The translations under genes and the position numbers were made by a program. From Liolophura sinensis (Eukaryota; Mollusca; Polyplacophora; Chitonida; Chitonidae): a stretch of 64,000 bases of DNA. The stretch covers positions 1,537,474 to 1,601,473 of the forward strand of contig NC_088298.1 in assembly GCF_032854445.1 (NCBI RefSeq), in the 5' to 3' direction. Shown one piece after another: positions 1 through 64,000 of this stretch. A model generated the notes under the pieces. That model saw only the letters and a program-made list of their open reading frames with translations. It was not told where the DNA came from and did not search any database. Numbering within the stretch: the stretch's first letter is position 1; each line of letters begins with the position of its first letter.

Positions 1-1380
1 GTAAACAAACATACCAAGGTGGTCCGATTCACGTAGGATACAAGGTGACACAGATACGAGTAAACAAACATACCAGGTTGGTCCCATTCACGTAGGATAC
101 AACGGGGCACAGATACTAGTAAACAAACATACCAAGGTGGTCCGATTCACGTAGGATACAAGGGGACACAGATACGAGTAAACAAACATACCAGGTTGGT
201 CCCATTCACGTAGGATACAACGGGGCACAGATACGAGTAAACAAACATACCAAGGTGGTCCGATTCACGTAGGATACAAGGGGACACAGATATGGGTAAA
301 CAAACATACTAGGTTGGTCCCATTCACGTAGGATACAACGGGGCACAGATACGAGTAGACAAACATACCCAGGTGGTCCGATTCACGTAGGATACAAGGG
401 GACACAGATACGAGTAAACAAACATACCAGGTTGGTCCGATTCACGTAGGATACAACGGGGCACAGGTACGAGTAAACAAACATACCAAGGTGGTCCGAT
501 TCACGTAGGATACAAGGTGACACAGATACGAGTAAACAAACATACTAGGTTGGTCCCATTCACGTGGGATACAAGGGGACACTGATACACGTAAACAAAC
601 ATACCAGGTTGGTCCGATTCACGTAGGATACAAGGGGACACTGATACATGTAAACAAACATACCAGGTTGGTCCGATTCACGTAGGATACAACGTGACAC
701 AGACACATTTGAACAAGCGTACCAAGGCTGTCCGATTCACGTAGGATACAACTTAACACAGTAACATGTGAAAAAACATACCAGGGTGGTCCGATTCAAG
801 TAGGATACAAGGGGACACAGACACACGTAAACAAACATACCACGGTGGTCCTATTTACGTAGGATACAACTGAACATAGATACACGTAAACAGACATACC
901 AAGGTGGTCAGATTCACGTAGGATACAATGGGACACAGTCACACGTAAACAAACATATCGGGCTGGTCCGATTCACGTAGGATACAAATGAACACAGATA
1001 AAAGTAAGCAAACATACCACGGTGGTCCTATTTACGTAGGACACAACGTGACACAGATACACGTAAACAGACATACCACGGTTGTCCTATTTACGTAGGA
1101 TAGAACTGAACATAGATAAAAGTAAACAAACATACCAGGGTGGTCCGATTCACGTAGGATACAATGGGACACAGATACACGTAAACAAACATCAGAATTA
1201 CCTAGAATACAAAGGGACGCAGACAAACGTAAATAAACATATCAGGGTGGTCCGATTCACGTAGAATACAAAGGGACACAGTCACACGTAAGTAAACATA
1301 TCAGGGTGGTCCGATTCACGTAGGATATAACGGTACACAGATAAAAGTAAACAAACATACCCGAATGGACCCATTCACGT
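1..1380. repeat. 59-bp satellite array, open at left edge
   Basis: About 23 units of 59 bp recur, recognisable by GTAAACAAACATACCA and TTCACGTAGGATACAA. The first 590 bp alternate two unit types in a strict 118-bp dimer (starts 1, 119, 237, 355, 473 against 60, 178, 296, 414, 532). Later units are more diverged and the last ones are truncated. The array stops about 75 bp before the LACC1 start codon. No convincing gene lies in it. Confidence 0.95.
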
Positions 1381-1432
1381 AAGCAGTAATGAAATGAATT
1401 AATAAATAAATATTTAAAAAAATAAATAAACC

Positions 1433-1444
1433 CTTATATTCCAG
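1433..1444 (+). promoter_or_regulatory. candidate 3' splice site in LACC1 5' UTR
   Basis: TTATATTCCAG ends 12 bases before the LACC1 ATG and looks like an acceptor. It suggests a 5' UTR exon further upstream, perhaps beyond the satellite. This is inference; no donor was identified. Confidence 0.35.
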
Positions 1445-1456
1445 CTTCTGTGGAGG

Positions 1457-2677
1457 ATGAGTGAACAAGAGCATGTCGTCTTTCTGGATTTCTTCGGGTG
1501 CGTACCTTCTAAAGAAGACCTTCAGAATTCGTTAGCCAAGGTGGGCACTGCAATTCAAGGAGCCAGGCTTTTAGTTGCTCTACGCCATGACGTCAACACC
1601 GGTTTAGACTTGTCCGCACTGCTTCCTGGAAGTCCAACAGAGACCGTCAGCCACGCGGCGAAGATCAAGTCTGTCTTGATTGCGAAGGCGCGCCTGGATG
1701 ATTTGCAGGTGAAGCGTCTTCGCATTGTGACGGATCCCGATTGTGCCCAGTGGTGGAAGCGAGTCCAGGAAGTCTGCTTCACCCCGTGCTACAGCATAGA
1801 TCAAATCTACACTACCGTGCCAAAACGAACGGTGAAACCCGATGGGGATTCTGTCAGCTCGATCGGAAACCAGGTTAGGGATTTCTTTCGAAGCCTTCCC
1901 GCCGTTGGTCAAATCGGCTTTCTCCGGTCACCGAATATTCCGGCGGAGGTGTTCGTCCACGGTTTCAGTACTAGGTTCGGCGGTTTGAGCTCTTACCCGG
2001 GAATGAAGTCTCTAAATCTGACATACACTATGAAAAAACCGGACCCAGAAGCTCTGATCAAGGAAAACATCCGACGCCTGGCGGACTTTGCGGGCTTTGA
2101 CGGCGGAAACCTCCACGTAGCTGCGGCTACCCACGGCATCCAGGTTTGGACAGTTGGAGAGGAAAAGCCAGCGGGATACGACGCCGTCATTTCCAACATG
2201 CCCGGCGTTGTTGTTGCAGCGCCGTCGGCTGACTGCACGCTTGTGCTTTTCGCAGACCCGGTCAACAAATGCTGCGGCGCGGCGCATGCCGGCTGGCGTG
2301 GGACTATGACGTCAGAGGGCATTGCCATGGCAACTGTGAATGCTATGAAAAGCAAATTCGGCACGAATCCGAAAGATGTGTTGGTAGCCATCGGCCCTTC
2401 CATCGGTACATGCTGCTACGAATTCGGTGTAGAGGAGGCCAAACAATTCGAAGAATTTGACCCTAGCTGCATTGTACACAAGCCTGATCATCCTAAACCC
2501 TTCGTGGACGTCGCCAGGACGAATAAGCTTCAACTGCAGAGAGGAGGAGTCCCAGCATCCAATATCGATATGTCTAATACTCTCTGCACAAAATGTCACC
2601 CGGACAAGTTTTTCTCCTACAGACGGGATGGGACACCCTTTGGAAACCAAATTGGCTTTATTGGGATTAAGCTGTAA
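1457..2677 (+). CDS. LACC1: purine nucleoside phosphorylase LACC1 / FAMIN-like (YfiH/DUF152 family)
   Basis: The 406-residue protein belongs to the YfiH/laccase-domain family, whose animal member LACC1 (FAMIN) acts on purine nucleosides (deaminase and phosphorylase activities) and supports macrophage metabolism. The C-terminal catalytic half (about 165-406) carries the family landmarks: HGFSTRFGG (168-176), THG with His226, SADC with Cys260, and HAGWRG with His277. His226, Cys260 and His277 are the expected metal-site triad. IGPSIGTCCYEF (312-323) and FFSYRRDG (385-392) complete the fold. The N-terminal 150 residues correspond to the extra region of animal LACC1; human LACC1 is about 430 residues, so length is normal. 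The ATG lies just after an acceptor-like CCAG. The CDS has no introns, which is odd because vertebrate LACC1 is multi-exonic; a retrocopy or lineage-specific intron loss is possible. No frameshift or lost key residue is seen. Confidence 0.95.
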   Translation: MSEQEHVVFLDFFGCVPSKEDLQNSLAKVGTAIQGARLLVALRHDVNTGLDLSALLPGSPTETVSHAAKIKSVLIAKARLDDLQVKRLRIVTDPDCAQWWKRVQEVCFTPCYSIDQIYTTVPKRTVKPDGDSVSSIGNQVRDFFRSLPAVGQIGFLRSPNIPAEVFVHGFSTRFGGLSSYPGMKSLNLTYTMKKPDPEALIKENIRRLADFAGFDGGNLHVAAATHGIQVWTVGEEKPAGYDAVISNMPGVVVAAPSADCTLVLFADPVNKCCGAAHAGWRGTMTSEGIAMATVNAMKSKFGTNPKDVLVAIGPSIGTCCYEFGVEEAKQFEEFDPSCIVHKPDHPKPFVDVARTNKLQLQRGGVPASNIDMSNTLCTKCHPDKFFSYRRDGTPFGNQIGFIGIKL

Positions 2678-3189
2678 TTCATACAGATTGCCAGATTGTT
2701 TAAAATGAGCTTGCACGAAAACGAAATACTAGACGTTTAACAGTTCAAGCGTAACGTTGATTCCTGGAGACGTCGATCACAGCTTTGTTCAGATATCTTT
2801 TGAGTTGAATTCATCAAGTGGAAATCGAGCTATAGCTTATTACCTTTTCACAACGCTACATTTTCAGGCATTCCATGTTCCGCAAAGCCTTTGGAGAAAT
2901 TATCCGTGGTATTCTGCCACCAACTAAGAAAGCATTTCAGTTCTGTCACTGGTGTACCAAGTTTGTTTTCTTTTCATCTCGATATTTCTGTTTATATTTT
3001 TTGTTTTTTTTATATATATTTTTGAGATGGTACATACATTCATTAAATTGTCTATCCTTTTATAATTGGCCTAACGCTTGACCACTGTCTATAATCGCCA
3101 TTTGGCTTGATCATGGTGGATCATAGTTGATTTTCAACTGTATGTTGATTATTATTGATTTTTTTTGTCCTGATTTGTCGAGACTCCTG

Positions 3190-3195
3190 AATAAA
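3190..3195 (+). terminator. poly(A) signal AATAAA for LACC1
   Basis: AATAAA lies about 510 bases after the LACC1 stop, after AT- and T-rich sequence that would form the 3' UTR. It is the first canonical signal downstream; the assignment is positional. Confidence 0.5.
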
Positions 3196-3627
3196 TATCA
3201 ATCAAAATGGGAGGCCGACCATGCCTTGAGTGAGTACAGCAGAATTTTAAAATAATAGGCGCAAGAAGAATAAGTATATCAATGTATTACTTTGTTCAAC
3301 TGACACTCAGCACACCTTATAGAGCATGCGCCGCTCTCTATGATCGCTGCCATCATAAGCAAGTTTCGTACAAGAATGGTGTGCAAAGCCAAGATCACGT
3401 GGGCCATAGTGATGAGGCAGGAAATGTCAGAAAAAGCAAAAAGTCTGTACCAAACTTTTTCATGAAAATTAACACTTGTAATGTGTGTATTCTGCTCGGA
3501 CACCTAAGATTATTTTACTGATAAAGGTCTGCGCGAGGACATCGTTGATGAGGTTATAAACCTAAACAAGATGAAAAGGTCAGGTTGTATCCGAGGACGA
3601 TAATGGTTAGAGTGATATAGTTCAACA

Positions 3628-3776
3628 CGTGACCCAGGAGCCTCTCCCCAATCGCTGTAAGTTCAAGTTCAGTTCATGCTGGCTGGTTTCCTCCTTGGTC
3701 GTGCCTAGCGGGGCTCAGCAACAAGCGGACGGTCGGGGGTACGGGGTAAAACGCCAGTGAAATAAATAAATAAATC
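3628..3776 (+). mobile_element. SINE family A copy, rearranged
   Basis: It contains the tRNA-like body (GTGACCCAGGAGCCTCTC, then AAGTTCAAGTTCAG), a shortened core, and a GTAAAACGCCAGTGAAATAAATAAAT tail region. The core between is partly deleted. Confidence 0.75.
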
Positions 3777-3925
3777 CTAGGACACAAGGCGGAGGAATAG
3801 GAATCCCTTGAACCAGATAACCGGATGAGATGCATTTTATGTTATGTCTGTGGTATAAAATGAAAAATTGTTTAACAAACCAACATATAATAAGGGTAGA
3901 CAAGAATAGAAAGACACTGTAAAAG

Positions 3926-5068
3926 AATACAGCACAGAGACTAACACCAGAGCAGTGACGACCGTGATCACACGTAACCGATGACATACGGCTACAGCAC
4001 AGAGACTAACACCAGAGCAGTGACGACAGTGGTCACACCTAACTGGTGACATTCGGCTACAGCACAGAGACTAACGCCAGAGTAAGTACGACAGTGGTCA
4101 CACCTAACCGGTGACAAACGGATACACCACAGAGACTAACACCAGAGTAAGTACGACAGTGGTCAGACGTAACCGGTGACATTCGGCTACAGCACAGAGA
4201 CTAACACCTGAGCAGTGACGACAGTGGTCACTCCTAACTGGTGACATTCGGGTACAGCACAGAGACTAACACCAGAGCAGTGACGACAGTGGTCACACGT
4301 AACCGGTGACATACGGCTACAGCACAGAGACTAACAACATAGCAATGAGGACAGTGGTCACTCCTAATTGGTGACATTCGGGTACAGCACAGAGGCTAAC
4401 ACCAGGGCAGTGACGACAGTGGTCACACGTAACCGGTGACATACGGTTACAGCACAGAGACTAACACCAGAGCAGTGACGACAGTGGTCACACCTAACTG
4501 GTGACATTCGGCTACAGCACAGAGACTAACGCCAGAGTAAGTACGACAGTGGTCACACCTAACCGGTGACAAACGGATACACCACAGAGACTAACACCAG
4601 AGTAAGTACGACAGTGGTCAGACGTAACCGGTGACATTCGGCTACAGCACAGAGACTAACACCAGAGCAGTGACGACAGTGGTCACACGTAACTGGTGAC
4701 ATACGGATACAGCACAGAGATTAACACCAGAGCAGTGACGACAGTGGTCACACGTAACAGGTGACATACGGATACAGCACAGAGACTAACACTAGAGCAG
4801 TGACGACAGTGGTCACACGTAACCGGTGACATACGGCTACAGCACAGAGACTAACACCAGAGCAGTGACGACAGTGGTCACACGTAACCGGTGACATACG
4901 GCTACAGCACAGAGACTAACACCAGAACAGTGACGATAGTGATCACACCTAAACGGTGACATACGGCTACAGCACAGAGACTAACACCAGAGCAATGACG
5001 ACAGTGGTCACACCTAACTGGTGACATTCGGTTACAGCACAGAGACTAACACCAGAGCAATGACGGCA
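3926..5068. repeat. 65-bp tandem array
   Basis: About 17 units of 65 bp carry CAGCACAGAGACTAACACC, GACGACAGTGGTCACAC and GGTGACAT. A distinctive pair of variant units (AACGCCAGAGTAAGTACG and the next) appears near 4071 and again near 4526, 455 bp apart (7 units), so a 7-unit block was duplicated. Short ORFs across it are incidental. Confidence 0.95.
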
Positions 5069-5116
5069 GGATTATAGACAGCAAATGGTCTTTCGTAACT
5101 CGAGAAATACGGGATT

Positions 5117-5340
5117 ATGACGGGAACTCTGACTGGTAACCACGGCACACTACTGTAAGACGGGAACTCTGACTGGTAACCACGGCACACTACTGTAAGA
5201 CGCGAACTCTGACTGGTAACCATGGCGCACTACTGTAAGACGGGAACTCTTACTGGTAGCCACGACACACTACTGTAAGACGAGAACTCTTACTGGTAAC
5301 CACGACACACTACTATAAGACGAGAACTCTTACTGGTCGT
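5117..5340. repeat. 40-bp tandem array
   Basis: Five to six units of 40 bp contain GACGGGAACTCTGACTGG and CACACTACTGTAA. The array follows the 65-bp array after about 50 bp and is unrelated to it in sequence. Confidence 0.92.
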
Positions 5341-5784
5341 TTCATTTTGTCACATTTGTAGCCTCCCGAGGGGCTAGTAGTAACCTGAGGAAAAAAGTTT
5401 TCAACTCTGTTCAAACCAGAAAGCGGAATTGGAGACATAATTTAACTAGTTGCAAAATAACAGTGCAAAAATTTATACCGTATCAACAACCTATAAAGTC
5501 GTTGTGGCCGAATTACCCAATCAATTCCCCAGAACTCTTCAGTTAGGAGGTTAATCTTGAACCCACCAATTGCGCATGTGTAAGCTACATTTGCCATCTT
5601 TTTTGAGATTTTCCACACGTTTTTGGTTGTAGAAATTTGAAAAGCCATTAAACTCACTTATATAGATGGATGTCTTTTGTAGGCCACGAAGTCATAAATG
5701 AGCATGATGCGAAACGCGGTAAATCTATAACAGAAGATACAGTGAGATCGAGTATTTTTTCAGGATGACTAGTTTCCCCTGTAA
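5341..5784. other. unannotated AT-rich spacer
   Basis: It lies between two tandem arrays. I see no gene, recognisable mobile element or strong regulatory signal here. Confidence 0.6.
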
Positions 5785-5786
5785 TC

Positions 5787-7362
5787 ACAGGGCTTGTACA
5801 CAGCGTCCGTTGAGGTCATGGTTTATCCGTATCTCGCCTTCCGCATTCATGGCTTGTACACAGCGTCCATTTAGATGATAGCTTATCCATATTTCCACGG
5901 ACGTATTCATGGCTTGTACACAGCGTCCATTTAGATGATGGCTTATCCGTATCTCGCCTTCCACGGACGTATTCATGGCTTGTACACAGCGTCCATTTAG
6001 ATGATGGCTTATCCGTATCTCGCCTTCCACGGACGTATTCATGGCTTGTACACAGCGTCCGTTTAGATGATGGCTTATCCGTATCTCGCCTTCCACGGAC
6101 GTATTCATGGCTTGTACACAGCATCCGTTTAGATGATGGCTTATCCGTATTTCGCCTTCCACGGTTGTATTCATGGCTTGTACACAGCGCCCGTTTAGAT
6201 GATAGCTTATCCATATTTCCACGGACGTATTCATGGCTTGTACACAGCATCCGTTTAGATGATGGCTTATCCGTATTTCGCCTTCCACGGACGTATTCAT
6301 GGCTTTTACACAGCGTCCGTTTAGATGATGGCTTATCCGTATTTCGCCTTCCACGGACGTATTCATGGCTTTTACACAGCGTCCATTTAGATGATGGCTT
6401 ATCCGTATCTCGCCTTCCACGGACGTATTCATGGCTTGTACACAGCATCCATTTAGATGATGGCTTATCCGTATCTCGCCTTCCACGGACGTATTCATGG
6501 CTTTTACACAGCGTCCGTTTAGATGATGGCTTATCCGTATTTCGCCTTCCACGCTTGTATTCATGGCTTGTACACAGCGTCCGTTTAGATGATAGCTTAT
6601 CCGTATTTCGCCTTCCACGCTTGTATTCATGGCTTGTACACAGCGTCCGTTTAGATGATGGCTTATCCATATTTCCACGGACGTATTCATGGCTTGTACA
6701 CAGCGTCCGTTTAGATGATAGCTTATCCGTATTTCGCCTTCCACGCTTGTATTCATGGCTTGTACACAGCATCCGTTCAGATGATGGCTTATCCGTATTT
6801 CGCCTTCCACGGTTGTATTCGTGGCTTGTACACAGCGCCCGGTTAGATGATAGCTTATCCATATTTCCACGGACGTATTCATGGCTTGTACACCGCGTCC
6901 GTTCAGATGATGGCTTATCCGTATTTCACCTTCCACGGCTGTATTCATGGCTTGTACACAGCGTCCGTTTAGATGATGGCTTATCCGTATTTCCACGGAC
7001 GTATTCATGGCTTGTACACAGCGTCCGTTTAGATGATAGCTTATCCGTATTTCGCCTTCCACGCTTGCATTCATGGCTTGTACACCGCGTCCGTTCAGAT
7101 GATGGCTTATCAGTATTTCGCCTTCCACGCTTGTATTCATGGCTTGTACACAGCGTCCGTTCAGATGATAGCTTATCCGTATTTCGCCTTCCACGCTTGT
7201 ATTCATGGCTTGTACACAGCATCCGTTCAGATGATGGCTTATCCGTATTTCGCCTTCCACGGACGTATTCGTGGCTTGTACACAGCGCCCGGTTAGATGA
7301 TAGCTTATCCATATTTCCACGGATGTATTCATGGCTTGTACACAGCGTCCGTTTGCCAGTGG
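5787..7362. repeat. 66/57-bp tandem array with open frames on both strands
   Basis: About 25 units carry ATTCATGGCTTGTACACAGC and a GATGATGGCTTATCCGTAT core. Full units are 66 bp; a recurrent variant is 57 bp, lacking 9 bp around TCGCCTTCC. Both lengths are multiples of three, so the minus strand stays open for 526 codons (22-residue period containing GRCVQAMNTSVEGEIRISHH) and other frames stay open for 350-410 codons. Unit differences change residues freely (H/Y, Q/K, R/C), there is no signal peptide or domain, and three frames are open at once. I read it as a minisatellite, not a gene. Confidence 0.9.
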
Positions 7363-7365
7363 CAA

Positions 7366-8290
7366 AAAGCAGAGGCCTTCTGAATGGAGTTCAATATTCA
7401 GTTACTTAAACTGCTGTCGACTTCTAAACCCTGTTTCACACACTGCCATATTTGACATTGTTCGCACGGTTTATTATAATTCCCATAAATGAATTCTTGT
7501 ACTATAATAAATCTCTTGTAGTATATGATCTCATAGCAGCATGATTTTACAGTTGGATGTTTTCGTACAGTGGGACCGAGTATAGTTCATAATGAGTGGA
7601 GTTTCCCCAGTAATCACTAACTGAGTGCTGACAGTAAGAAAGCGTGGATCATACAACATGCTATTCTCCCCTCCAGGGTTGTTTGCCACATGCACGCACA
7701 TGGATTTCTTGTTACCACCTATGCTTCTTTCGCTAATCACACGTCGGCCGCTGTAAATTCATTCACGGAGAGCACGTGCGCATTATTTGGCGCCGTCATG
7801 AAGTAATATAACTGAGCGTCCGTAGTTGGCCTATTTTTTTCCCCATTTCATAGTCACATTTTAAAGGCTACTCAAATCGGACTTTGATTTCTCTGATTTC
7901 TCTTTTCGATGTAACATTTTTTCCGCCAATGAAACATACAGACTGATATTTCTCATGCTCCAGGCGATTTGGGACATTCATGCTATGAAGTTAATACAGA
8001 GGCGGAAGTGAAAATAACTCGCTTTCCAGACGTAAAATGTGTTTTCTTCTCTCTAAACTGCAATAAATGTAATATACAGGAAGATAAAATATGCAGCCAA
8101 ATATTTTCCTTTATTTTGGAGTCAGAAGAATTTTGTTTTAACTTCAGCTTGTGTCGTCGAAAAATGTCAAGGGGTGGTCAAGTTTTTCGACAAGTTTGTT
8201 GCACATTCGTCAGTGATGCGTATTTGTCTTTTATGGAACCGATCCATGTTGTGTACTCACCTTACCCTTCATCAGCGACTGTCCTAGTCC
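7366..8290. other. intergenic sequence, no gene recognised
   Basis: A 141-codon ORF begins at 7969 but has no recognisable domain and a composition like its surroundings; I do not call it a gene. Confidence 0.5.
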
Positions 8291-8299
8291 TTGAGCAGG

Positions 8300-8455
8300 C
8301 TTATATGCATCTTGTAAGATACGATGTGTCGCTTCTGCAAAGGTCAAGCTTTTCTGGGTGTGGGGTGGGGTGGGGTGGGGGTGGGGGGCAGTAATGTAAA
8401 GCGAGTGTATAGCAGCGACGCATGCGCGATAAGAGTATGCATGGTACTCGGCCCG
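8300..8455. mobile_element. degraded MITE copy with G-tract insertion
   Basis: The right side (GTAATGTAAAGCGAG, then GCAGCGACGCATGCG) matches the terminal inverted repeat of the MITE best seen at 23526-23923. A weak left counterpart (CTTGTAAGATACGATGTGTCG) lies near 8310. A G-rich run separates them. Confidence 0.5.
8356..8388 (+). other. potential G-quadruplex
   Basis: Five runs of four to six G are separated by single T bases. Runs of this length with one-base loops are the classic arrangement for a stable parallel quadruplex. No associated gene is seen. Confidence 0.7.
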
Positions 8456-8605
8456 TTCCAAAGCGGAGATATTTACAGTGCTGCCTAACTGAAACACCAT
8501 GCCCTTCTCGGAGTTGAACCGCGACTCTCCCATGGTGGAAACTCACACGTTAAAACTTTTGCTGAATTATGTGCGTGCTGCATCTTTAATTCTTTGATTT
8601 ATTGC

Positions 8606-8816
8606 TTTATTTATTTGTTGATTCTGATTGGCGTTTTATTTCAAACATGTTTCATTTATACAACGGGGACTATGTAGCATTATGGCTGGAGGAACCGAGA
8701 AGAGCCCGGGAGAACCCACGACCATTCGCAGTTTGCTGGTGGACCTTCCAACGTACAATCTGAGAGGAAGCCGGCATGAGCTTGACTGGAACTCCCTGCG
8801 ACTGCACTTTTGAGAA
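8606..8816 (-). mobile_element. SINE family A copy
   Basis: On the reverse strand the tail and core (CATAATG, then CGACCATTCGCAG complement) lead to the GCTTGACTGGAACTC tRNA-like body; it is diverged. Confidence 0.7.
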
Positions 8817-8920
8817 GCCATTTATCTGCACTAACATGTTAACGGCTCGGTCGCGGATCTCCCCCCTCCTCCGCCATGACCGCGAAGGTGCGATTGTACG
8901 TAATTTTCTGCTACCTCCCG

Positions 8921-8996
8921 CGATAATGGTGGCCGCCGTCGTTTAAGTGAAATTCTTGATTAAGGCTTTAAGCACCATCAAATAAATAAATAAAAA
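8921..8996 (+). mobile_element. SINE family A 3' fragment
   Basis: Only the 3' part is present: ATAATGGTGGCCGCCGTCG, then a tail CACCATCAAATAAATAAAT running into a (TA)n microsatellite at 8996-9030. Confidence 0.75.
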
Positions 8997-9130
8997 TATA
9001 TATATATATATATAAAAATATACATATATATAATAATAAAAAATATATTTCCTGGTGCTGAATGTTACGTTTAGCGATATAATCTCTGTTTACATGGAAG
9101 AGACATCCTAACTGAGATGTAAATGGTGGA

Positions 9131-9437
9131 GTTAGTGAGTGCTTGGGGTTTAACGTCGTACTGAACAATTTTTGAGTCATATGACAACGAAGGAATCCTT
9201 AGGATGTATGCAATGTGCCTCCTTGTTGCAGTGCTGCTTCACTTAGATGACTTACCGAAGGTAAGTAAGCAGCCCCGCCCGAGCCGATACGGGTCAACCA
9301 GTACTGCACTACCCCTTCATGCTGAACACCAAACTTTCTCTTTTAATGTCTTAGGTGTGAATCGATCCAGGACTGATCCTGGATTTACCGCTCCCGAAAT
9401 GGACGCTCTACCAACTGTGCTATCCGGGCCGGTCTGT
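9131..9437 (-). mobile_element. SINE family B copy
   Basis: Read on the minus strand, a tRNA-like head (GGATAGCACAGTTGGTAGAG, an A-box-like start) is followed by a body and a 3' end with GTCATATGACTC and GTACGACGTTAAACC. Family B is distinct from family A except for its 3' end. Confidence 0.75.
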
Positions 9438-9439
9438 AA

Positions 9440-10387
9440 TAGTTGGACGATTTACTCATACCCGGAAGTGATATCAGATCTCATGATCTGCAATTTGCCA
9501 AAGGAGCTAAAGGAAACCTCCCATTACCCTTCATGCTGTCAGCATTAACGCTGGATAGCTATTCTCGCGTTTCTACACCTGGTCACGTGGCATATGTCCT
9601 GTAAAGGATACATATGAAGGACCTCTAAAAGAAAGATTATGGTTTTAATGAAAATGAAGAAAATTTTGCCAAAATATTTTTTTCGAAAAGTTCTCATTTT
9701 TGACTTATACCCCAAGAAGAAAGCTAAGAATTATTTTTTGCACCTGTGCATGATAAGACATATCCTTAACCGCATATTAGGAAATAAAAACCAAACGTTT
9801 TATGTATCCGTTAATATCCCTTAATATTGCAACTCAAGTGTGTAGCGTTAATATGCGATCGTGAGCTAGCAACTCCCACATGCTAACAGCCTTGATTCCC
9901 ATTGACCTTAATTAGCGTGGAGCACCCACGCGTCAATCTTTTCATCAGTGGGCGACATGCGGTCTTCGTGCAGAGTCTTTTATTTTCCGGAATCACAGCA
10001 CTCGTGTATCACCCTCACCCCCCCGCCCCCCCTGCCCACCGACACCCAGCCACCAAGGCCAGCCTCTAAGTGTGACAAATTACACGTACAAGTCGTACAG
10101 AATCTCGAGGGAGAATCGCGCCAAAATATTGATGCCAACGGTACATTTTCATCTTCCCCACTGGTGAGTATCAAAGGTTACAGATCGGAGTGTAACTCTT
10201 TCCAAATAAATGCTATATTTAGAATCAAGTGCAAAACACTATTTTCAAACAAAAATGAACCTATCTTGTCAAGTTTTGTGCCAGGGTGTTTGACTTTGGC
10301 AGGATCGAGGTTTATAATTCTTTAATACGCGGATCTGTAATCAGCATCAGCATCTGTAATCTCAATAAAATTATTTCAAATGTCCGT
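9440..10387. other. intergenic sequence, no gene recognised
   Basis: It is AT-rich with a C-rich run at 10010-10045 that could form a quadruplex or i-motif. A 125-codon ORF (9948-10325) overlaps that run and has no recognisable domain. Confidence 0.5.
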
Positions 10388-10520
10388 TGGAGTTTCTGAG
10401 ATCACTTCCTGTCTCATTACCATGTTCCCAGTAACCTGTTGTTGTTCAAGATTTCTACTAAAAATATTCTAGTGGTGTTAGAGCTGTAAAGTGAGCGTTA
10501 GAGGGCGGCGCATGCGCATT
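10388..10520 (+). mobile_element. MITE right-half copy
   Basis: TTTCTGAGATCACTTCCTG, TTCAAGATTTCTACT and GTAAAGTGAGCGTTAGAGG align in order with the right half of the MITE at 28986-29324. The left half is absent. Confidence 0.65.
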
Positions 10521-10802
10521 TAAAAGTTGCAATATCCTTCAGGTGATTTTACATGTTTCCATTGTCCTTGCCGTTGTCAATACCGTTGTGGTGGCAAGAG
10601 TCCAAATTATATTCGTGGAATGACTTGCAAAGGTGTGATTGTAGTTTCCTTTAAAGGGAAGCTAACAAAATCGTGAAGTTGAAAGATCGATCGGTAATCT
10701 CAGGCCACTGGGATCATCAGATCTCGACTCCGGAACTGACAGTGACTGACACCTATAAGGGTGTCCGTGTCCGAGTGCCTGGCGTGTTAGAGGAGATGAA
10801 TT

Positions 10803-10999
10803 AGTTGGGCGCCCTCTCACTAATATTGTCGCTAAGAGTTCAAGTCCAGCTAATGTTGCATCCTATCCGGTCGTACCGGGTCTGTCAGCAAATGCGCGGA
10901 TGGTCGTGCGTTTCCCCATCCCACCATAATGCTGCATGACCTCCACCATATAAGTGAAATATTTTTGAGTTCGACGTAAAACACTAATTAAATAAATTC
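10803..10999 (+). mobile_element. SINE family A copy
   Basis: The B-box-like AGAGTTCAAGTCCAGC, core GCGGATGGTCGTGCGTTTCC, CCACCATAATGCTG and tail TAAAACACTAATTAAATAAA are in order. The tRNA head is partly degraded. Confidence 0.8.
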
Positions 11000-11295
11000 A
11001 ACAGTTATAAGGCCGTTATATAACAGATATCTAGCTACACATAACTGCTGAAAGCTTTCTCTCTCCATAGTGCATTACGGAATATAGTAGCCTAATAAGC
11101 GGGTCAGATCATCTCAATTCAAACGAAACAATACGCTCTCCTGAGGGGATTAACGGATTGAGGATTATCGACCAAGCGGATTAACCAACAGTGCACTGAC
11201 ATTCGGTACAGAACGTGTTCTGCCTTGCCATGCATATTTTATCCAACGCTAAGGAAACGAAGCCAAACACGACCAATACCTAACAACCACCGCAC

Positions 11296-11302
11296 ATATA
11301 AG
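11296..11302 (+). promoter_or_regulatory. TATA-like box of the two-domain arginine kinase
   Basis: ATATAAG lies 82 bases upstream of the ATG. A start site about 30 bases downstream would give a 5' UTR of about 55 bases with no intron needed. This fits an intronless gene with its own promoter; it is inferred from position and motif. Confidence 0.45.
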
Positions 11303-11383
11303 CCACACACCTGAAACAACCGTTAGAAACATTGACTGACAGCATACGGTCGACTACCTGTGTTATCACAATCACACAGCAAA

Positions 11384-13579
11384 ATGGCAGACTTGGGACA
11401 GCTATGGGAAAAACTAAGCGGTGCGGAAAGTAAGTCGCTTCTCAAGAAGCACTGCACTCCCGAAGTTTACGAAACTTTGAAAGAGAAGACCACGAAATTT
11501 GGCGGCACGCTTGCCGAGTGTATCCGATCGGGAGCGGAAAATCCCGAGAGCGGAGTAGGCGTTTATGCAAGTGACCCAGAAGGCTACACTGTGTTCGCCG
11601 ATCTTTTAAACCCGGTCATCATGGACTACCACAAAGTGGACGAGTTGAACCATCCAGGATGTGACTATGGATCTGAGGCTGATCTCAATTTCGGCGACCT
11701 TGACCCTTCAGGGGAGCTAATCGTGTCCACAAGGGTCAGAGTTGGCAGGAGTCATGACAGTTACGGGTTTCCCCCAACCCTCAACAAGGAACAGAGAGAG
11801 GAAATGGAAAAAGTCACCCGTGAGGTATTAGAGGGACTAACTGGGGAGCTTAAAGGTACATACTATCCTCTAGATGGAATGACCGAGGAGACACAAAAAC
11901 AGCTCACCGAAGATCATTTCCTTTTCAAAGACGATGACCGATTCCTCAAAGCCGCCGGAGGGTACGACGACTGGCCCGCCGGTAGAGGCATCTTCTTCAA
12001 CGACAACAAAACTTTTCTGGTCTGGGTGAACGAAGAGGACCACATCCGAATCATCTCCATGCAGAAGGGAGGAGACTTGGCCGCTGTGTACAAGCGATTG
12101 GTGAGTGGCATTCAAGAACTGGAAAAGAAACTGCAATTTGCCCGTCTGCCCAATTTGGGTTACCTCACGTTTTGTCCCAGTAATTTAGGCACAGCCCTAC
12201 GGGCCAGCGTGCACGTGAAGATACCCAAAGTGGCGGCCATGCCGGAGTTCAAAGAGATCTGTGACAAATATCACATCCAGGCGAGAGGCATCCACGGCGA
12301 GCACACGGAGAGCGTGGGCGGTGTGTACGATATCTCTAACAAGAGACGACTGGGTCTGACAGAGATTCAAGCGATAGAGGAGATGAGACGAGGGGTCGAG
12401 GAACTGATCAGGTTAGAGAAGGGACATCCGGACACAGGGGCTGCCAAGCCTGAGTCAGACCTTCCAATACTATGGGAGAAACTGGAATCTGCTAAGGACA
12501 GCAAGTCCCTACTGAAGAAGCACTGTACTAAGAAAGTCTACGAAAAACTCAAGGATAAGAAGACGAAGTTTGGCGGAACTCTGGCCGAGTGTATTCGATC
12601 GGGGGCGGAAAATCCCGAGAGCGGAGTCGGTGTCTACGCATCCGATCCCGAGGGCTACACTGTGTTCGCCGATCTTTTGAACCCGGTCATCATGGACTAC
12701 CATAAAGTGAACAAACTTAAACACCCAGAATGTAATTTCGGTTCTGAAGCCGATCTAAGCTTCGGTGATCTTGACCCCGAAGGGGAGCTAATCGTGTCCA
12801 CAAGGGTCAGAGTTGGCAGGAGTCATGACAGTTACGGGTTTCCCCCAACCCTCAACAAGGAACAGAGAGAGGAAATGGAAAAAGTCACCCGTGAGGTATT
12901 AGAGGGACTAACTGGGGAGCTTAAAGGTACATACTATCCTCTAGATGGAATGACCGAGGAGACACAAAAACAGCTCACCGAAGATCATTTCCTTTTCAAA
13001 GACGATGACCGATTCCTCAAAGCCGCCGGAGGGTACGACGACTGGCCCGCCGGTAGAGGCATCTTCTTCAACGACAACAAAACTTTTCTGGTCTGGGTGA
13101 ACGAAGAGGACCACATCCGAATCATCTCCATGCAGAAGGGAGGAGACTTGGCCGCTGTGTACAAGCGATTGGTGAGTGGCATTCAAGAACTGGAAAAGAA
13201 ACTGCAATTTGCCCGTCTGCCCAATTTGGGTTACCTCACGTTTTGTCCCAGTAATTTAGGCACAGCCCTACGGGCCAGCGTGCACGTGAAGATACCCAAA
13301 GTGGCGGCCATGCCGGAGTTCAAAGAGATCTGTGACAAATATCACATCCAGGCGAGAGGCATCCACGGCGAGCACACGGAGAGCGTGGGCGGTGTGTACG
13401 ATATCTCTAACAAGAGACGACTGGGTCTGACAGAGATTCAAGCGATAGAGGAGATGAGACGAGGGGTCGAGGAACTGATCAGGTTAGAGAAAGGAGGAGA
13501 ACTTAAAGATGACAAGCAATCAGAAACGAAAAAGCATTCAGATAAACCTACAACTACACGATCCTGTTCCATTCTTTAA
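11384..13579 (+). CDS. two-domain arginine kinase with CaaX-like C-terminus
   Basis: The 731-residue protein is two complete arginine kinases in tandem, each about 350 residues, catalysing reversible phosphate transfer between ATP and arginine. Equivalent residues are 357 apart. Each domain has the guanidino-specificity loop SGVGVY (56-61 and 413-418), STRVRVGRS with the nucleotide-binding arginines (115-123), NEEDHIRI with the catalytic glutamate (216-223), the signature CPSNLGT with reactive Cys264 and Cys621, and the GEHTES loop (305-310). The residue preceding SGVGVY is Glu (55, 412), where single-domain enzymes such as the 21-22 kb paralogue have Asp. I start at ATG 11384 (AAAATGG context); in-frame sequence upstream has only a GTG. 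The gene has no introns. The halves share 711 identical bases. A basic, Ser/Thr/Lys-rich tail of about 25 residues ends in Cys-Ser-Ile-Leu, a possible prenylation motif. Confidence 0.97.
11710..13491 (+). repeat. 711-bp perfect intragenic duplication (two tracts)
   Basis: Bases 11710-12420 and 12781-13491 (offset 1071) are identical by eye, whereas the preceding parts of the two domains differ at many silent and some replacement sites. The sharp edges indicate recent homogenisation, by gene conversion or unequal exchange, rather than a recent whole-domain duplication. Confidence 0.92.
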
Positions 13580-14198
13580 ATATCATGGACAATGAAGACT
13601 TTTAGTCATGTAGAATCCCAGAGGCGTTGTTTGATTGACATGGTTATTACATATGTTATTCACCGGTAAACACTAAGTACGTCTGTCCCTGGATCGACCA
13701 GAGAATTTGCTGAACGCCCTATATCCACTGAAGAGGTATTATTTCAGCTTTACAAGAACAAAAAACAGATATTTAGGGCAATTTTCTCTACTGTTCCTCA
13801 AGCCTTCAAAATGAAAAAGCAGATTTCTTTATTTTATGGGTACATATTTAAGTTAAGATTGCTGAACACACATATATATGTATAGATGCATTGATAATGC
13901 CGTCATTACACTGGTCATTTCGATTCTTCTAGCTATATGTGTCATATATAAAGATCAATAATGGTTTCCAAAAGTTTATTTAACGCGCTATTAAACTTTT
14001 CTGTTGATATATACTAGTAGATGGTGCTTTAGTTTATATATGAAAACTCATAAATACAGAAGCAATCTCATGTACAAATATCATGCCTTGATAATTTATT
14101 CTATAACTTGTTCTGTTTTCTCCTGTATTATATCTTTGATGTATTTATTATATATTTATGTACATGCAGAACTTTGAGGTACAATATGTTTGTTTGAA

Positions 14199-14204
14199 AT
14201 TAAA
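14199..14204 (+). terminator. poly(A) signal ATTAAA for the two-domain arginine kinase
   Basis: ATTAAA lies about 620 bases after the stop, in AT-rich sequence typical of a 3' UTR. A canonical AATAAA at 14398-14403 is an alternative, but it falls in a segment also repeated near 15.0 kb. Confidence 0.4.
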
Positions 14205-14359
14205 ATCGGCATTCTGAAAATACCCTGTGACTTTAATGATATTTCATTGTTGTTTATTTTTGTACGAAATTATCTCTCTAGAGGTAGGCCGCTATTTAAT
14301 ATGGCTGTTTCCTTTATTTTGGACGATGTCTAGGACCAAGTTTTTTTTCGAAATTCTAC

Positions 14360-15310
14360 CCCGCTGTTAGTTGTGGGAGTGTGCAAATATACGTATTAAT
14401 AAAGATGACCTTTCAAACAACATCGAGTGTGTCACGCAACACGCTGGCCGGTACGTTTACCTCCCCGGTATGATTTCCTACTGCTTATGTCTACAAATAA
14501 AAGAATATATTTTCTGGTGAACTATCGGAATTCCCTTCAGTGATAAAAGTGTTATTTCCCCCACAGTTATTTCGCACAGTTTATAGATATTGCTTCTGTT
14601 TTTACATTTTTGATAGTTTACTCCCAGACGCTATGACGTGAAAAATAAACATTTGTTTCATGACGTTCCAATCTGACCTGTGCGGTATGACGTCACAATG
14701 AGACACGACGTCATACATACGCAGCTTTGAAATATCTAGGCCAACTGCAATGGAATAAGCTTGCCGTTGATTGGCCCAATATGTATGAACTCTGTGGAGG
14801 GAAGGACAGAGAACTGAAGCAAATACTGCATGAAATGTCACATTTTTGCCAAATTTTCTTTATTTTTTTGGGTGACATAGACTTTAACACCTTCGTCTTG
14901 GCGTTTGTTGTGTAACCCGAGATTGTGCACATCGAGATTTGACTCGGTACGAAACAAAGTTCAGCGGTATCGGGTTACACAACAAACACCGCTAAGGTGG
15001 TGTTATACCTGCTAGTTGCGGACCGTGTGCAAATATACATATTAAATGGAAAAGACCTTTCAAACAACATCGAGTGTGGGACGCAACACACCAGCCGGTA
15101 CGTTGCCTAGATTTGAAATATCTAGGTTAACTGCCATGGAATAAGCTTGCCGTTGATTGGTCTAAAATGTATGAACTCTGTGGAGGGAGGGAAAGAGAAC
15201 GGCAGCAAAAAGTTACACGAAATATGCCGTTTTTGTCTGATTTTCGTCAGTTTTTGGAGTAGAATAGACTTTAACACATTTGGTATGGAACGAGGTTCAG
15301 CGGTGACGGG
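14360..15310. repeat. duplicated segments with an internal inverted repeat
   Basis: A block near 14375-14460 (TGTGCAAATATACGTATTAA, CTTTCAAACAACATCGAGTG) recurs near 15027-15105, and a block at 14725-14890 (GAAATATCTAGGCCAACTGC, GGAATAAGCTTGCCGTTGAT) recurs at 15113-15275. Between them, TTTGTTGTGTAACCCGA (about 14904-14922) is inverted as TCGGGTTACACAACAAAC (about 14968-14987). It could be two overlapping copies of an unknown non-autonomous element. Confidence 0.7.
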
Positions 15311-16610
15311 CTACACCCTTAAATGTATCAGGTAATACTGGTACTAGGTCATATTTTATATTTAAAAATTTGGCCAAACTCAGTTACGAATACAGTTGCC
15401 CAAAGTCAAAGTATTACATCATCAGCTTTAGTTGCTATGTTATGCACTGTTTTTAAGGTTAAGTACAAAACTGAACACTTGGTATAAAGTTAAATCCGGT
15501 ATTAAGTATTTTAGAGAGCTTTGAACAGCCGGACACAAAACAGTTAGTCTCGATGACACCATTTTTATTTACTTTATTGGAACTCATCGTCATGTTCAAG
15601 ACTATTTCACTCACACAAAAGCAATGGCCAGGTTTATGGGCGAAAGAAACTAAACAGGGGGCTGTTTCTCAAAGCGGTCATAACGTTACCTCCGGTCCCA
15701 AATACCGGGCGACGTACGCCATCATTATGCGACGACATAGTGATCATAGGCCAGCGTACGTTACAACCCCATTGAGAAACCGGGCCCGGAATCCAGTTTC
15801 ACAAAGTGACGTACAACAATTTTTATTATATATTTGTCGTATGATACGAGTCTAATCAAATTAAATCTTCTGAATTTATCAATAATACAGCTTAAATTAT
15901 TGCCTTTCGGTAAATGCCAGACTCATACCTATATTATTTATAGTGTTAAAATCGATCTGAAGTTTGAAAGAGTTATAATCAGCTTTACAAATTTTGGGTA
16001 TTTCTCAGTATTTATTTATTATCTTGCATGTTTTCATTCTATGGGCTTTAGACGGCAATAAAACATAATAATAATAATAATCATAAATAATGTACACCTA
16101 TAGTTGTAAACAATGTAGAAATATGACAGAGACTGTTTGTTACTGCCCGTTCTGTATGACAGCAAAAGTCCTCCGTAGAATTTCATTGTTTTTTTTCGCC
16201 CTTTATTCACTGTAGAAAATCAGGAGAACCACATTTGGAATTGTGAATATGTTGGTGCATTTTGCCATCGTTTTGTACGGTCTTAGAGAGAATAGCAATC
16301 AAATAAAACCCTGACGTTAGTCCCCGAGGTAACAGATCAACGGTTTACTTGTCGCAAGCTCTTGAATTTTTGCCGAAGGACGCCTTTTCATTTCTTTGCC
16401 AAAATGTATGACAGGTGAAACAATGTCATATCACAGGTATTACAGGTGAAAAAAAAAATTTGTTTTAAATTACGTAATACCGTAACCAGCGCTACAACCT
16501 ATAATTTCTTCTCCGGGCATTCACGTGCCTAATATTATTTCCGATGAACAATATCTTTTTGTGATTCAAGACTATTTGAAGTTTTTAACACCATCAGCAT
16601 CAACCTACAC
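15311..16610. other. intergenic sequence, no gene recognised
   Basis: It contains a short (ATA)n run near 16062 and otherwise no feature I can support. Confidence 0.5.
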
Positions 16611-16848
16611 TTTATTTATTTATTTGATTGGTTCTTTACGCCGTACTCAAGAATATTTCACATATACGACGGCGGCCAGTATTATGGTGGGTGGAAACCG
16701 GGCATAGCTCGGGGGAAACCCATGACCATCCGCAGGTTTCTGGCAGACCTTCCCACGGAGAGGAAGCCAGCATGAGCTGGACTTGAACTCACAGCGACTG
16801 CATTGGTGAGAGACTCCTGGGTCATTACGCTGCACCTACACTTTAACT
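16611..16848 (-). mobile_element. SINE family A copy, near full length
   Basis: Reverse-strand order is complete from the TTTATTTATTTGATTGG tail complement through the core to GGACTTGAACTCACAGCGAC and CTCCTGGGTCATTACGCTGC. A short deletion follows CTTCCCACG. Confidence 0.85.
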
Positions 16849-16952
16849 GCAAGATAAAAATATATGTAAAAATGAATTGGGGCGATGCAAAAATGGATCA
16901 TGTCTTAACTGTAGTTAGTAGACGCCATAGACTATGTTTTATATAATGCTAC

Positions 16953-17720
16953 ATTTTATAATGCTCTGCCGTGTACTGCCAGATGTTGTTTAATGCCCTG
17001 CCGTGTACTGCCAAATATTGTTTAATACTTTGCTGTGCACTGCCAAATATTGTTTAACGCTGTGTTGTGCACTGCCAAATGTTGCTTAATGCTCTGTTAC
17101 ATACTGTCAACTAGTATTTTATGCTCTGTTGTGTGCTGCCAAATATTGTTGAGTGCACTGCCAAATAGTGTTTAATGCTCTGCTGTGTACTGGCAAATAG
17201 TGTTTAATGCTCTGCTGTGTACTGCCAAATATTGTTTAGCACTCTGTTGTTTACTGCAGTATTGCATAGCATTCTACTGTATATTATAGTATTGTTTAGC
17301 GTTCTGCTGTGTACTGCCGTATTGTTTAGCGCTCTACTGTGTTTTGCAAATTATTGCTTAACGCTCTACGATGTGCCGCAAAACATTGCTTAGCGCTCCA
17401 TTGTGTGCCGCTAAATATTGCTTAGCGTTCCACTGTGTGCAGCAAAATGTTGCTTAGCGCTCCACTGTCTGCCGCAAAATATTGCTTAGCGCTCCACTGT
17501 GTGCATCAAAAATGTTGCTTAGTGCTCCACTGTTTGCCGCAAAATATTGCTTAGCTCTCCACTATCTGGCGCAAAATATTGCTTAGCACTTGTGCTCTAG
17601 TGGTACTGCAAAATATTGTTTAATGCTCTACTGGGTAATGCATTGCTGTTTACTGCTCTATTGTGTAATGCCTATTGTAGAATGCTACATTGTTTAATGT
17701 TCTATTGGGTGAGAACTGAG
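16953..17720. repeat. degenerate 32-bp tandem array
   Basis: About 23 diverged units resemble TTTAATGCTCTGCTGTGTAC plus TGCCAAATATTG. Divergence increases rightwards (GCTTAGCGCTCCACTGTGTG variants after 17370), so the array is old. Confidence 0.88.
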
Positions 17721-17884
17721 TTAACCACATCGATGTTGTACAAGATCTTGTTGAACAAAGTACATTGCTGAAACAGTAGGGGACATTCTTCATCAGTGGA
17801 GCCCCATATATTGTTCAATATCTTATTAAATAGACATTTTTTTAATAACATTGTCTGACTTATTTATTTTATTTCATTTAATTT

Positions 17885-18400
17885 CTTTAATTCACGCTTA
17901 GCGACATGCCCAAGAATGTTTCACTTATAACACGGTGGTCAGGTTTATGTGTGGAAGAAACCGGAATGACGAGAGGAAACCCCCGACCTTCGCCAGGCAC
18001 CTGACGAGAGAAAACCACCGACCTTCTCCAGGTACCTGACGAGAGGAAACCCTCGACCTTCGCCAGGTACCTGACGAGAGAAAACCACCGACCTTCGCCA
18101 GGTACCTGACGGGGGTAACCACCGACCTTCGCCAGGTACCTGACGAGAGGAAACCCCCGACCTTCGCCAGGTACCTGACGAGAGGAAACCACCGACCTTC
18201 GCCAGGCAGCTGACGAGAGAAAACCACCGACCTTCGCCAGGTACCTGACGAGAGAAAACCACCGACCTTCGCCAGGTACCTGACGAGAGGTAACCACCGA
18301 CCTTCGTCAGGTACCTGACAAACCTCTTGACTTAGAAGCAGCAGTAGTTGCGGCAAGAGCTGGGTTCGAACACGCGACCTCGTAACGCATTCATCCTGGA
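17885..18400 (-). mobile_element. SINE-like element with internally amplified core
   Basis: Left of the array is a family-A-like 3' region (CCCAAGAATGTTTCACTTAT, then a GTGGTCAGG core complement); right of it is a tRNA-like B-box region (GCTGGGTTCGAACACGCGAC). The 35-bp array sits where family A normally has one GGAAACCC-CGACCATCCGCAGG segment. Confidence 0.6.
17985..18320. repeat. 35-bp tandem array inside a SINE
   Basis: Nine to ten units of CTGACGAGAGAAAACCACCG plus ACCTTCGCCAGGTAC, with little divergence. The unit resembles the SINE family A core segment, so the array probably arose by expansion within that copy. Confidence 0.9.
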
Positions 18401-18409
18401 GAATTAGGT

Positions 18410-19070
18410 TTAGTGGATTACTCGGTTCACACTTGGCTAAATCTTACATACATACATACATGTGTGCATAGACAAATAACAGTCAGCGGAAAATTCCAGA
18501 ACAGGTATCAACACGGAATATAATGATACGTGGATTCTACCTGATTGGATTATGTAAGGTATGACGCATGTAATCTAGTCACCTAGCAGGTTTAATACCC
18601 GGCACGCAAGTTACATAAATGGCTGATATCTGAACAATACGGCTCAAGATAGAGAGCAGTCGAGACAAACAAATATGCGCATAAAAAGTGAAGTGCTATT
18701 TTTGTTTACCGTAGTCTCGGAACATTAGTAAACATTGCATGTTTGAACACGAGTCATCTTTAACCGGCTTCCTCACTATACGAGCATAAACGGTATACGA
18801 GTCACAAACGGTAGCCATTTTTGACAATGGCTGAGCGCGCTGGCAATACCTGGTCAAGAGTGACGTCCCTTCATCACCTCGAGTGCGGTTGACTGTTGTA
18901 CACTTATATAACACTGTACAGTTACTAAGCCTGCATATATGATAAGAAAAATGTCCATCTTTTCAACACATTTTGCAAGAACAGCTGCATGATGTAGTGG
19001 TTCGACCCTAGCCAGCTTCAGACAGGGAATCCTAAAAATTGGGCGTTGTTTTCTCGGCTTTGGTGGTTTT
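18410..19070. other. intergenic sequence, no gene recognised
   Basis: A short CATA repeat lies near 18450; nothing else is supportable. Confidence 0.5.
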
Positions 19071-19071
19071 T

Positions 19072-19338
19072 TTGTTTGTTTGTTTGATTGGTGCTTTACG
19101 CCGTACTCAAGAATATTTCACTTGTACGACGGCGACCAGCATTATGGTGGGTGGAAACCGGGCAGAGCCCTGGGGAAACCCAAGACCATCCGCAGGTTGC
19201 TGACAGACCTTCCCACGTACGGCTGGAGAGGAAGCCAGCATGAGCTGGACTTGAACTCACAGCGACCGCATTGATGAGAGACTCCTGGATCATTGCGCTG
19301 CGCTAGCGCGCTAACCAACTGAGCCACGGAAGTCCCCC
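19072..19338 (-). mobile_element. SINE family A, best full-length minus copy
   Basis: The element reads on the minus strand as tRNA-like head (complement of GCGCGCTAACCAACTGAGCC), B-box-like region (complement of GGACTTGAACTCACAGCGAC), conserved core (complement of ACCATCCGCAGGTTGCTGAC), ATAATGCTGG, and a 3' end with TTGAGTACGGCGTAAAGCAC. It is about 260 bp. A RUDI/V-SINE relationship is possible but was not tested. Confidence 0.88.
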
Positions 19339-20084
19339 GGCTTTGGTGGTAAGAAATGGGGTTGACAGCGCCAATTAGATGGCCCCTCACATACCTTCTA
19401 TCAATAATAAAGCGGGTAAAAAAATAGAGTGGGGTGGGTCCCACGCGTGGGAAAGAGCTCCAGGTTCTTGTAAAAACGTCAGTGGCTTTAGATTGTTGTG
19501 AGGGGAACGAGTTCTTGCTAAATTTGGTGAATTACTTCAGGTATTCCTGTTTCTCCCACTAGTAATACTGTACAAGTAAAAAGTTCTTGAGTATTTCCTT
19601 AAACAATAAAATAAATAAATAGCGGGCGATTCTACCACCCCTGTTGATTATTCAGCCTAGAAAGAATAAATAAAACAGACAATAAACATGTTGTTTAGTA
19701 CCTGTTGACATCTTTCCAAGAATTGGTCTCGTGGCAGTGAAGGATGGAGACATGCGAGCTACGGTCATTACTGTCGTCGGTTTCAATCAAATTATAAACA
19801 CCTCTCACGCAGTTGTCAAAATGGATTCCGTATTAATAATGGGAAGATGTCAAGTGTAATGAAAATGTACAGTTAAGATATTTAGAAAATGCATTCTTGC
19901 TTTTTATGTTATGTTCACATTGGAAATGTCCGCTTGCACTCTACGTACTAGTTGTGGTATCATTATGTTTAGGCAAAAGGTTGGTCGTTTTGGAAAGGGC
20001 TTAATTAAAAAAAAGCAACAAGAACAAAACCTTAATTTCTTAACTGGAAAGTGATGAAAAAAACCCTTAAAATATTTCAGGAGA

Positions 20085-20410
20085 AACACGGCATGACAGG
20101 AGAGAAACAGGACATAATATGGAAGAAACAGGACATAATATGGAAGAAACTCGATATATCACGGAAGGAACTTGATATATCACGGAAGAAACTCGATATA
20201 TCACGGAAGGAACTTGATATATCACGGAAGAAACTTGATATATCACGGAAGGAAATTGATATATCACGGAAGAAATTCGATATATCACGGAAGGAACTTG
20301 ATATATCACGGAAGGAACTTGATATATCACGGGAGAAATTCGATATATCACGGAAGAAATTCGATATATCACGGAAGAAACCTGACATAACGCGCAAGAA
20401 ACTTGACATA
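20085..20410. repeat. 21-bp tandem array encoding a 7-residue repeat
   Basis: About 15 units of GATATATCACGGAAGAAACT(T/C). Because 21 is a multiple of three, a 138-codon plus-strand ORF (20051-20467) reads LDISRKK/KE heptads; two other frames are open too. No start context, domain or splice evidence supports a gene. Decayed related repeats (GAGGAAACACGACTGAGAC) continue to about 20650. Confidence 0.9.
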
Positions 20411-20814
20411 TCTTGGAAGAAACCGACCGGACATAGCATGGAGGAAACAATAAATATACACTCATAATAGGAGCCACGAGGAAACAGAAATGAACACAGA
20501 CCAAAAGAGAACAGAGACAATAGGAAATATTTTATACTTATGGAGGAAACACGACTGAGACACGGAGAAACACGACCGAGACACGGCTGAGAAATGAGGG
20601 AATACTACTGAGATACGAGGAAACACACCTGAGACCCGAGGATTCACAACGAGTTTACAACAGGTCATAAGACAACAAAAAAAATTTAAAAAGGTAATCC
20701 ATTACCATACCTGTTTTAAGACTATATATCCGTGATTTTCTTAAATAAATTGACACTGGGCGCAGAGAAAAAGACAAGAAATCAGAGAGGATCATCAAAC
20801 TGAGCTACCATGCG

Positions 20815-20820
20815 TTTATT
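20815..20820 (-). terminator. poly(A) signal AATAAA for the single-domain arginine kinase
   Basis: The plus strand TTTATT is AATAAA on the coding strand, 218 bases after the stop codon. Confidence 0.6.
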
Positions 20821-21037
20821 AATACATGGAGATTAACAAAACAAAGTACGGTGAATTTACTCTCACAGGATTTGAAACCAGATTATTTTCCGTTCCAGAA
20901 CAACGAAATGAAATAGCACAAGTCAAGGTGAACAATACAGGTCTTATAATAAACACCCGTGGGAAGTCTGTGTTAATTTTATTCTCGTTCGGCAAAGCAT
21001 GGCAGCCATGTTGTATGCTAATGGTTTCATTAAATTA

Positions 21038-22096
21038 TTATTTAAGTTCTCCTCCCTTCTCTAACCTGATCAGTTCTTCGACCCCTCGTCTCATCTCCTC
21101 TATCGCTTGAATCTCTGTCAAACCCAGTCGTCTCTTGTTAGAGATATCGTACACACCGCCCAAGCTCTCTGTGTGCTCGCCGTGGATGCCTCTCGCCTGG
21201 ATGCTATACTCGTCACAGATCGTTTTGAACTCCGGCATGGCCGCCACTTTGGGTATCTTCACGTGCACGCTGGCCCGTAGGGCTGTGCCCAAATTACTGG
21301 GACAAAACGTGAGGTAACCCAAATTGGGCAGACGGGCAAATTGCAGTTTCTTTTCCAGTTCTTGAATGCCACTCACAAGTCGCTTGTACACAGCGGCCAA
21401 GTCCCCTCCCTTCTGCATGGAGATGATTCTCAGATGGTCTTCTTCGTTCACCCAGACCAGAAAGGTTTTGTTGTCGTTGAAGAATATACCCCTACCCACG
21501 GGCCAGTCGTTGTACCCACCAGCAGCCTTAAGGAATCTGTCACTGTCGTTAAAGAGGAAATGGTCATCCATCAACTTTTTCTGAGTTTCGGGGGTCATAC
21601 CATCTAGGGGATAGTAAGTACCTTTAAGCTCCCCAGTCAACTTCTCCAAGACATCACGAGTATTTCTCTCCATGTTAACACGCTGCTCCTTGTTGAGGGT
21701 TGGGGGAAACCCGTAACTGTCATGACTCCTGCCAACTCTGACCCTAGTGGACACAATTAGCTCACCGGAAGGGTCAAGATCACCGAAGTTTAACTGTTCG
21801 ACATTTCCAAAATCGGTGGGAGGGTGGTAGAGGGCTTCTACTTTGTGATAGTCCTTAATGATCGGATCAAACAGCTCGCTAAACTCTTGGTAGGCTGCAG
21901 GATCAGATGCGTAGATTCCCACTCCACTGTCCAGGTTTTCCACACCAGATCGAATGCAGTCCGTTAACGTACCGCCCAACTTCGTCTTTTTGTCTTTCAG
22001 TTTTTCATAAATCTCTGGCGTCAGGTATTTGCTCATCAGAGACTTGCTTTCCTTTGTTGCCCTCAGTTTTTTCCATAGCTGTGGTAGATCCGACAT
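21038..22096 (-). CDS. single-domain arginine kinase
   Basis: The 352-residue enzyme is a standard-length monomeric arginine kinase (ATP:arginine phosphotransferase), normally a cytosolic energy-buffering enzyme. Landmarks are LDSGVGIY with Asp56 of the guanidino-specificity region, [24 protein letters not shown] with the reactive cysteine, and the GEHTES loop. It ends LEKGGELK and lacks the tail of the two-domain paralogue, whose second domain has the same GGELK before its extension. The CDS has no introns. The 3' portion is almost identical at the nucleotide level to the 11-13 kb gene (one difference in about 150 bases around 21228-21375, three in about 118 near the C-terminus), while the N-terminal half differs much more. 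That patchiness suggests conversion between the two genes, which face each other 7.5 kb apart. Confidence 0.97.
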   Translation of the reverse strand: MSDLPQLWKKLRATKESKSLMSKYLTPEIYEKLKDKKTKLGGTLTDCIRSGVENLDSGVGIYASDPAAYQEFSELFDPIIKDYHKVEALYHPPTDFGNVEQLNFGDLDPSGELIVSTRVRVGRSHDSYGFPPTLNKEQRVNMERNTRDVLEKLTGELKGTYYPLDGMTPETQKKLMDDHFLFNDSDRFLKAAGGYNDWPVGRGIFFNDNKTFLVWVNEEDHLRIISMQKGGDLAAVYKRLVSGIQELEKKLQFARLPNLGYLTFCPSNLGTALRASVHVKIPKVAAMPEFKTICDEYSIQARGIHGEHTESLGGVYDISNKRRLGLTEIQAIEEMRRGVEELIRLEKGGELK

Positions 22097-22233
22097 CTTG
22101 CTTATCTGTTGTAGATGTCGACTTCGACGTGGACTGTAAAGAGCAGATAGTTTTACCCGTGTCGTGTCGACGAGGTGTACGTCTCTTCTGAATTACGTAT
22201 CGCGTCTTTTCTATCTGTTCCAATTCTCTGTGA

Positions 22234-22247
22234 TCTGAAAAAAGACT
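22234..22247 (-). promoter_or_regulatory. candidate 3' splice site in arginine kinase 5' UTR
   Basis: On the minus strand CAGTCTTTTTTCAG precedes ATCACAGAG, 138 bases upstream of the ATG. It is a strong acceptor match and suggests a 5' UTR intron although the CDS itself is uninterrupted. No donor was located. Confidence 0.4.
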
Positions 22248-22259
22248 GAGGTGTGTTCA

Positions 22260-23385
22260 TGCGCTAGAGGGCATATCGACCTGCAAGTGCAGCATTCATC
22301 ACGTGACGTCTGACCTCGCACAGCGCCTTCAGCTTCATAACGCTTCATGCAGTTCTCACAGAATCCAATATCTGTGTTGAACTCACCATCAGAGATTCCG
22401 TTGGCTGTGTATGCAAAGTGGATTAAATTGGCTCAATGTAGTCGCTTATCTGAAAGAAAGAGACAGGCAAACAGAAATATATATGCATAGAAGTTTGAAA
22501 AATAAAATAAAATTCTTTACTAGATCAAGTTTATAAGGATGGATTAGCTGAAACAGGTGCCTCCTGACCGGAAGGAATTTTCGCCTGTTTGCTCATACCT
22601 GCTGCGTATCTTGAAGACCATCGCATGCGTCTTGTCGCACACTCATCCAATATGGGGTTTCGGTAAACATGGTCGATAAAACATAAAATCAAATTGAAAT
22701 CAAATTGAAATCAAATGTGACATGAAAATTATTTTCTCACCCAAAAGCAGTATAGACTTTAGATAGTATAGTATAGTTATTCGTTTTACATTATATAGCA
22801 AAAAAACTCGTCACTTAACGTGTTGTAAAGCATACATGAATAACCTGATGGGTACAGCAGTATTTTAATCAAGTTGCGAATGTTAAGGCAGTCTCTTTTT
22901 TCCAGGCTTTTTTTCAGTTCATTATTTCTTTCTTCCTTTTGAGGCTTTAAATCGAATGATGAAATGTTTTGTAACGCATATAAATTTACATCGAGGATCC
23001 ACTATTGCCTAAATATCCATGAAGAAAAGAAATCTGACCAGCCAGGAAAGTTCACAATAAGTTCATGAATATCCCGGCTTAAGTTTTCTCAGGTCAGTGA
23101 ACACATAAATGGGCGTTTGACCTCAGCCAGGATATTGTTTTAATGCCAAAGTTGTGCCCCTTGAATGACAATGTAACCGATTTACACACAAAGACAGACT
23201 GCAACTATCGCCTTGCGAGGTTCTCGTTGTGTGGATGGCCTTCTGTGTCCGGGTCAGGTCAGGTAGCCCCCGTTGTGGTCAGGTGCGATCAGCCATTTTG
23301 GACACGGGTCAGTGGTTTGTAAGGACAGAGGTTTTGTCTGCGCAGTTAACCGCATCGGAAAACAACGCTAACTTTGATCCGGTTT
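22260..23385. other. upstream flank of arginine kinase, no gene recognised
   Basis: It could hold the promoter and a non-coding first exon of the minus-strand arginine kinase. I see no ORF, mobile element or clear promoter motif. Confidence 0.45.
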
Positions 23386-23387
23386 AT

Positions 23388-23465
23388 TTATTCATTTATT
23401 TATTTATTTATTTGATTAATGCTTTACTAGCTAGCGCGCTACTCAACTGAGCCACGGAGGCCCCT
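23388..23465 (-). mobile_element. SINE family A with internal deletion
   Basis: The tail complement (TTATTTATTTGATTAATGCTTTA) joins directly to the head complement (AGCGCGCTACTCAACTGAGC CACGGAGGCCCC); the roughly 180-bp core is missing. Confidence 0.8.
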
Positions 23466-23525
23466 GATCCGGTTAGTTACGAAGTTAAACTTCCTTTAAT
23501 TACCTGCCTAATGTATTTGTACATG

Positions 23526-23923
23526 CATACTCTTACAGCGCATGCGTCGCTCTCCATCTTTCGCTTTACATCACTGCCACCAATAGGCACGCTTGACCTT
23601 TAGAGTCTGTGAGACGCACATAGGTTTGTTTAGGCTTAGCCTCATCACCTGTGTCCTCCCGCGGAACTATTTTATGAGCACTCATCAATAAAATTTTGTT
23701 AGGTTTTCGGTTAGAATCATGTTGTACATACTGTAGATAAAGCGAATGCATGTGTATAAAGTATTATTAGAAATGAAGTGTGCGTGGTTTCTGACATTAC
23801 CTGCCTCATAACCGTGACCCCAGTGACTTTGGCGTCGTTCAAGATTTCTGTACAAATTATGCTACTGGTGGCAGTGATGTAAAGCGAAAAGTAGGAAGCG
23901 ACGCATCCGCTGTAAGGAGTATG
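23526..23923. mobile_element. MITE with long terminal inverted repeats (copy 1)
   Basis: The left end CATACTCTTACAGCG through TCGCTTTACATCACTGCC is the inverted match of the right end GGCAGTGATGTAAAGCGA through CGCTGTAAGGAGTATG; arms are about 60 bp. The 280-bp interior has no coding potential. Interior sequence is shared with copy 2, so this is a family and not a chance palindrome. Confidence 0.85.
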
Positions 23924-23929
23924 TTTTAT

Positions 23930-25235
23930 ATATAGATCAAGCATCAGACTGAAATATAACGAGATTCCTAACCTAAGGGACATGAGTTCAACCCCGGCCT
24001 TGGACAACAAGTGATCGACGGTGCTCGTGTGGCCTTTTGCACAATCTAACGTTCAAGACCACTCAATTGTCTTCCACAAATATGGCGTGCAAGCCTGTGC
24101 GCCTCACGTGGAAAAATTCACAATAGCTTGCCAAAGGTCAGTGGTTTATCAAGGCATTCTGGATTCCTCTACGCATAATTCTGACCGCCACCATACAAAC
24201 CAATGAATGAATGATTATGTGTGCGTGTGTGAATGTATTTTGGGGGTTTTACGTCGCACACCCAACAAAAAATGTAAACCTTTGTTTAATAAATTTTATA
24301 CTAGAAGGTCACGAGTTGGAGATACTCTGTATATCCAACGTGGTGATTCTGTTCAACACGATGAGTGTACAGCCCCTAGCCCCTTCTCCATGCACAGTTT
24401 ATAACCGGAAAAATAACATTTGCGTCTTCTTCGTGTTGTTTTTAGAAGGCACCAGCCTTTCGCATCGTTACTGCTCAACTCACTGTTTACAAATCACAGG
24501 ATTTCCTGAATACAGCTCATGCTAAACTGCGGCTCTCACGCTACATGGTGGGTAGATAAATAAATACCTGTTCAAGCAGAGCTACGTCAAATTTCTCAGA
24601 TAATAGCTAGGGGGTTCCGAACATCGACCCTCCGCCGGAGCCATGGCCATGTGACAAGCACGGGGACAGATGGAGATGGCACGTTCCATGTATTTTTCGA
24701 GGTTGAACTAAGAGTGCGAGGTGTAAGAGTGAAGACTGACAGTTTTAATAGAACTGTGAACGTTCACGAGCTCCTACATGTAAGACGACTTTAATAAAAG
24801 CCTCCACACTAAATGTTGAAAAGAGCACGTCCCATGTCATTCTTCTTACAGCACATGTTCTGCTCTCCACGCTAAATATTTACATCGGGCGCATTCGAGT
24901 CCCTGAAATCGTGTTGATCCCCACACGAGAACGAGGTTTCGAATGCCAAAGTGTAACACGGGATCACTGTTTGCGAACAAGATTTTCACTCATCAATTCT
25001 CCAAGGTCAGAGCCGAGTGCAACAGGAACGATATTAAAATAAAGCGCCCTCTGTGTCCGTTTTGTACTTACACATTCGTATCAGCTGACACGAGAATATT
25101 ATATTTGTATTCACCCTTAATGCAACAACTAGACAAAGTTGGCCTTTGGAAACCGCGAAAGAAACGTGGACTACAAATCAGAATTTCACTAACAACAACT
25201 CAGAAATGGTGGCCATACTAAAAATATTTAACTGT
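23930..25235. other. intergenic sequence, no gene recognised
   Basis: Apart from a MITE end near 24843 I see only short unconvincing ORFs. Confidence 0.5.
24843..24896 (+). mobile_element. MITE end fragment
   Basis: CTTCTTACAGCACATG and TCTGCTCTCCACG then TTTACATCGGGCG follow the left inverted-repeat order of the MITE with many differences. Confidence 0.45.
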
Positions 25236-25237
25236 CA

Positions 25238-25437
25238 CGACGTCTGCCAGCATTATGGTGGGAGAAACCGGGTAGTGTCCGGGGGAAACCTACGATCATC
25301 CGCTGGTTGCTGCAGACCTTCTCACACGTTCAACTGGAGAGGAAGCCAGTATGAGCTGTACTCGAACTCTGGGCGACTGCATTGGTGAGAGGCTCCTGGG
25401 TCATTCCGCTCGTGTAGGACGGTAACACTCGGTCAAG
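25238..25437 (-). mobile_element. SINE family A copy
   Basis: Core and tRNA-like body are present (CAGCATTATGGTGGGAGAAA through CTCCTGGGTCATTCCGCTCG on the plus strand); the A-rich 3' tail is missing. Confidence 0.8.
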
Positions 25438-25469
25438 CCCCAGATATGTACACAGACACACTACTGTCA

Positions 25470-25590
25470 AGTGACCACATTTTACAGGGTGTATGTGACC
25501 AGATGTCAGTCCATTACGTTTTCAAGTGAGCGCATTTTTACAGGTTATGTGTGAGCAGATGCCAGTCACCATACTGTTAAATGGTCGCAC
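25470..25590. repeat. approximately 60-bp direct duplication
   Basis: Two diverged copies contain TTTTACAGG, GTGACCAGATGTCAGTC or GTGAGCAGATGCCAGTC, and a following CGCA. They immediately precede the 33-bp array. Confidence 0.6.
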
Positions 25591-25594
25591 CAAG

Positions 25595-26145
25595 GTCTTG
25601 GGGATGGTTAGTCCACCAGCAGGGGACTAGGTCATGGATGATGGTTAGTCCACCAGCAGGACCAGGCCTCAGGGATGGTTAGTCCGCAAGCAGGGACCAG
25701 GTCTTGGGGATGGTTAGTCCACCAGCAGGGACCAGGCCCTCAGGGATGCTTTGTCAACCAGCAGGGATCAGGTCTCGGGGACACTTAGTCCACCAACAGG
25801 GACCAGGCCTCAGGGATTCTGTCCACCAGCAGGGACCAGACCTCGGGGATTCTGTCCACCAGCAGGGACCAGGCCTCAGGGACACTTAGTCCACCAGCAG
25901 GGACCAGACCTCGGGGATTCTGTCCACCAGCAGGGACCAGACCTCGGGGATTCTGTCCACCAGCAGGGACCAGACCTCGGGGATTCTGTCCAACAGCAGG
26001 GACCAGACCTCGGGGATTCTGTCCACCAGCAGGGACCAGTCCTCGGGGATGCTTTGTCAACCAGCAGGAATCAGGTTTCGGGGACACTTAGTCCACCAGC
26101 AGGGACCAGACCTCGGGCATGCTTAGTCCACCAACAGAATCATGG
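25595..26145. repeat. 33-bp tandem array (30-36 bp variants)
   Basis: About 16 units of CCACCAGCAGGGACCAGACC plus TCGGGGATTCTGT. Left units are longer (GGGATGGTTAGTC variants); the middle units are nearly identical. Open frames on both strands (for example 169 codons from 25751) reflect unit length divisible by three. Confidence 0.9.
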
Positions 26146-26182
26146 TTTATGCGGAATACCATATACATCTGTATATCGGGTT

Positions 26183-26312
26183 TCATCAATCTGCGAATGG
26201 TTGTGGGTTTCCCCACAGCCCGTTTTTCCCTCCACCATAATGCTGGCCGCCGTCGTATAAGTGAAATATTCTTAAAAATGGCGTAAACCATCAAGCAAAT
26301 AAATATTATAAA
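26183..26312 (+). mobile_element. SINE family A 3' half
   Basis: It begins in the core (GCGAATGGTTGTGGGTTTCC) and has CATAATGCTGGCCGCCGTCG and a GCAAATAAATATT tail; the head is absent. Confidence 0.8.
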
Positions 26313-26523
26313 TATACCAGACCTTTCACCAGACTATGCGATTAAGCATTAATCCTTCTCTTCGCAGAGGTCTTTTTTTTTCAAAATCGGGCCATTTTCT
26401 CAAAACATCACAATTATTCTTGATTTTCGGATACTTCTATATTTCTGGTTGTACTCATAAACATTGGCTATAACAGAGTGTTCCGAAAAATTTTTTTAAA
26501 CAATCACATTAAAAGTCATTTTT

Positions 26524-26640
26524 GGGGTATTGGTGTTCTACGCCGTACTCAAGAACATTTCACTTATACGATGGCGGCCAGCAGTGTGGTGGGACTAAAC
26601 CGGGCAGAGTCCGCGGAGGAAATCCGCGACCATCCATTGA
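26524..26640 (-). mobile_element. SINE family A 3' half
   Basis: Plus-strand GTGTTCTACGCCGTACTCAA through GGAAATCCGCGACCATCC is the reverse of the 3' half. Confidence 0.8.
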
Positions 26641-27265
26641 ATGTTGACAGCCCCTCCATCTGACTACCGAAAAGAAGGCTAGCTGTATACAGCTGTTTTC
26701 ACTGTATACAAGGACTATTCGTACGCAGCTCACCCCAAGTACGGCCTTTGTTATTTCTACATGTATATGTAGCATGTAAAATATGACGTATGTAACCGGT
26801 GCAGCTGCTCTCTTCACAAAACTCGCGTGCGGATCTGATAAAACCACAGAAAAATCTTAACAAAAGGTCAACGCGGATTCTGGGCAGTACACGAAAGATG
26901 TTTGCATATTACTCTTGGAGATCCATGCAAAAATGAAATTATTAACTGAACACAAGGACAGATTGGCACACCTTCAAGCATCTATGTAAATAAATATACG
27001 CTTGAAATAATTAGTCACGATATCTCAGGCACCGTCTGACCGCATACAGGTTTCATATCTGTACATCCTCTTAAACTACACTCAACAAAATAATCTGTTA
27101 ATTTTAACAGAAAGTCTGTTGTCTGAGTGATGTTAGAATCTATTCTTTCATTTTGACTCATATTCAACATCATATCTTGGTACTTTAATAAAAGCTTTAT
27201 GTTGAATTAATAGAATATGTGTACGCGCTGTGTTTATCATAGCAGCCTACTGCAATGCGAGAAGA

Positions 27266-27526
27266 TTTATTTATTTGTTTGATACGTGTTTTACGCCATA
27301 CTCAAGAATATTTCACTTCTACCACGGCGGCCAACATTATGGTGGATGGAAACCGGGCGGAGCCCGTGGGAAACCCACAGCCATCCGCAAGTTGCTGTCA
27401 GACCTTCCAGCATACAGCCGGAAAGGAAGTCAGCATGAACTGGACTTGAGCTCACAGTATGAGGCCAACCCTGGGGTCATTTCGCCACGCTGGCACGCTA
27501 ACCACCTCGGCCAGGGAGGCCCCCGC
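27266..27526 (-). mobile_element. SINE family A, full-length minus copy
   Basis: It runs from TTTATTTGTTTGATACG through the core, GGACTTGAGCTCACAG, and GCACGCTAACCACCTCGGCC to GGAGGCCCCC. Confidence 0.87.
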
Positions 27527-28075
27527 AATGGCAGAATAACTTGCCTTAATAACAAAATACATTATAACATCACTCAGACAACAGATTTTACGATCCCATT
27601 ACCATAGCCTCTAATGTAGAAATTTCGCACTGAAGGAGTATTTCGACGTAACCTATGACAGAAAAACTTCACCAAACATGCATGTTACACAGGCTCCGAT
27701 GATCATCAGAACTGCTTGTTGCACCAGAACAGCGCTACGTGTGATTGCCTGTTGATGTAAAAAAGTCAGCAACAGTATGTGCGCGTGTCAACTGAGACTG
27801 CCCTTTCGTGCTGTCAAAATGTGGAACAGCAACGGGCGGACAACTCTATGTTGTATCGTTGATCGTTCAGATTTTCTCTGATATTAACAACCAACCAACC
27901 ACCATCACACACACACACAATCCGGAAGTTACTTTAAGATGTTGCTTTAAGTATATGTCGTATTCCTGTAGCTCAAGGCACTGGTTCTACCATCACTCAT
28001 AAACAACAAAAATCGACTTTCGTCTCAGCAGCAGATCATTCCACCATCGTCAGGTGTCAATGACGTCGACTCCAA

Positions 28076-28252
28076 GCTTAGAATATTTCACTTGCACCAC
28101 AGCAAGCAGCATTATAGTGGGAGGAAACCGGGTACAATCCGAGGGAAACCCACGACCATCCCTAGGTTGCTGAAAGACCTTCCCACGTAGGACCGGAAAG
28201 GAAGCCAGCATGAAATGGAACTGAACTCCCAGCGACCGCGTAACATGTTGTA
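28076..28252 (-). mobile_element. SINE family A copy, tail truncated
   Basis: AGAATATTTCACTTGCACCA through GAACTCCCAGCGACCGCG is present; both extreme ends are lost. Confidence 0.78.
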
Positions 28253-28511
28253 ATCCCGAGTTCACAACGGACAGTTAAGGGTTACTGATTAAAATATATT
28301 GTATATTAGATGAGCGTCATCTTCAGTTGCACCTTCTCTAGGGCTGGTATCTAGTGGCTTGTCCAGATGTGGTGTTCTTAAAACCACCTTTCGTTTTTGG
28401 TATTTTCCAGACCAGTATATAAGTATCAAGGTGATGACCAACGCGCTCTGCTACGGCTGTTAAAGACATACCGACATCTACTCTTTCTTCACGGTCGCGC
28501 TATGCTGAAGG

Positions 28512-28683
28512 TAAAGAGTGTGTGCTTAGGGCTTAACGTCGTAATCAACAATTTTTCGGTCATATGACGACGAAGGAATCCTTAGAGTGCACGTACGTGT
28601 GTAATGTATCTCCTTGTTGCAGGACGGGTTTCAACCCCTCTTTTATCTAGCGCTGCTTCACTGAGACGACTCACCGAAGGCAA
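28512..28683 (-). mobile_element. SINE family B partial copy
   Basis: The plus strand reads GTGCTTAGGGCTTAACGTCG, CGGTCATATGACGACGAAGG and GTATCTCCTTGTTGCAGG, the family B 3' half. It abuts a family A tail of opposite orientation, suggesting nested insertion. Confidence 0.7.
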
Positions 28684-28752
28684 GACTGCCGTCGTATCAG
28701 TGAAATATTCTTGAGTACGGTGTAAAACACCAATCAAATAAATAAATAAACA
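28684..28752 (+). mobile_element. SINE family A tail fragment
   Basis: GCCGTCGTATCAGTGAAATA, TTGAGTACGGTGTAAAACAC and an (AAAT)n tail, joined to the family B piece on its left. Confidence 0.8.
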
Positions 28753-28985
28753 TTGGGGCCGGTCTTAAAAGCAAACAAAACACTAAAATGAAGTATATAC
28801 CAGATGGAGGGCCATTAAACAATGTCCAAGAAAATAGTTCGATATACTTTTTAAGAATGTTTCCAGCTGAGTAAAATGGTCAAATGATCATACTGTAATG
28901 ATAAGTGTCCATTGAAACTCGAGTTTTTCTACATCAGATACATGTACACGCGCAGTTCCTGTGCATTTTAGTGTAGGGGTTTCTC

Positions 28986-29324
28986 CCATTCTCCTTACAG
29001 CGCCTCGCTCTCTATTTTTCGCTTTACATCACTGCCACCAATAGTCAAGTTTGACCTTTGGAGCCTGTGAGATGCACGTAAGTTTGTTTAGGCATAGCCT
29101 CATCACCTGTGTACTCACGCGGAACTATTTAATCAACACTCATCAATACAAGTGTACGAAGTATAATTAGTGACAAACGTTGAGACAGTTTGTTTCTGAC
29201 ATCACTTCCTGCCTTATCACCCCAGTGACCTCGGCGGTACTCAAGATTTCTGTACAAAATTTGCTATTGGTGGCAGTGATGTAAAGCGAAAGGTAGAGAG
29301 CGACCCATACGCTAAAAGGAGTGT
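28986..29324. mobile_element. MITE with long terminal inverted repeats (copy 2)
   Basis: The inverted ends match copy 1 (TTCGCTTTACATCACTGCCA left; TGGCAGTGATGTAAAGCGAA right). The interior matches copy 1 in order (TGACCTTTGGAGCCTGTGAG, CTCATCACCTGTGTACTC, TCAAGATTTCTGTACAAA). GGGGTTTCTC occurs directly on both sides (28976-28985 and 29325-29334), a possible 10-bp target duplication. Confidence 0.85.
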
Positions 29325-29329
29325 GGGGT

Positions 29330-29462
29330 TTCTCTCAGTCTTCTTGTGGCAGGGCGAATCCATGCTACCTAAGCGATGGCGCAACTGAACTATCATGCTG
29401 AAGACACCAGACAGGACACCCCAATCAGCCACATTATACGGACACCGGGCCAACCAGTCTGT
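29330..29462 (-). mobile_element. SINE family B middle fragment
   Basis: CTTCTTGTGGCAGGGCGA, CATGCTGAAGACACCAGACA and CACATTATACGGACACCGGG match the full family B copy at 44.8 kb. Confidence 0.65.
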
Positions 29463-29469
29463 GCTCTAT

Positions 29470-31220
29470 TCGAAACCGCGCAAATCCGCACACTTCACGC
29501 ATGTTTGTGCGAGTAAGGCGTCAAATGTCCGCATGTCTGCAGTCTCGCATAACCTCTAAAGTCATTTCGGGTAGTCAGTGCCTCTTTAAACAGCCATCAG
29601 AAATGCATACAAACGAATAAAAGTAGCTAGCCTTAATTGAACTGGAAAACACAAGTGTTAGTATTTTTTGTGGTCGTTTTTTTATGCCAAATCCGACCCC
29701 AAATATCAGACATATTCTTGTTGTGTCATTTGTACGCGTTATACATATGTTTAGAATGTGCGTGTCAGGACAAGTGCTCGGCTGTTCGAACATAACCAAT
29801 GTCAGCCTCAGCATAAAAGCCGGTCTCGGCTTTGACACTTCGGCAAAGAGCCAGGAATCAGAACCGCGATAAACCGACTGCTGTTGATCTTCTCCGTGGT
29901 GCAGAATTTGTCAAGATCGAAGCAGTTTTTACAGAGTCACAACAAAAAAGATCGAAGTCGAGAAAATGTGTTTAAGACAATGTTATATTTAATAGCGAGT
30001 ATGACTTAAAAGGTATAAAACAGTAGAATATTCCCAATGAATGAGAGTTGCTGCATCGAGACTTCTTTGACACTTTGGTTTACACATAACAAAAACACCT
30101 CCTTGCACGTTTTATAACGGTCATTTAAAACACGGCTAGATTAAACCAGCTGGCGTTGAACCCTTCCTCTCCCAATGGATGGCTTATCCCAAGGAAGTGT
30201 AGAGAGGGGGGATATTATACTCAGTTTCGGGGGACAGGAAGCAGGAGGAAAATGATATCAGTATTTTACTTTCTTCTTCTGACTGTCAGAATGGCTTTTC
30301 TCAGCATGGAAAATCATATTCCACGAGGACACAGTTCACCATTTCCATTCCAATCAATCAATCGATCAATCAAAACGTTTCCTGAAGAAGTGAACCTAAA
30401 AATCCATTTTTATTTTTGAAGGGAAATCTGTTCGATGTGCCATTTTTCTAAAATACAATGCATTTAGTCATTTCATATTCTACAGCACAGAAATAAATAA
30501 AACAGTTTCATTTTTTCCGGATCTTCTAAATTTCTTATGCCATTTATGGAATGAAATTAAAAGTACAAAAGGTTTTTTTACTTCAGTACAATTTTTTTTA
30601 CCAAATAATAAATTTCAATCATCAGAAAGATATGTAAGTAATACCAAAATTGTAAAAAAAAACATTTATCTGTGGAAAACAGTTTGTTTAAAACGTTTGC
30701 ATGTCTTATATGATGCAACAGACCCAAACCCTAAAAAAATGTAAACAAGGCTTTGTGACAGCACTGAAGTAAAAGAAAAGAAAAATTCCAACACATGATT
30801 TTGAAAACGTGAACAAATTTTTCACGGCATATATATCACATAGCGGACATTTTGGATACTTTGTGACCTGCAGGTCTAAGCCTTGTGAAACACTTCAGAG
30901 ATTCAGAGATGACACCGTATCCTTAGCAGCTGGGAAACCTGAACATTGGCAACAAAAGAACGGTACAGTTTCTATTGCACATTGTTCTTCAGGAAAGACA
31001 AGAGATAAAGAAAGATAGTCCTTGTCAACATCTGCAGTAATGTTTGTCAGTATGTAGAACGAAGGATCCGGTTTCACAGTTATCTGCTTCGGCCAAAGTG
31101 TTTTGCTGAACTAACTTCCTCACCATACTTATGTATTATGGCATTTGCATTGTTTCCTGAGAAACATTCCTTGTTTAACTTGAGCAAAAAAATACTGACC
31201 TGGCTGAACATTTCTAGTGT
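29470..31220. other. intergenic sequence, no gene recognised
   Basis: It is AT-rich with several short ORFs lacking recognisable domains. It lies beyond the supervillin stop and might include distal 3' UTR. Confidence 0.45.
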
Positions 31221-31225
31221 TGTGT

Positions 31226-31995
31226 AAACATGGACAGTGCCATAGTCAACGTGAAGACTGCCCTTTCAACATGGACAGTGCCATAGTCAACGTGTAGACC
31301 GCGCTGTCAACATGGACAGTGCAATAGTCAACGTGTAGACCGCCCTGTCAACATGGACAGTGCCATAGTCAACGTGTAGACTGCCCTGTCAACATGGACA
31401 GTGCCATAGTCAACGTACAGACTGCATTGTCAACATGGACAGTGCAACAGTCAACGTGTAGACTGCCCTTTCAACATGGACAGTGCCATAGTCAACGTGT
31501 AGACCGCGCTGTCAACATGGACAGTGCAATAGTCAACGTGTAGACCGCCCTGTCAACATGGACAGTGCAATAGTCAACGTGTAGACTGCCCTGTCAACAT
31601 GGACAGTGCCATAGTCAACGTGTAGACTGCCCTGTCAACATGGACAGTGCCATAGTCAACGTACAGACTGCATTGTCAACATGGACAGTGCAACAGTCAA
31701 CGTGTAGACTGCCCTGTCAACATGGACAGTGCCATAGTCAACGTGTAGACTGCCCTGTCAACATGGACAGTGCCATAGTCAACGTACAGACTGCATTGTC
31801 AACATGGACAGTGCCACAGTCAACGTGCAGACTGCATTGTCAACATGAAGTGTGCCACTGTCAACGTGCAGACTGTATTGTCAACATGACGTGTGCCATT
31901 GTCAACGTGCAGACTGCATTGTCAACATGAAGTGTGCCACTGTCAACGTGCATACTGCACTGTCAACATGAAGTGTGCCATTGTCAAAATGTATG
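31226..31995. repeat. 41-bp tandem array
   Basis: About 18 units of GTCAACATGGACAGTGCCAT plus AGTCAACGTGTAGACTGCCCT; the last four (after 31840) switch to an ATGAAGTGTGCCA variant. It lies 1.3 kb past the supervillin stop, in its 3' UTR or flank. Confidence 0.92.
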
Positions 31996-33251
31996 TAGAG
32001 TGCTCTGTCAGCAACTTGTACAATGACCTCTCAGGTTTGTGTGAAACTACGACAGCAGAAGTAAACTGTGTACGTTCCTCAAGAAAAAATCCCCACAGAA
32101 CTTTGCAAAACGCGAGCCTTCTGAAGTTTAACACTGAGAAAACTGTGTTTTGAAAATAGTAAAAAACAGAACAAAAAAAAGAAACAAAACAAAACAAACC
32201 CCCAAACAATCTAAAGAATGAAATGCTCAGAACAAGACATTCCGTCAATGTGGAGCTAAAATTCCATGGATGATGTGATTTGGCCTTGTATAATGTACAC
32301 AGTAATTCACTTGTACCGTTTGTGGAACAGTGGTAAAAAAGCTTTTCAATAATCAGCATTTGTGACGTTTTGAATTGTTACCTGTCGGTGACCATGTCCG
32401 TATTTACAATCATGATCTAAAGCAATGAGGAGACATGAGCCAAGTGTTCTATTGCACATTTACTCTATACATATGTCTAAAATATACAAGCCACACTGTT
32501 AGCAAAACTGGAAGAACCATTGGCCAGCAAAGGATGCTAAATGTCACAAACTACTCAAGGCGATCAGACCAGCGCCGACACACGCTTGTTGTCTCTCTTA
32601 CCAACCAGGCAAGATTGTTTCGGTAATTTGCGTAGGGTTTTACTATTTTCAAACTTCTTCTCCTATTTTTTTTTCTTCTCCTTACACTGCTTTAGAAAGC
32701 CAATTGCATATGTACATGCATAGTCATTTTATACAAATAAAAATGAAAGAAGAAAAAAATGTTTATACAAAATTACTCAATTCAATTCTGAATCTGTCCT
32801 GTACAAAAAGAGACTTTATATACAAAATATACGCGGCAAGGTGAATTCAGTTTCCAATGGCACCACGTTTAACCAATCAAATTCCACAGCAGTAATTTTT
32901 GTTTTCTTAAAATCAGCCAATCACGATCACAGCTTGCTTGTGGTGGGAGTCCAACAAAGATTGGGAGCATATAAAATTGTTGGAGAAGACGGAACGATCC
33001 CCCGATATGGACATTCCCAATAGGGCCAAAATGTACTAACGCAGGGAAGGCTCTGCCTCGGATTTGTAACGCCAACGGCAAATTGCACAATCATAACACC
33101 TACAGTCCATTATATCTTCAGCAGGGGGGTCAGCTTGATCGATGGAAGGCACAAACCTTTATACTGTCAAAATATTTCTCATGTATCACAGACGTTGCGG
33201 AAAGGTCAATAATTCAACTATTTTGCTTATCATTTTTGGTTGTGGTTTTCA
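31996..33251 (-). other. probable supervillin 3' UTR and flank
   Basis: No ORF of note is seen after the stop. An A-rich run at 32160-32205 and no obvious near poly(A) signal on the minus strand leave the transcript end unresolved. Confidence 0.4.
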
Positions 33252-33338
33252 TCAAAACAGTCCTACTTTTTGTTTTAACTTAGTCTGCTTCCAGCCAGGC
33301 AGCGCGTAAAAGTCATCTTTTGTCATGTTTAGGACCTC
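33252..33338 (-). CDS. SVIL: supervillin exon 24 (headpiece end and stop)
   Basis: It encodes [20 protein letters not shown] and ends KLKQKVGLF, then TGA: the actin-binding C-terminal headpiece helix in its canonical form. Acceptor TCTCTTTTCAG. Confidence 0.96.
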   Translation of the reverse strand, partial: EVLNMTKDDFYALPGWKQTKLKQKVGLF

Positions 33339-36300
33339 CTGAAAAGAGAGAAGAAAACCAGGTCATTTTAAACACTCAATTTACTTATTTATTTGACTGA
33401 TGAGTATCACACATTGCAGAATTTGCATTTATCTGAGCCGACAGAAATGTTCAAGATTCTTTTCATACATGTTGGTAATCGACAAGTAGTCTTTAACAAA
33501 CGTCAGGCTGCGCAAATCGTTATCTGAAACTTCACACTATTCCTGAAAAAAAACATTTGGAAGTGGGAAATCCGAGTGCTTTGGAGTATACCACCAACCT
33601 TTGCCACCCGACTGACAAACTTCCCCACATGTTACCTTCAGTTGTGCACACCATGTTGGTGGATGAAAAAGTGGTCTTCAACAAATGTTAGAATGCATAA
33701 ATGGTCTGGTAAGCTCCGTTGACCATCAAATCTACGGACAATGAGAGCAAGGCAATCTACAAAATCCCTGCCCAAGACCTAGACTTAACCCATGATGCTT
33801 CATTCAATATGGCTGCCGTTACCTCAAATTCCTCCTCCCGCAGATATGTCTCAAGCTTCAGTGGATCAACGCCTTCAGGTAAGGGACGCTCTTTCAACTC
33901 GTCTAATGTGTACTGGGACTGTGTCAACTTGGCTAGGAGCTCCTCCACAATGATTGTCTCCCCTGGTTTGCGGCCATCCTGATAAAAAAAAAAAGCACAG
34001 TCAAGGTCACAGCCTGTTACAATGTCAGAATAATGATAAATGAATAAATGAGCTGACTCGCAGACTTCGACACCTGACAAGAAGTTGTTACGGTTCAAAC
34101 CAAATTTGATCATATTCAGCCCAGAGCTGGTTTACTTTCCGGCTGTACGAGAGAAGGTCTGCCAGCAACAAGCGGATGGCTGTGGGTTCCCCCCCAGGCT
34201 TTGCCCGGTTTTCTCCCACCATAAAGCTGACCACCGTCGTAAAAGTGAAATATTCTTGATTACGGTGCAAAAACATTCAATCAAATAAATAAATAAATAT
34301 TCAGCCTAGAAGCTCTGTCGGTATCCCATGGACAAGTAGTTTACTCCTGCTGCTATCCCATGATACTGATAATGGATATACAAACAATACCCTAAAACAA
34401 CAATCATAAGACCCATGACAAAACTTCAAACCAAATGTAATTAATTTTAGCTAAGCAGTTCAGGAGATAAAATATGGACACGATTTATAAGGTGGAAAAT
34501 TTATTTATTTCCTTTGTGTTTGACCCCCAACGGAAGAATGTTCACCTATGCGAGCGTTATGATGGTAGGAAACTGAACAGAACCCTGGAAAACCCATGAC
34601 CATCAACAGGTTGCTGAAGACCTTCCCATGTACGACAGTACAGGAAGCCAGTATGGGCTCCAGAAACTCACAGTGATCCCACTGCTGAGAGATTTTTGAG
34701 GATTTCTACTACTGTAGCATGCTAAACACTCTGGCACTGAGGATCCAATATGGTGGACAACGGATAACAGACAGCACAAAGACAAGACATCTCCTCACAA
34801 CGTTTTTATGGGTGGGCGGACCAACCACTGGCCTTTTAACAAACAGCCATATGTGCCTCATTGAGCGCTTACAATCTCACAACGTAAGGCCCCACAAACA
34901 GTGACAGTGGGGAAATCAACTAGTATGTCCAACATGTTAATGACAACCATTAAACTGTAACCCTGACTCTTGTGCAAGTGTAAGACAAGCCTTTTAACCA
35001 CTCGACCTTAGTCAGCTTGCTCTGTAGGGATCACGCAGCACAATATTTGATAAATTCCATGACTTTCAAAGTCTTTTTCATATACAATTCCATGGTCTTT
35101 CCATGACTATCAGTTCAATGACACTCAGCACTTCAGGGTGCTTTATCCTTTATGCACATTTTTGTAAATTTCGCCATGTGAAAATATTTTGCTGTGTTAT
35201 TGTGTGTAAATGACAATTAGAACCTTGCTTCCCTTACATGTCAAGGATTTGTGACCTAAAACAAGTGGTCTATCAACAATCTGGAAAGTATTTTTATAAT
35301 CAATTTCTAGGACTTCTAAAAAAAAATTCAAGGACCTGCACACAAATTCCATAACTTTCCAAGGTTTCCCAGGGCTGTTTTAGCCCCGTCATACCTGAAT
35401 AATGACTTGCGTATTCATAAAACACCACACAATAACATCGACTCCTTACTGTTAGCTCGGTACTATATGAAATATTGCCGATGTGGTGTTAAGCCATACT
35501 CATTCGTTCCTTTACGGTATAGAGTATGAAGTAAACCATGGGCTCCTTACCCTTAGACTGGATTCCTTGGCTTCTTCGTCTAACGTCCACGCTGGGAAGA
35601 GGTTGGTAAATGCAAGAGGCTCCAGACCAGCAAACACCAGGTATGCTGTCGGTGGCTTGGACGGGCACTTCTCTATAACACATCAAACACCAAGGACATA
35701 ATGATAATGGCAAACAGTAGCATGTAGATAGGTATAGATGTCAATTAGAAAGGGATTAAGTAACAGTATTATCGTTAATAGGGATTACACTTTCTGAATA
35801 TTCAGAAAGTGTAATCCCTATTAACAATAATACTGTTAAACAGTAGCACGCTTTCTTAGAAGAACAGCCCTTTAGTTCTTCATGGACTATAAACAATGAT
35901 CTCTCTCGCCATATTACAGCGTTTCGATAACAATGCGAAACAGTAGTATGCGTTCTTTATAGAAGAGCACAGCAACCTGCGGATGGTCGTGGGTTTCCTC
36001 TGTGCTCTGCCTGGTTTCCTCCTACCATAATGCTGGCCGCCGTTGTATAAGTGAAATATTCTTGAGTTTGGCATAAAACACAAATCAAATAAATAAATAA
36101 AAGCACTTCAGCTCCTTATGGACCACCAAAAATGATCGCTCTTTTCACGAATAATTTGGGGGCTACTTGTTGATCTTTTGACATGCCAATATTCACGTTT
36201 AGATAAAACTATCCAAAACCCAATTCTGCTTCATTAGTTCTCTGTTTTCTATATACACCTCATATTAGAACTGGAACATTGACTCTATCATGATACTACA

Positions 36301-39300
36301 AAATCAAGTCACATTGCACATCAGTCTATTGGCGCAGTCTTACATGAAGTCTCTTCTCCTAAACTGTACATGACCAACTCTGGGACACTGCCCAGTCATG
36401 AGGAAAATTGTACACTATTAACACGAAATCTGAATTGTTACGACATGAGTATCTCAATCTATCATCGACATTGCCCATTTATTTCAAAGGCGTATTTTCA
36501 GGCCAGTTTGTTGTGGATAATAAATTTTTTGGAATACCATGTTCATCAAATAATTGATCCCATATATATATATATACATATATCTAATATTCAACTGGTT
36601 GTTATTTGCATCTTGTTTAAGTAATACACTGTAGCCTTTCATACATGTGCCTTATGTTCAGTTGAGCAATCTTTGCGCTCAAATTCATCCGACATTGCAC
36701 AAAAAATTGGTGCAGTCTTATATAAAGTCTATGCTTTTTTATACATGCAGTGCTGTATTTCAGCACAATCATGCTTTATACTCTCTTCCAGTAATAAAGT
36801 GCGGCATATAAACAAATACACAAGTATGACTCAAGTTCTGTGTCAGCCCAAGTTCGTGCAGTCCTACATGAAGACTATACTCACCCTGGCAGTACTGTAG
36901 CGTGGTTTGCATGGCACAGCGGCGGTCGGTGTTAAATCTTGCCTGTGCTGACCCAGTGTGGACATTCTCGCTGTCTTCACCACCCTCTGGCCACCAGCCC
37001 TGCCACAAGTACACCTCCTCATGGTTGTCCAATAAAAACAAACCTACAAATCACAAGACAAAATATTCTTGTTTTGTAATCTGATAAAGAATGAAAAGTT
37101 TACTTAAATGATTGTTATTAGACACTATAATACAAAATTTTCAACGACAAATACATTTTATACTAACATATATTTTGTATTTGTTAATACTACATCTAGT
37201 CCACTGCTTGATGAAAATAATTTTGTCAGTATGGTTGGCACAATCATCCTGCCTTCCAAATAAAACAAATCAACTTTCTAAAATCAGCGAAACTCTATGA
37301 CACACAAAATTTTAGCTCATACAACACAAACACAAACCATGAAATAAATACTAATAAAATATTCTAAGCATTTCTGAGAGTTTTAATAACATAACGAGTA
37401 TAAGGGCTTCTGAAACGTTCACCAGCACAAGGTGACAAAAAGGCCACATGTTCAAATCCATCTCACTCTGTTTCAGCTGAATCTTTTACGCCAATATTTG
37501 TGGGGTACCGGGTGAACTCACCTGGCTGTGAGACCTTGTAGAGATCGGACTGTAGGAATGGCATGGGGGTGACCAGGTCGTGGCAGCGGGTGGGGTTCAG
37601 GATCTCCACGGCCTCAAACACCCCAGCCACGCTGTTCATGTAGAACAGCCGAGGGGTGTGGCGGATTGGTTTTCCTGTACATGTACAAACCACAGTTAGT
37701 CTATTAGTTAAAATGTCACTAAATGATAGGATAAGCACACATACAAAGGGTAAATCATAATGGGCAAGGTTTTAGCAATCCTTTGTGATGTCTGTCTTAC
37801 AGCTGTATAACACTGTTACGGTGACTGTTTTGTTACAGGATATGGGAATATACACATCCTTCTTGTGACTGTTGCTGTCCAATGAAAAGACTATTTTGTC
37901 TGATGCCAGCTAAACTCATATATAATTTACCATACGTAAAAATGTTCACATATTATATAATGGTTCACCGACATTTGGCAAGCTAATGACAAACTTTTTG
38001 TCTGACATGCACATATTATGGAACAAAAGAGGTTTGTAGCTCAGTCTCAGCAGCCAGCGTTATTGCTGGCTGTGTAAACTATCTTTAATTGTTCTGTCGT
38101 TAAAGAGGCTATGTCAGAGATTTTGACAAAACACATTTTGTTCTTATTTTGGAATAATAGCCCAGTAGATGTACAAGCCGAGCTTTGTTGTACTTCTTCT
38201 AGATCTTTGTTTAAAAAGGCTACATCAATGATTTTACCCCCCAAAAAATCAAAATTTGCTATAAATAGAATCAAATTTTCTTTATTAACCAAGACTAGCT
38301 CCAAACTGTGAGACTCCAGTACATCTCTGACTTGTATCTGTACTATTATGTTTAGACTTCAAAAAATAGTTTGACAAGTCTGTAATGTGACTGACTTCCT
38401 AAATTCTAGGAACTTTATTACAGATTCTGAACAGTCACACGGCACAGATGAGGTTGGTATTTTGTGTAAGGTAAATATTTGTGCTATTCTAAAATAATAG
38501 CAACAATTTGACTAAATTTGCACTGATCAATTTTGTCCCGAAAGTCTCCAGTAAAGGCCCTTTATTTAATCTGTGCAGGTACACGTACCCTAATTCTTCC
38601 ACCTTTTCAACGACCAACATTCTGAAACATTCTGTATGAAGATTATAGTATATAACATTTTACCTGAGCTGCTTAATATCAACAGCAATAAATAAATGAA
38701 GAATCTGTTGGTGTACCTTTGAGAAGGGAGTGATACAGCTTCCTGTCCCTAGTCCTCATGGCGCTCCAGAACTCAGACTTCTCCGAGCCTTCCTCCAGTT
38801 CCGTGATCGTCACGCTGGCCTTGTTATGAAGCCCTACCTCCAGTGGGCATCTGCCAATACACAAGACAGCATTCAGAATTCATACATGCCATATTCATAA
38901 CTTTTATTTATTCATCTGAATGGTGTTTCACAACGTACCCAAGAATATTTCACTTATACGATGGCGGCCAGAAAAAAGGTCAAGGTCGCTGAAAATCAAT
39001 AGGTTTCTCCCTCATGCCAAGGTGTAAGTGTGGTGAAAGTGTGGTGTAAGTGTGGTGTAAGTGTTGTGTAAATTTGGTGAACTTGGGCTAAACTGTTCTA
39101 GAGGCAGAGCATTCACAAGGATATGGACAGATGGACAGCGCCCCTTACACAATACCCCCTTGGTCAATATTGGCCCAGGAGTAAAAAAATGATGATATAT
39201 TTGATTAGTATGCAAATGAATTTGAGTATAAATGTGAAAAGCCAAAACGCACATGGTAAAGTAATCATTTCCGCAAAAGTTTTTGAATTTCCTATGAATA

Positions 39301-42300
39301 GGTTCAGTGATATAATGGACACAGATTGGGGCAGACAGAGGAAAAGACAGGCGCAAACATGCCAATACCCCTTAAAAGATAGTACTAGACCAAATGTATA
39401 TATGCAGTGATAAACTATCTCACAGAAAGTTTAAAAAGCATAACGTTTCATTGTTGTAATGCTGCACATATGCTGGCATATCTCACTTCAAAGTAAGCCA
39501 AATCATCCACAAAAGAGACAATCAAAAGCACCGCCATGTTATCACATTTAATTAATCAGGCGCGAGTTACTTCAATAGTCTGAGGACACAGCTGTTTCTA
39601 CTTACATCACCCTAACCCTCTTTCACCTTGTTTGTTTGTTTTAACAAGTCACATTCAATGGCCTCGTAAGAATTCTTGATTTAAATCTCTGTGGATGTTC
39701 AGATCTGTTTCCCCCCTTCTTCCTAAACAACTTGAAGTTATATTGTTTGATGTGTTTTCTTTTAACTCAAAGAGATTGAGGAGTAAAAAACTCCAGTCAG
39801 GACTTACTTCTCCTTAAGCTTGTTGGCTGCTCCTATGGCCAGCTTCCTTGTGTACGATGGAGACTTGGCACCATGCCAGATGTACAGGAACCCTGTCTTA
39901 ACATTGAGCAATAAAAAGGACGTCCTACTGCGAAGATTCTCAGCCCCTAGAGGCACCTCCATCAGGCACATTTCGTTTTCGAGTTCGTTTCGCACCAGGT
40001 ACAATCGGTAAGCACCCTGAGTGTTCGTTTCGGCCTCTTCTCGTTTGCCAATGTGAACGATGGTTTGTCCCTCAAAGAGATTCAGAAAACATGGAGGTTC
40101 TTTTCCCTGAGAAACCCGCACCTGGAAAAATGCAAGAAAAAAAATTATGACATTTTACTGCCTTCAGGAATGGAATAACCTCAACTTAAGTTTAAATGAA
40201 GAGTTCAGGTGTAAAAGCAGATATACGCCATTCATGCCGAGACCTGAACTCTTCAATTATTGAACCTAAGTTTAAATGCTGAATTAAAGCACTGAAGTAT
40301 AGTTTACATGCTAACCATACATTTAGGCTGAATGGCTTACTTCATGCGTAGAGTTTAAATACTGAATTAAAGCACTGAAGTATAGTTCACATGCTAACCA
40401 TACATTTAGGCTGAATGGCTTACTTCATGCGTAGAGTTTAAATACTGAATTAAAGCACTGAAGTATAGTTTACATGCTAACCATACATTTAGGCTGAATG
40501 GCTTACTTCATGCGTAGAGTTTAAATACGGAAGTAGATCTCAACAGAGTTTATTTTCACTTCTCAATCATGTTTTTGTCCACAATCTTCTGTTTTTTTAA
40601 AATATAATCTTGTAAAAACGTGACAGATTTATCTCGCTGACCCACTGAACAGCTTAGTATAATAAATAAACAAAGTAACCCTGAAGAAATTCATTTTGAC
40701 GGTTTCAATATTTCGACTTTAATTAAGTCATCCTCAGGAGTATTGTGACAGTTTTTGTGACGATGAATTCACCATGACATTCCATAATCCAAATACTACA
40801 AGCCACAGCCTTTTGTACTCATTATAAACTGTCCAGATCAGCATGGCTCTTTCTGGCCAAACATACAACAACAGTTGCATATATGTATACAAAATAACAG
40901 AAAAACAGAAGACAATCATCGCTGTGTATTTACTAGGATGCCTTTCACTTTCAGATGAAAAACACTTTGTAGTTCACCCTTCATACATAAAGGTTTCTTT
41001 TCCTCATACCTGTGGGCCTCTTTCCTCATCCAACTCCACGGTCATCAATGCAGACGCACCTTTCTCGTTGACAGTAGAATTATGTCCCTGCCAGAAGAAG
41101 TAAGCACACCTTTCTCGTCCTGTCAGCGAGTGACGAGCAGCCTGACCCTTTAAAGTTTTCATACCTGTTGGGCAGCGCATAGGCATATCAGTGTACAGTT
41201 ACCATGGCAACAAGGCACAAAGGAAAATACACACATGGTAATGCGTAAATTATTGCCCTCATTACATATGCTTAACAAATATCTGCTGAGCGGTATCATT
41301 TATTTTCCTGTATTTTTGACCCTATTCTTCAAAATTTTTCAGCCATACAATGGGTGTCAGTTTTATGGATGGAAGAAACCAGAGTGCCTGTGGAAAACAA
41401 CCAACCTTTGACAAGTTACTGAAGAGCTTCTCCCCACTACTTATTGTCACCAAGGCCTCACGGCCTTGAGAACAAAGGAATCAACAAACCTCCTGTTGCA
41501 CAGTATAGCCAGAATGACATACAAGGCACGTACGTGTCCCCATCACTGAACTGCCTGTAGCTGTGTTTGGGCAGTTGGAGCGATTGTACTCCACGTCGGA
41601 CAATACAGACAGAATGCCATACAGGTCTGTGATCATGTACTTCCATGACACCCTGTACGTGTCCCCATCAATGAACTGCCTGTAGCTGTGTTTGGGCAGT
41701 TGGAGCGATTGTACTCCACGTCGGACAATACAGACAATCAGTGACAGGCAGTGTTTGGGCAGTTGGAGCAATTGTACTCCACGTTGGACAATACAGACAG
41801 AATGACATACAGGTCTGTGATCATGTACTTCCATGACACCCTGTACGTGTCCCCATCAATGAACTGCCTGTAGCTGTGTTTGGGCAGTTGGAGCGATTGT
41901 ACTCCACGTCGGACAATAAAGACAGAATGACATACCTGAGGCTGTGATCATGTACTGCCAGCGCACCACGTACGTGTCTCCATCATGGAACTGACCGTAG
42001 CTGTGTTTGGGAAGTTTGGAGTGGTCGTACTCCAGGACGTGCCAGACAATGACATCCAGGGTGAGGATGTCAAACTCTCGCCGCAGTCCGTCCATCTCCT
42101 CCACCCTGCCAAGCAAACAAACACGAATGTTTGCAAAGGCGTTTATTCAAGAATATTCTGAAGGCATTACTCAGACTGACTGATCAAATTAGACTTTCTG
42201 TGAGGCCCTGACACTGGCCAATCCAACCAATGTAGTTTTGTCTCCAGACTCAAATCAAAACTGTGCTTAAATTGTGCTGGAAGTCACTCTTTCACATGCA

Positions 42301-45300
42301 ATGAGGTTGAGTAATTAGGGTACTGTCATTTTAATTATTTATTGTATTTAAGAATTTACCAAACATAACCAGTCCTAATTAAATTTCTCTATTTCATTAT
42401 AGTTTAACATCATACTCAAGGAATTTTTTAGTTATGTGATGGCAATCAGTTTTTATGGGTGAAGAAACCAAAGTGCCAAGGGTAAACCACTGTCCAGTGG
42501 CAAGTAACTAATGAACTTTTCCAAGCAGGACGTACATAAACGCACAATCCACAAAATCCCTGAGCGCTGCCTGTTTTGAGCGTGATTGGTGTTCAATAGC
42601 TAAGCTAATACTACAGAAATGAATAAAACAGCCTTCTCAGAGGACTACTTGCTCTCCTGTAAATACGATGTATATATATATATACATACAAGTGAAAAAG
42701 CGTTATGCAAGAAGTACTTGATTGGTGGTGGGGGGGGGGGGGGGTGGGGTTGTAACATTGTAATTCCTGAACTGATTACCACATAAAATAAGACAAATTT
42801 AAGTAGCACAAAACTTCACAAGAATCCTTGAAGTACATTCACAGCAGTTGTAGTCTTGTCTGTAGATTCTAAAGTACATTAAGGAAGGTAACTTTATCAC
42901 TAAAAATGTAAATGGCACAAAAATTACTCACAGACAAGTCTGGATTGTGGAGAAGATGTGTGGAAATTTTCATAGCAATCAGTCCAGTACTTTAAGAGAA
43001 GATGCGCAGACAAAATCATGTCTGCAGACAGTCATAGACACAGACAAGGTGTTTTCAACATCCACCCCTCTCCCCTGCTTATACATACGGGAACAAATAT
43101 TGAGGAAAGCTATTTTACATGTACATACCACTTATCTCCTCGTCCAACATGGCTGCCTTCAAACAACATGGTGACCGGCGCTTTGTTCACAGGTATGAGG
43201 AGTTTGGCATCATAAGGTTTGAGATCACACTCCACCTGCTAAGGTCACAAAACACACATCTCATGTTTACCTCATCTTTTTTCGGTATTCAAGATTTTTA
43301 TGACTTATTTTTATATTTGTATTAAAATAAACTATTTTGTTAATGAACAAACAGCCGTACAAATACCTTCAGGGCAAAGCTTTCTGGCGTTTTACTGCGC
43401 ATTGTAAATCGCGATGATTCCGGCCAATCAAAAAACTTCTCCTTGAACAGCGTTGTTTCCATGTTCTGGTTGACTTTACCAAATACAGCCCAAGATGGCC
43501 GCTGAGAGGATTTCTTTGGCGGTGCACCTTCTTCTTCATCTGAAATACAGATAGGAATTTGTTTTGTTTCATAAGAAAAACAAAGAAATTTGTTTCTTTC
43601 ATTTTTGATTGATTTATTTATTTGTTTGATTTGTTTCCCCTCATAACGATGGCGACCAGCATTATGGTGGGAGGAAACCCACAACCATCCACAGGCTGTT
43701 GGCAGGCTTTCCCCTCGTACGGCCCTTTCATTTTTAAGGTATATTTTATATTTCTTAATATCCCATCTATTTTATGGTTATTTTCTATCTATGGTAAATT
43801 TCAGCAACGATGTCACTGATGGAACATGGGTCAAATTAGCACTCTCCATTCCGACTCTTCCACCTGCAGAATTGTTACAATAGCTATCAAGGTTGATATC
43901 ATGACAGTTGATAACTCACCCCTGAGGCCTGAGATAGGGTTGACGGGACACATGCTATAATCATAGCCCTTCTCCCAGAGCTGGGTGGCCAGCTTCATCC
44001 CCATTCGTCTCTGCTCCATGGACACCTGGTTACCCTGCCAGACGTACAACTCCGAGCCAAAGTCAAAAACCAAGACCTGAACAAGTAAATCCAGCTCATT
44101 ATGAATGCCTTAAACACCAATATGGGTACGTGTGAATCAGGTGAATCAAAGTGGTTTTTCTCCTAAACTCCAATACCTGAACAAGTACATCCAGCTCATT
44201 ATGAATGCCTTAAACACCAATATGGGTACGTGTGAATCAGGTGAATCAAAGTGGTTTTTCTCCTAAACTCCAATACCTGAACAAGTAAATCCAGCTCATT
44301 ATGAATGCCTTAAACACCAATATGGGTACATGAATGCCGTAAACACCAATCAAGTGTTAAAACCCCAATACCTGAACAGGTAAAATCAAGTCTTCAACAC
44401 TAACACCTGTAGAGGTGAGTCTGGGTCATTAATAAAGACTTCAAGATTAACAAATACACAAGACAGTCCTATCTGATAACTCTCAAGTAAAGAATAAAAA
44501 AAAGAACCAAATTTATTGCCCAAGTGAAGCACAGCTGTAGGTACAATAGTAACATGACAGTAGTAAAGTTTACAGGTGGGCAAACAACGTGATATCACGG
44601 GCGCATATAAAAATGGATGGGAGATGACGACACATACCTCCTCGGGTTTTAACATCTCCACCTTGGGGATCTTGCCCCAGTATTCCTCGTATGGGACTAA
44701 CGTGTTATTGCAGACTTTATAAACCATGTTGGTTTCCACGATGAAGGCTTCGTAAGCCTCGTCTTCATCAGGGGGGCCACACTCTGGAAATAAAGCATAT
44801 GTATGTATGAGTGGGGTTTAATATCACAATTTTTCAGGCATATGATGATGAGGAGTCATTGGATGCACGTACATATATTGTGTCTTCTTGTGGCAGGGCG
44901 AGTCCATGACTGCCAAACTGCAGCTACCACCTAAGTTTCATGCTGAAGACACCAGACATGACACCCCACCCTGTCACATTATACGGAAAACGGGTCAACC
45001 AGTGATGTCTCCTTGCTATAACTTCTCAGTGCTTAGCGCCAAGCAAGACAGCAGCCAACACCACATTTAAAGTCTGTAAAGTATGACCCGACCCGGGTTT
45101 GATCCCGAGATCTCCCTACTCTGAGGCAGACGCTCTAACCATTAGGCCACCGAAACGGTTGAAATAAAGAGTTTCGATATTTAAATATTTCCTCTGAGAT
45201 AATACTATTACAACCCCTTATTCTGTATTATTCAAACACAACTAGTAAAGGTCATCGTAGGGGAGTGGGGGCCTCGGTGGCTCAGTCGGTTAGCGCGCTA

Positions 45301-48300
45301 GTGCAGCGTCATGACCCAGGAGCCTCTCACCAATGCGGTCGCTGTGAGTTCAAGTCCAGCTCATGCTGGCTTCCTCTCATGGGAAGGTCTGCCAGCATCC
45401 TGCGGATGGTCGTGGGTTTGCCACGGGCGGTTTCCAACCACCATAATGCTGGCCGCCGTCATATAAGTGAAATGTTCTTGAGTACGGCGTAAAACACCAA
45501 TCAAATAAATAAATAAATAGTACGGGAGTGGAAACTGTACACTGATTTAAGTATCGGTACATGAAGGCAGGGGTTGAAATTAACTAGAAAATCTTGGTGT
45601 TTTAGGACTCAAGTTCATCTAAACGTTGGCCATCTAGTGAAAAGCTCCATTTCATTACATTATTGTATTACTGTATGAGTATAAATGTGGGTACAGTCAG
45701 TATAAATCATAGGCCAGTCAAATACGCTAGTGCTTCTCTTCAGCAAGACCAAAATTCCACCAGCCTCTGAATGGTGGATCACCGTTAATTTCCAGCCCAA
45801 ACAAGGAATAAAATGTTAAAGCAGACCAACATATTTCACTTGTCACGCAAATGATCTAGGAACCTCTCCCCATGCATTTACTGTGAGCTCAAGTCCAACT
45901 CACACTGGTTTCCTCTCCACCATGGGGAGGTCTGCCAGCAACCTGCAGATGGCACAGAGTTTACCCCAGGCACTACTTGGTTTCCTCCCACTATAATACT
46001 TACCACCATCGTATAAGTGAAATAGACTTGAGTATGGCTTAAAACACCAATCAAATAAATAAACACATAGACAATTCTTTCATTGGTCACCGACATTCTT
46101 CCATCCAAACACCCAATCAGAACAACCATATTTTATAATCATGTTCAAATTCAACCAATCAGAAGAATGAATGCTTATGACTTATCCAATCATAAGACGG
46201 GTACCACAGAAAGTCTGCCAATGACAACAGCTGTACCTTGGCACTCTTCATCGCCTTCCAACGCGGACCAGAAGTTTTTATTGGCTACGTGTCTCATCTT
46301 CTCGTCTTCCACGATAATAGGTGGCGATGATTCACGATAACCCAAATCCTTTTTCTGAGAGACGAATTGGGCAATGTCCGCTGCCTGAGAATGAGAAAAA
46401 AGACAAATTGGGCAATGTCCGCTGCCTGAGAATGAGAAAGAAGACAAATTGGGCAATGTCCGCTGCCTGAGATTGAGAAAAAAGACAAATTGGGCAATGT
46501 CCGCTGCCTGAGAATGAGAAAAAAGACAAATTGGGCAATGTCCGCTGCCTGAGAATGAGAAAGAAGACGAATTGGGCAATGTCCGCTGCCTGAGAATGAG
46601 AAAGAAGACAAATTGGGCAATGTCCGCTGCCTGAGAATGAGAAAGAAGACAAATTGGGCAATGTCCGCTGCCTGAGAATGAGAAAGAAGACGAATTGGGC
46701 AATGTCCGCTGCCTGAGAATGAGAAAGAAGACAAATTGGGCAATGTCCGCTGCCTGAGAATGAGAAAGAAGACAAATTGGGCAATGTCCGCTGCCTGAGA
46801 TTGAGAAAAAAGACAAATTGGGCAATGTCCGCTGCCTGAGAATGAGAAAGAAGACAAATTGGGCAATGTCCGCTGCCTGAGATTGAGAAAAAAGACAAAT
46901 TGGGCAATGTCCGCTGCCTGAGAATGAGAAAAAAGACAAATTGGGCAATGTCCGCTGCCTGAGAATGAGAAAAAAGACAAATTGGGCAATGTCCGCTGCC
47001 TGAGAATGAGAAAGAAGACAAATTGGGCAATGTCCGCTGCCTGAGAATGAGAAAGAAGACAAATTGGGCAATGTCCACTGCCTGAGAATGAGAAAGAAGA
47101 CAAATTGGGCAATGTCCGCTGCCTGAGAATGAGAAAGAAGACAAATTGGGCAATGTCCGCTGCCTGAGAATGAGAAAGAAGACAAATTGGGCAATGTCCG
47201 CTGCCTGAGAATGAGAAAGAAGACAAATTGGGCAATGTCCGCTGCCTGAGATTGAGAAATATAACCACCAAATTATGGGAATTTAGATCCTACGATAAAA
47301 GAATACATAGAGCAAGCTGGTTTTCCAAGCTGTGTTGATGGCGCACAAAGTGAAAGGAGTAAAAATAAAGCTGAAAATCCACCTTCTTATTTTTGTCACA
47401 TCCCAATATTTGTAGGATTTTCTTAATGTTTGAGGCTTTATCATGTAAATATTTTGTCAAAAGAAAAAAATTGCTGGTGCAAGTCCACATTTGCCACCGA
47501 GTAGATAATTTCTAAGTTTTATTTATGAAACATTTTCAAAACTTTATGTCACAAAATTTGTACTCACTCTGGCCTTTTCAATGACATTACTAAACTTCCC
47601 ATTCCAATTCACGACCCTGTCTGGTCTGATCAGAATGTATGAGTCGCCCCTGTTTACAGACGAGACGTGTGGTTCAACCAATCGTGTCTGGACATGGCGC
47701 CGACCTAAACCAACAACCATATTACACCGGAGTTAGGTAATGAAATGCAAGTATGGAATGAATGACATCTCACGCCCACACAACCCGATCAACAACACAT
47801 ACACAACATTCTCACTGCAGCTGACATATCCTGGATTCACTTTATCTATAAGACTGGTTTTCAATCATATAACAGTACTCTAATTTTTTTGGTCTGCATG
47901 TTTATGATAGTGGTTTCCCGAATGTGCATTAAAATGTCCATACAAAGGGGGCATAACTCCTGCATTGGTCACTCCAGCAAACAGGGGAGACAATCTGGTG
48001 TGCATGGACAAAGTTCTCCTCTTCAAAATCCTATAACCTGGTTGTTGTAATCTAAATTGCACTAAATATGCTGTAACTCAATGAGATACATCAGATTATT
48101 CATTCTAGTTTCTTTGCCATTAATTTTCACATTTCATATTAATTTTCATTTTTAGTCCGATTTCTTCATTAAAATTACCTTTTCCTCCCATGATAATGCT
48201 GGCTATATAGAAATATTCTTCAGCAGCACATAAAACCCCAATCATATAGGTAAATCTAACAAATAAAATTACCTTTAATATGCAACAACATGAGATCCTT

Positions 48301-51300
48301 ATATGGTAAAAATTTATCAGCACCCCCTGGTGTCTGTGCCTTGGAATCTTTGGTTTTGCGCAGTTCGATGTTGAAACTCTCCGTGGATTGGAGTCCCTTA
48401 ACCGCAGCCTCAGCCAACATCACCTGGGCTGACGAAGAATCCTTGGCAACTATGCACAAATGTTCAAACAAACACAAACATTCAGATGTCTGACACAGTT
48501 ACCTGATTTGTTTAATTTGATTTTTTTTTTTAAATTTGAGTTCTATTCATCTTTGAAAGGTGTTTTGACATTTGATTAAAAGTTATGATGAAATTTTATT
48601 ACATTTTTTACATTAAAAAGATAAAAAATATGTGAAATTTAGGGCAAACACAGCTGCTACTAATTTCAGTTTTATCAGTGATATTTATTGTGTTGTAACA
48701 TTCAAGAAACCAGGTTTTATCCAAATCAACCACACGTTATTTGTTGTCTGAAACTATTTTAAAATTTTCTGATTTAATTTAAAACTGATCCAACAGAATT
48801 CTTGAAGTATTGCTAAAGCAATGTGTATCCCCCACTCGCTTGAGGCATCAGAATAAAGGATATGTCACAACAGTCCACAACAGAACAAAAATGGCTGTAA
48901 ATTTGTGTGAAAAAGTGTATGAAACAGTCCAAAACTTAAACTTGCTCTGTAACCGGACTCTGTGAAGCCTTGTTCGAAGATTGAATTGAGATCAACAAAC
49001 TGTGTAAAAAACTAAAAAGACGTGAGAAAATCTTGGTCCAAGGGAACAGTTCTCCTTGATTCCACATTATCCTTCTCCACAGTTACTCACAGCCTTCCCG
49101 TTTGAGCCTCTTCAGTTCCAGCTCAGCCACACCCGTTCGGAACTCGGTGTATGTCTGCTCGATTTCCACGGACATTGTCTTCAGCGGGTTACGATTCTGA
49201 GCAAGATGGCGGCGTTTGGGACGAATCCTTCTAGCTGGAGTCAGTCTGTAAGGGGAGATAACAAGCATGACAAGATGTCAGTGACTAAATGGATCTTAAA
49301 TTATTTATTTGAATAGAATTTAACAGCACAAGCAAGAACTTTTCAGTTTTGAGCAGCGATCCAAGTTATGCAAGGGCCTCAGATATGGCACTTTTGAACA
49401 AATCAAAAGGGTCTGGGGGGGGGGGAGGGGGGGGAGTTGGGGTCCAACAATTTTCATGTCTTTTGCTTACATAAAAATGGCAAAACTGAAAGCTGTGTGA
49501 ATCACAAGGATGCTCTCACTATTCAACCCCTGCATGCATGAAAGAAAACTGTTTACCAAGAACTTCCAAAGACCTAATACTAAAAGTATTCTCACACTTT
49601 CAAGGGTCATTAAGTTTAAAGGAGAAGAAAAGATAAAACTGATGCCAAAATCAGATGAAACAACATCAAAATATGGTCTTTTACTATTTTTTTTTTGATT
49701 TTTCTTTCCAGAAGAATAAGTTATTTGAAAATATTTTTTGTACGGTGGGTATTTGGGACATCATTTCGGTATTTATTGTCGTTGCATAATAATGTTCTAA
49801 ATAAAATGAGGTGCTTGCATTCTACATTTATCTGAATGTAAATTTGTTTATATCCAAACATATGTATGCATTTAATCGGAATTATGATAATATTTATGAA
49901 TATATTAAAAAACAATTATTTTCTAGTGTCTTTTTCTTTTTACATAAAAATCGAAAAGATGAAGACCACATTTGCGACTAACTTTCCACACTATTTCATC
50001 TGAACTTCATGTCATTTTCATGTTTTCTCCACCTTTAAGTACAAACCTTCGTGTGTGGAGATTAATGGGTAGAATTTTGATGCGTGTGCAGATAATTTAT
50101 CGGTCCACTTTAAACATAATGCAATGTGTAATTAACATAGACAGATCAAGGATTTCAAGGTCAAGAGGGAACTGTGTATCTTCTGCAGCTGGCTACCTTC
50201 TGTATATCAGATTTGAGAATCAGGCAAATTCAGCAACATAGTCCTGGGAACAATTTTACGTTCTTTACGGTGATTTAGCATTTTTCTCCACCTCTACGTC
50301 TCAGTAACTTACACATCTTCTGCCTTGAGGAAGAGGTGATTAAAATCGTCAAGCGACACATCGATCTTCTCCTCCTCCAACCCTTGCACCTTCGAGAAAA
50401 ATGTGTTAAAACTATCCTCGCCAAGGTCGGGTAACTCTACCGTCATGGTTCGGAATGCATCCTCAACCTCACGGTCCTCCTCGCCACCGACCCTTGTGAT
50501 CACCGTCTTGGACGAGGAAGAGGTCGAGGATTTTGAGACAGAGACTATCGGAGGGCCTGGGAACAGAATCAGGAACACTGCTACTTACTTCACTAAGCAA
50601 ATACGTTTCTATTTTAATTCCTTTTTTTTTTTTAAAGATTATATTTGTTTCTTGTTTAATGCTTGTTCACTCATACAATGGCAGTCAATGTTCACTATGA
50701 AGTAAACTGGTGTAAACCACCTGACCTTTGACAAGTTACTGGCAATCTTTCCCACATGTGACTAACAGACCTGCCAGTTTATAGGATGAAAACCTCACAA
50801 TACGGACATTACAATTTAGTACGTATACAAGAATATGCATATGCTCATGACTGGGATGTTTATTCATTGATGCTGTTTATGACAGTGCCAATCATGACTT
50901 ACATCAAATAAACATTTTCACACCTGTACAGAGGTAATCTCACCTTCAGATATAAGCTCTTTGGGAATGGGGATTCTCTCTCTGGAGGGCGACTGTAGTG
51001 GGGAGCCATCCTCTGAGGGGGCAGAGTCTCCTTTCAATCAAACAAATAAGACACGGTGATGTTATTTGCTTATATATGCATAGGTATGAGGAGCCATCCT
51101 CTGAGGGAGCAGTCTCTCTTGTCAATCACGCAAATAGGACATGGTGATTGACATGGTGATACAGTATAATATACATTTATGATCAGGTATGAGGAGCCCT
51201 CCTCTGAGGGGGCTGACTCTCCTGTCAATCAATCACACAGCTCCGGACAAATGTACTCATCTAAGGCCGTCCTTAAAACTATGTTCTTTGTGCTCAAGCT

Positions 51301-54300
51301 GATACATGCATATGAATACAGGTAGGAAAAGCTATTCTCTGACTGACAGACAATGCATAAACAGGCAGGAGGGGCCATCCTTTGTGGGCACAGTCTTCTG
51401 TCAATCAAATACACACAACCCAGAATGACTGACAGATAATCTGCAAATACAAATACACATGTAGAGAGGGCAAACATATCCAAAACTTCAAGGCTGTCTG
51501 CAACATGTGTAACTCCTTTAAAAACGTCAGAAATCATTTTTAAACTCTGAATTCTTTCTTTGGTGTAAATGTGGGAGAGTCACCTATTTTCTTACCTTTC
51601 CCAAAGGACAGCTCTCTCTTTGGTAATCGCCTCTTTCTGGTGGATACAGGGCTATCCAAAACAATACCTGCAGCCACAAAACAGAATGTAAGTTCACAGT
51701 CCTAAAAAATACTTTCCAAAATAGCAAGAAACAATAAACAGTATTTATAGTATTCATAGCGATACACTGTTAATTCCTATTTGGAAAAGCATCGCTCTTG
51801 TAAATGAGACAGCAGATACTGCTACTTTTTTTGTATTTTTAGCAACTTTAAGTCAGGAAATTTGTATGATACACTCTGCAAAAGAAAAAGTGTAAAGAAT
51901 TCTGGCATTTGACTGCCTGTAATTCATCGAAAAAGAAATCAAATTGGAAAATAAAGACCCTACGTTTCAGCTATACGAGTGGCCCCGTCAGTCAGTCAAC
52001 TTCTCTAATACCGTATCATTCGACATAAACCATTCATGTGACTCACAGCGCAAGACAACACAAATCCCTATGCTGTCAACATTCTGTGGGACATCAAAGC
52101 TTTGCACATTTGCTTACAAGTCAAAACATGCTGAGCCTTACCATTTTTGCTCTGCTTGCCCTCAACTGTGAAGGCTTGAGCATCTTTCTCCTCCACCCTA
52201 CTTGTCCATCTCATCTGGGACTCGCCTAACTTGGACAGTCTGTCGGCAATGCTGTGCGGACGTTCCAGGAGAGGCCCCTTCTTCACTCTCATCTGGACAT
52301 CTTCAGGAAGACCCAACTCAGGACGTATTCTTCTTTTCCAGTCTTCTTCACCGCTCTTCTTAAGCAGGTTCAACCTACAGTACAAGGTAGAAGATATCAC
52401 TTGTTCACAAACATTCCTCATTGTCAGCTACTAAAGGCGACCAGATTGGGCTGATGGGGACAGAATGTCTGGCTCGCCCTAAATGAGGAGGGAATTATCC
52501 TTTCATGTAACTTGTTTTCGTTGTGAGATCTCCAGCCAAATCTAGTCTATCAGACCCACTTCAATGAATTCCCATACGCCTCCACAGTGAATTATTTACA
52601 ATTTTCAAGGGCAGATGGAATTCGTTTATACATACACAAACCGATTATATTTATGTCTGTGTATCTTAATAGGCATTTCAGTGAGTTCATTAAACACCGT
52701 AAAAAAGGTTAAATTAGGTGTATTTAAGTGATTTCATAACCACTGAAGGTATCATACTATACATCCGTGGTTGGAGTGGGTCTATAGTTGTAGTGATTGA
52801 CAGGTTCCTTGATTGTGATTTGCATACTGTACCAACTCTGCATTTGTTTATATTTGAACACTCGGACCCTTATATAGATTGATGCCCCAATCTTCACACA
52901 ATGAATGCTCTCATCAGCGATCATCAGAGCTTGCACTAGTAAGGTGTAATAATATTAGAGTGTACAAGTATACAATTTAACGGAGTGATTTTATTCCTAC
53001 CCAGCGCAAACGAATGGGGAGTCTTGCATATTTAATACAGAAAGCTATAGTGTGGCCAGAACCTACATTGTTTTGGTGTCTCTGAAAAATTCTATTGGCC
53101 CTTTTGTGTTGTATAAGAATTTTAAAATGATTAATAAACAGGATCATAAATTCACCATTTTACTTTGTGAAAAAAAATCACCAAATATATATGTACATGT
53201 ACAGTATACAGATCGAACAAAGAACTTCAACACTGCTTCAAATGCATAATCTTCACAGCAAATTTACCAGTTTTTACAAGCATGGTTCACTTCCTCAAGA
53301 GGTCAATATCACCCTGACAAGTGTATTTTTGTAGTTGACAAGCTGGTATATGATCACCCATTACGATGTATCATCTGTTTGAACGATATTAAAGACTTGC
53401 TTCGGGAAGCTGTAAAATATCCTCCATACCAAGAGCTTTTTTTTTTTTGTTTGTTATTTTCTTTTTAATTTAATCAGCGGTGAAATGCAACTTTAATACT
53501 CTGTACATGTTAGATTAGTATATGGATTTTACACGGTAAAGTGTTCAGCTAACAGTGAACAAACTGTAACAAAAATTGTTGTCCTCACAGCTGAGTTAAG
53601 CTCCCAGCTGTTAGGCAGCCAACCTTCAGACTGTAGCAGAGAGGCAGCTTGGCCAGGAACGAATAAGGAAGCAGTCTAGCTGATTGGACATACAAGACAG
53701 CAGGCATATCTTCTAACTCAAGGTATGTTAACGCACTGGACACTGTCTGTTGGCTGTCCGTTCTGACATTTCAGCTCTTGCCTGACATGTATTTATAATA
53801 CATTTCAATTCAATGCCGCCAGTGTCGCATCATTATCCCTGGGCAAATCCCTTATTTAACTTCTAAATTATTAGTTCTTTGTAATAATTTAAAATGTTTT
53901 AATGTAAATGATGAGATTACATGGTCCTGTAAATATAACTCTGTAACTGCCTTCAGTTAGAAGAGGACTTGTCCACATGAAAGAAGACATAGATTTGTAT
54001 TGTAGAGTTAGTTAAATACTATGTTCTCAGTTGTCACTAGAAATACTAAAATGTTAAGTGAAAGAAAATAAAAGTGACAGTAAAATGGAAAATCCGAATA
54101 TCGGATATAATTCATCGCTCTAGGACCACACCTAGACTGTTACCTTTCTGCGATAGACCCGCTGTTGGTCTTCGTTAGCTCCCCTGATCCTGTGGCCTCT
54201 GCCGCCTCTTTCTCCTCGGGAGTGATTGGCTGTGTGTGGTGGCGTGATGCCCCGTACTTCATCTTCCGCTGTTCTGGCGTTTTCTCTGGCGCCCCAGTGT

Positions 54301-57300
54301 CAGCTGGCTGGGTGTGGTACCTGAAGAGAAAATGGACAGGATGGTGTTGTTGAGCTACATGTATATATAGGGTCTACAATACCTGTAGATGTGAACATGT
54401 TTTTCTGTGCTGTACATCTTAAGTTCAAACTTACCTTGGAACACTAGGCCAAGCTGTTAGCCTGGTATTAAATTTAATCTGGACTTATGTCTCAAAATCA
54501 AAATCCAAATATACATGTAGCTATGATCAAAATGGTTGGCTCCAAAAACTTGAAAATTTGTACACTGATTCTTTACTGCGGAACACTGTACCGATGACAA
54601 TCTGAGCTCTTCAAGTTTGTCATTTCAAGTACTTGTAATTTGATGGTTGTGGGTTTCCCCCTGGGCTGTGCCCGGTTTCCTTCTGCCATAATGCTGGCCA
54701 CCATCGTATAAGTGAAATATTCTTAAGTACAGCGTAAAACACCAATCAAATAAATAAACAAATAATTGATGACCTGCGTCTTAATTTGGTTCGTAACTAC
54801 GAGCCTACTTTTGTACGATTCACCTGGATACTGTTTACACTGAGAGTACAAGGTCTGCTGGTGAAATGTTTTGCCACTAATCTTCGTAACTATTACCTAA
54901 TATCCTACCTCTTTCGTAACCGTCCACTTCTTACTTCACATTAACTTGACACGAAAACCTAACCATATGTTTTGTGTGTAGCTTCAACAGCTTACTTATA
55001 ATGTAATTGCCCAAGCTTGGAGAGATGACTAAAGGGCATGCTGGTAAACTAATACAGCTAATGCTGGTAAAACTAATACAACAATTATGTGTAACTCTAT
55101 TATGAACCAGTCTGACACAGCCGACACAACAACAACCCTAATTCAAGAGCGCACTACTAAAGGTATAGGCTTTCGTCATCATATCTGCAAACACGAGACG
55201 TGGTGTTGTTCACGGGCCTGGTAACATGTATATAATACCGCAATGCTACGTGCAGGCTAATGATAGGTTACACCCTGTCTGGTACGTGGTGTAGCACAAT
55301 AAAGATACTGGTACCAATCCCTCATTTGCCTGTAATGTGAATTTATAGGGGCAAATGAAGATACTACTTTTGATGCTACCCAGTAGGATATCATCCTGCC
55401 CTCCTAACAAATCTCACAGTATATGTACACACACCTGATCACTTCTTGTTGTCATATGACTGAAAAATGTTTAAGTACGACGTTCATCCTTAAGCATTCA
55501 TTCATTCATTCCTGACAAACCTGGAAAAATGTGTTACTATGACATAAATCAAACTTTATGACCAAATGTATTATATGCATCAATAAATTATCAGGATCAA
55601 AAAAGAGTTCCAAGTGTTATTTCTATAACTTGAGAATGCAGCTGTTTGATGTCACCCAAACCCTGTTTTTCCGTATAGCCATATTTAAATAGGGTATGGT
55701 ATGTGGGAAGGTCCGCCAGCAACCTGCAGATAATCGTGGGCTTCCCCTGGGATGTGCCTGGTTTCCTTCCACCATAATGCTAACCACCGTTGCATAAGTG
55801 AAATATTCTTGAGTACAGCATAAAACAACAATCAATCAAATAAATAAATCAATCAATCCCTCATGACAATACGATGTATATATAGTAATATGACCTTATG
55901 CATGTGACACACATGCCTACTGAATGCCCAATACTTGTACCTGAGTAGATGAACATCCTACAGCCCTGACATATCGCTTTATATCTCTCAGCATATATAC
56001 CCTCGTGAAAACAATCGGCCGCAAAACAAAGCCCTGCAATGTACATATGTACCTCCCAAATTTGGTTCATTACTAAGTTTCTTATGTTGTCTGATTCTGA
56101 TTTGTCCATACTGATCGCAGAGTTTTGGGTTTGTCTGGAAGGTAGTGGACAAATCTAAGTCACCACAAGGATCTTTTTTTTTTTTACTTTTAATCCGCTT
56201 TTTGGGGGGCAAATTTTTAGATACCCTAAGCAGGTTCAGCCTAATTCTTCCCCTCTTTGTGACATCTACATGTAGTCTGCTGTAACTGTTTTGCAGGAAT
56301 ACACAGTTTCTCTTTTCTCACAATGTTAACTCTAAAGAACATAAACAAAATGTTTACTTTTCTGATAAAAAAAAAAAAAAAAAAAAAATGGGAAGAAATG
56401 TAATTTTTGGCCTTCAATCAGCAAAAAATGTACTAATATCTATCCTAAAAGTAAAATACAGTAATTAAAGATTGGTATTAAACTAAACTAATAACACATG
56501 TACCAATATTGACATATGAACTCCCTGTGTATTAAAACTGTTTATTGATAATGGTTTATTCATTTAACTATTTAACTGGTGTTTGATTTCCCTTATATCA
56601 TGGGGACTAGCATTGTTGGGAGCATGCCAGGCTGAACCATGGGTGTGTACACCTTCCTACATGCGTACGATTTCACTTATATCATGGGGACTAGCATTGT
56701 TGGGAGCATGCCAGGCTGAACCATGGGTGTGTACACCTTCCTACATGCGTACGGTTTCACTTATATCACGGGGACTAGCATTATGTTGGGAGAATGGCAG
56801 GCTGAACCATGGGTGTGTACACCTTCCTACATGCGTACGATTTCACTTATATCATGGGGACTAGCATTGTTGGGAGCATGCCAGGCTGAACCATGGGTGT
56901 GTACACCTTCCTACATGCGTACGATTTCACTTATATCATGGGGACTAGCATTGTTGGGAGCATGCCAGGCTGAACCATGGGTGTGTACACCTTCCTACAC
57001 ACTTACAGATATAGGAACCATCTTTACACTGCTACACAGCATGTGGTTACTAGATATTAACAGGATTATAAAAACCACAGCAATTCTGATCTCTAAATCC
57101 AGTGTCTGCTGTTTTATCAAGGGTAACTTGCGCTGTTTTCTCTAACATGTTGTAAATCATGAGATATGGTCGGCCTTACGGGCAGAGGGGACAGGATCAT
57201 GACAGCCACAGCAATTCTGATCTCTAAATCCAAAGTTTGCTCCTTTATCAAGGGTAACTGGTGAAGTTTTCTCTAACATGTTGTAAATCATGAGGACAGG

Positions 57301-59820
57301 TTACACCATGTTTATGCGGGAGCCAGGAACATCATGATCTACCTGACGCTTCCATAAGTGCCCTATTACCAATGGGTGCTGCTGTATACTTTCTAATAAT
57401 ACCACGTCACAGAAGTTTAGTGCAGTTGTCCTTAGTTCATTTGTCCTTCCCCTCAATACCTATACTCAAGCATGAGTGTACTACTCGTGTAATGCTTCAG
57501 CATGAGTACATTACTCATGTAATGCTTCCGCATGAGTGTATTACTCATGTAATGCTCAAGCATGAGTACATTACTCATGTAATGCTTCAGCATGAGTATA
57601 TTACTCATGTAATGCTCAAGCATGACTATATTACTCATGTAATGCTTCAGCATGAGTATATTACTCGTGTAATGCTTCAGCATGAGTATATTACTCGTGT
57701 AATGCTTCAGCATGAGTACATTACTCATGTAATGGTTCAGCATGAGTATATTACTCGTGTAATGCTTCAGCATGAGTGTATTACTCATGTAATGCTTCAG
57801 CATGAGTGTATTACTCGTGTAATGCTTCAGCTTGAGTATATTACTCGTGTAATGCTCAAGCATGAGTACATTACTCATGTAATGGTTCAGCATGAGTGTA
57901 TTACTCATGTAATGCTCAAGCATGACTATATTACTCATGTAATGCTTCAGCATGAGTATATTACTCGTGTAATGCTTCAGCATGAGTATATTACTCGTGT
58001 AATGCTTCAGCATGAGTGTACTACTCGTGTAATGCTTCAGCATGAGTGTATTACTCGTGTAATACTCCAGCATGACTATATTACTCATGTAATGCTTCAG
58101 CATGAGTATATTACTCATGTAATGCTTCAGCTTGAGTATATTACTCGTGTAATGCTCAAGCATGAGTGTATTACTCATGTAATGCTCAAGCATGAGTATA
58201 TTACTCATGTAATGCTTCAGCATGAGTACATTACTCATGTAATGCTTCAGCATGAGTACATTACTCATGTAATGAGTATATTACTCATGTAATGCTTCAG
58301 CATGAGTGTATTACTTGTGTAATGCTTCAGCATGAGTAATGCTTCAGCATGAGTGTATTACTCATGTAATGCTTCAGCATGAGTGTATTACTCGTGTAAT
58401 GCTTCAGCATGAGTGTATTACTCGTGTAACGCTTCAGCATGAGTGTATTACTCGTGTAATGCTTCAGCATGAGTGTATTACTCATGTAATGCTTCAGCAT
58501 GAGTGTATTACTCGTGTAATGCTCCAGCATGACTATATTACTCATGTAATGCTTCAGCATGAGTATATTACTCATGTAATGCTTCAGCTTGAGTATATTA
58601 CTCGTGTAATGCTCAAGCATGAGTACATTACTCATGTAATGCTCAAGCATGAGTACATTACTCATGTAATGCTCAAGCATGAGTACATTACTCATGTAAT
58701 GCTTCAGCTTGAGTATATTACTCATGTAATGCTCAAGCATGAGTACATTACTCATGTAATGCTCAAGCATGAGTACATTACTCATGTAATGCTTCAGCAT
58801 GAGTATATTACTCATGTAATGCTTCAGCATGAGTGTATTACTCATGTAATGCTTCAGCTTGGGCCCCATGGCTACCATTGCACATGTCGTAAGGAAAATG
58901 GCAACTCATAAAACTTTTATCATCAGAAGACACCTCATTCTACATTATTGCATGTTCTTCATGTACGTCTCCATGAAAACAGTGCTGTGAACAATACATA
59001 GGGTAAACCATCAGCTTTCCACTGAAGCAGTTGGCTGAAGTACAAGATTAATGTTTAACCACAATTACTCACTTTTAACATGTGGAGAGATATATGTAGG
59101 ACAAACTATGAAACCTTGAGTTTCTCCTGAAACAAAATGAATTGCACAACCTATTTCATATTTCTAGTTACGCCCACGGATGGGTTCGTCTCAAAATGAT
59201 ATGTAATGCAGTTCAAACCATATGATATATATCATTATCTTACTTTCCGATAAGTTTAATAAAACAACTAATTTATGCTGGTGAAATGGATCAAGGCAGA
59301 AATCATTATGCTGTATATAAAAGCTCAGCGTTTGATTAGTCAACAAAACTTTGACACTTTGAAGCCTAGAAAAAAAGGTTACAACAGGTAGAGTTTTTAC
59401 GGTAAAATACCCACACCAGGAATTATATGGTCGAGGGAGGGGGGGGGGGGGGAGATCAATTTTCATCAATTTCTCCATTATCATTTAAATTATCACTACC
59501 ATAAAACCACCATATAACCACATAAAATTACTTCTGCTGTGGAGCAGGCAACATTACATGGGAACTGCCAGCATTGATATAATAAGGTTTAATAGGCCTC
59601 CATCCAGTCTGATTTATGACTGTCTGGCTTTTAAACCTCCGGTATTTCTAACCAACTATTCATCTCTCCCTTATTTAACATGCTTTAATACTAACATGGT
59701 CACACAAGTGTCCCCCGAATATTTTTTACGAAGTCATTGTTGTACACATCTGTAAATGCTGTATTTCACTTACATGTAAAGTTTATATACTGCTAGAAAC
59801 TCATACTTGAATTGGACTTC

Positions 59821-59852
<32 letters not shown>

Positions 59853-62800
59853 AGTTGAAGCATCACAACGTAAATGTAAAGCGCTTCACAAGCTCTGGAC
59901 CCACGTGCCAGGATCATTATCTTTTACATGTCTGTGGTGATGCCTCGACTTCATTATCATTATGTCAAGTTGAGTTTTTTCAATGCCAAATTTTGCTTCA
60001 TTTTAACTGATTCATTCACTTTAAAGGTCCATTTAAGAGGTTTTTTTTGGAAGGTTTCATTCATTTCTCATCAGAAAAACCTAGGTGTTGGCAACAAATG
60101 TATCATTTTATGGCCGTTACCCCAATTCCTCAAGTTTTTCGGATATTGAAAGAGCAACTTTCAATGCAATTTATGCAAATTCATAACAAAACTACATTGG
60201 TTTCAGTAATAATTGATTTACTATGTACATAAAGGCACATATCTGTCTGTTTCTATGTCATGCATGAAGAAGTCAGGGGAAACCTATCCGTGGCAACATA
60301 TTAGATCCCTTACAACACCCATCCCTAGCGCATAGTATCCTTTGGGATGGACAAATCCGTTCCCAAACAACAGCGTTGTGATGATGGAGTGGCTGGCTGC
60401 TGTACAATATTGTGAGTCTTCAGTTAATCCACTTTAATCACCAAATGTTGTACCATGTTATCACCATTGTACGGTTTGTCACTGGATACTACAGTGTACT
60501 ACAGTGTACTAGAGTGTACTACAATGTACATGTACTTATGAGGCCCACATTGCTGGTGCATGACAGTCAATAAAACACTGATCAATACATTATGGAACAA
60601 ACTGTTACAAGTATCATCACACATAAATAATAAATAAGTACCGGGATAATGTAATTCTATAAAGGTACCAGCAGGGGCACACAATTAGTATATTCCATGT
60701 TATTAGTTTCCTTGACATATCTTGTCTAAGCAACTATTCACTTTCTATTTGGTTGTGATCATGCAGTTTTATTCCTGGAGAACACATAAGAGCCAGGAAT
60801 AAACCACTGACCTTTGACAAATAACTGATAAACCTTTCCACATGTGATACAAAGATGTTCACACGCAAAGCTCTTGTGCAATACATACGTATGCAAGGGA
60901 TGAAAATCTTAGGCATTCATGAGATGAACTTTCAAATCAGAGAAACCTACCTTTCTGCTTCTGCTTTCCTCGGTTCTTTAAAGCGCCGCCGAGCCACAGC
61001 TTCATTTTTGATCTTGGACATTTTCCTTGTTTCCGCTGTCTCAGACTTTTCCACAGTGACAGAAGCAGCTGCTGTCTCCGTACCATTGGTCTGGTTACTC
61101 CGAGTCTCCACATGATGTGACTCTGTCTCCTCTCGCGTTACCACTGATATAGACTCCCTTGTCACGTCACTGTCTTCACTGGTCACTTCACACGACACTG
61201 ACCGGACCTCGCTGGACGCTGTCTTCTTCAGAATTCCTCGGATTTCGTGCGATTCCTTGAAGTCTTGTGAACGGGACTTCTTGAGAACACCTTTATCAGG
61301 TTCGACCTTGTTCTCTTCAAGGGAATCGCGCTTCAAAATGCTCCTCGGAAGATCGCCCTCCGATTTCCCTTTAGAGTCACGCCGCAATGCGCTCCTGTGA
61401 CCTTTTTGGGAATCATTCGAGTCTGTGTGTTTGAGGATCCCACGACATGGTTCATCGGGAGACTTCACAGATGAAGTTATCTCCCCTTCCGAGTCGCCAT
61501 GTTTTAGAATTCCCCGAGGTTCTGCACTGTCTTTTCCACCGTCTTTCAGTATCCCGCGGATTTCAGAATCGGACGACTTCCTCCCATCATGCTTCAGGAT
61601 ACTTTTAACTTCCTGTGGGTCCTTGCTTTCTGAGGTTTTCAAAATTCCTACAATGACACAAAAATATTATGACTTACAAAACTACACAACTCATACATAT
61701 ACACCTGTTTATAATACTATAGGAGCGTAACATATGAAGGATGGAATTCTCTAATACGGTGAATCAAATAGACTAATAAAAATCCCAGATTAAAATTTGA
61801 TTTAAAAATTGTGCTGACGTCAGCACAAATTAGCTGTGGCCATTTAGATCTGTTTCCATCCCTGCTGTGCTGCGCACGCACGCTAACCACTTAGTCATGG
61901 AGGCCCCTAATTGTTAAGTGAATGGCCGGCCTACATGAAAAGACATAATCATCCTGAATTTTAAAAATTTCACAAACCGATTAACTTATAGGATTGCTAC
62001 TGGAAGGTAAACGCTGGTATATATTATACGATTTATACATTTATGTGAACATGTAAGTCGGACTCCTGCTTTGGTCTGTGTTTGTACAAATATATTGTCA
62101 TACATTTATACACTGGCACACGAATACTCGACCCAGTTTTTACAATTCTGTACATCTATAAGCTTGACTAGAGTCAGTGACACTCAGTTCTATACAACAT
62201 CTACCTGCCATTTATAGATGACCCACATACCTTACCTGTACCAGGTAAGTGTGCAGGTGAATGAGGGAGGAATGTAACCCTCTCTCTCACCTGTAGGTGA
62301 GATGGGATGGGATAGGCAATTTACATCACAATATTAACATCCTGTCTCCTTAATAAACTACTAAGGTGAAGACATGTATACTTAATCAAAGTCTTTTCTT
62401 TTCTTTCACCTTTATGACATATGGTTAACCACAAACCATACTGCCAGGCAATTATATTTTAGCATGAATTACTTTTCTTCTGTCCTGCAAAATAATATAC
62501 ACTCTTTACCAATAAAGTAAACAAATGGCATCCGAGTTTCCTCCAGCTTCACTACAATTTTATTACATGGTGCATTCTTGGTTTTCGTGTCAGGCCAAAA
62601 ACTGTCTAAGTCTTCAACAGGTGGAGTTGCAATTTTTGCCCTGAACTGAAGAAGACAATCCTTACTATGCGGGAGGTTATAATGAACCTAAATGCAAATG
62701 CATTCAAATTATCTTCTTGTTATCAAAAAGCCATTATTTAATTATTATAGTTCTACATACAGACAGAACTGGATTTACTCTGGAAATCTGAATGAACCTG

Positions 62801-63838
62801 CGGATGGTTGTGGGTTTTCCCCGTGCTCTGCCCGGTTGCCACCCACCATAATGCCGGCCGCCGTTGCATAAGTGAAATATTCTTGAGTACGGCGTAAAAC
62901 AATAATCAAATAAATAAACAAATACAACTAGTACATGTATATGCAGGCCAGTTTTGCTGGTGTCCAGACCAATATGGGATCTTAAGAGTAAACCACAAAC
63001 ATTGGGCATGTTACTTGTGTACTTTCACAGTACTGATGAAATTAAGCCTCATCATGTATTTAAAAAATTTCAGACCATCAAAATACTTTTGCCACAGTTT
63101 GACTGAAACTGTCTAAATATGTCACAGGGTTATTCTGCACTCCATTCAGGATAGTCTGTCCAATTGCCTGAGGCACAGCAGATTCCTGACACAGATACAT
63201 CCAAATGTAGGCCAAAAAACACCAACACCTCCAGATTCATTCATGGTAGGTCTACGTGTCTTTATACACAGTTTACAGTCTAAAGTATTAAATAAATAAC
63301 AAATACCATCAATCTGTTATTCAACATGACAGGTGTTTTTCCAAACTCATGCGAGTTTTAATGAGGATATACACCTGTATCAAGTAACAATCTACTGTTA
63401 CCTAGACTCTCATTTACACCAACCTGGCAGGTATGTGGCCCGTCCAGGTCAAATGCTCACCTCAGGCTATAAATATACTACCACATAGTGAATGAGTTTA
63501 CCCTAATTCTTTCATCATATCCATTGTATAATATATAGGTCTACATGGAGAATAAATTTTAAAGGTGAGCCATCACATACTATCCAAGACACACACACAT
63601 TCTTATCTAGACATTTTCTCAGGCTAAAAACAAACTTTTAAAGTAGCCTATAAACTTGATACTTCACGATAAATGTAAAGACATTCACGATACGTAGGAA
63701 TGAGATGGATGATAGGGATTACAATATACCTCGACGGATCCTCGAAGATGACGAAGACTTTGTTGTGGTTGTAGCAGACCTTTCAAACCAACTGGCGCGA
63801 GACCTTGTCCGATTGGTCTGCTGACGGAATGTTTCCAT
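33252..63838 (-). CDS. SVIL: supervillin (gelsolin-like repeats plus villin headpiece), 24 exons
   Basis: Spliced from 24 exons listed separately, the CDS is 4269 nt (1422 residues). Every junction has GT-AG ends and keeps phase. From about residue 590 it follows vertebrate supervillin closely: [84 protein letters not shown]. Supervillin is a peripheral membrane scaffold that binds F-actin and myosin II and acts in adhesion turnover and cytokinesis. The order is a disordered N-terminus with SILK motifs (37-177), a conserved linker (about 270-590), degenerate gelsolin-like domains (about 600-1340), and a headpiece (about 1362-1422) ending KLKQKVGLF. Vertebrate supervillin is longer (over 1700 residues), so the N-terminus is short or further exons lie beyond the window. 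Introns carry many SINEs and tandem arrays, some built from the gene's own splice junctions. Confidence 0.95.
33823..33978 (-). CDS. SVIL: supervillin exon 23 (headpiece, first part)
   Basis: It encodes [35 protein letters not shown] and [11 protein letters not shown], the N-terminal headpiece subdomain; donor GTAACG. Confidence 0.95.
34122..34300 (+). mobile_element. SINE family A 3' two-thirds
   Basis: GAAGGTCTGCCAGCAACAAG, core, CATAAAGCTGACCACCGTCG and an (AAAT)n tail, in intron 22. Confidence 0.8.
34499..34705 (-). mobile_element. SINE family A, diverged
   Basis: CCCATGACCATCAACAGGTT and GACCTTCCCATGTACGACAG mark the reverse core; the rest is strongly mutated. Confidence 0.65.
35551..35672 (-). 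CDS. SVIL: supervillin exon 22
   Basis: It encodes [20 protein letters not shown] and [16 protein letters not shown]; acceptor GTGTTATAG, donor GTAAGG. Confidence 0.93.
35761..35838. repeat. 78-bp near-perfect palindrome
   Basis: Two 39-base arms meet with no spacer at CTGAATATTCAG; one mismatch only (35773 against 35826). It lies 88 bp upstream of exon 22 in intron 21. Such a hairpin in pre-mRNA could affect the nearby acceptor. No terminal motif identifies it as a known transposon. Confidence 0.93.
35968..36102 (+). mobile_element. SINE family A 3' half
   Basis: AGCAACCTGCGGATGGTCGT through CATAATGCTGGCCGCCG and an (AAAT)n tail. Confidence 0.82.
36885..37043 (-). CDS. SVIL: supervillin exon 21
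   Basis: It encodes [20 protein letters not shown] and [12 protein letters not shown], a gelsolin-like strand-helix unit; acceptor GATTTGTAG, donor GTGAGT. Confidence 0.95.
37522..37674 (-). CDS. SVIL: supervillin exon 20
   Basis: It encodes [20 protein letters not shown] and [15 protein letters not shown]; phase 1 at both ends; donor GTGAGT. Confidence 0.94.
38717..38850 (-). CDS. SVIL: supervillin exon 19
   Basis: It encodes [20 protein letters not shown] and [14 protein letters not shown]; acceptor ATTGGCAG, donor GTACAC. Confidence 0.93.
38902..38972 (-). mobile_element. SINE family A 3' fragment
   Basis: CCCAAGAATATTTCACTTAT and ACGATGGCGGCCAG follow a TTTATTCAT tail complement; it ends at the core. 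Confidence 0.7.
39808..40121 (-). CDS. SVIL: supervillin exon 18
   Basis: It encodes [38 protein letters not shown] and [11 protein letters not shown], a full gelsolin-like core; acceptor TTTTTCCAG, donor GTAAGT. Confidence 0.95.
40198..40255. repeat. 14-bp inverted repeat (hairpin) in intron 17
   Basis: GAAGAGTTCAGGT at 40198-40210 is inverted as ACCTGAACTCTTC at 40242-40254, 76 bases upstream of exon 18. Confidence 0.6.
40268..40525. repeat. 84-bp tandem array, three copies
   Basis: Units contain TGAATTAAAGCACTGAAGTA, CTAACCATACATTTAGGCTG and TTCATGCGTAGAG and are almost identical. They lie in intron 17. Confidence 0.92.
41010..41164 (-). CDS. SVIL: supervillin exon 17
   Basis: It encodes [18 protein letters not shown] and [14 protein letters not shown]; acceptor CCAACAG, donor GTATGA. 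Confidence 0.93.
41340..41440 (-). mobile_element. old SINE-like relic
   Basis: GGATGGAAGAAACCAGAGTG, GGAAAACAACCAACC and CAAGTTACTGAAGAGCTTC retain the reverse core order of family A in very diverged form. Confidence 0.45.
41505..41935 (-). pseudogene. tandem relic copies of supervillin exon 16
   Basis: On the minus strand three to four copies repeat the last part of exon 16 (CCCAAACACAGCTAC, GGGGACACGTAC, TACATGATCACAG) and run into GTATGTCATT or GTATGGCATT, matching the real donor. Compared with exon 16 all share loss of one A (TCCAACTGCCC for TCCAAACTTCCC), a frameshift, and none has an acceptor. One copy (about 41736-41805) is truncated. Confidence 0.9.
41936..42105 (-). CDS. SVIL: supervillin exon 16
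   Basis: It encodes [20 protein letters not shown] and [18 protein letters not shown], one of the most conserved supervillin segments; donor GTATGT. Broken copies of its end follow in the intron. Confidence 0.95.
42405..42545 (-). mobile_element. old SINE-like relic
   Basis: CATCATACTCAAGGAATTTT, GGGTGAAGAAACCAAAGTGC and AACTTTTCCAAGCAGG keep the family A order at low identity. Confidence 0.45.
42728..42757 (+). repeat. poly-G tract
   Basis: A run of G broken by T, quadruplex-prone, in intron 15. A (TA)n run lies just upstream at 42671. Confidence 0.7.
43129..43235 (-). CDS. SVIL: supervillin exon 15
   Basis: It encodes [18 protein letters not shown] and [11 protein letters not shown]; donor GTATGT was chosen over an inner GTGG because it restores WVEEM across the junction. 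Confidence 0.9.
43367..43539 (-). CDS. SVIL: supervillin exon 14
   Basis: It encodes [20 protein letters not shown] and [15 protein letters not shown]; acceptor TGTATTTCAG, donor GTATTT. Confidence 0.93.
43608..43726 (-). mobile_element. SINE family A 3' half
   Basis: TTTATTTATTTGTTTGATT, then CAGCATTATGGTGGGAGGAA and CACAACCATCCACAGG; it lies 69 bp upstream of exon 14. Confidence 0.75.
43920..44076 (-). CDS. SVIL: supervillin exon 13
   Basis: It encodes [15 protein letters not shown] and a helix [20 protein letters not shown]; acceptor CTTGTTCAG lies at the edge of a 102-bp intronic tandem duplication. Confidence 0.94.
44077..44325. repeat. 102-bp intronic tandem duplication
   Basis: About 2.4 copies of a unit with CCTGAACAAGTAAATCCAGC, GCCTTAAACACCAATATGGG and GTGGTTTTTCTCCTAAACTC. 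Each unit includes the CTTGTTCAGG acceptor sequence of exon 13, so the exon 13 acceptor is present in three copies. Confidence 0.9.
44638..44783 (-). CDS. SVIL: supervillin exon 12
   Basis: It encodes [20 protein letters not shown] and [18 protein letters not shown]; acceptor TTTATTTCCAG, donor GTATGT. Confidence 0.94.
44806..45158 (-). mobile_element. SINE family B, full-length
   Basis: On the minus strand the head reads GTTTCGGTGGCCTAATGGTT, AGAGCGTCTGCCTCAGAGTA and a B-box-like GGATCAAACCCGGGTCGGG, clearly tRNA-like. The body and the ACATGACTC-type 3' end with GATATTAAACCCCAC follow. Length about 350 bp. Confidence 0.85.
45266..45521 (+). mobile_element. SINE family A, best full-length plus copy
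   Basis: Head GGGCCTCGGTGGCTCAGTCG and GTTAGCGCGCTAG (A-box region), B-box GAGTTCAAGTCC, core GCGGATGGTCGTGGGTTTG, CATAATGCTGGCCGCCGTC, 3' end TTGAGTACGGCGTAAAACAC and tail (AAAT)n. It is about 250 bp and serves as the family reference. Confidence 0.92.
45846..46069 (+). mobile_element. SINE family A, diverged copy
   Basis: GAGCTCAAGTCCAACTCAC, core GGTCTGCCAGCAACCTGCAG, then TTAAAACACCAATCAAATAA; the A-box head is lost. Confidence 0.82.
46237..46384 (-). CDS. SVIL: supervillin exon 11
   Basis: It encodes [18 protein letters not shown] and [18 protein letters not shown]. The acceptor TTCTCAG is the last of about 21 tandem copies; this one is chosen because only it leads straight into the conserved SQKKDLG. 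Confidence 0.9.
46366..47262 (-). repeat. 41-bp array of supervillin exon 11 acceptor copies
   Basis: About 21 units of 41 bp. On the coding strand each has a pyrimidine-rich TCTTCTTTCTCATTCTCAG acceptor followed by GCAGCGGACATTGCCCAATT, the start of exon 11. Units differ at only a few positions (AAGAAGAC/AAAAAGAC, GAATGAG/GATTGAG). All three minus-strand frames are open through the array. Confidence 0.95.
47568..47704 (-). CDS. SVIL: supervillin exon 10
   Basis: It encodes [20 protein letters not shown] and [16 protein letters not shown]; acceptor TTGGTTTAG, donor GTGAGT. The following intron is largely the 41-bp acceptor array. Confidence 0.94.
48178..48256 (+). mobile_element. SINE family A 3' fragment
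   Basis: TTTTCCTCCCATGATAATGC and ATAAAACCCCAATCATATAG only; diverged, next to exon 9. Confidence 0.6.
48273..48449 (-). CDS. SVIL: supervillin exon 9
   Basis: It encodes [20 protein letters not shown] and [15 protein letters not shown], the start of the first gelsolin-like unit. Phase requires the acceptor TGCATAG at 48450-48451; the alternative CCAAG would break frame. Confidence 0.88.
49091..49245 (-). CDS. SVIL: supervillin exon 8
   Basis: It encodes the basic [19 protein letters not shown] and [18 protein letters not shown]; acceptor CCCCTTACAG, donor GTGAGT. Confidence 0.92.
49416..49438 (+). repeat. poly-G tract
   Basis: A nearly pure G run interrupted by A, in intron 7. Confidence 0.7.
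50313..50556 (-). CDS. SVIL: supervillin exon 7
   Basis: It encodes [16 protein letters not shown], an acidic stretch and [14 protein letters not shown]; acceptor CTGTTCCCAG, donor GTAAGT. Confidence 0.92.
50655..50765 (-). mobile_element. old SINE-like relic
   Basis: ACAATGGCAGTCAATG, GTGTAAACCACCTGACC and GCAATCTTTCCCACATG recall the family A core at low identity. Confidence 0.4.
50944..51030 (-). CDS. SVIL: supervillin exon 6 (87-nt symmetric)
   Basis: It encodes [18 protein letters not shown] and PIPKELISE. Both ends are phase 1. The acceptor TTTGATTGAAAG has a poor pyrimidine tract, and its boundary is repeated three times upstream. Confidence 0.8.
51085..51406 (-). pseudogene. three relic copies of the exon 6 acceptor boundary
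   Basis: Copies at about 51085-51128, 51186-51231 and 51352-51406 repeat intron end plus exon 6 start: TGATTGACAG or TGATTGACAAG, then CTCAGAGGATGGCTCC or its variants. Two have better CAG acceptors than the exon in use. Confidence 0.8.
51596..51667 (-). CDS. SVIL: supervillin exon 5 (72-nt symmetric)
   Basis: It encodes [19 protein letters not shown]; both ends are phase 1, so skipping keeps frame. The basic KRRLPKR could act in nuclear import, which is only a suggestion. Confidence 0.85.
52142..52374 (-). CDS. SVIL: supervillin exon 4
   Basis: It encodes [15 protein letters not shown] and [13 protein letters not shown] ... [12 protein letters not shown], a segment conserved in supervillins upstream of the gelsolin region; donor GTAAGG. 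Confidence 0.92.
54144..54320 (-). CDS. SVIL: supervillin exon 3
   Basis: It encodes [20 protein letters not shown] and ends NSGSIAER; acceptor TTTTCTCTTCAG, donor GTAACA. The 6.6-kb intron before it holds the 30-bp and 84-bp arrays. Confidence 0.9.
54636..54768 (+). mobile_element. SINE family A 3' half
   Basis: TGATGGTTGTGGGTTTCCCC, CATAATGCTGGCCACCATCG and a TAAATAAACAAA tail, in intron 2. Confidence 0.82.
55448..55512 (+). mobile_element. SINE family B 3' end fragment
   Basis: GTCATATGACTGAAAAATGT, TTAAGTACGACGTTCATCC and an (ATTC)n end. Confidence 0.6.
55690..55858 (+). mobile_element. SINE family A 3' two-thirds
   Basis: GGGAAGGTCCGCCAGCAACC, CATAATGCTAACCACCGTTG and a CAATCAAATAAATAAAT tail. 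Confidence 0.83.
56578..57003. repeat. 84-bp tandem array derived from a SINE
   Basis: Five units with TTTCACTTATATCATGGGGA, CTAGCATTGTTGGGAGCATG and GAACCATGGGTGTGTACACC. The unit parallels the minus-strand family A core (TTTCACTTATACGATGGCGG, CCAGCATTATGGTGGG), so a SINE fragment seems to have been tandemly amplified in intron 2. Confidence 0.85.
57075..57290. repeat. direct duplication, about 80 bp
   Basis: CACAGCAATTCTGATCTCTA, TTTATCAAGGGTAACT and TTCTCTAACATGTTGTAAAT occur at 57075-57165 and again at 57206-57291. Confidence 0.8.
57468..58862. repeat. 30-bp dyad-symmetric satellite
   Basis: About 46 units of AATGCTTCAGCATGAGTATA plus TTACTCATGT. Each contains CATGAGTATATTACTCATG, eight-base arms around a three-base centre, overlapped by a second dyad ATTAC-TCAT-GTAAT. 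Open frames on both strands (up to 306 codons, [10 protein letters not shown] period) are a by-product. It lies in supervillin intron 2. Confidence 0.95.
59440..59456 (+). repeat. poly-G tract
   Basis: An uninterrupted G run in intron 2, quadruplex-prone and probably length-variable. Confidence 0.7.
59820..59851 (+). repeat. (AAT)n microsatellite
   Basis: About ten AAT units. Confidence 0.9.
60760..60850 (-). mobile_element. old SINE-like relic
   Basis: CAGGAATAAACCACTGACC and AACCTTTCCACATGTG resemble the relics at 41.4 and 50.7 kb. Confidence 0.35.
60951..61647 (-). CDS. SVIL: supervillin exon 2 (SILK-motif exon)
   Basis: This is the largest exon, about 232 residues of charged, disordered sequence with repeated RGILK/RSILK motifs, then Thr/Ser/Glu-rich sequence and a basic end ([16 protein letters not shown]). 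Acceptor TTGTGTCATTGTAG, donor GTAGGT. Confidence 0.93.
61868..61910 (-). mobile_element. SINE family A head fragment
   Basis: CACGCTAACCACTTAGTCAT and GGAGGCCCC are the reverse tRNA-like head; the rest is absent. Confidence 0.55.
62794..62926 (+). mobile_element. SINE family A 3' half
   Basis: TGCGGATGGTTGTGGGTTTT, CATAATGCCGGCCGCCG, TTGAGTACGGCGTAAAAC and a TAAATAAACAAA tail, in intron 1. Confidence 0.83.
62930..63729 (-). other. supervillin intron 1, remainder
   Basis: I see no exon, repeat family or element in this part beyond AT-rich sequence. Confidence 0.5.
63730..63838 (-). CDS. SVIL: supervillin exon 1 (first recognisable coding exon)
   Basis: It encodes [10 protein letters not shown], a Ser/Thr run and SRIRR, and ends with one base of a Gly codon at donor GTATAT. 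An in-frame ATG at 63898, directly preceded by an in-frame TAA, would add 20 residues. ATG 63838 (CCCATGG) has the better context. A splice acceptor inside this stretch cannot be excluded. Confidence 0.75.
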
Positions 63839-64000
63839 GGGAACGATGTGTGACTTTGACAATGAAATCCAATCAAATCCACGATTAACTTTGCACATTT
63901 ATTTTTATCTTTCCGGTGGCTTTTTCAAAGTCTTGCTGTCAAACACAGCATATATGCAGCACAAAGCACAAAATGTGCTTCTTACAATCTCCATCCTTTA

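Follow-up and report, generated by a model that had tools for sequence, protein, structure and literature searches.

The window, i.e. the whole stretch of 64,000 nucleotides from the chiton Liolophura sinensis (contig NC_088298.1) analyzed here, to which all positions refer, contains two arginine kinase frames and a supervillin gene on the minus strand. An uninterrupted frame of 747 codons (11336–13579) encodes a two-domain arginine kinase, for which the nearest PDB relatives are 4wo8, a taurocyamine kinase, and 4rf6, a long arginine kinase, and which, taken with the repeats of the window, is suggestive of a mollusc. The two halves of this gene are identical at 942 of 1020 nt, 711 of which form one uninterrupted stretch, and their sequence suggests that they arose by a recent duplication or conversion. 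A single-domain arginine kinase frame (21038–22192) is located near this gene on the opposite strand. Neither tRNAs nor Rfam matches at the gathering threshold were found in the window. The minisatellite content of the whole window as determined by TRF is unusually high. Long minisatellites of 59, 65 and 66 bp are located at 1–1381, 3928–5069 and 5791–7354, respectively, and past the 3′ end of the supervillin gene lies a further one (31223–31987, 18.7 copies) that also has a 41-bp period and is unrelated to the array described below. About 46 copies of a largely palindromic 30-bp unit (ATGAGTATATTACTCAT) extend over 1.4 kb (57469–58858) in the 5′ portion of the supervillin gene region.

The supervillin gene had been named in the original prediction, whose exon numbering we retain; our own gene model is incomplete in its 5′ part. 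Six consecutive exons around the array join to 310 codons without interruption of the frame, and a second group of six exons, further along the gene, to 346 codons. Both joined peptides match the Pfam Gelsolin family (3.2e-13 and 5.7e-14), and the nearest PDB relatives of the first are villin and gelsolin. These gelsolin-like repeats are followed by a headpiece of the supervillin type: the only PDB match obtained with the headpiece exon (33978–33823) as query is supervillin 2k6m (5.8e-10), no Pfam Gelsolin repeat is present in the first headpiece exon, and a stop codon closes a further exon. Hence, the gelsolin-like repeats, the villin and gelsolin relatives and the headpiece match together justify the name given to the gene. 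Its N-terminal exon (60947–61666) encodes repeated motifs of the RGILK/SILKH type.

Exon 10 (47568–47704, minus strand) ends in phase 0 with the residues VIEKAR and is followed by the donor gtgagt. Exon 11 (46237–46384, minus strand) comprises 148 nt, and the exon downstream of it begins at 44783 on the same strand. The border between exons 10 and 11 follows residue 102 of the first joined peptide and thus falls inside a Pfam Gelsolin match (residues 66–130), at a position that we take to be the long helix of the gelsolin fold. The alignment to gelsolin 1d0n has no gap at this point, nor has the first villin stretch, and a gap of four residues is present in the second villin stretch.

The 3′ end of intron 10 is occupied by a 41-bp minisatellite (46360–47259, minus strand) for which TRF reports 22.0 copies, 97% matches, 0% indels and a score of 1695. 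Anchoring of the units on the acceptor reveals that each consists of 16 nt of intron and 25 nt that are identical or nearly identical to the beginning of exon 11 (46384–46360), with the last unit providing the authentic exon start. This agrees with the unit content originally proposed, namely pyrimidine tract, CAG and exon 11 start; the proposed extent (46366–47262) and number of about 21 copies describe a real array, the borders and count of which we correct to the values given here. The 22 acceptors run from 47245 down to 46384, and the distance from one to the next amounts to exactly 41 nt in all 21 steps. Only six positions vary across the 22 units, in irregular order, and two of the unit positions (−18 and −17) deviate solely in unit 1, which represents the boundary copy. 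Units 2–21 share a mean identity of 97.6% with a minimum of 92.7%. Such regularity is far beyond chance. The CAG is intact at all 22 acceptors, which are indeed nearly identical and strong as had been predicted. We rejected the intact AGs as a sign of function because units 2–21 are too alike on average for this observation to be informative.

We then asked how the copies compare with the remaining splice sites of the gene, using an acceptor weight matrix built from the 15 other acceptors, a small base of sites. Units 2–22 score between 9.93 and 11.43, with the last unit (11.43, exon 11 starting at 46384) tying for the best value, and unit 1 is the weakest of the array (5.77, first exon-like base at 47245, minus strand). 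When the 15 other acceptors are scored by leaving each one out in turn, they range from 0.01 to 13.56; 14 of them stay below 9.93 and six below unit 1. Relative to the other AGs of the strand, every score class found among units 2–22 ranks above 99%, and unit 1 ranks above 95.6%. Since 21 of the 22 sites score much alike, the last acceptor is singled out by its position and exon context alone. The consensus unit contains a single GT, the donor score of which (−7.19) is very poor compared to those of 13 real donors (2.8 to 10.0), and the units are therefore unlikely to serve as small exons.

Because a unit holds just 16 nt of intron, a branch point at normal distance from the acceptors of units 2–22 must be situated within the repeat; the original branch point, located before the array, lies at such a distance from unit 1 only. 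The best branch-point candidate of the form yTnAy is CTCAT, which belongs to the pyrimidine tract of the preceding unit and lies 49 nt upstream of the following exon-like start. A yTnAy motif at this distance is present for 17 of the 22 acceptors including the last and is lacking for units 1, 2, 11, 13 and 21. Unit 1 instead is preceded, at 51 nt, by TTTAT, which lies in single-copy sequence. Two AGs, located 6 and 10 nt downstream of the presumed branch adenosine, separate CTCAT from the next acceptor. The spliceosome can pass over AGs that are less than 12–15 nt away from a branch point (PMC1431707), and the predicted arrangement could thus work, as both AGs fall inside this zone. The motif is a weak guide here, however, since 7 of the 15 other acceptors of the gene do not possess a yTnAy within the 15–60 nt scanned.

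A further consequence of the 41-nt period concerns the reading frame. Joining exon 10 to the acceptors of units 1, 4, 7, 10, 13, 16, 19 and 22 (8 of 22) keeps the frame open to the end of exon 11, and the remaining 14 run into a stop within this exon, after 50 or 88 nt. It had been anticipated that acceptors three, six or nine units upstream preserve the frame; the rule of multiples of three is borne out, and the in-frame set is wider than stated, since it reaches as far as unit 1, which is located 21 units (861 nt) upstream of the true acceptor and would add 287 codons without a stop. Three units correspond to 123 nt and thus to the expected 41 additional residues, which would be placed within the Pfam Gelsolin match. 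As likewise predicted, the protein free of insertions results from the last acceptor only, the other in-frame acceptors all bringing insertions with them, and the array is open in all three frames (ORFs 46190–47272, 46294–47289 and 46332–47282). We considered these three open frames as a signal of selection and rejected this idea, since 3655 of 20000 shuffled units (18%) and 2093 of 20000 random 41-mers from the same strand are equally open; 12 of the 123 possible single substitutions of the unit create a stop. Neither did the order of unit types across the array reveal a periodicity of three units (P 0.51, 0.99 and 0.50 at lags of 3, 6 and 9 units, respectively). A zinc finger reading of the translated repeat was also dismissed because all 11 Pfam matches are below the curated cut-offs.

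The 41-bp array is not unique in the gene, since two further junctions are tandemly repeated. A BLAST comparison of 16 exons including 150-nt flanks against the window identified tandem copies at three exons. The second repeated acceptor is that of the next-but-one exon (exon start 44076), which is covered by 2.6 copies of a 100-bp unit (44070–44329, minus strand) found by both TRF and BLAST. Its decoy acceptors, before 44276 and 44176, have a nearly unchanged intron part and both lead to a stop at codon 25. The third case, detected by the same two programs, affects a donor: a 188-bp unit present in 1.9 copies (41563–41924, in the region 41527–42034, minus strand) derives from the exon ending at 41936, whose 3′ part and donor are copied downstream. 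Here the decoy donors have decayed to scores of 2.71, 0.27, −1.01 and 2.71 compared to 9.94 for the true donor. Among these three repeated junctions the 41-bp array has the largest number of copies and shows the least decay. To place these overlaps in context, we compared the arrays between 33700 and 61700 having a period of at least 20 and a score of at least 250 (six arrays, the overlapping rows of 57469–58858 being joined by hand into one) with the 30 exon borders of our incomplete gene model, leaving aside six short, low-scoring arrays at 39021, 43604, 55038, 57417, 59821 and 60487. Two of the six arrays cover an exon border (2.2 expected at random, P 0.73) and three are within 30 nt of one (2.4 expected, P 0.46). 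In this small test of six arrays, a preference for exon borders was hence not seen, the overlap being at chance level. Arrays account for 3.6 kb of these 28 kb, which also contain many exons, so that some borders are bound to lie within arrays.

Tandem repeats across splice junctions have been described before. In amphioxus, minisatellite-like tandem duplications of intron/exon borders in which the splice signals are copied, termed mirages, are known from Adh3, the globin genes BflGb6 and BflGb9, TnC and PGBD5, the last of which was added by a report that cites the TnC case (PMC3087553, PMC3902484). These two papers state that both acceptors and donors are affected, that many but not all copies carry splice signals and that the units measure 10–72 bp in Adh3 and 150–160 bp in BflGb6, two haplotypes of which possess six and three repeat units (PMC3087553, PMC3902484). 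RT-PCR and Adh3 data suggest that regular splicing is undisturbed, and aberrant transcripts are called possible (PMC3087553). The supervillin array resembles the mirages described there in that its tandem unit spans an authentic intron/exon border, the last unit being this very border, and in that its copies carry the splice signals, as judged from the 22 CAGs and the acceptor scores. It differs from those accounts in comprising 22 units, each measuring exactly 41 bp, at a single acceptor of a supervillin gene, and in its occurrence in a mollusc; moreover, transcripts were examined for the amphioxus mirages and genomic sequence for the present array.

A second comparison is offered by intron 18 of human ABCA7, which contains a VNTR with a 25-bp unit beginning with the GT of the exon 18 donor and present in about 12–427 copies (PMC5954066). 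Skipping of exon 19 increases with VNTR length, and retention of one unit amounts to about 2% regardless of length (PMC5954066). Both arrays consist of a short unit that includes a splice site belonging to the neighboring exon, in our case the acceptor. The ABCA7 unit, as described there, is a donor without exon sequence, whereas the supervillin unit is an acceptor with 25 nt of exon, and length variation and splicing effects were measured for ABCA7, whereas a single sequence represents the chiton array. In addition, intron gain from mirages has been proposed for the amphioxus globins (PMC3087553). Such intron gain and the supervillin array have in common that splice signals are present in tandem copies, which can provide the starting material, but the poor donor of the supervillin unit makes it difficult for its copies to turn into separate exons. 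A junction-spanning minisatellite is thus a known kind of element, of which the supervillin array is a very regular example. We found no report of such an array in supervillin or in any mollusc in the literature searched, which covered a minority of subscription journals.

Taking these results together, we consider it probable that the array is a nearly neutral junctional minisatellite of the mirage type, of which mostly the last acceptor is used, with low-level use of decoys being possible. According to this reading, the 41-bp segment, which combines the terminal 16 nt of intron 10 with the initial 25 nt of exon 11, has multiplied as tandem copies within the 3′ end of the intron, presumably by slippage or unequal exchange, in a stretch of the genome that is rich in minisatellites. 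In classic minigene experiments, the choice among tandem acceptors reportedly depended on proximity and on the neighboring exon sequence. In the array, each decoy is followed by 25 nt of exon sequence only. The last acceptor is probably preferred because it alone has a donor at normal exon length together with the remainder of the exon, and exon 10 would accordingly be joined mostly to the last unit by exon definition; the conservation of the protein likewise points to the use of this acceptor. For units 2–22, the CTCAT of the preceding unit may serve as branch point, with the intervening AGs being bypassed. Wrong choices might occur at a low level. The transcripts from the 14 acceptors that run into a stop in exon 11 would then probably be removed by nonsense-mediated decay, and the seven in-frame decoys would insert between 41 and 287 residues between EKAR and AADIAQ, inside the gelsolin-like repeat. 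The array is hence most likely neutral or slightly costly rather than a regulator.

With splicing reported as undisturbed at the amphioxus mirages and the ABCA7 VNTR acting in a length-dependent manner, there is precedent for silence as well as for an effect. The array might be a copy-number-dependent regulator of splicing, as the original prediction had suggested, with the number of units altering the amount or form of supervillin through frame-shifted transcripts, insertions of 41 residues, or slowed splicing and exon skipping. The presence of 22 strong acceptors, the branch-point motif found one unit upstream in 17 of them and the growth of ABCA7 exon 19 skipping with the length of a donor-containing VNTR (PMC5954066) speak for this explanation, and since that VNTR alters splicing with its length, a copy-number effect is conceivable here too. 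We nevertheless regard a regulatory role as unlikely, since amphioxus arrays of the same kind were reported without splicing disturbance (PMC3087553, PMC3902484), retention of the ABCA7 VNTR unit did not vary with length (PMC5954066) and the supervillin sequence carries no sign of selection: open frames are common by chance, a three-unit periodicity is not seen and the overlap with exon borders is at chance level. A more elaborate version, in which the array acts as a self-phased ladder, the pyrimidine tract of each unit containing the branch point of the next acceptor, appears rather improbable to us. Several of the 22 rungs would be sampled in this case, and the number of units, both in total and modulo three, would set the balance between supervillin that is normal, lengthened by multiples of 41 residues or removed by decay, with an output that differs by allele length.

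Another explanation concerns the assembly, in which the array could have been wrongly expanded or collapsed. Arrays are hard to assemble, and the BflGb6 mirage was aberrantly assembled in the amphioxus draft genome (PMC3087553). Six variable positions in irregular order across the 22 units and a length of 900 bp, which fits within one long read, argue against an erroneous unit number, an explanation that we consider very improbable; the presence of the array as such is not in doubt, and doubt is limited to its exact length. That unit 1 is the main acceptor, so that exon 11 would comprise 1009 nt and the array be translated as seven 41-residue repeats, has in its favor, and against use of the last acceptor, the shortest intron (322 nt versus 1183 nt for 46385–47567), the retained upstream flank with its yTnAy at 51 nt and an in-frame, stop-free path, but is hardly credible given that unit 1 is the weakest of the 22 acceptors, that an in-frame unit number arises with a chance of one in three, that the insert would interrupt the gelsolin 1d0n alignment at a point free of gaps (although the second villin stretch has a four-residue gap at this place) and that three of the seven repeats yield no credible Pfam domain, all matches being below the curated cut-offs.

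The array represents an unusually clean natural series of nearly identical acceptors, with one gene, one intron, exact steps of 41 nt and 22 rungs. If the last acceptor alone is used, the array measures how far exon context outweighs both the length of the intron and the intrinsic strength of the sites. The number of units would be a natural dial for splicing if several acceptors are used. The finding further suggests that mirages, which have been described in lancelets, may exist elsewhere among animals.
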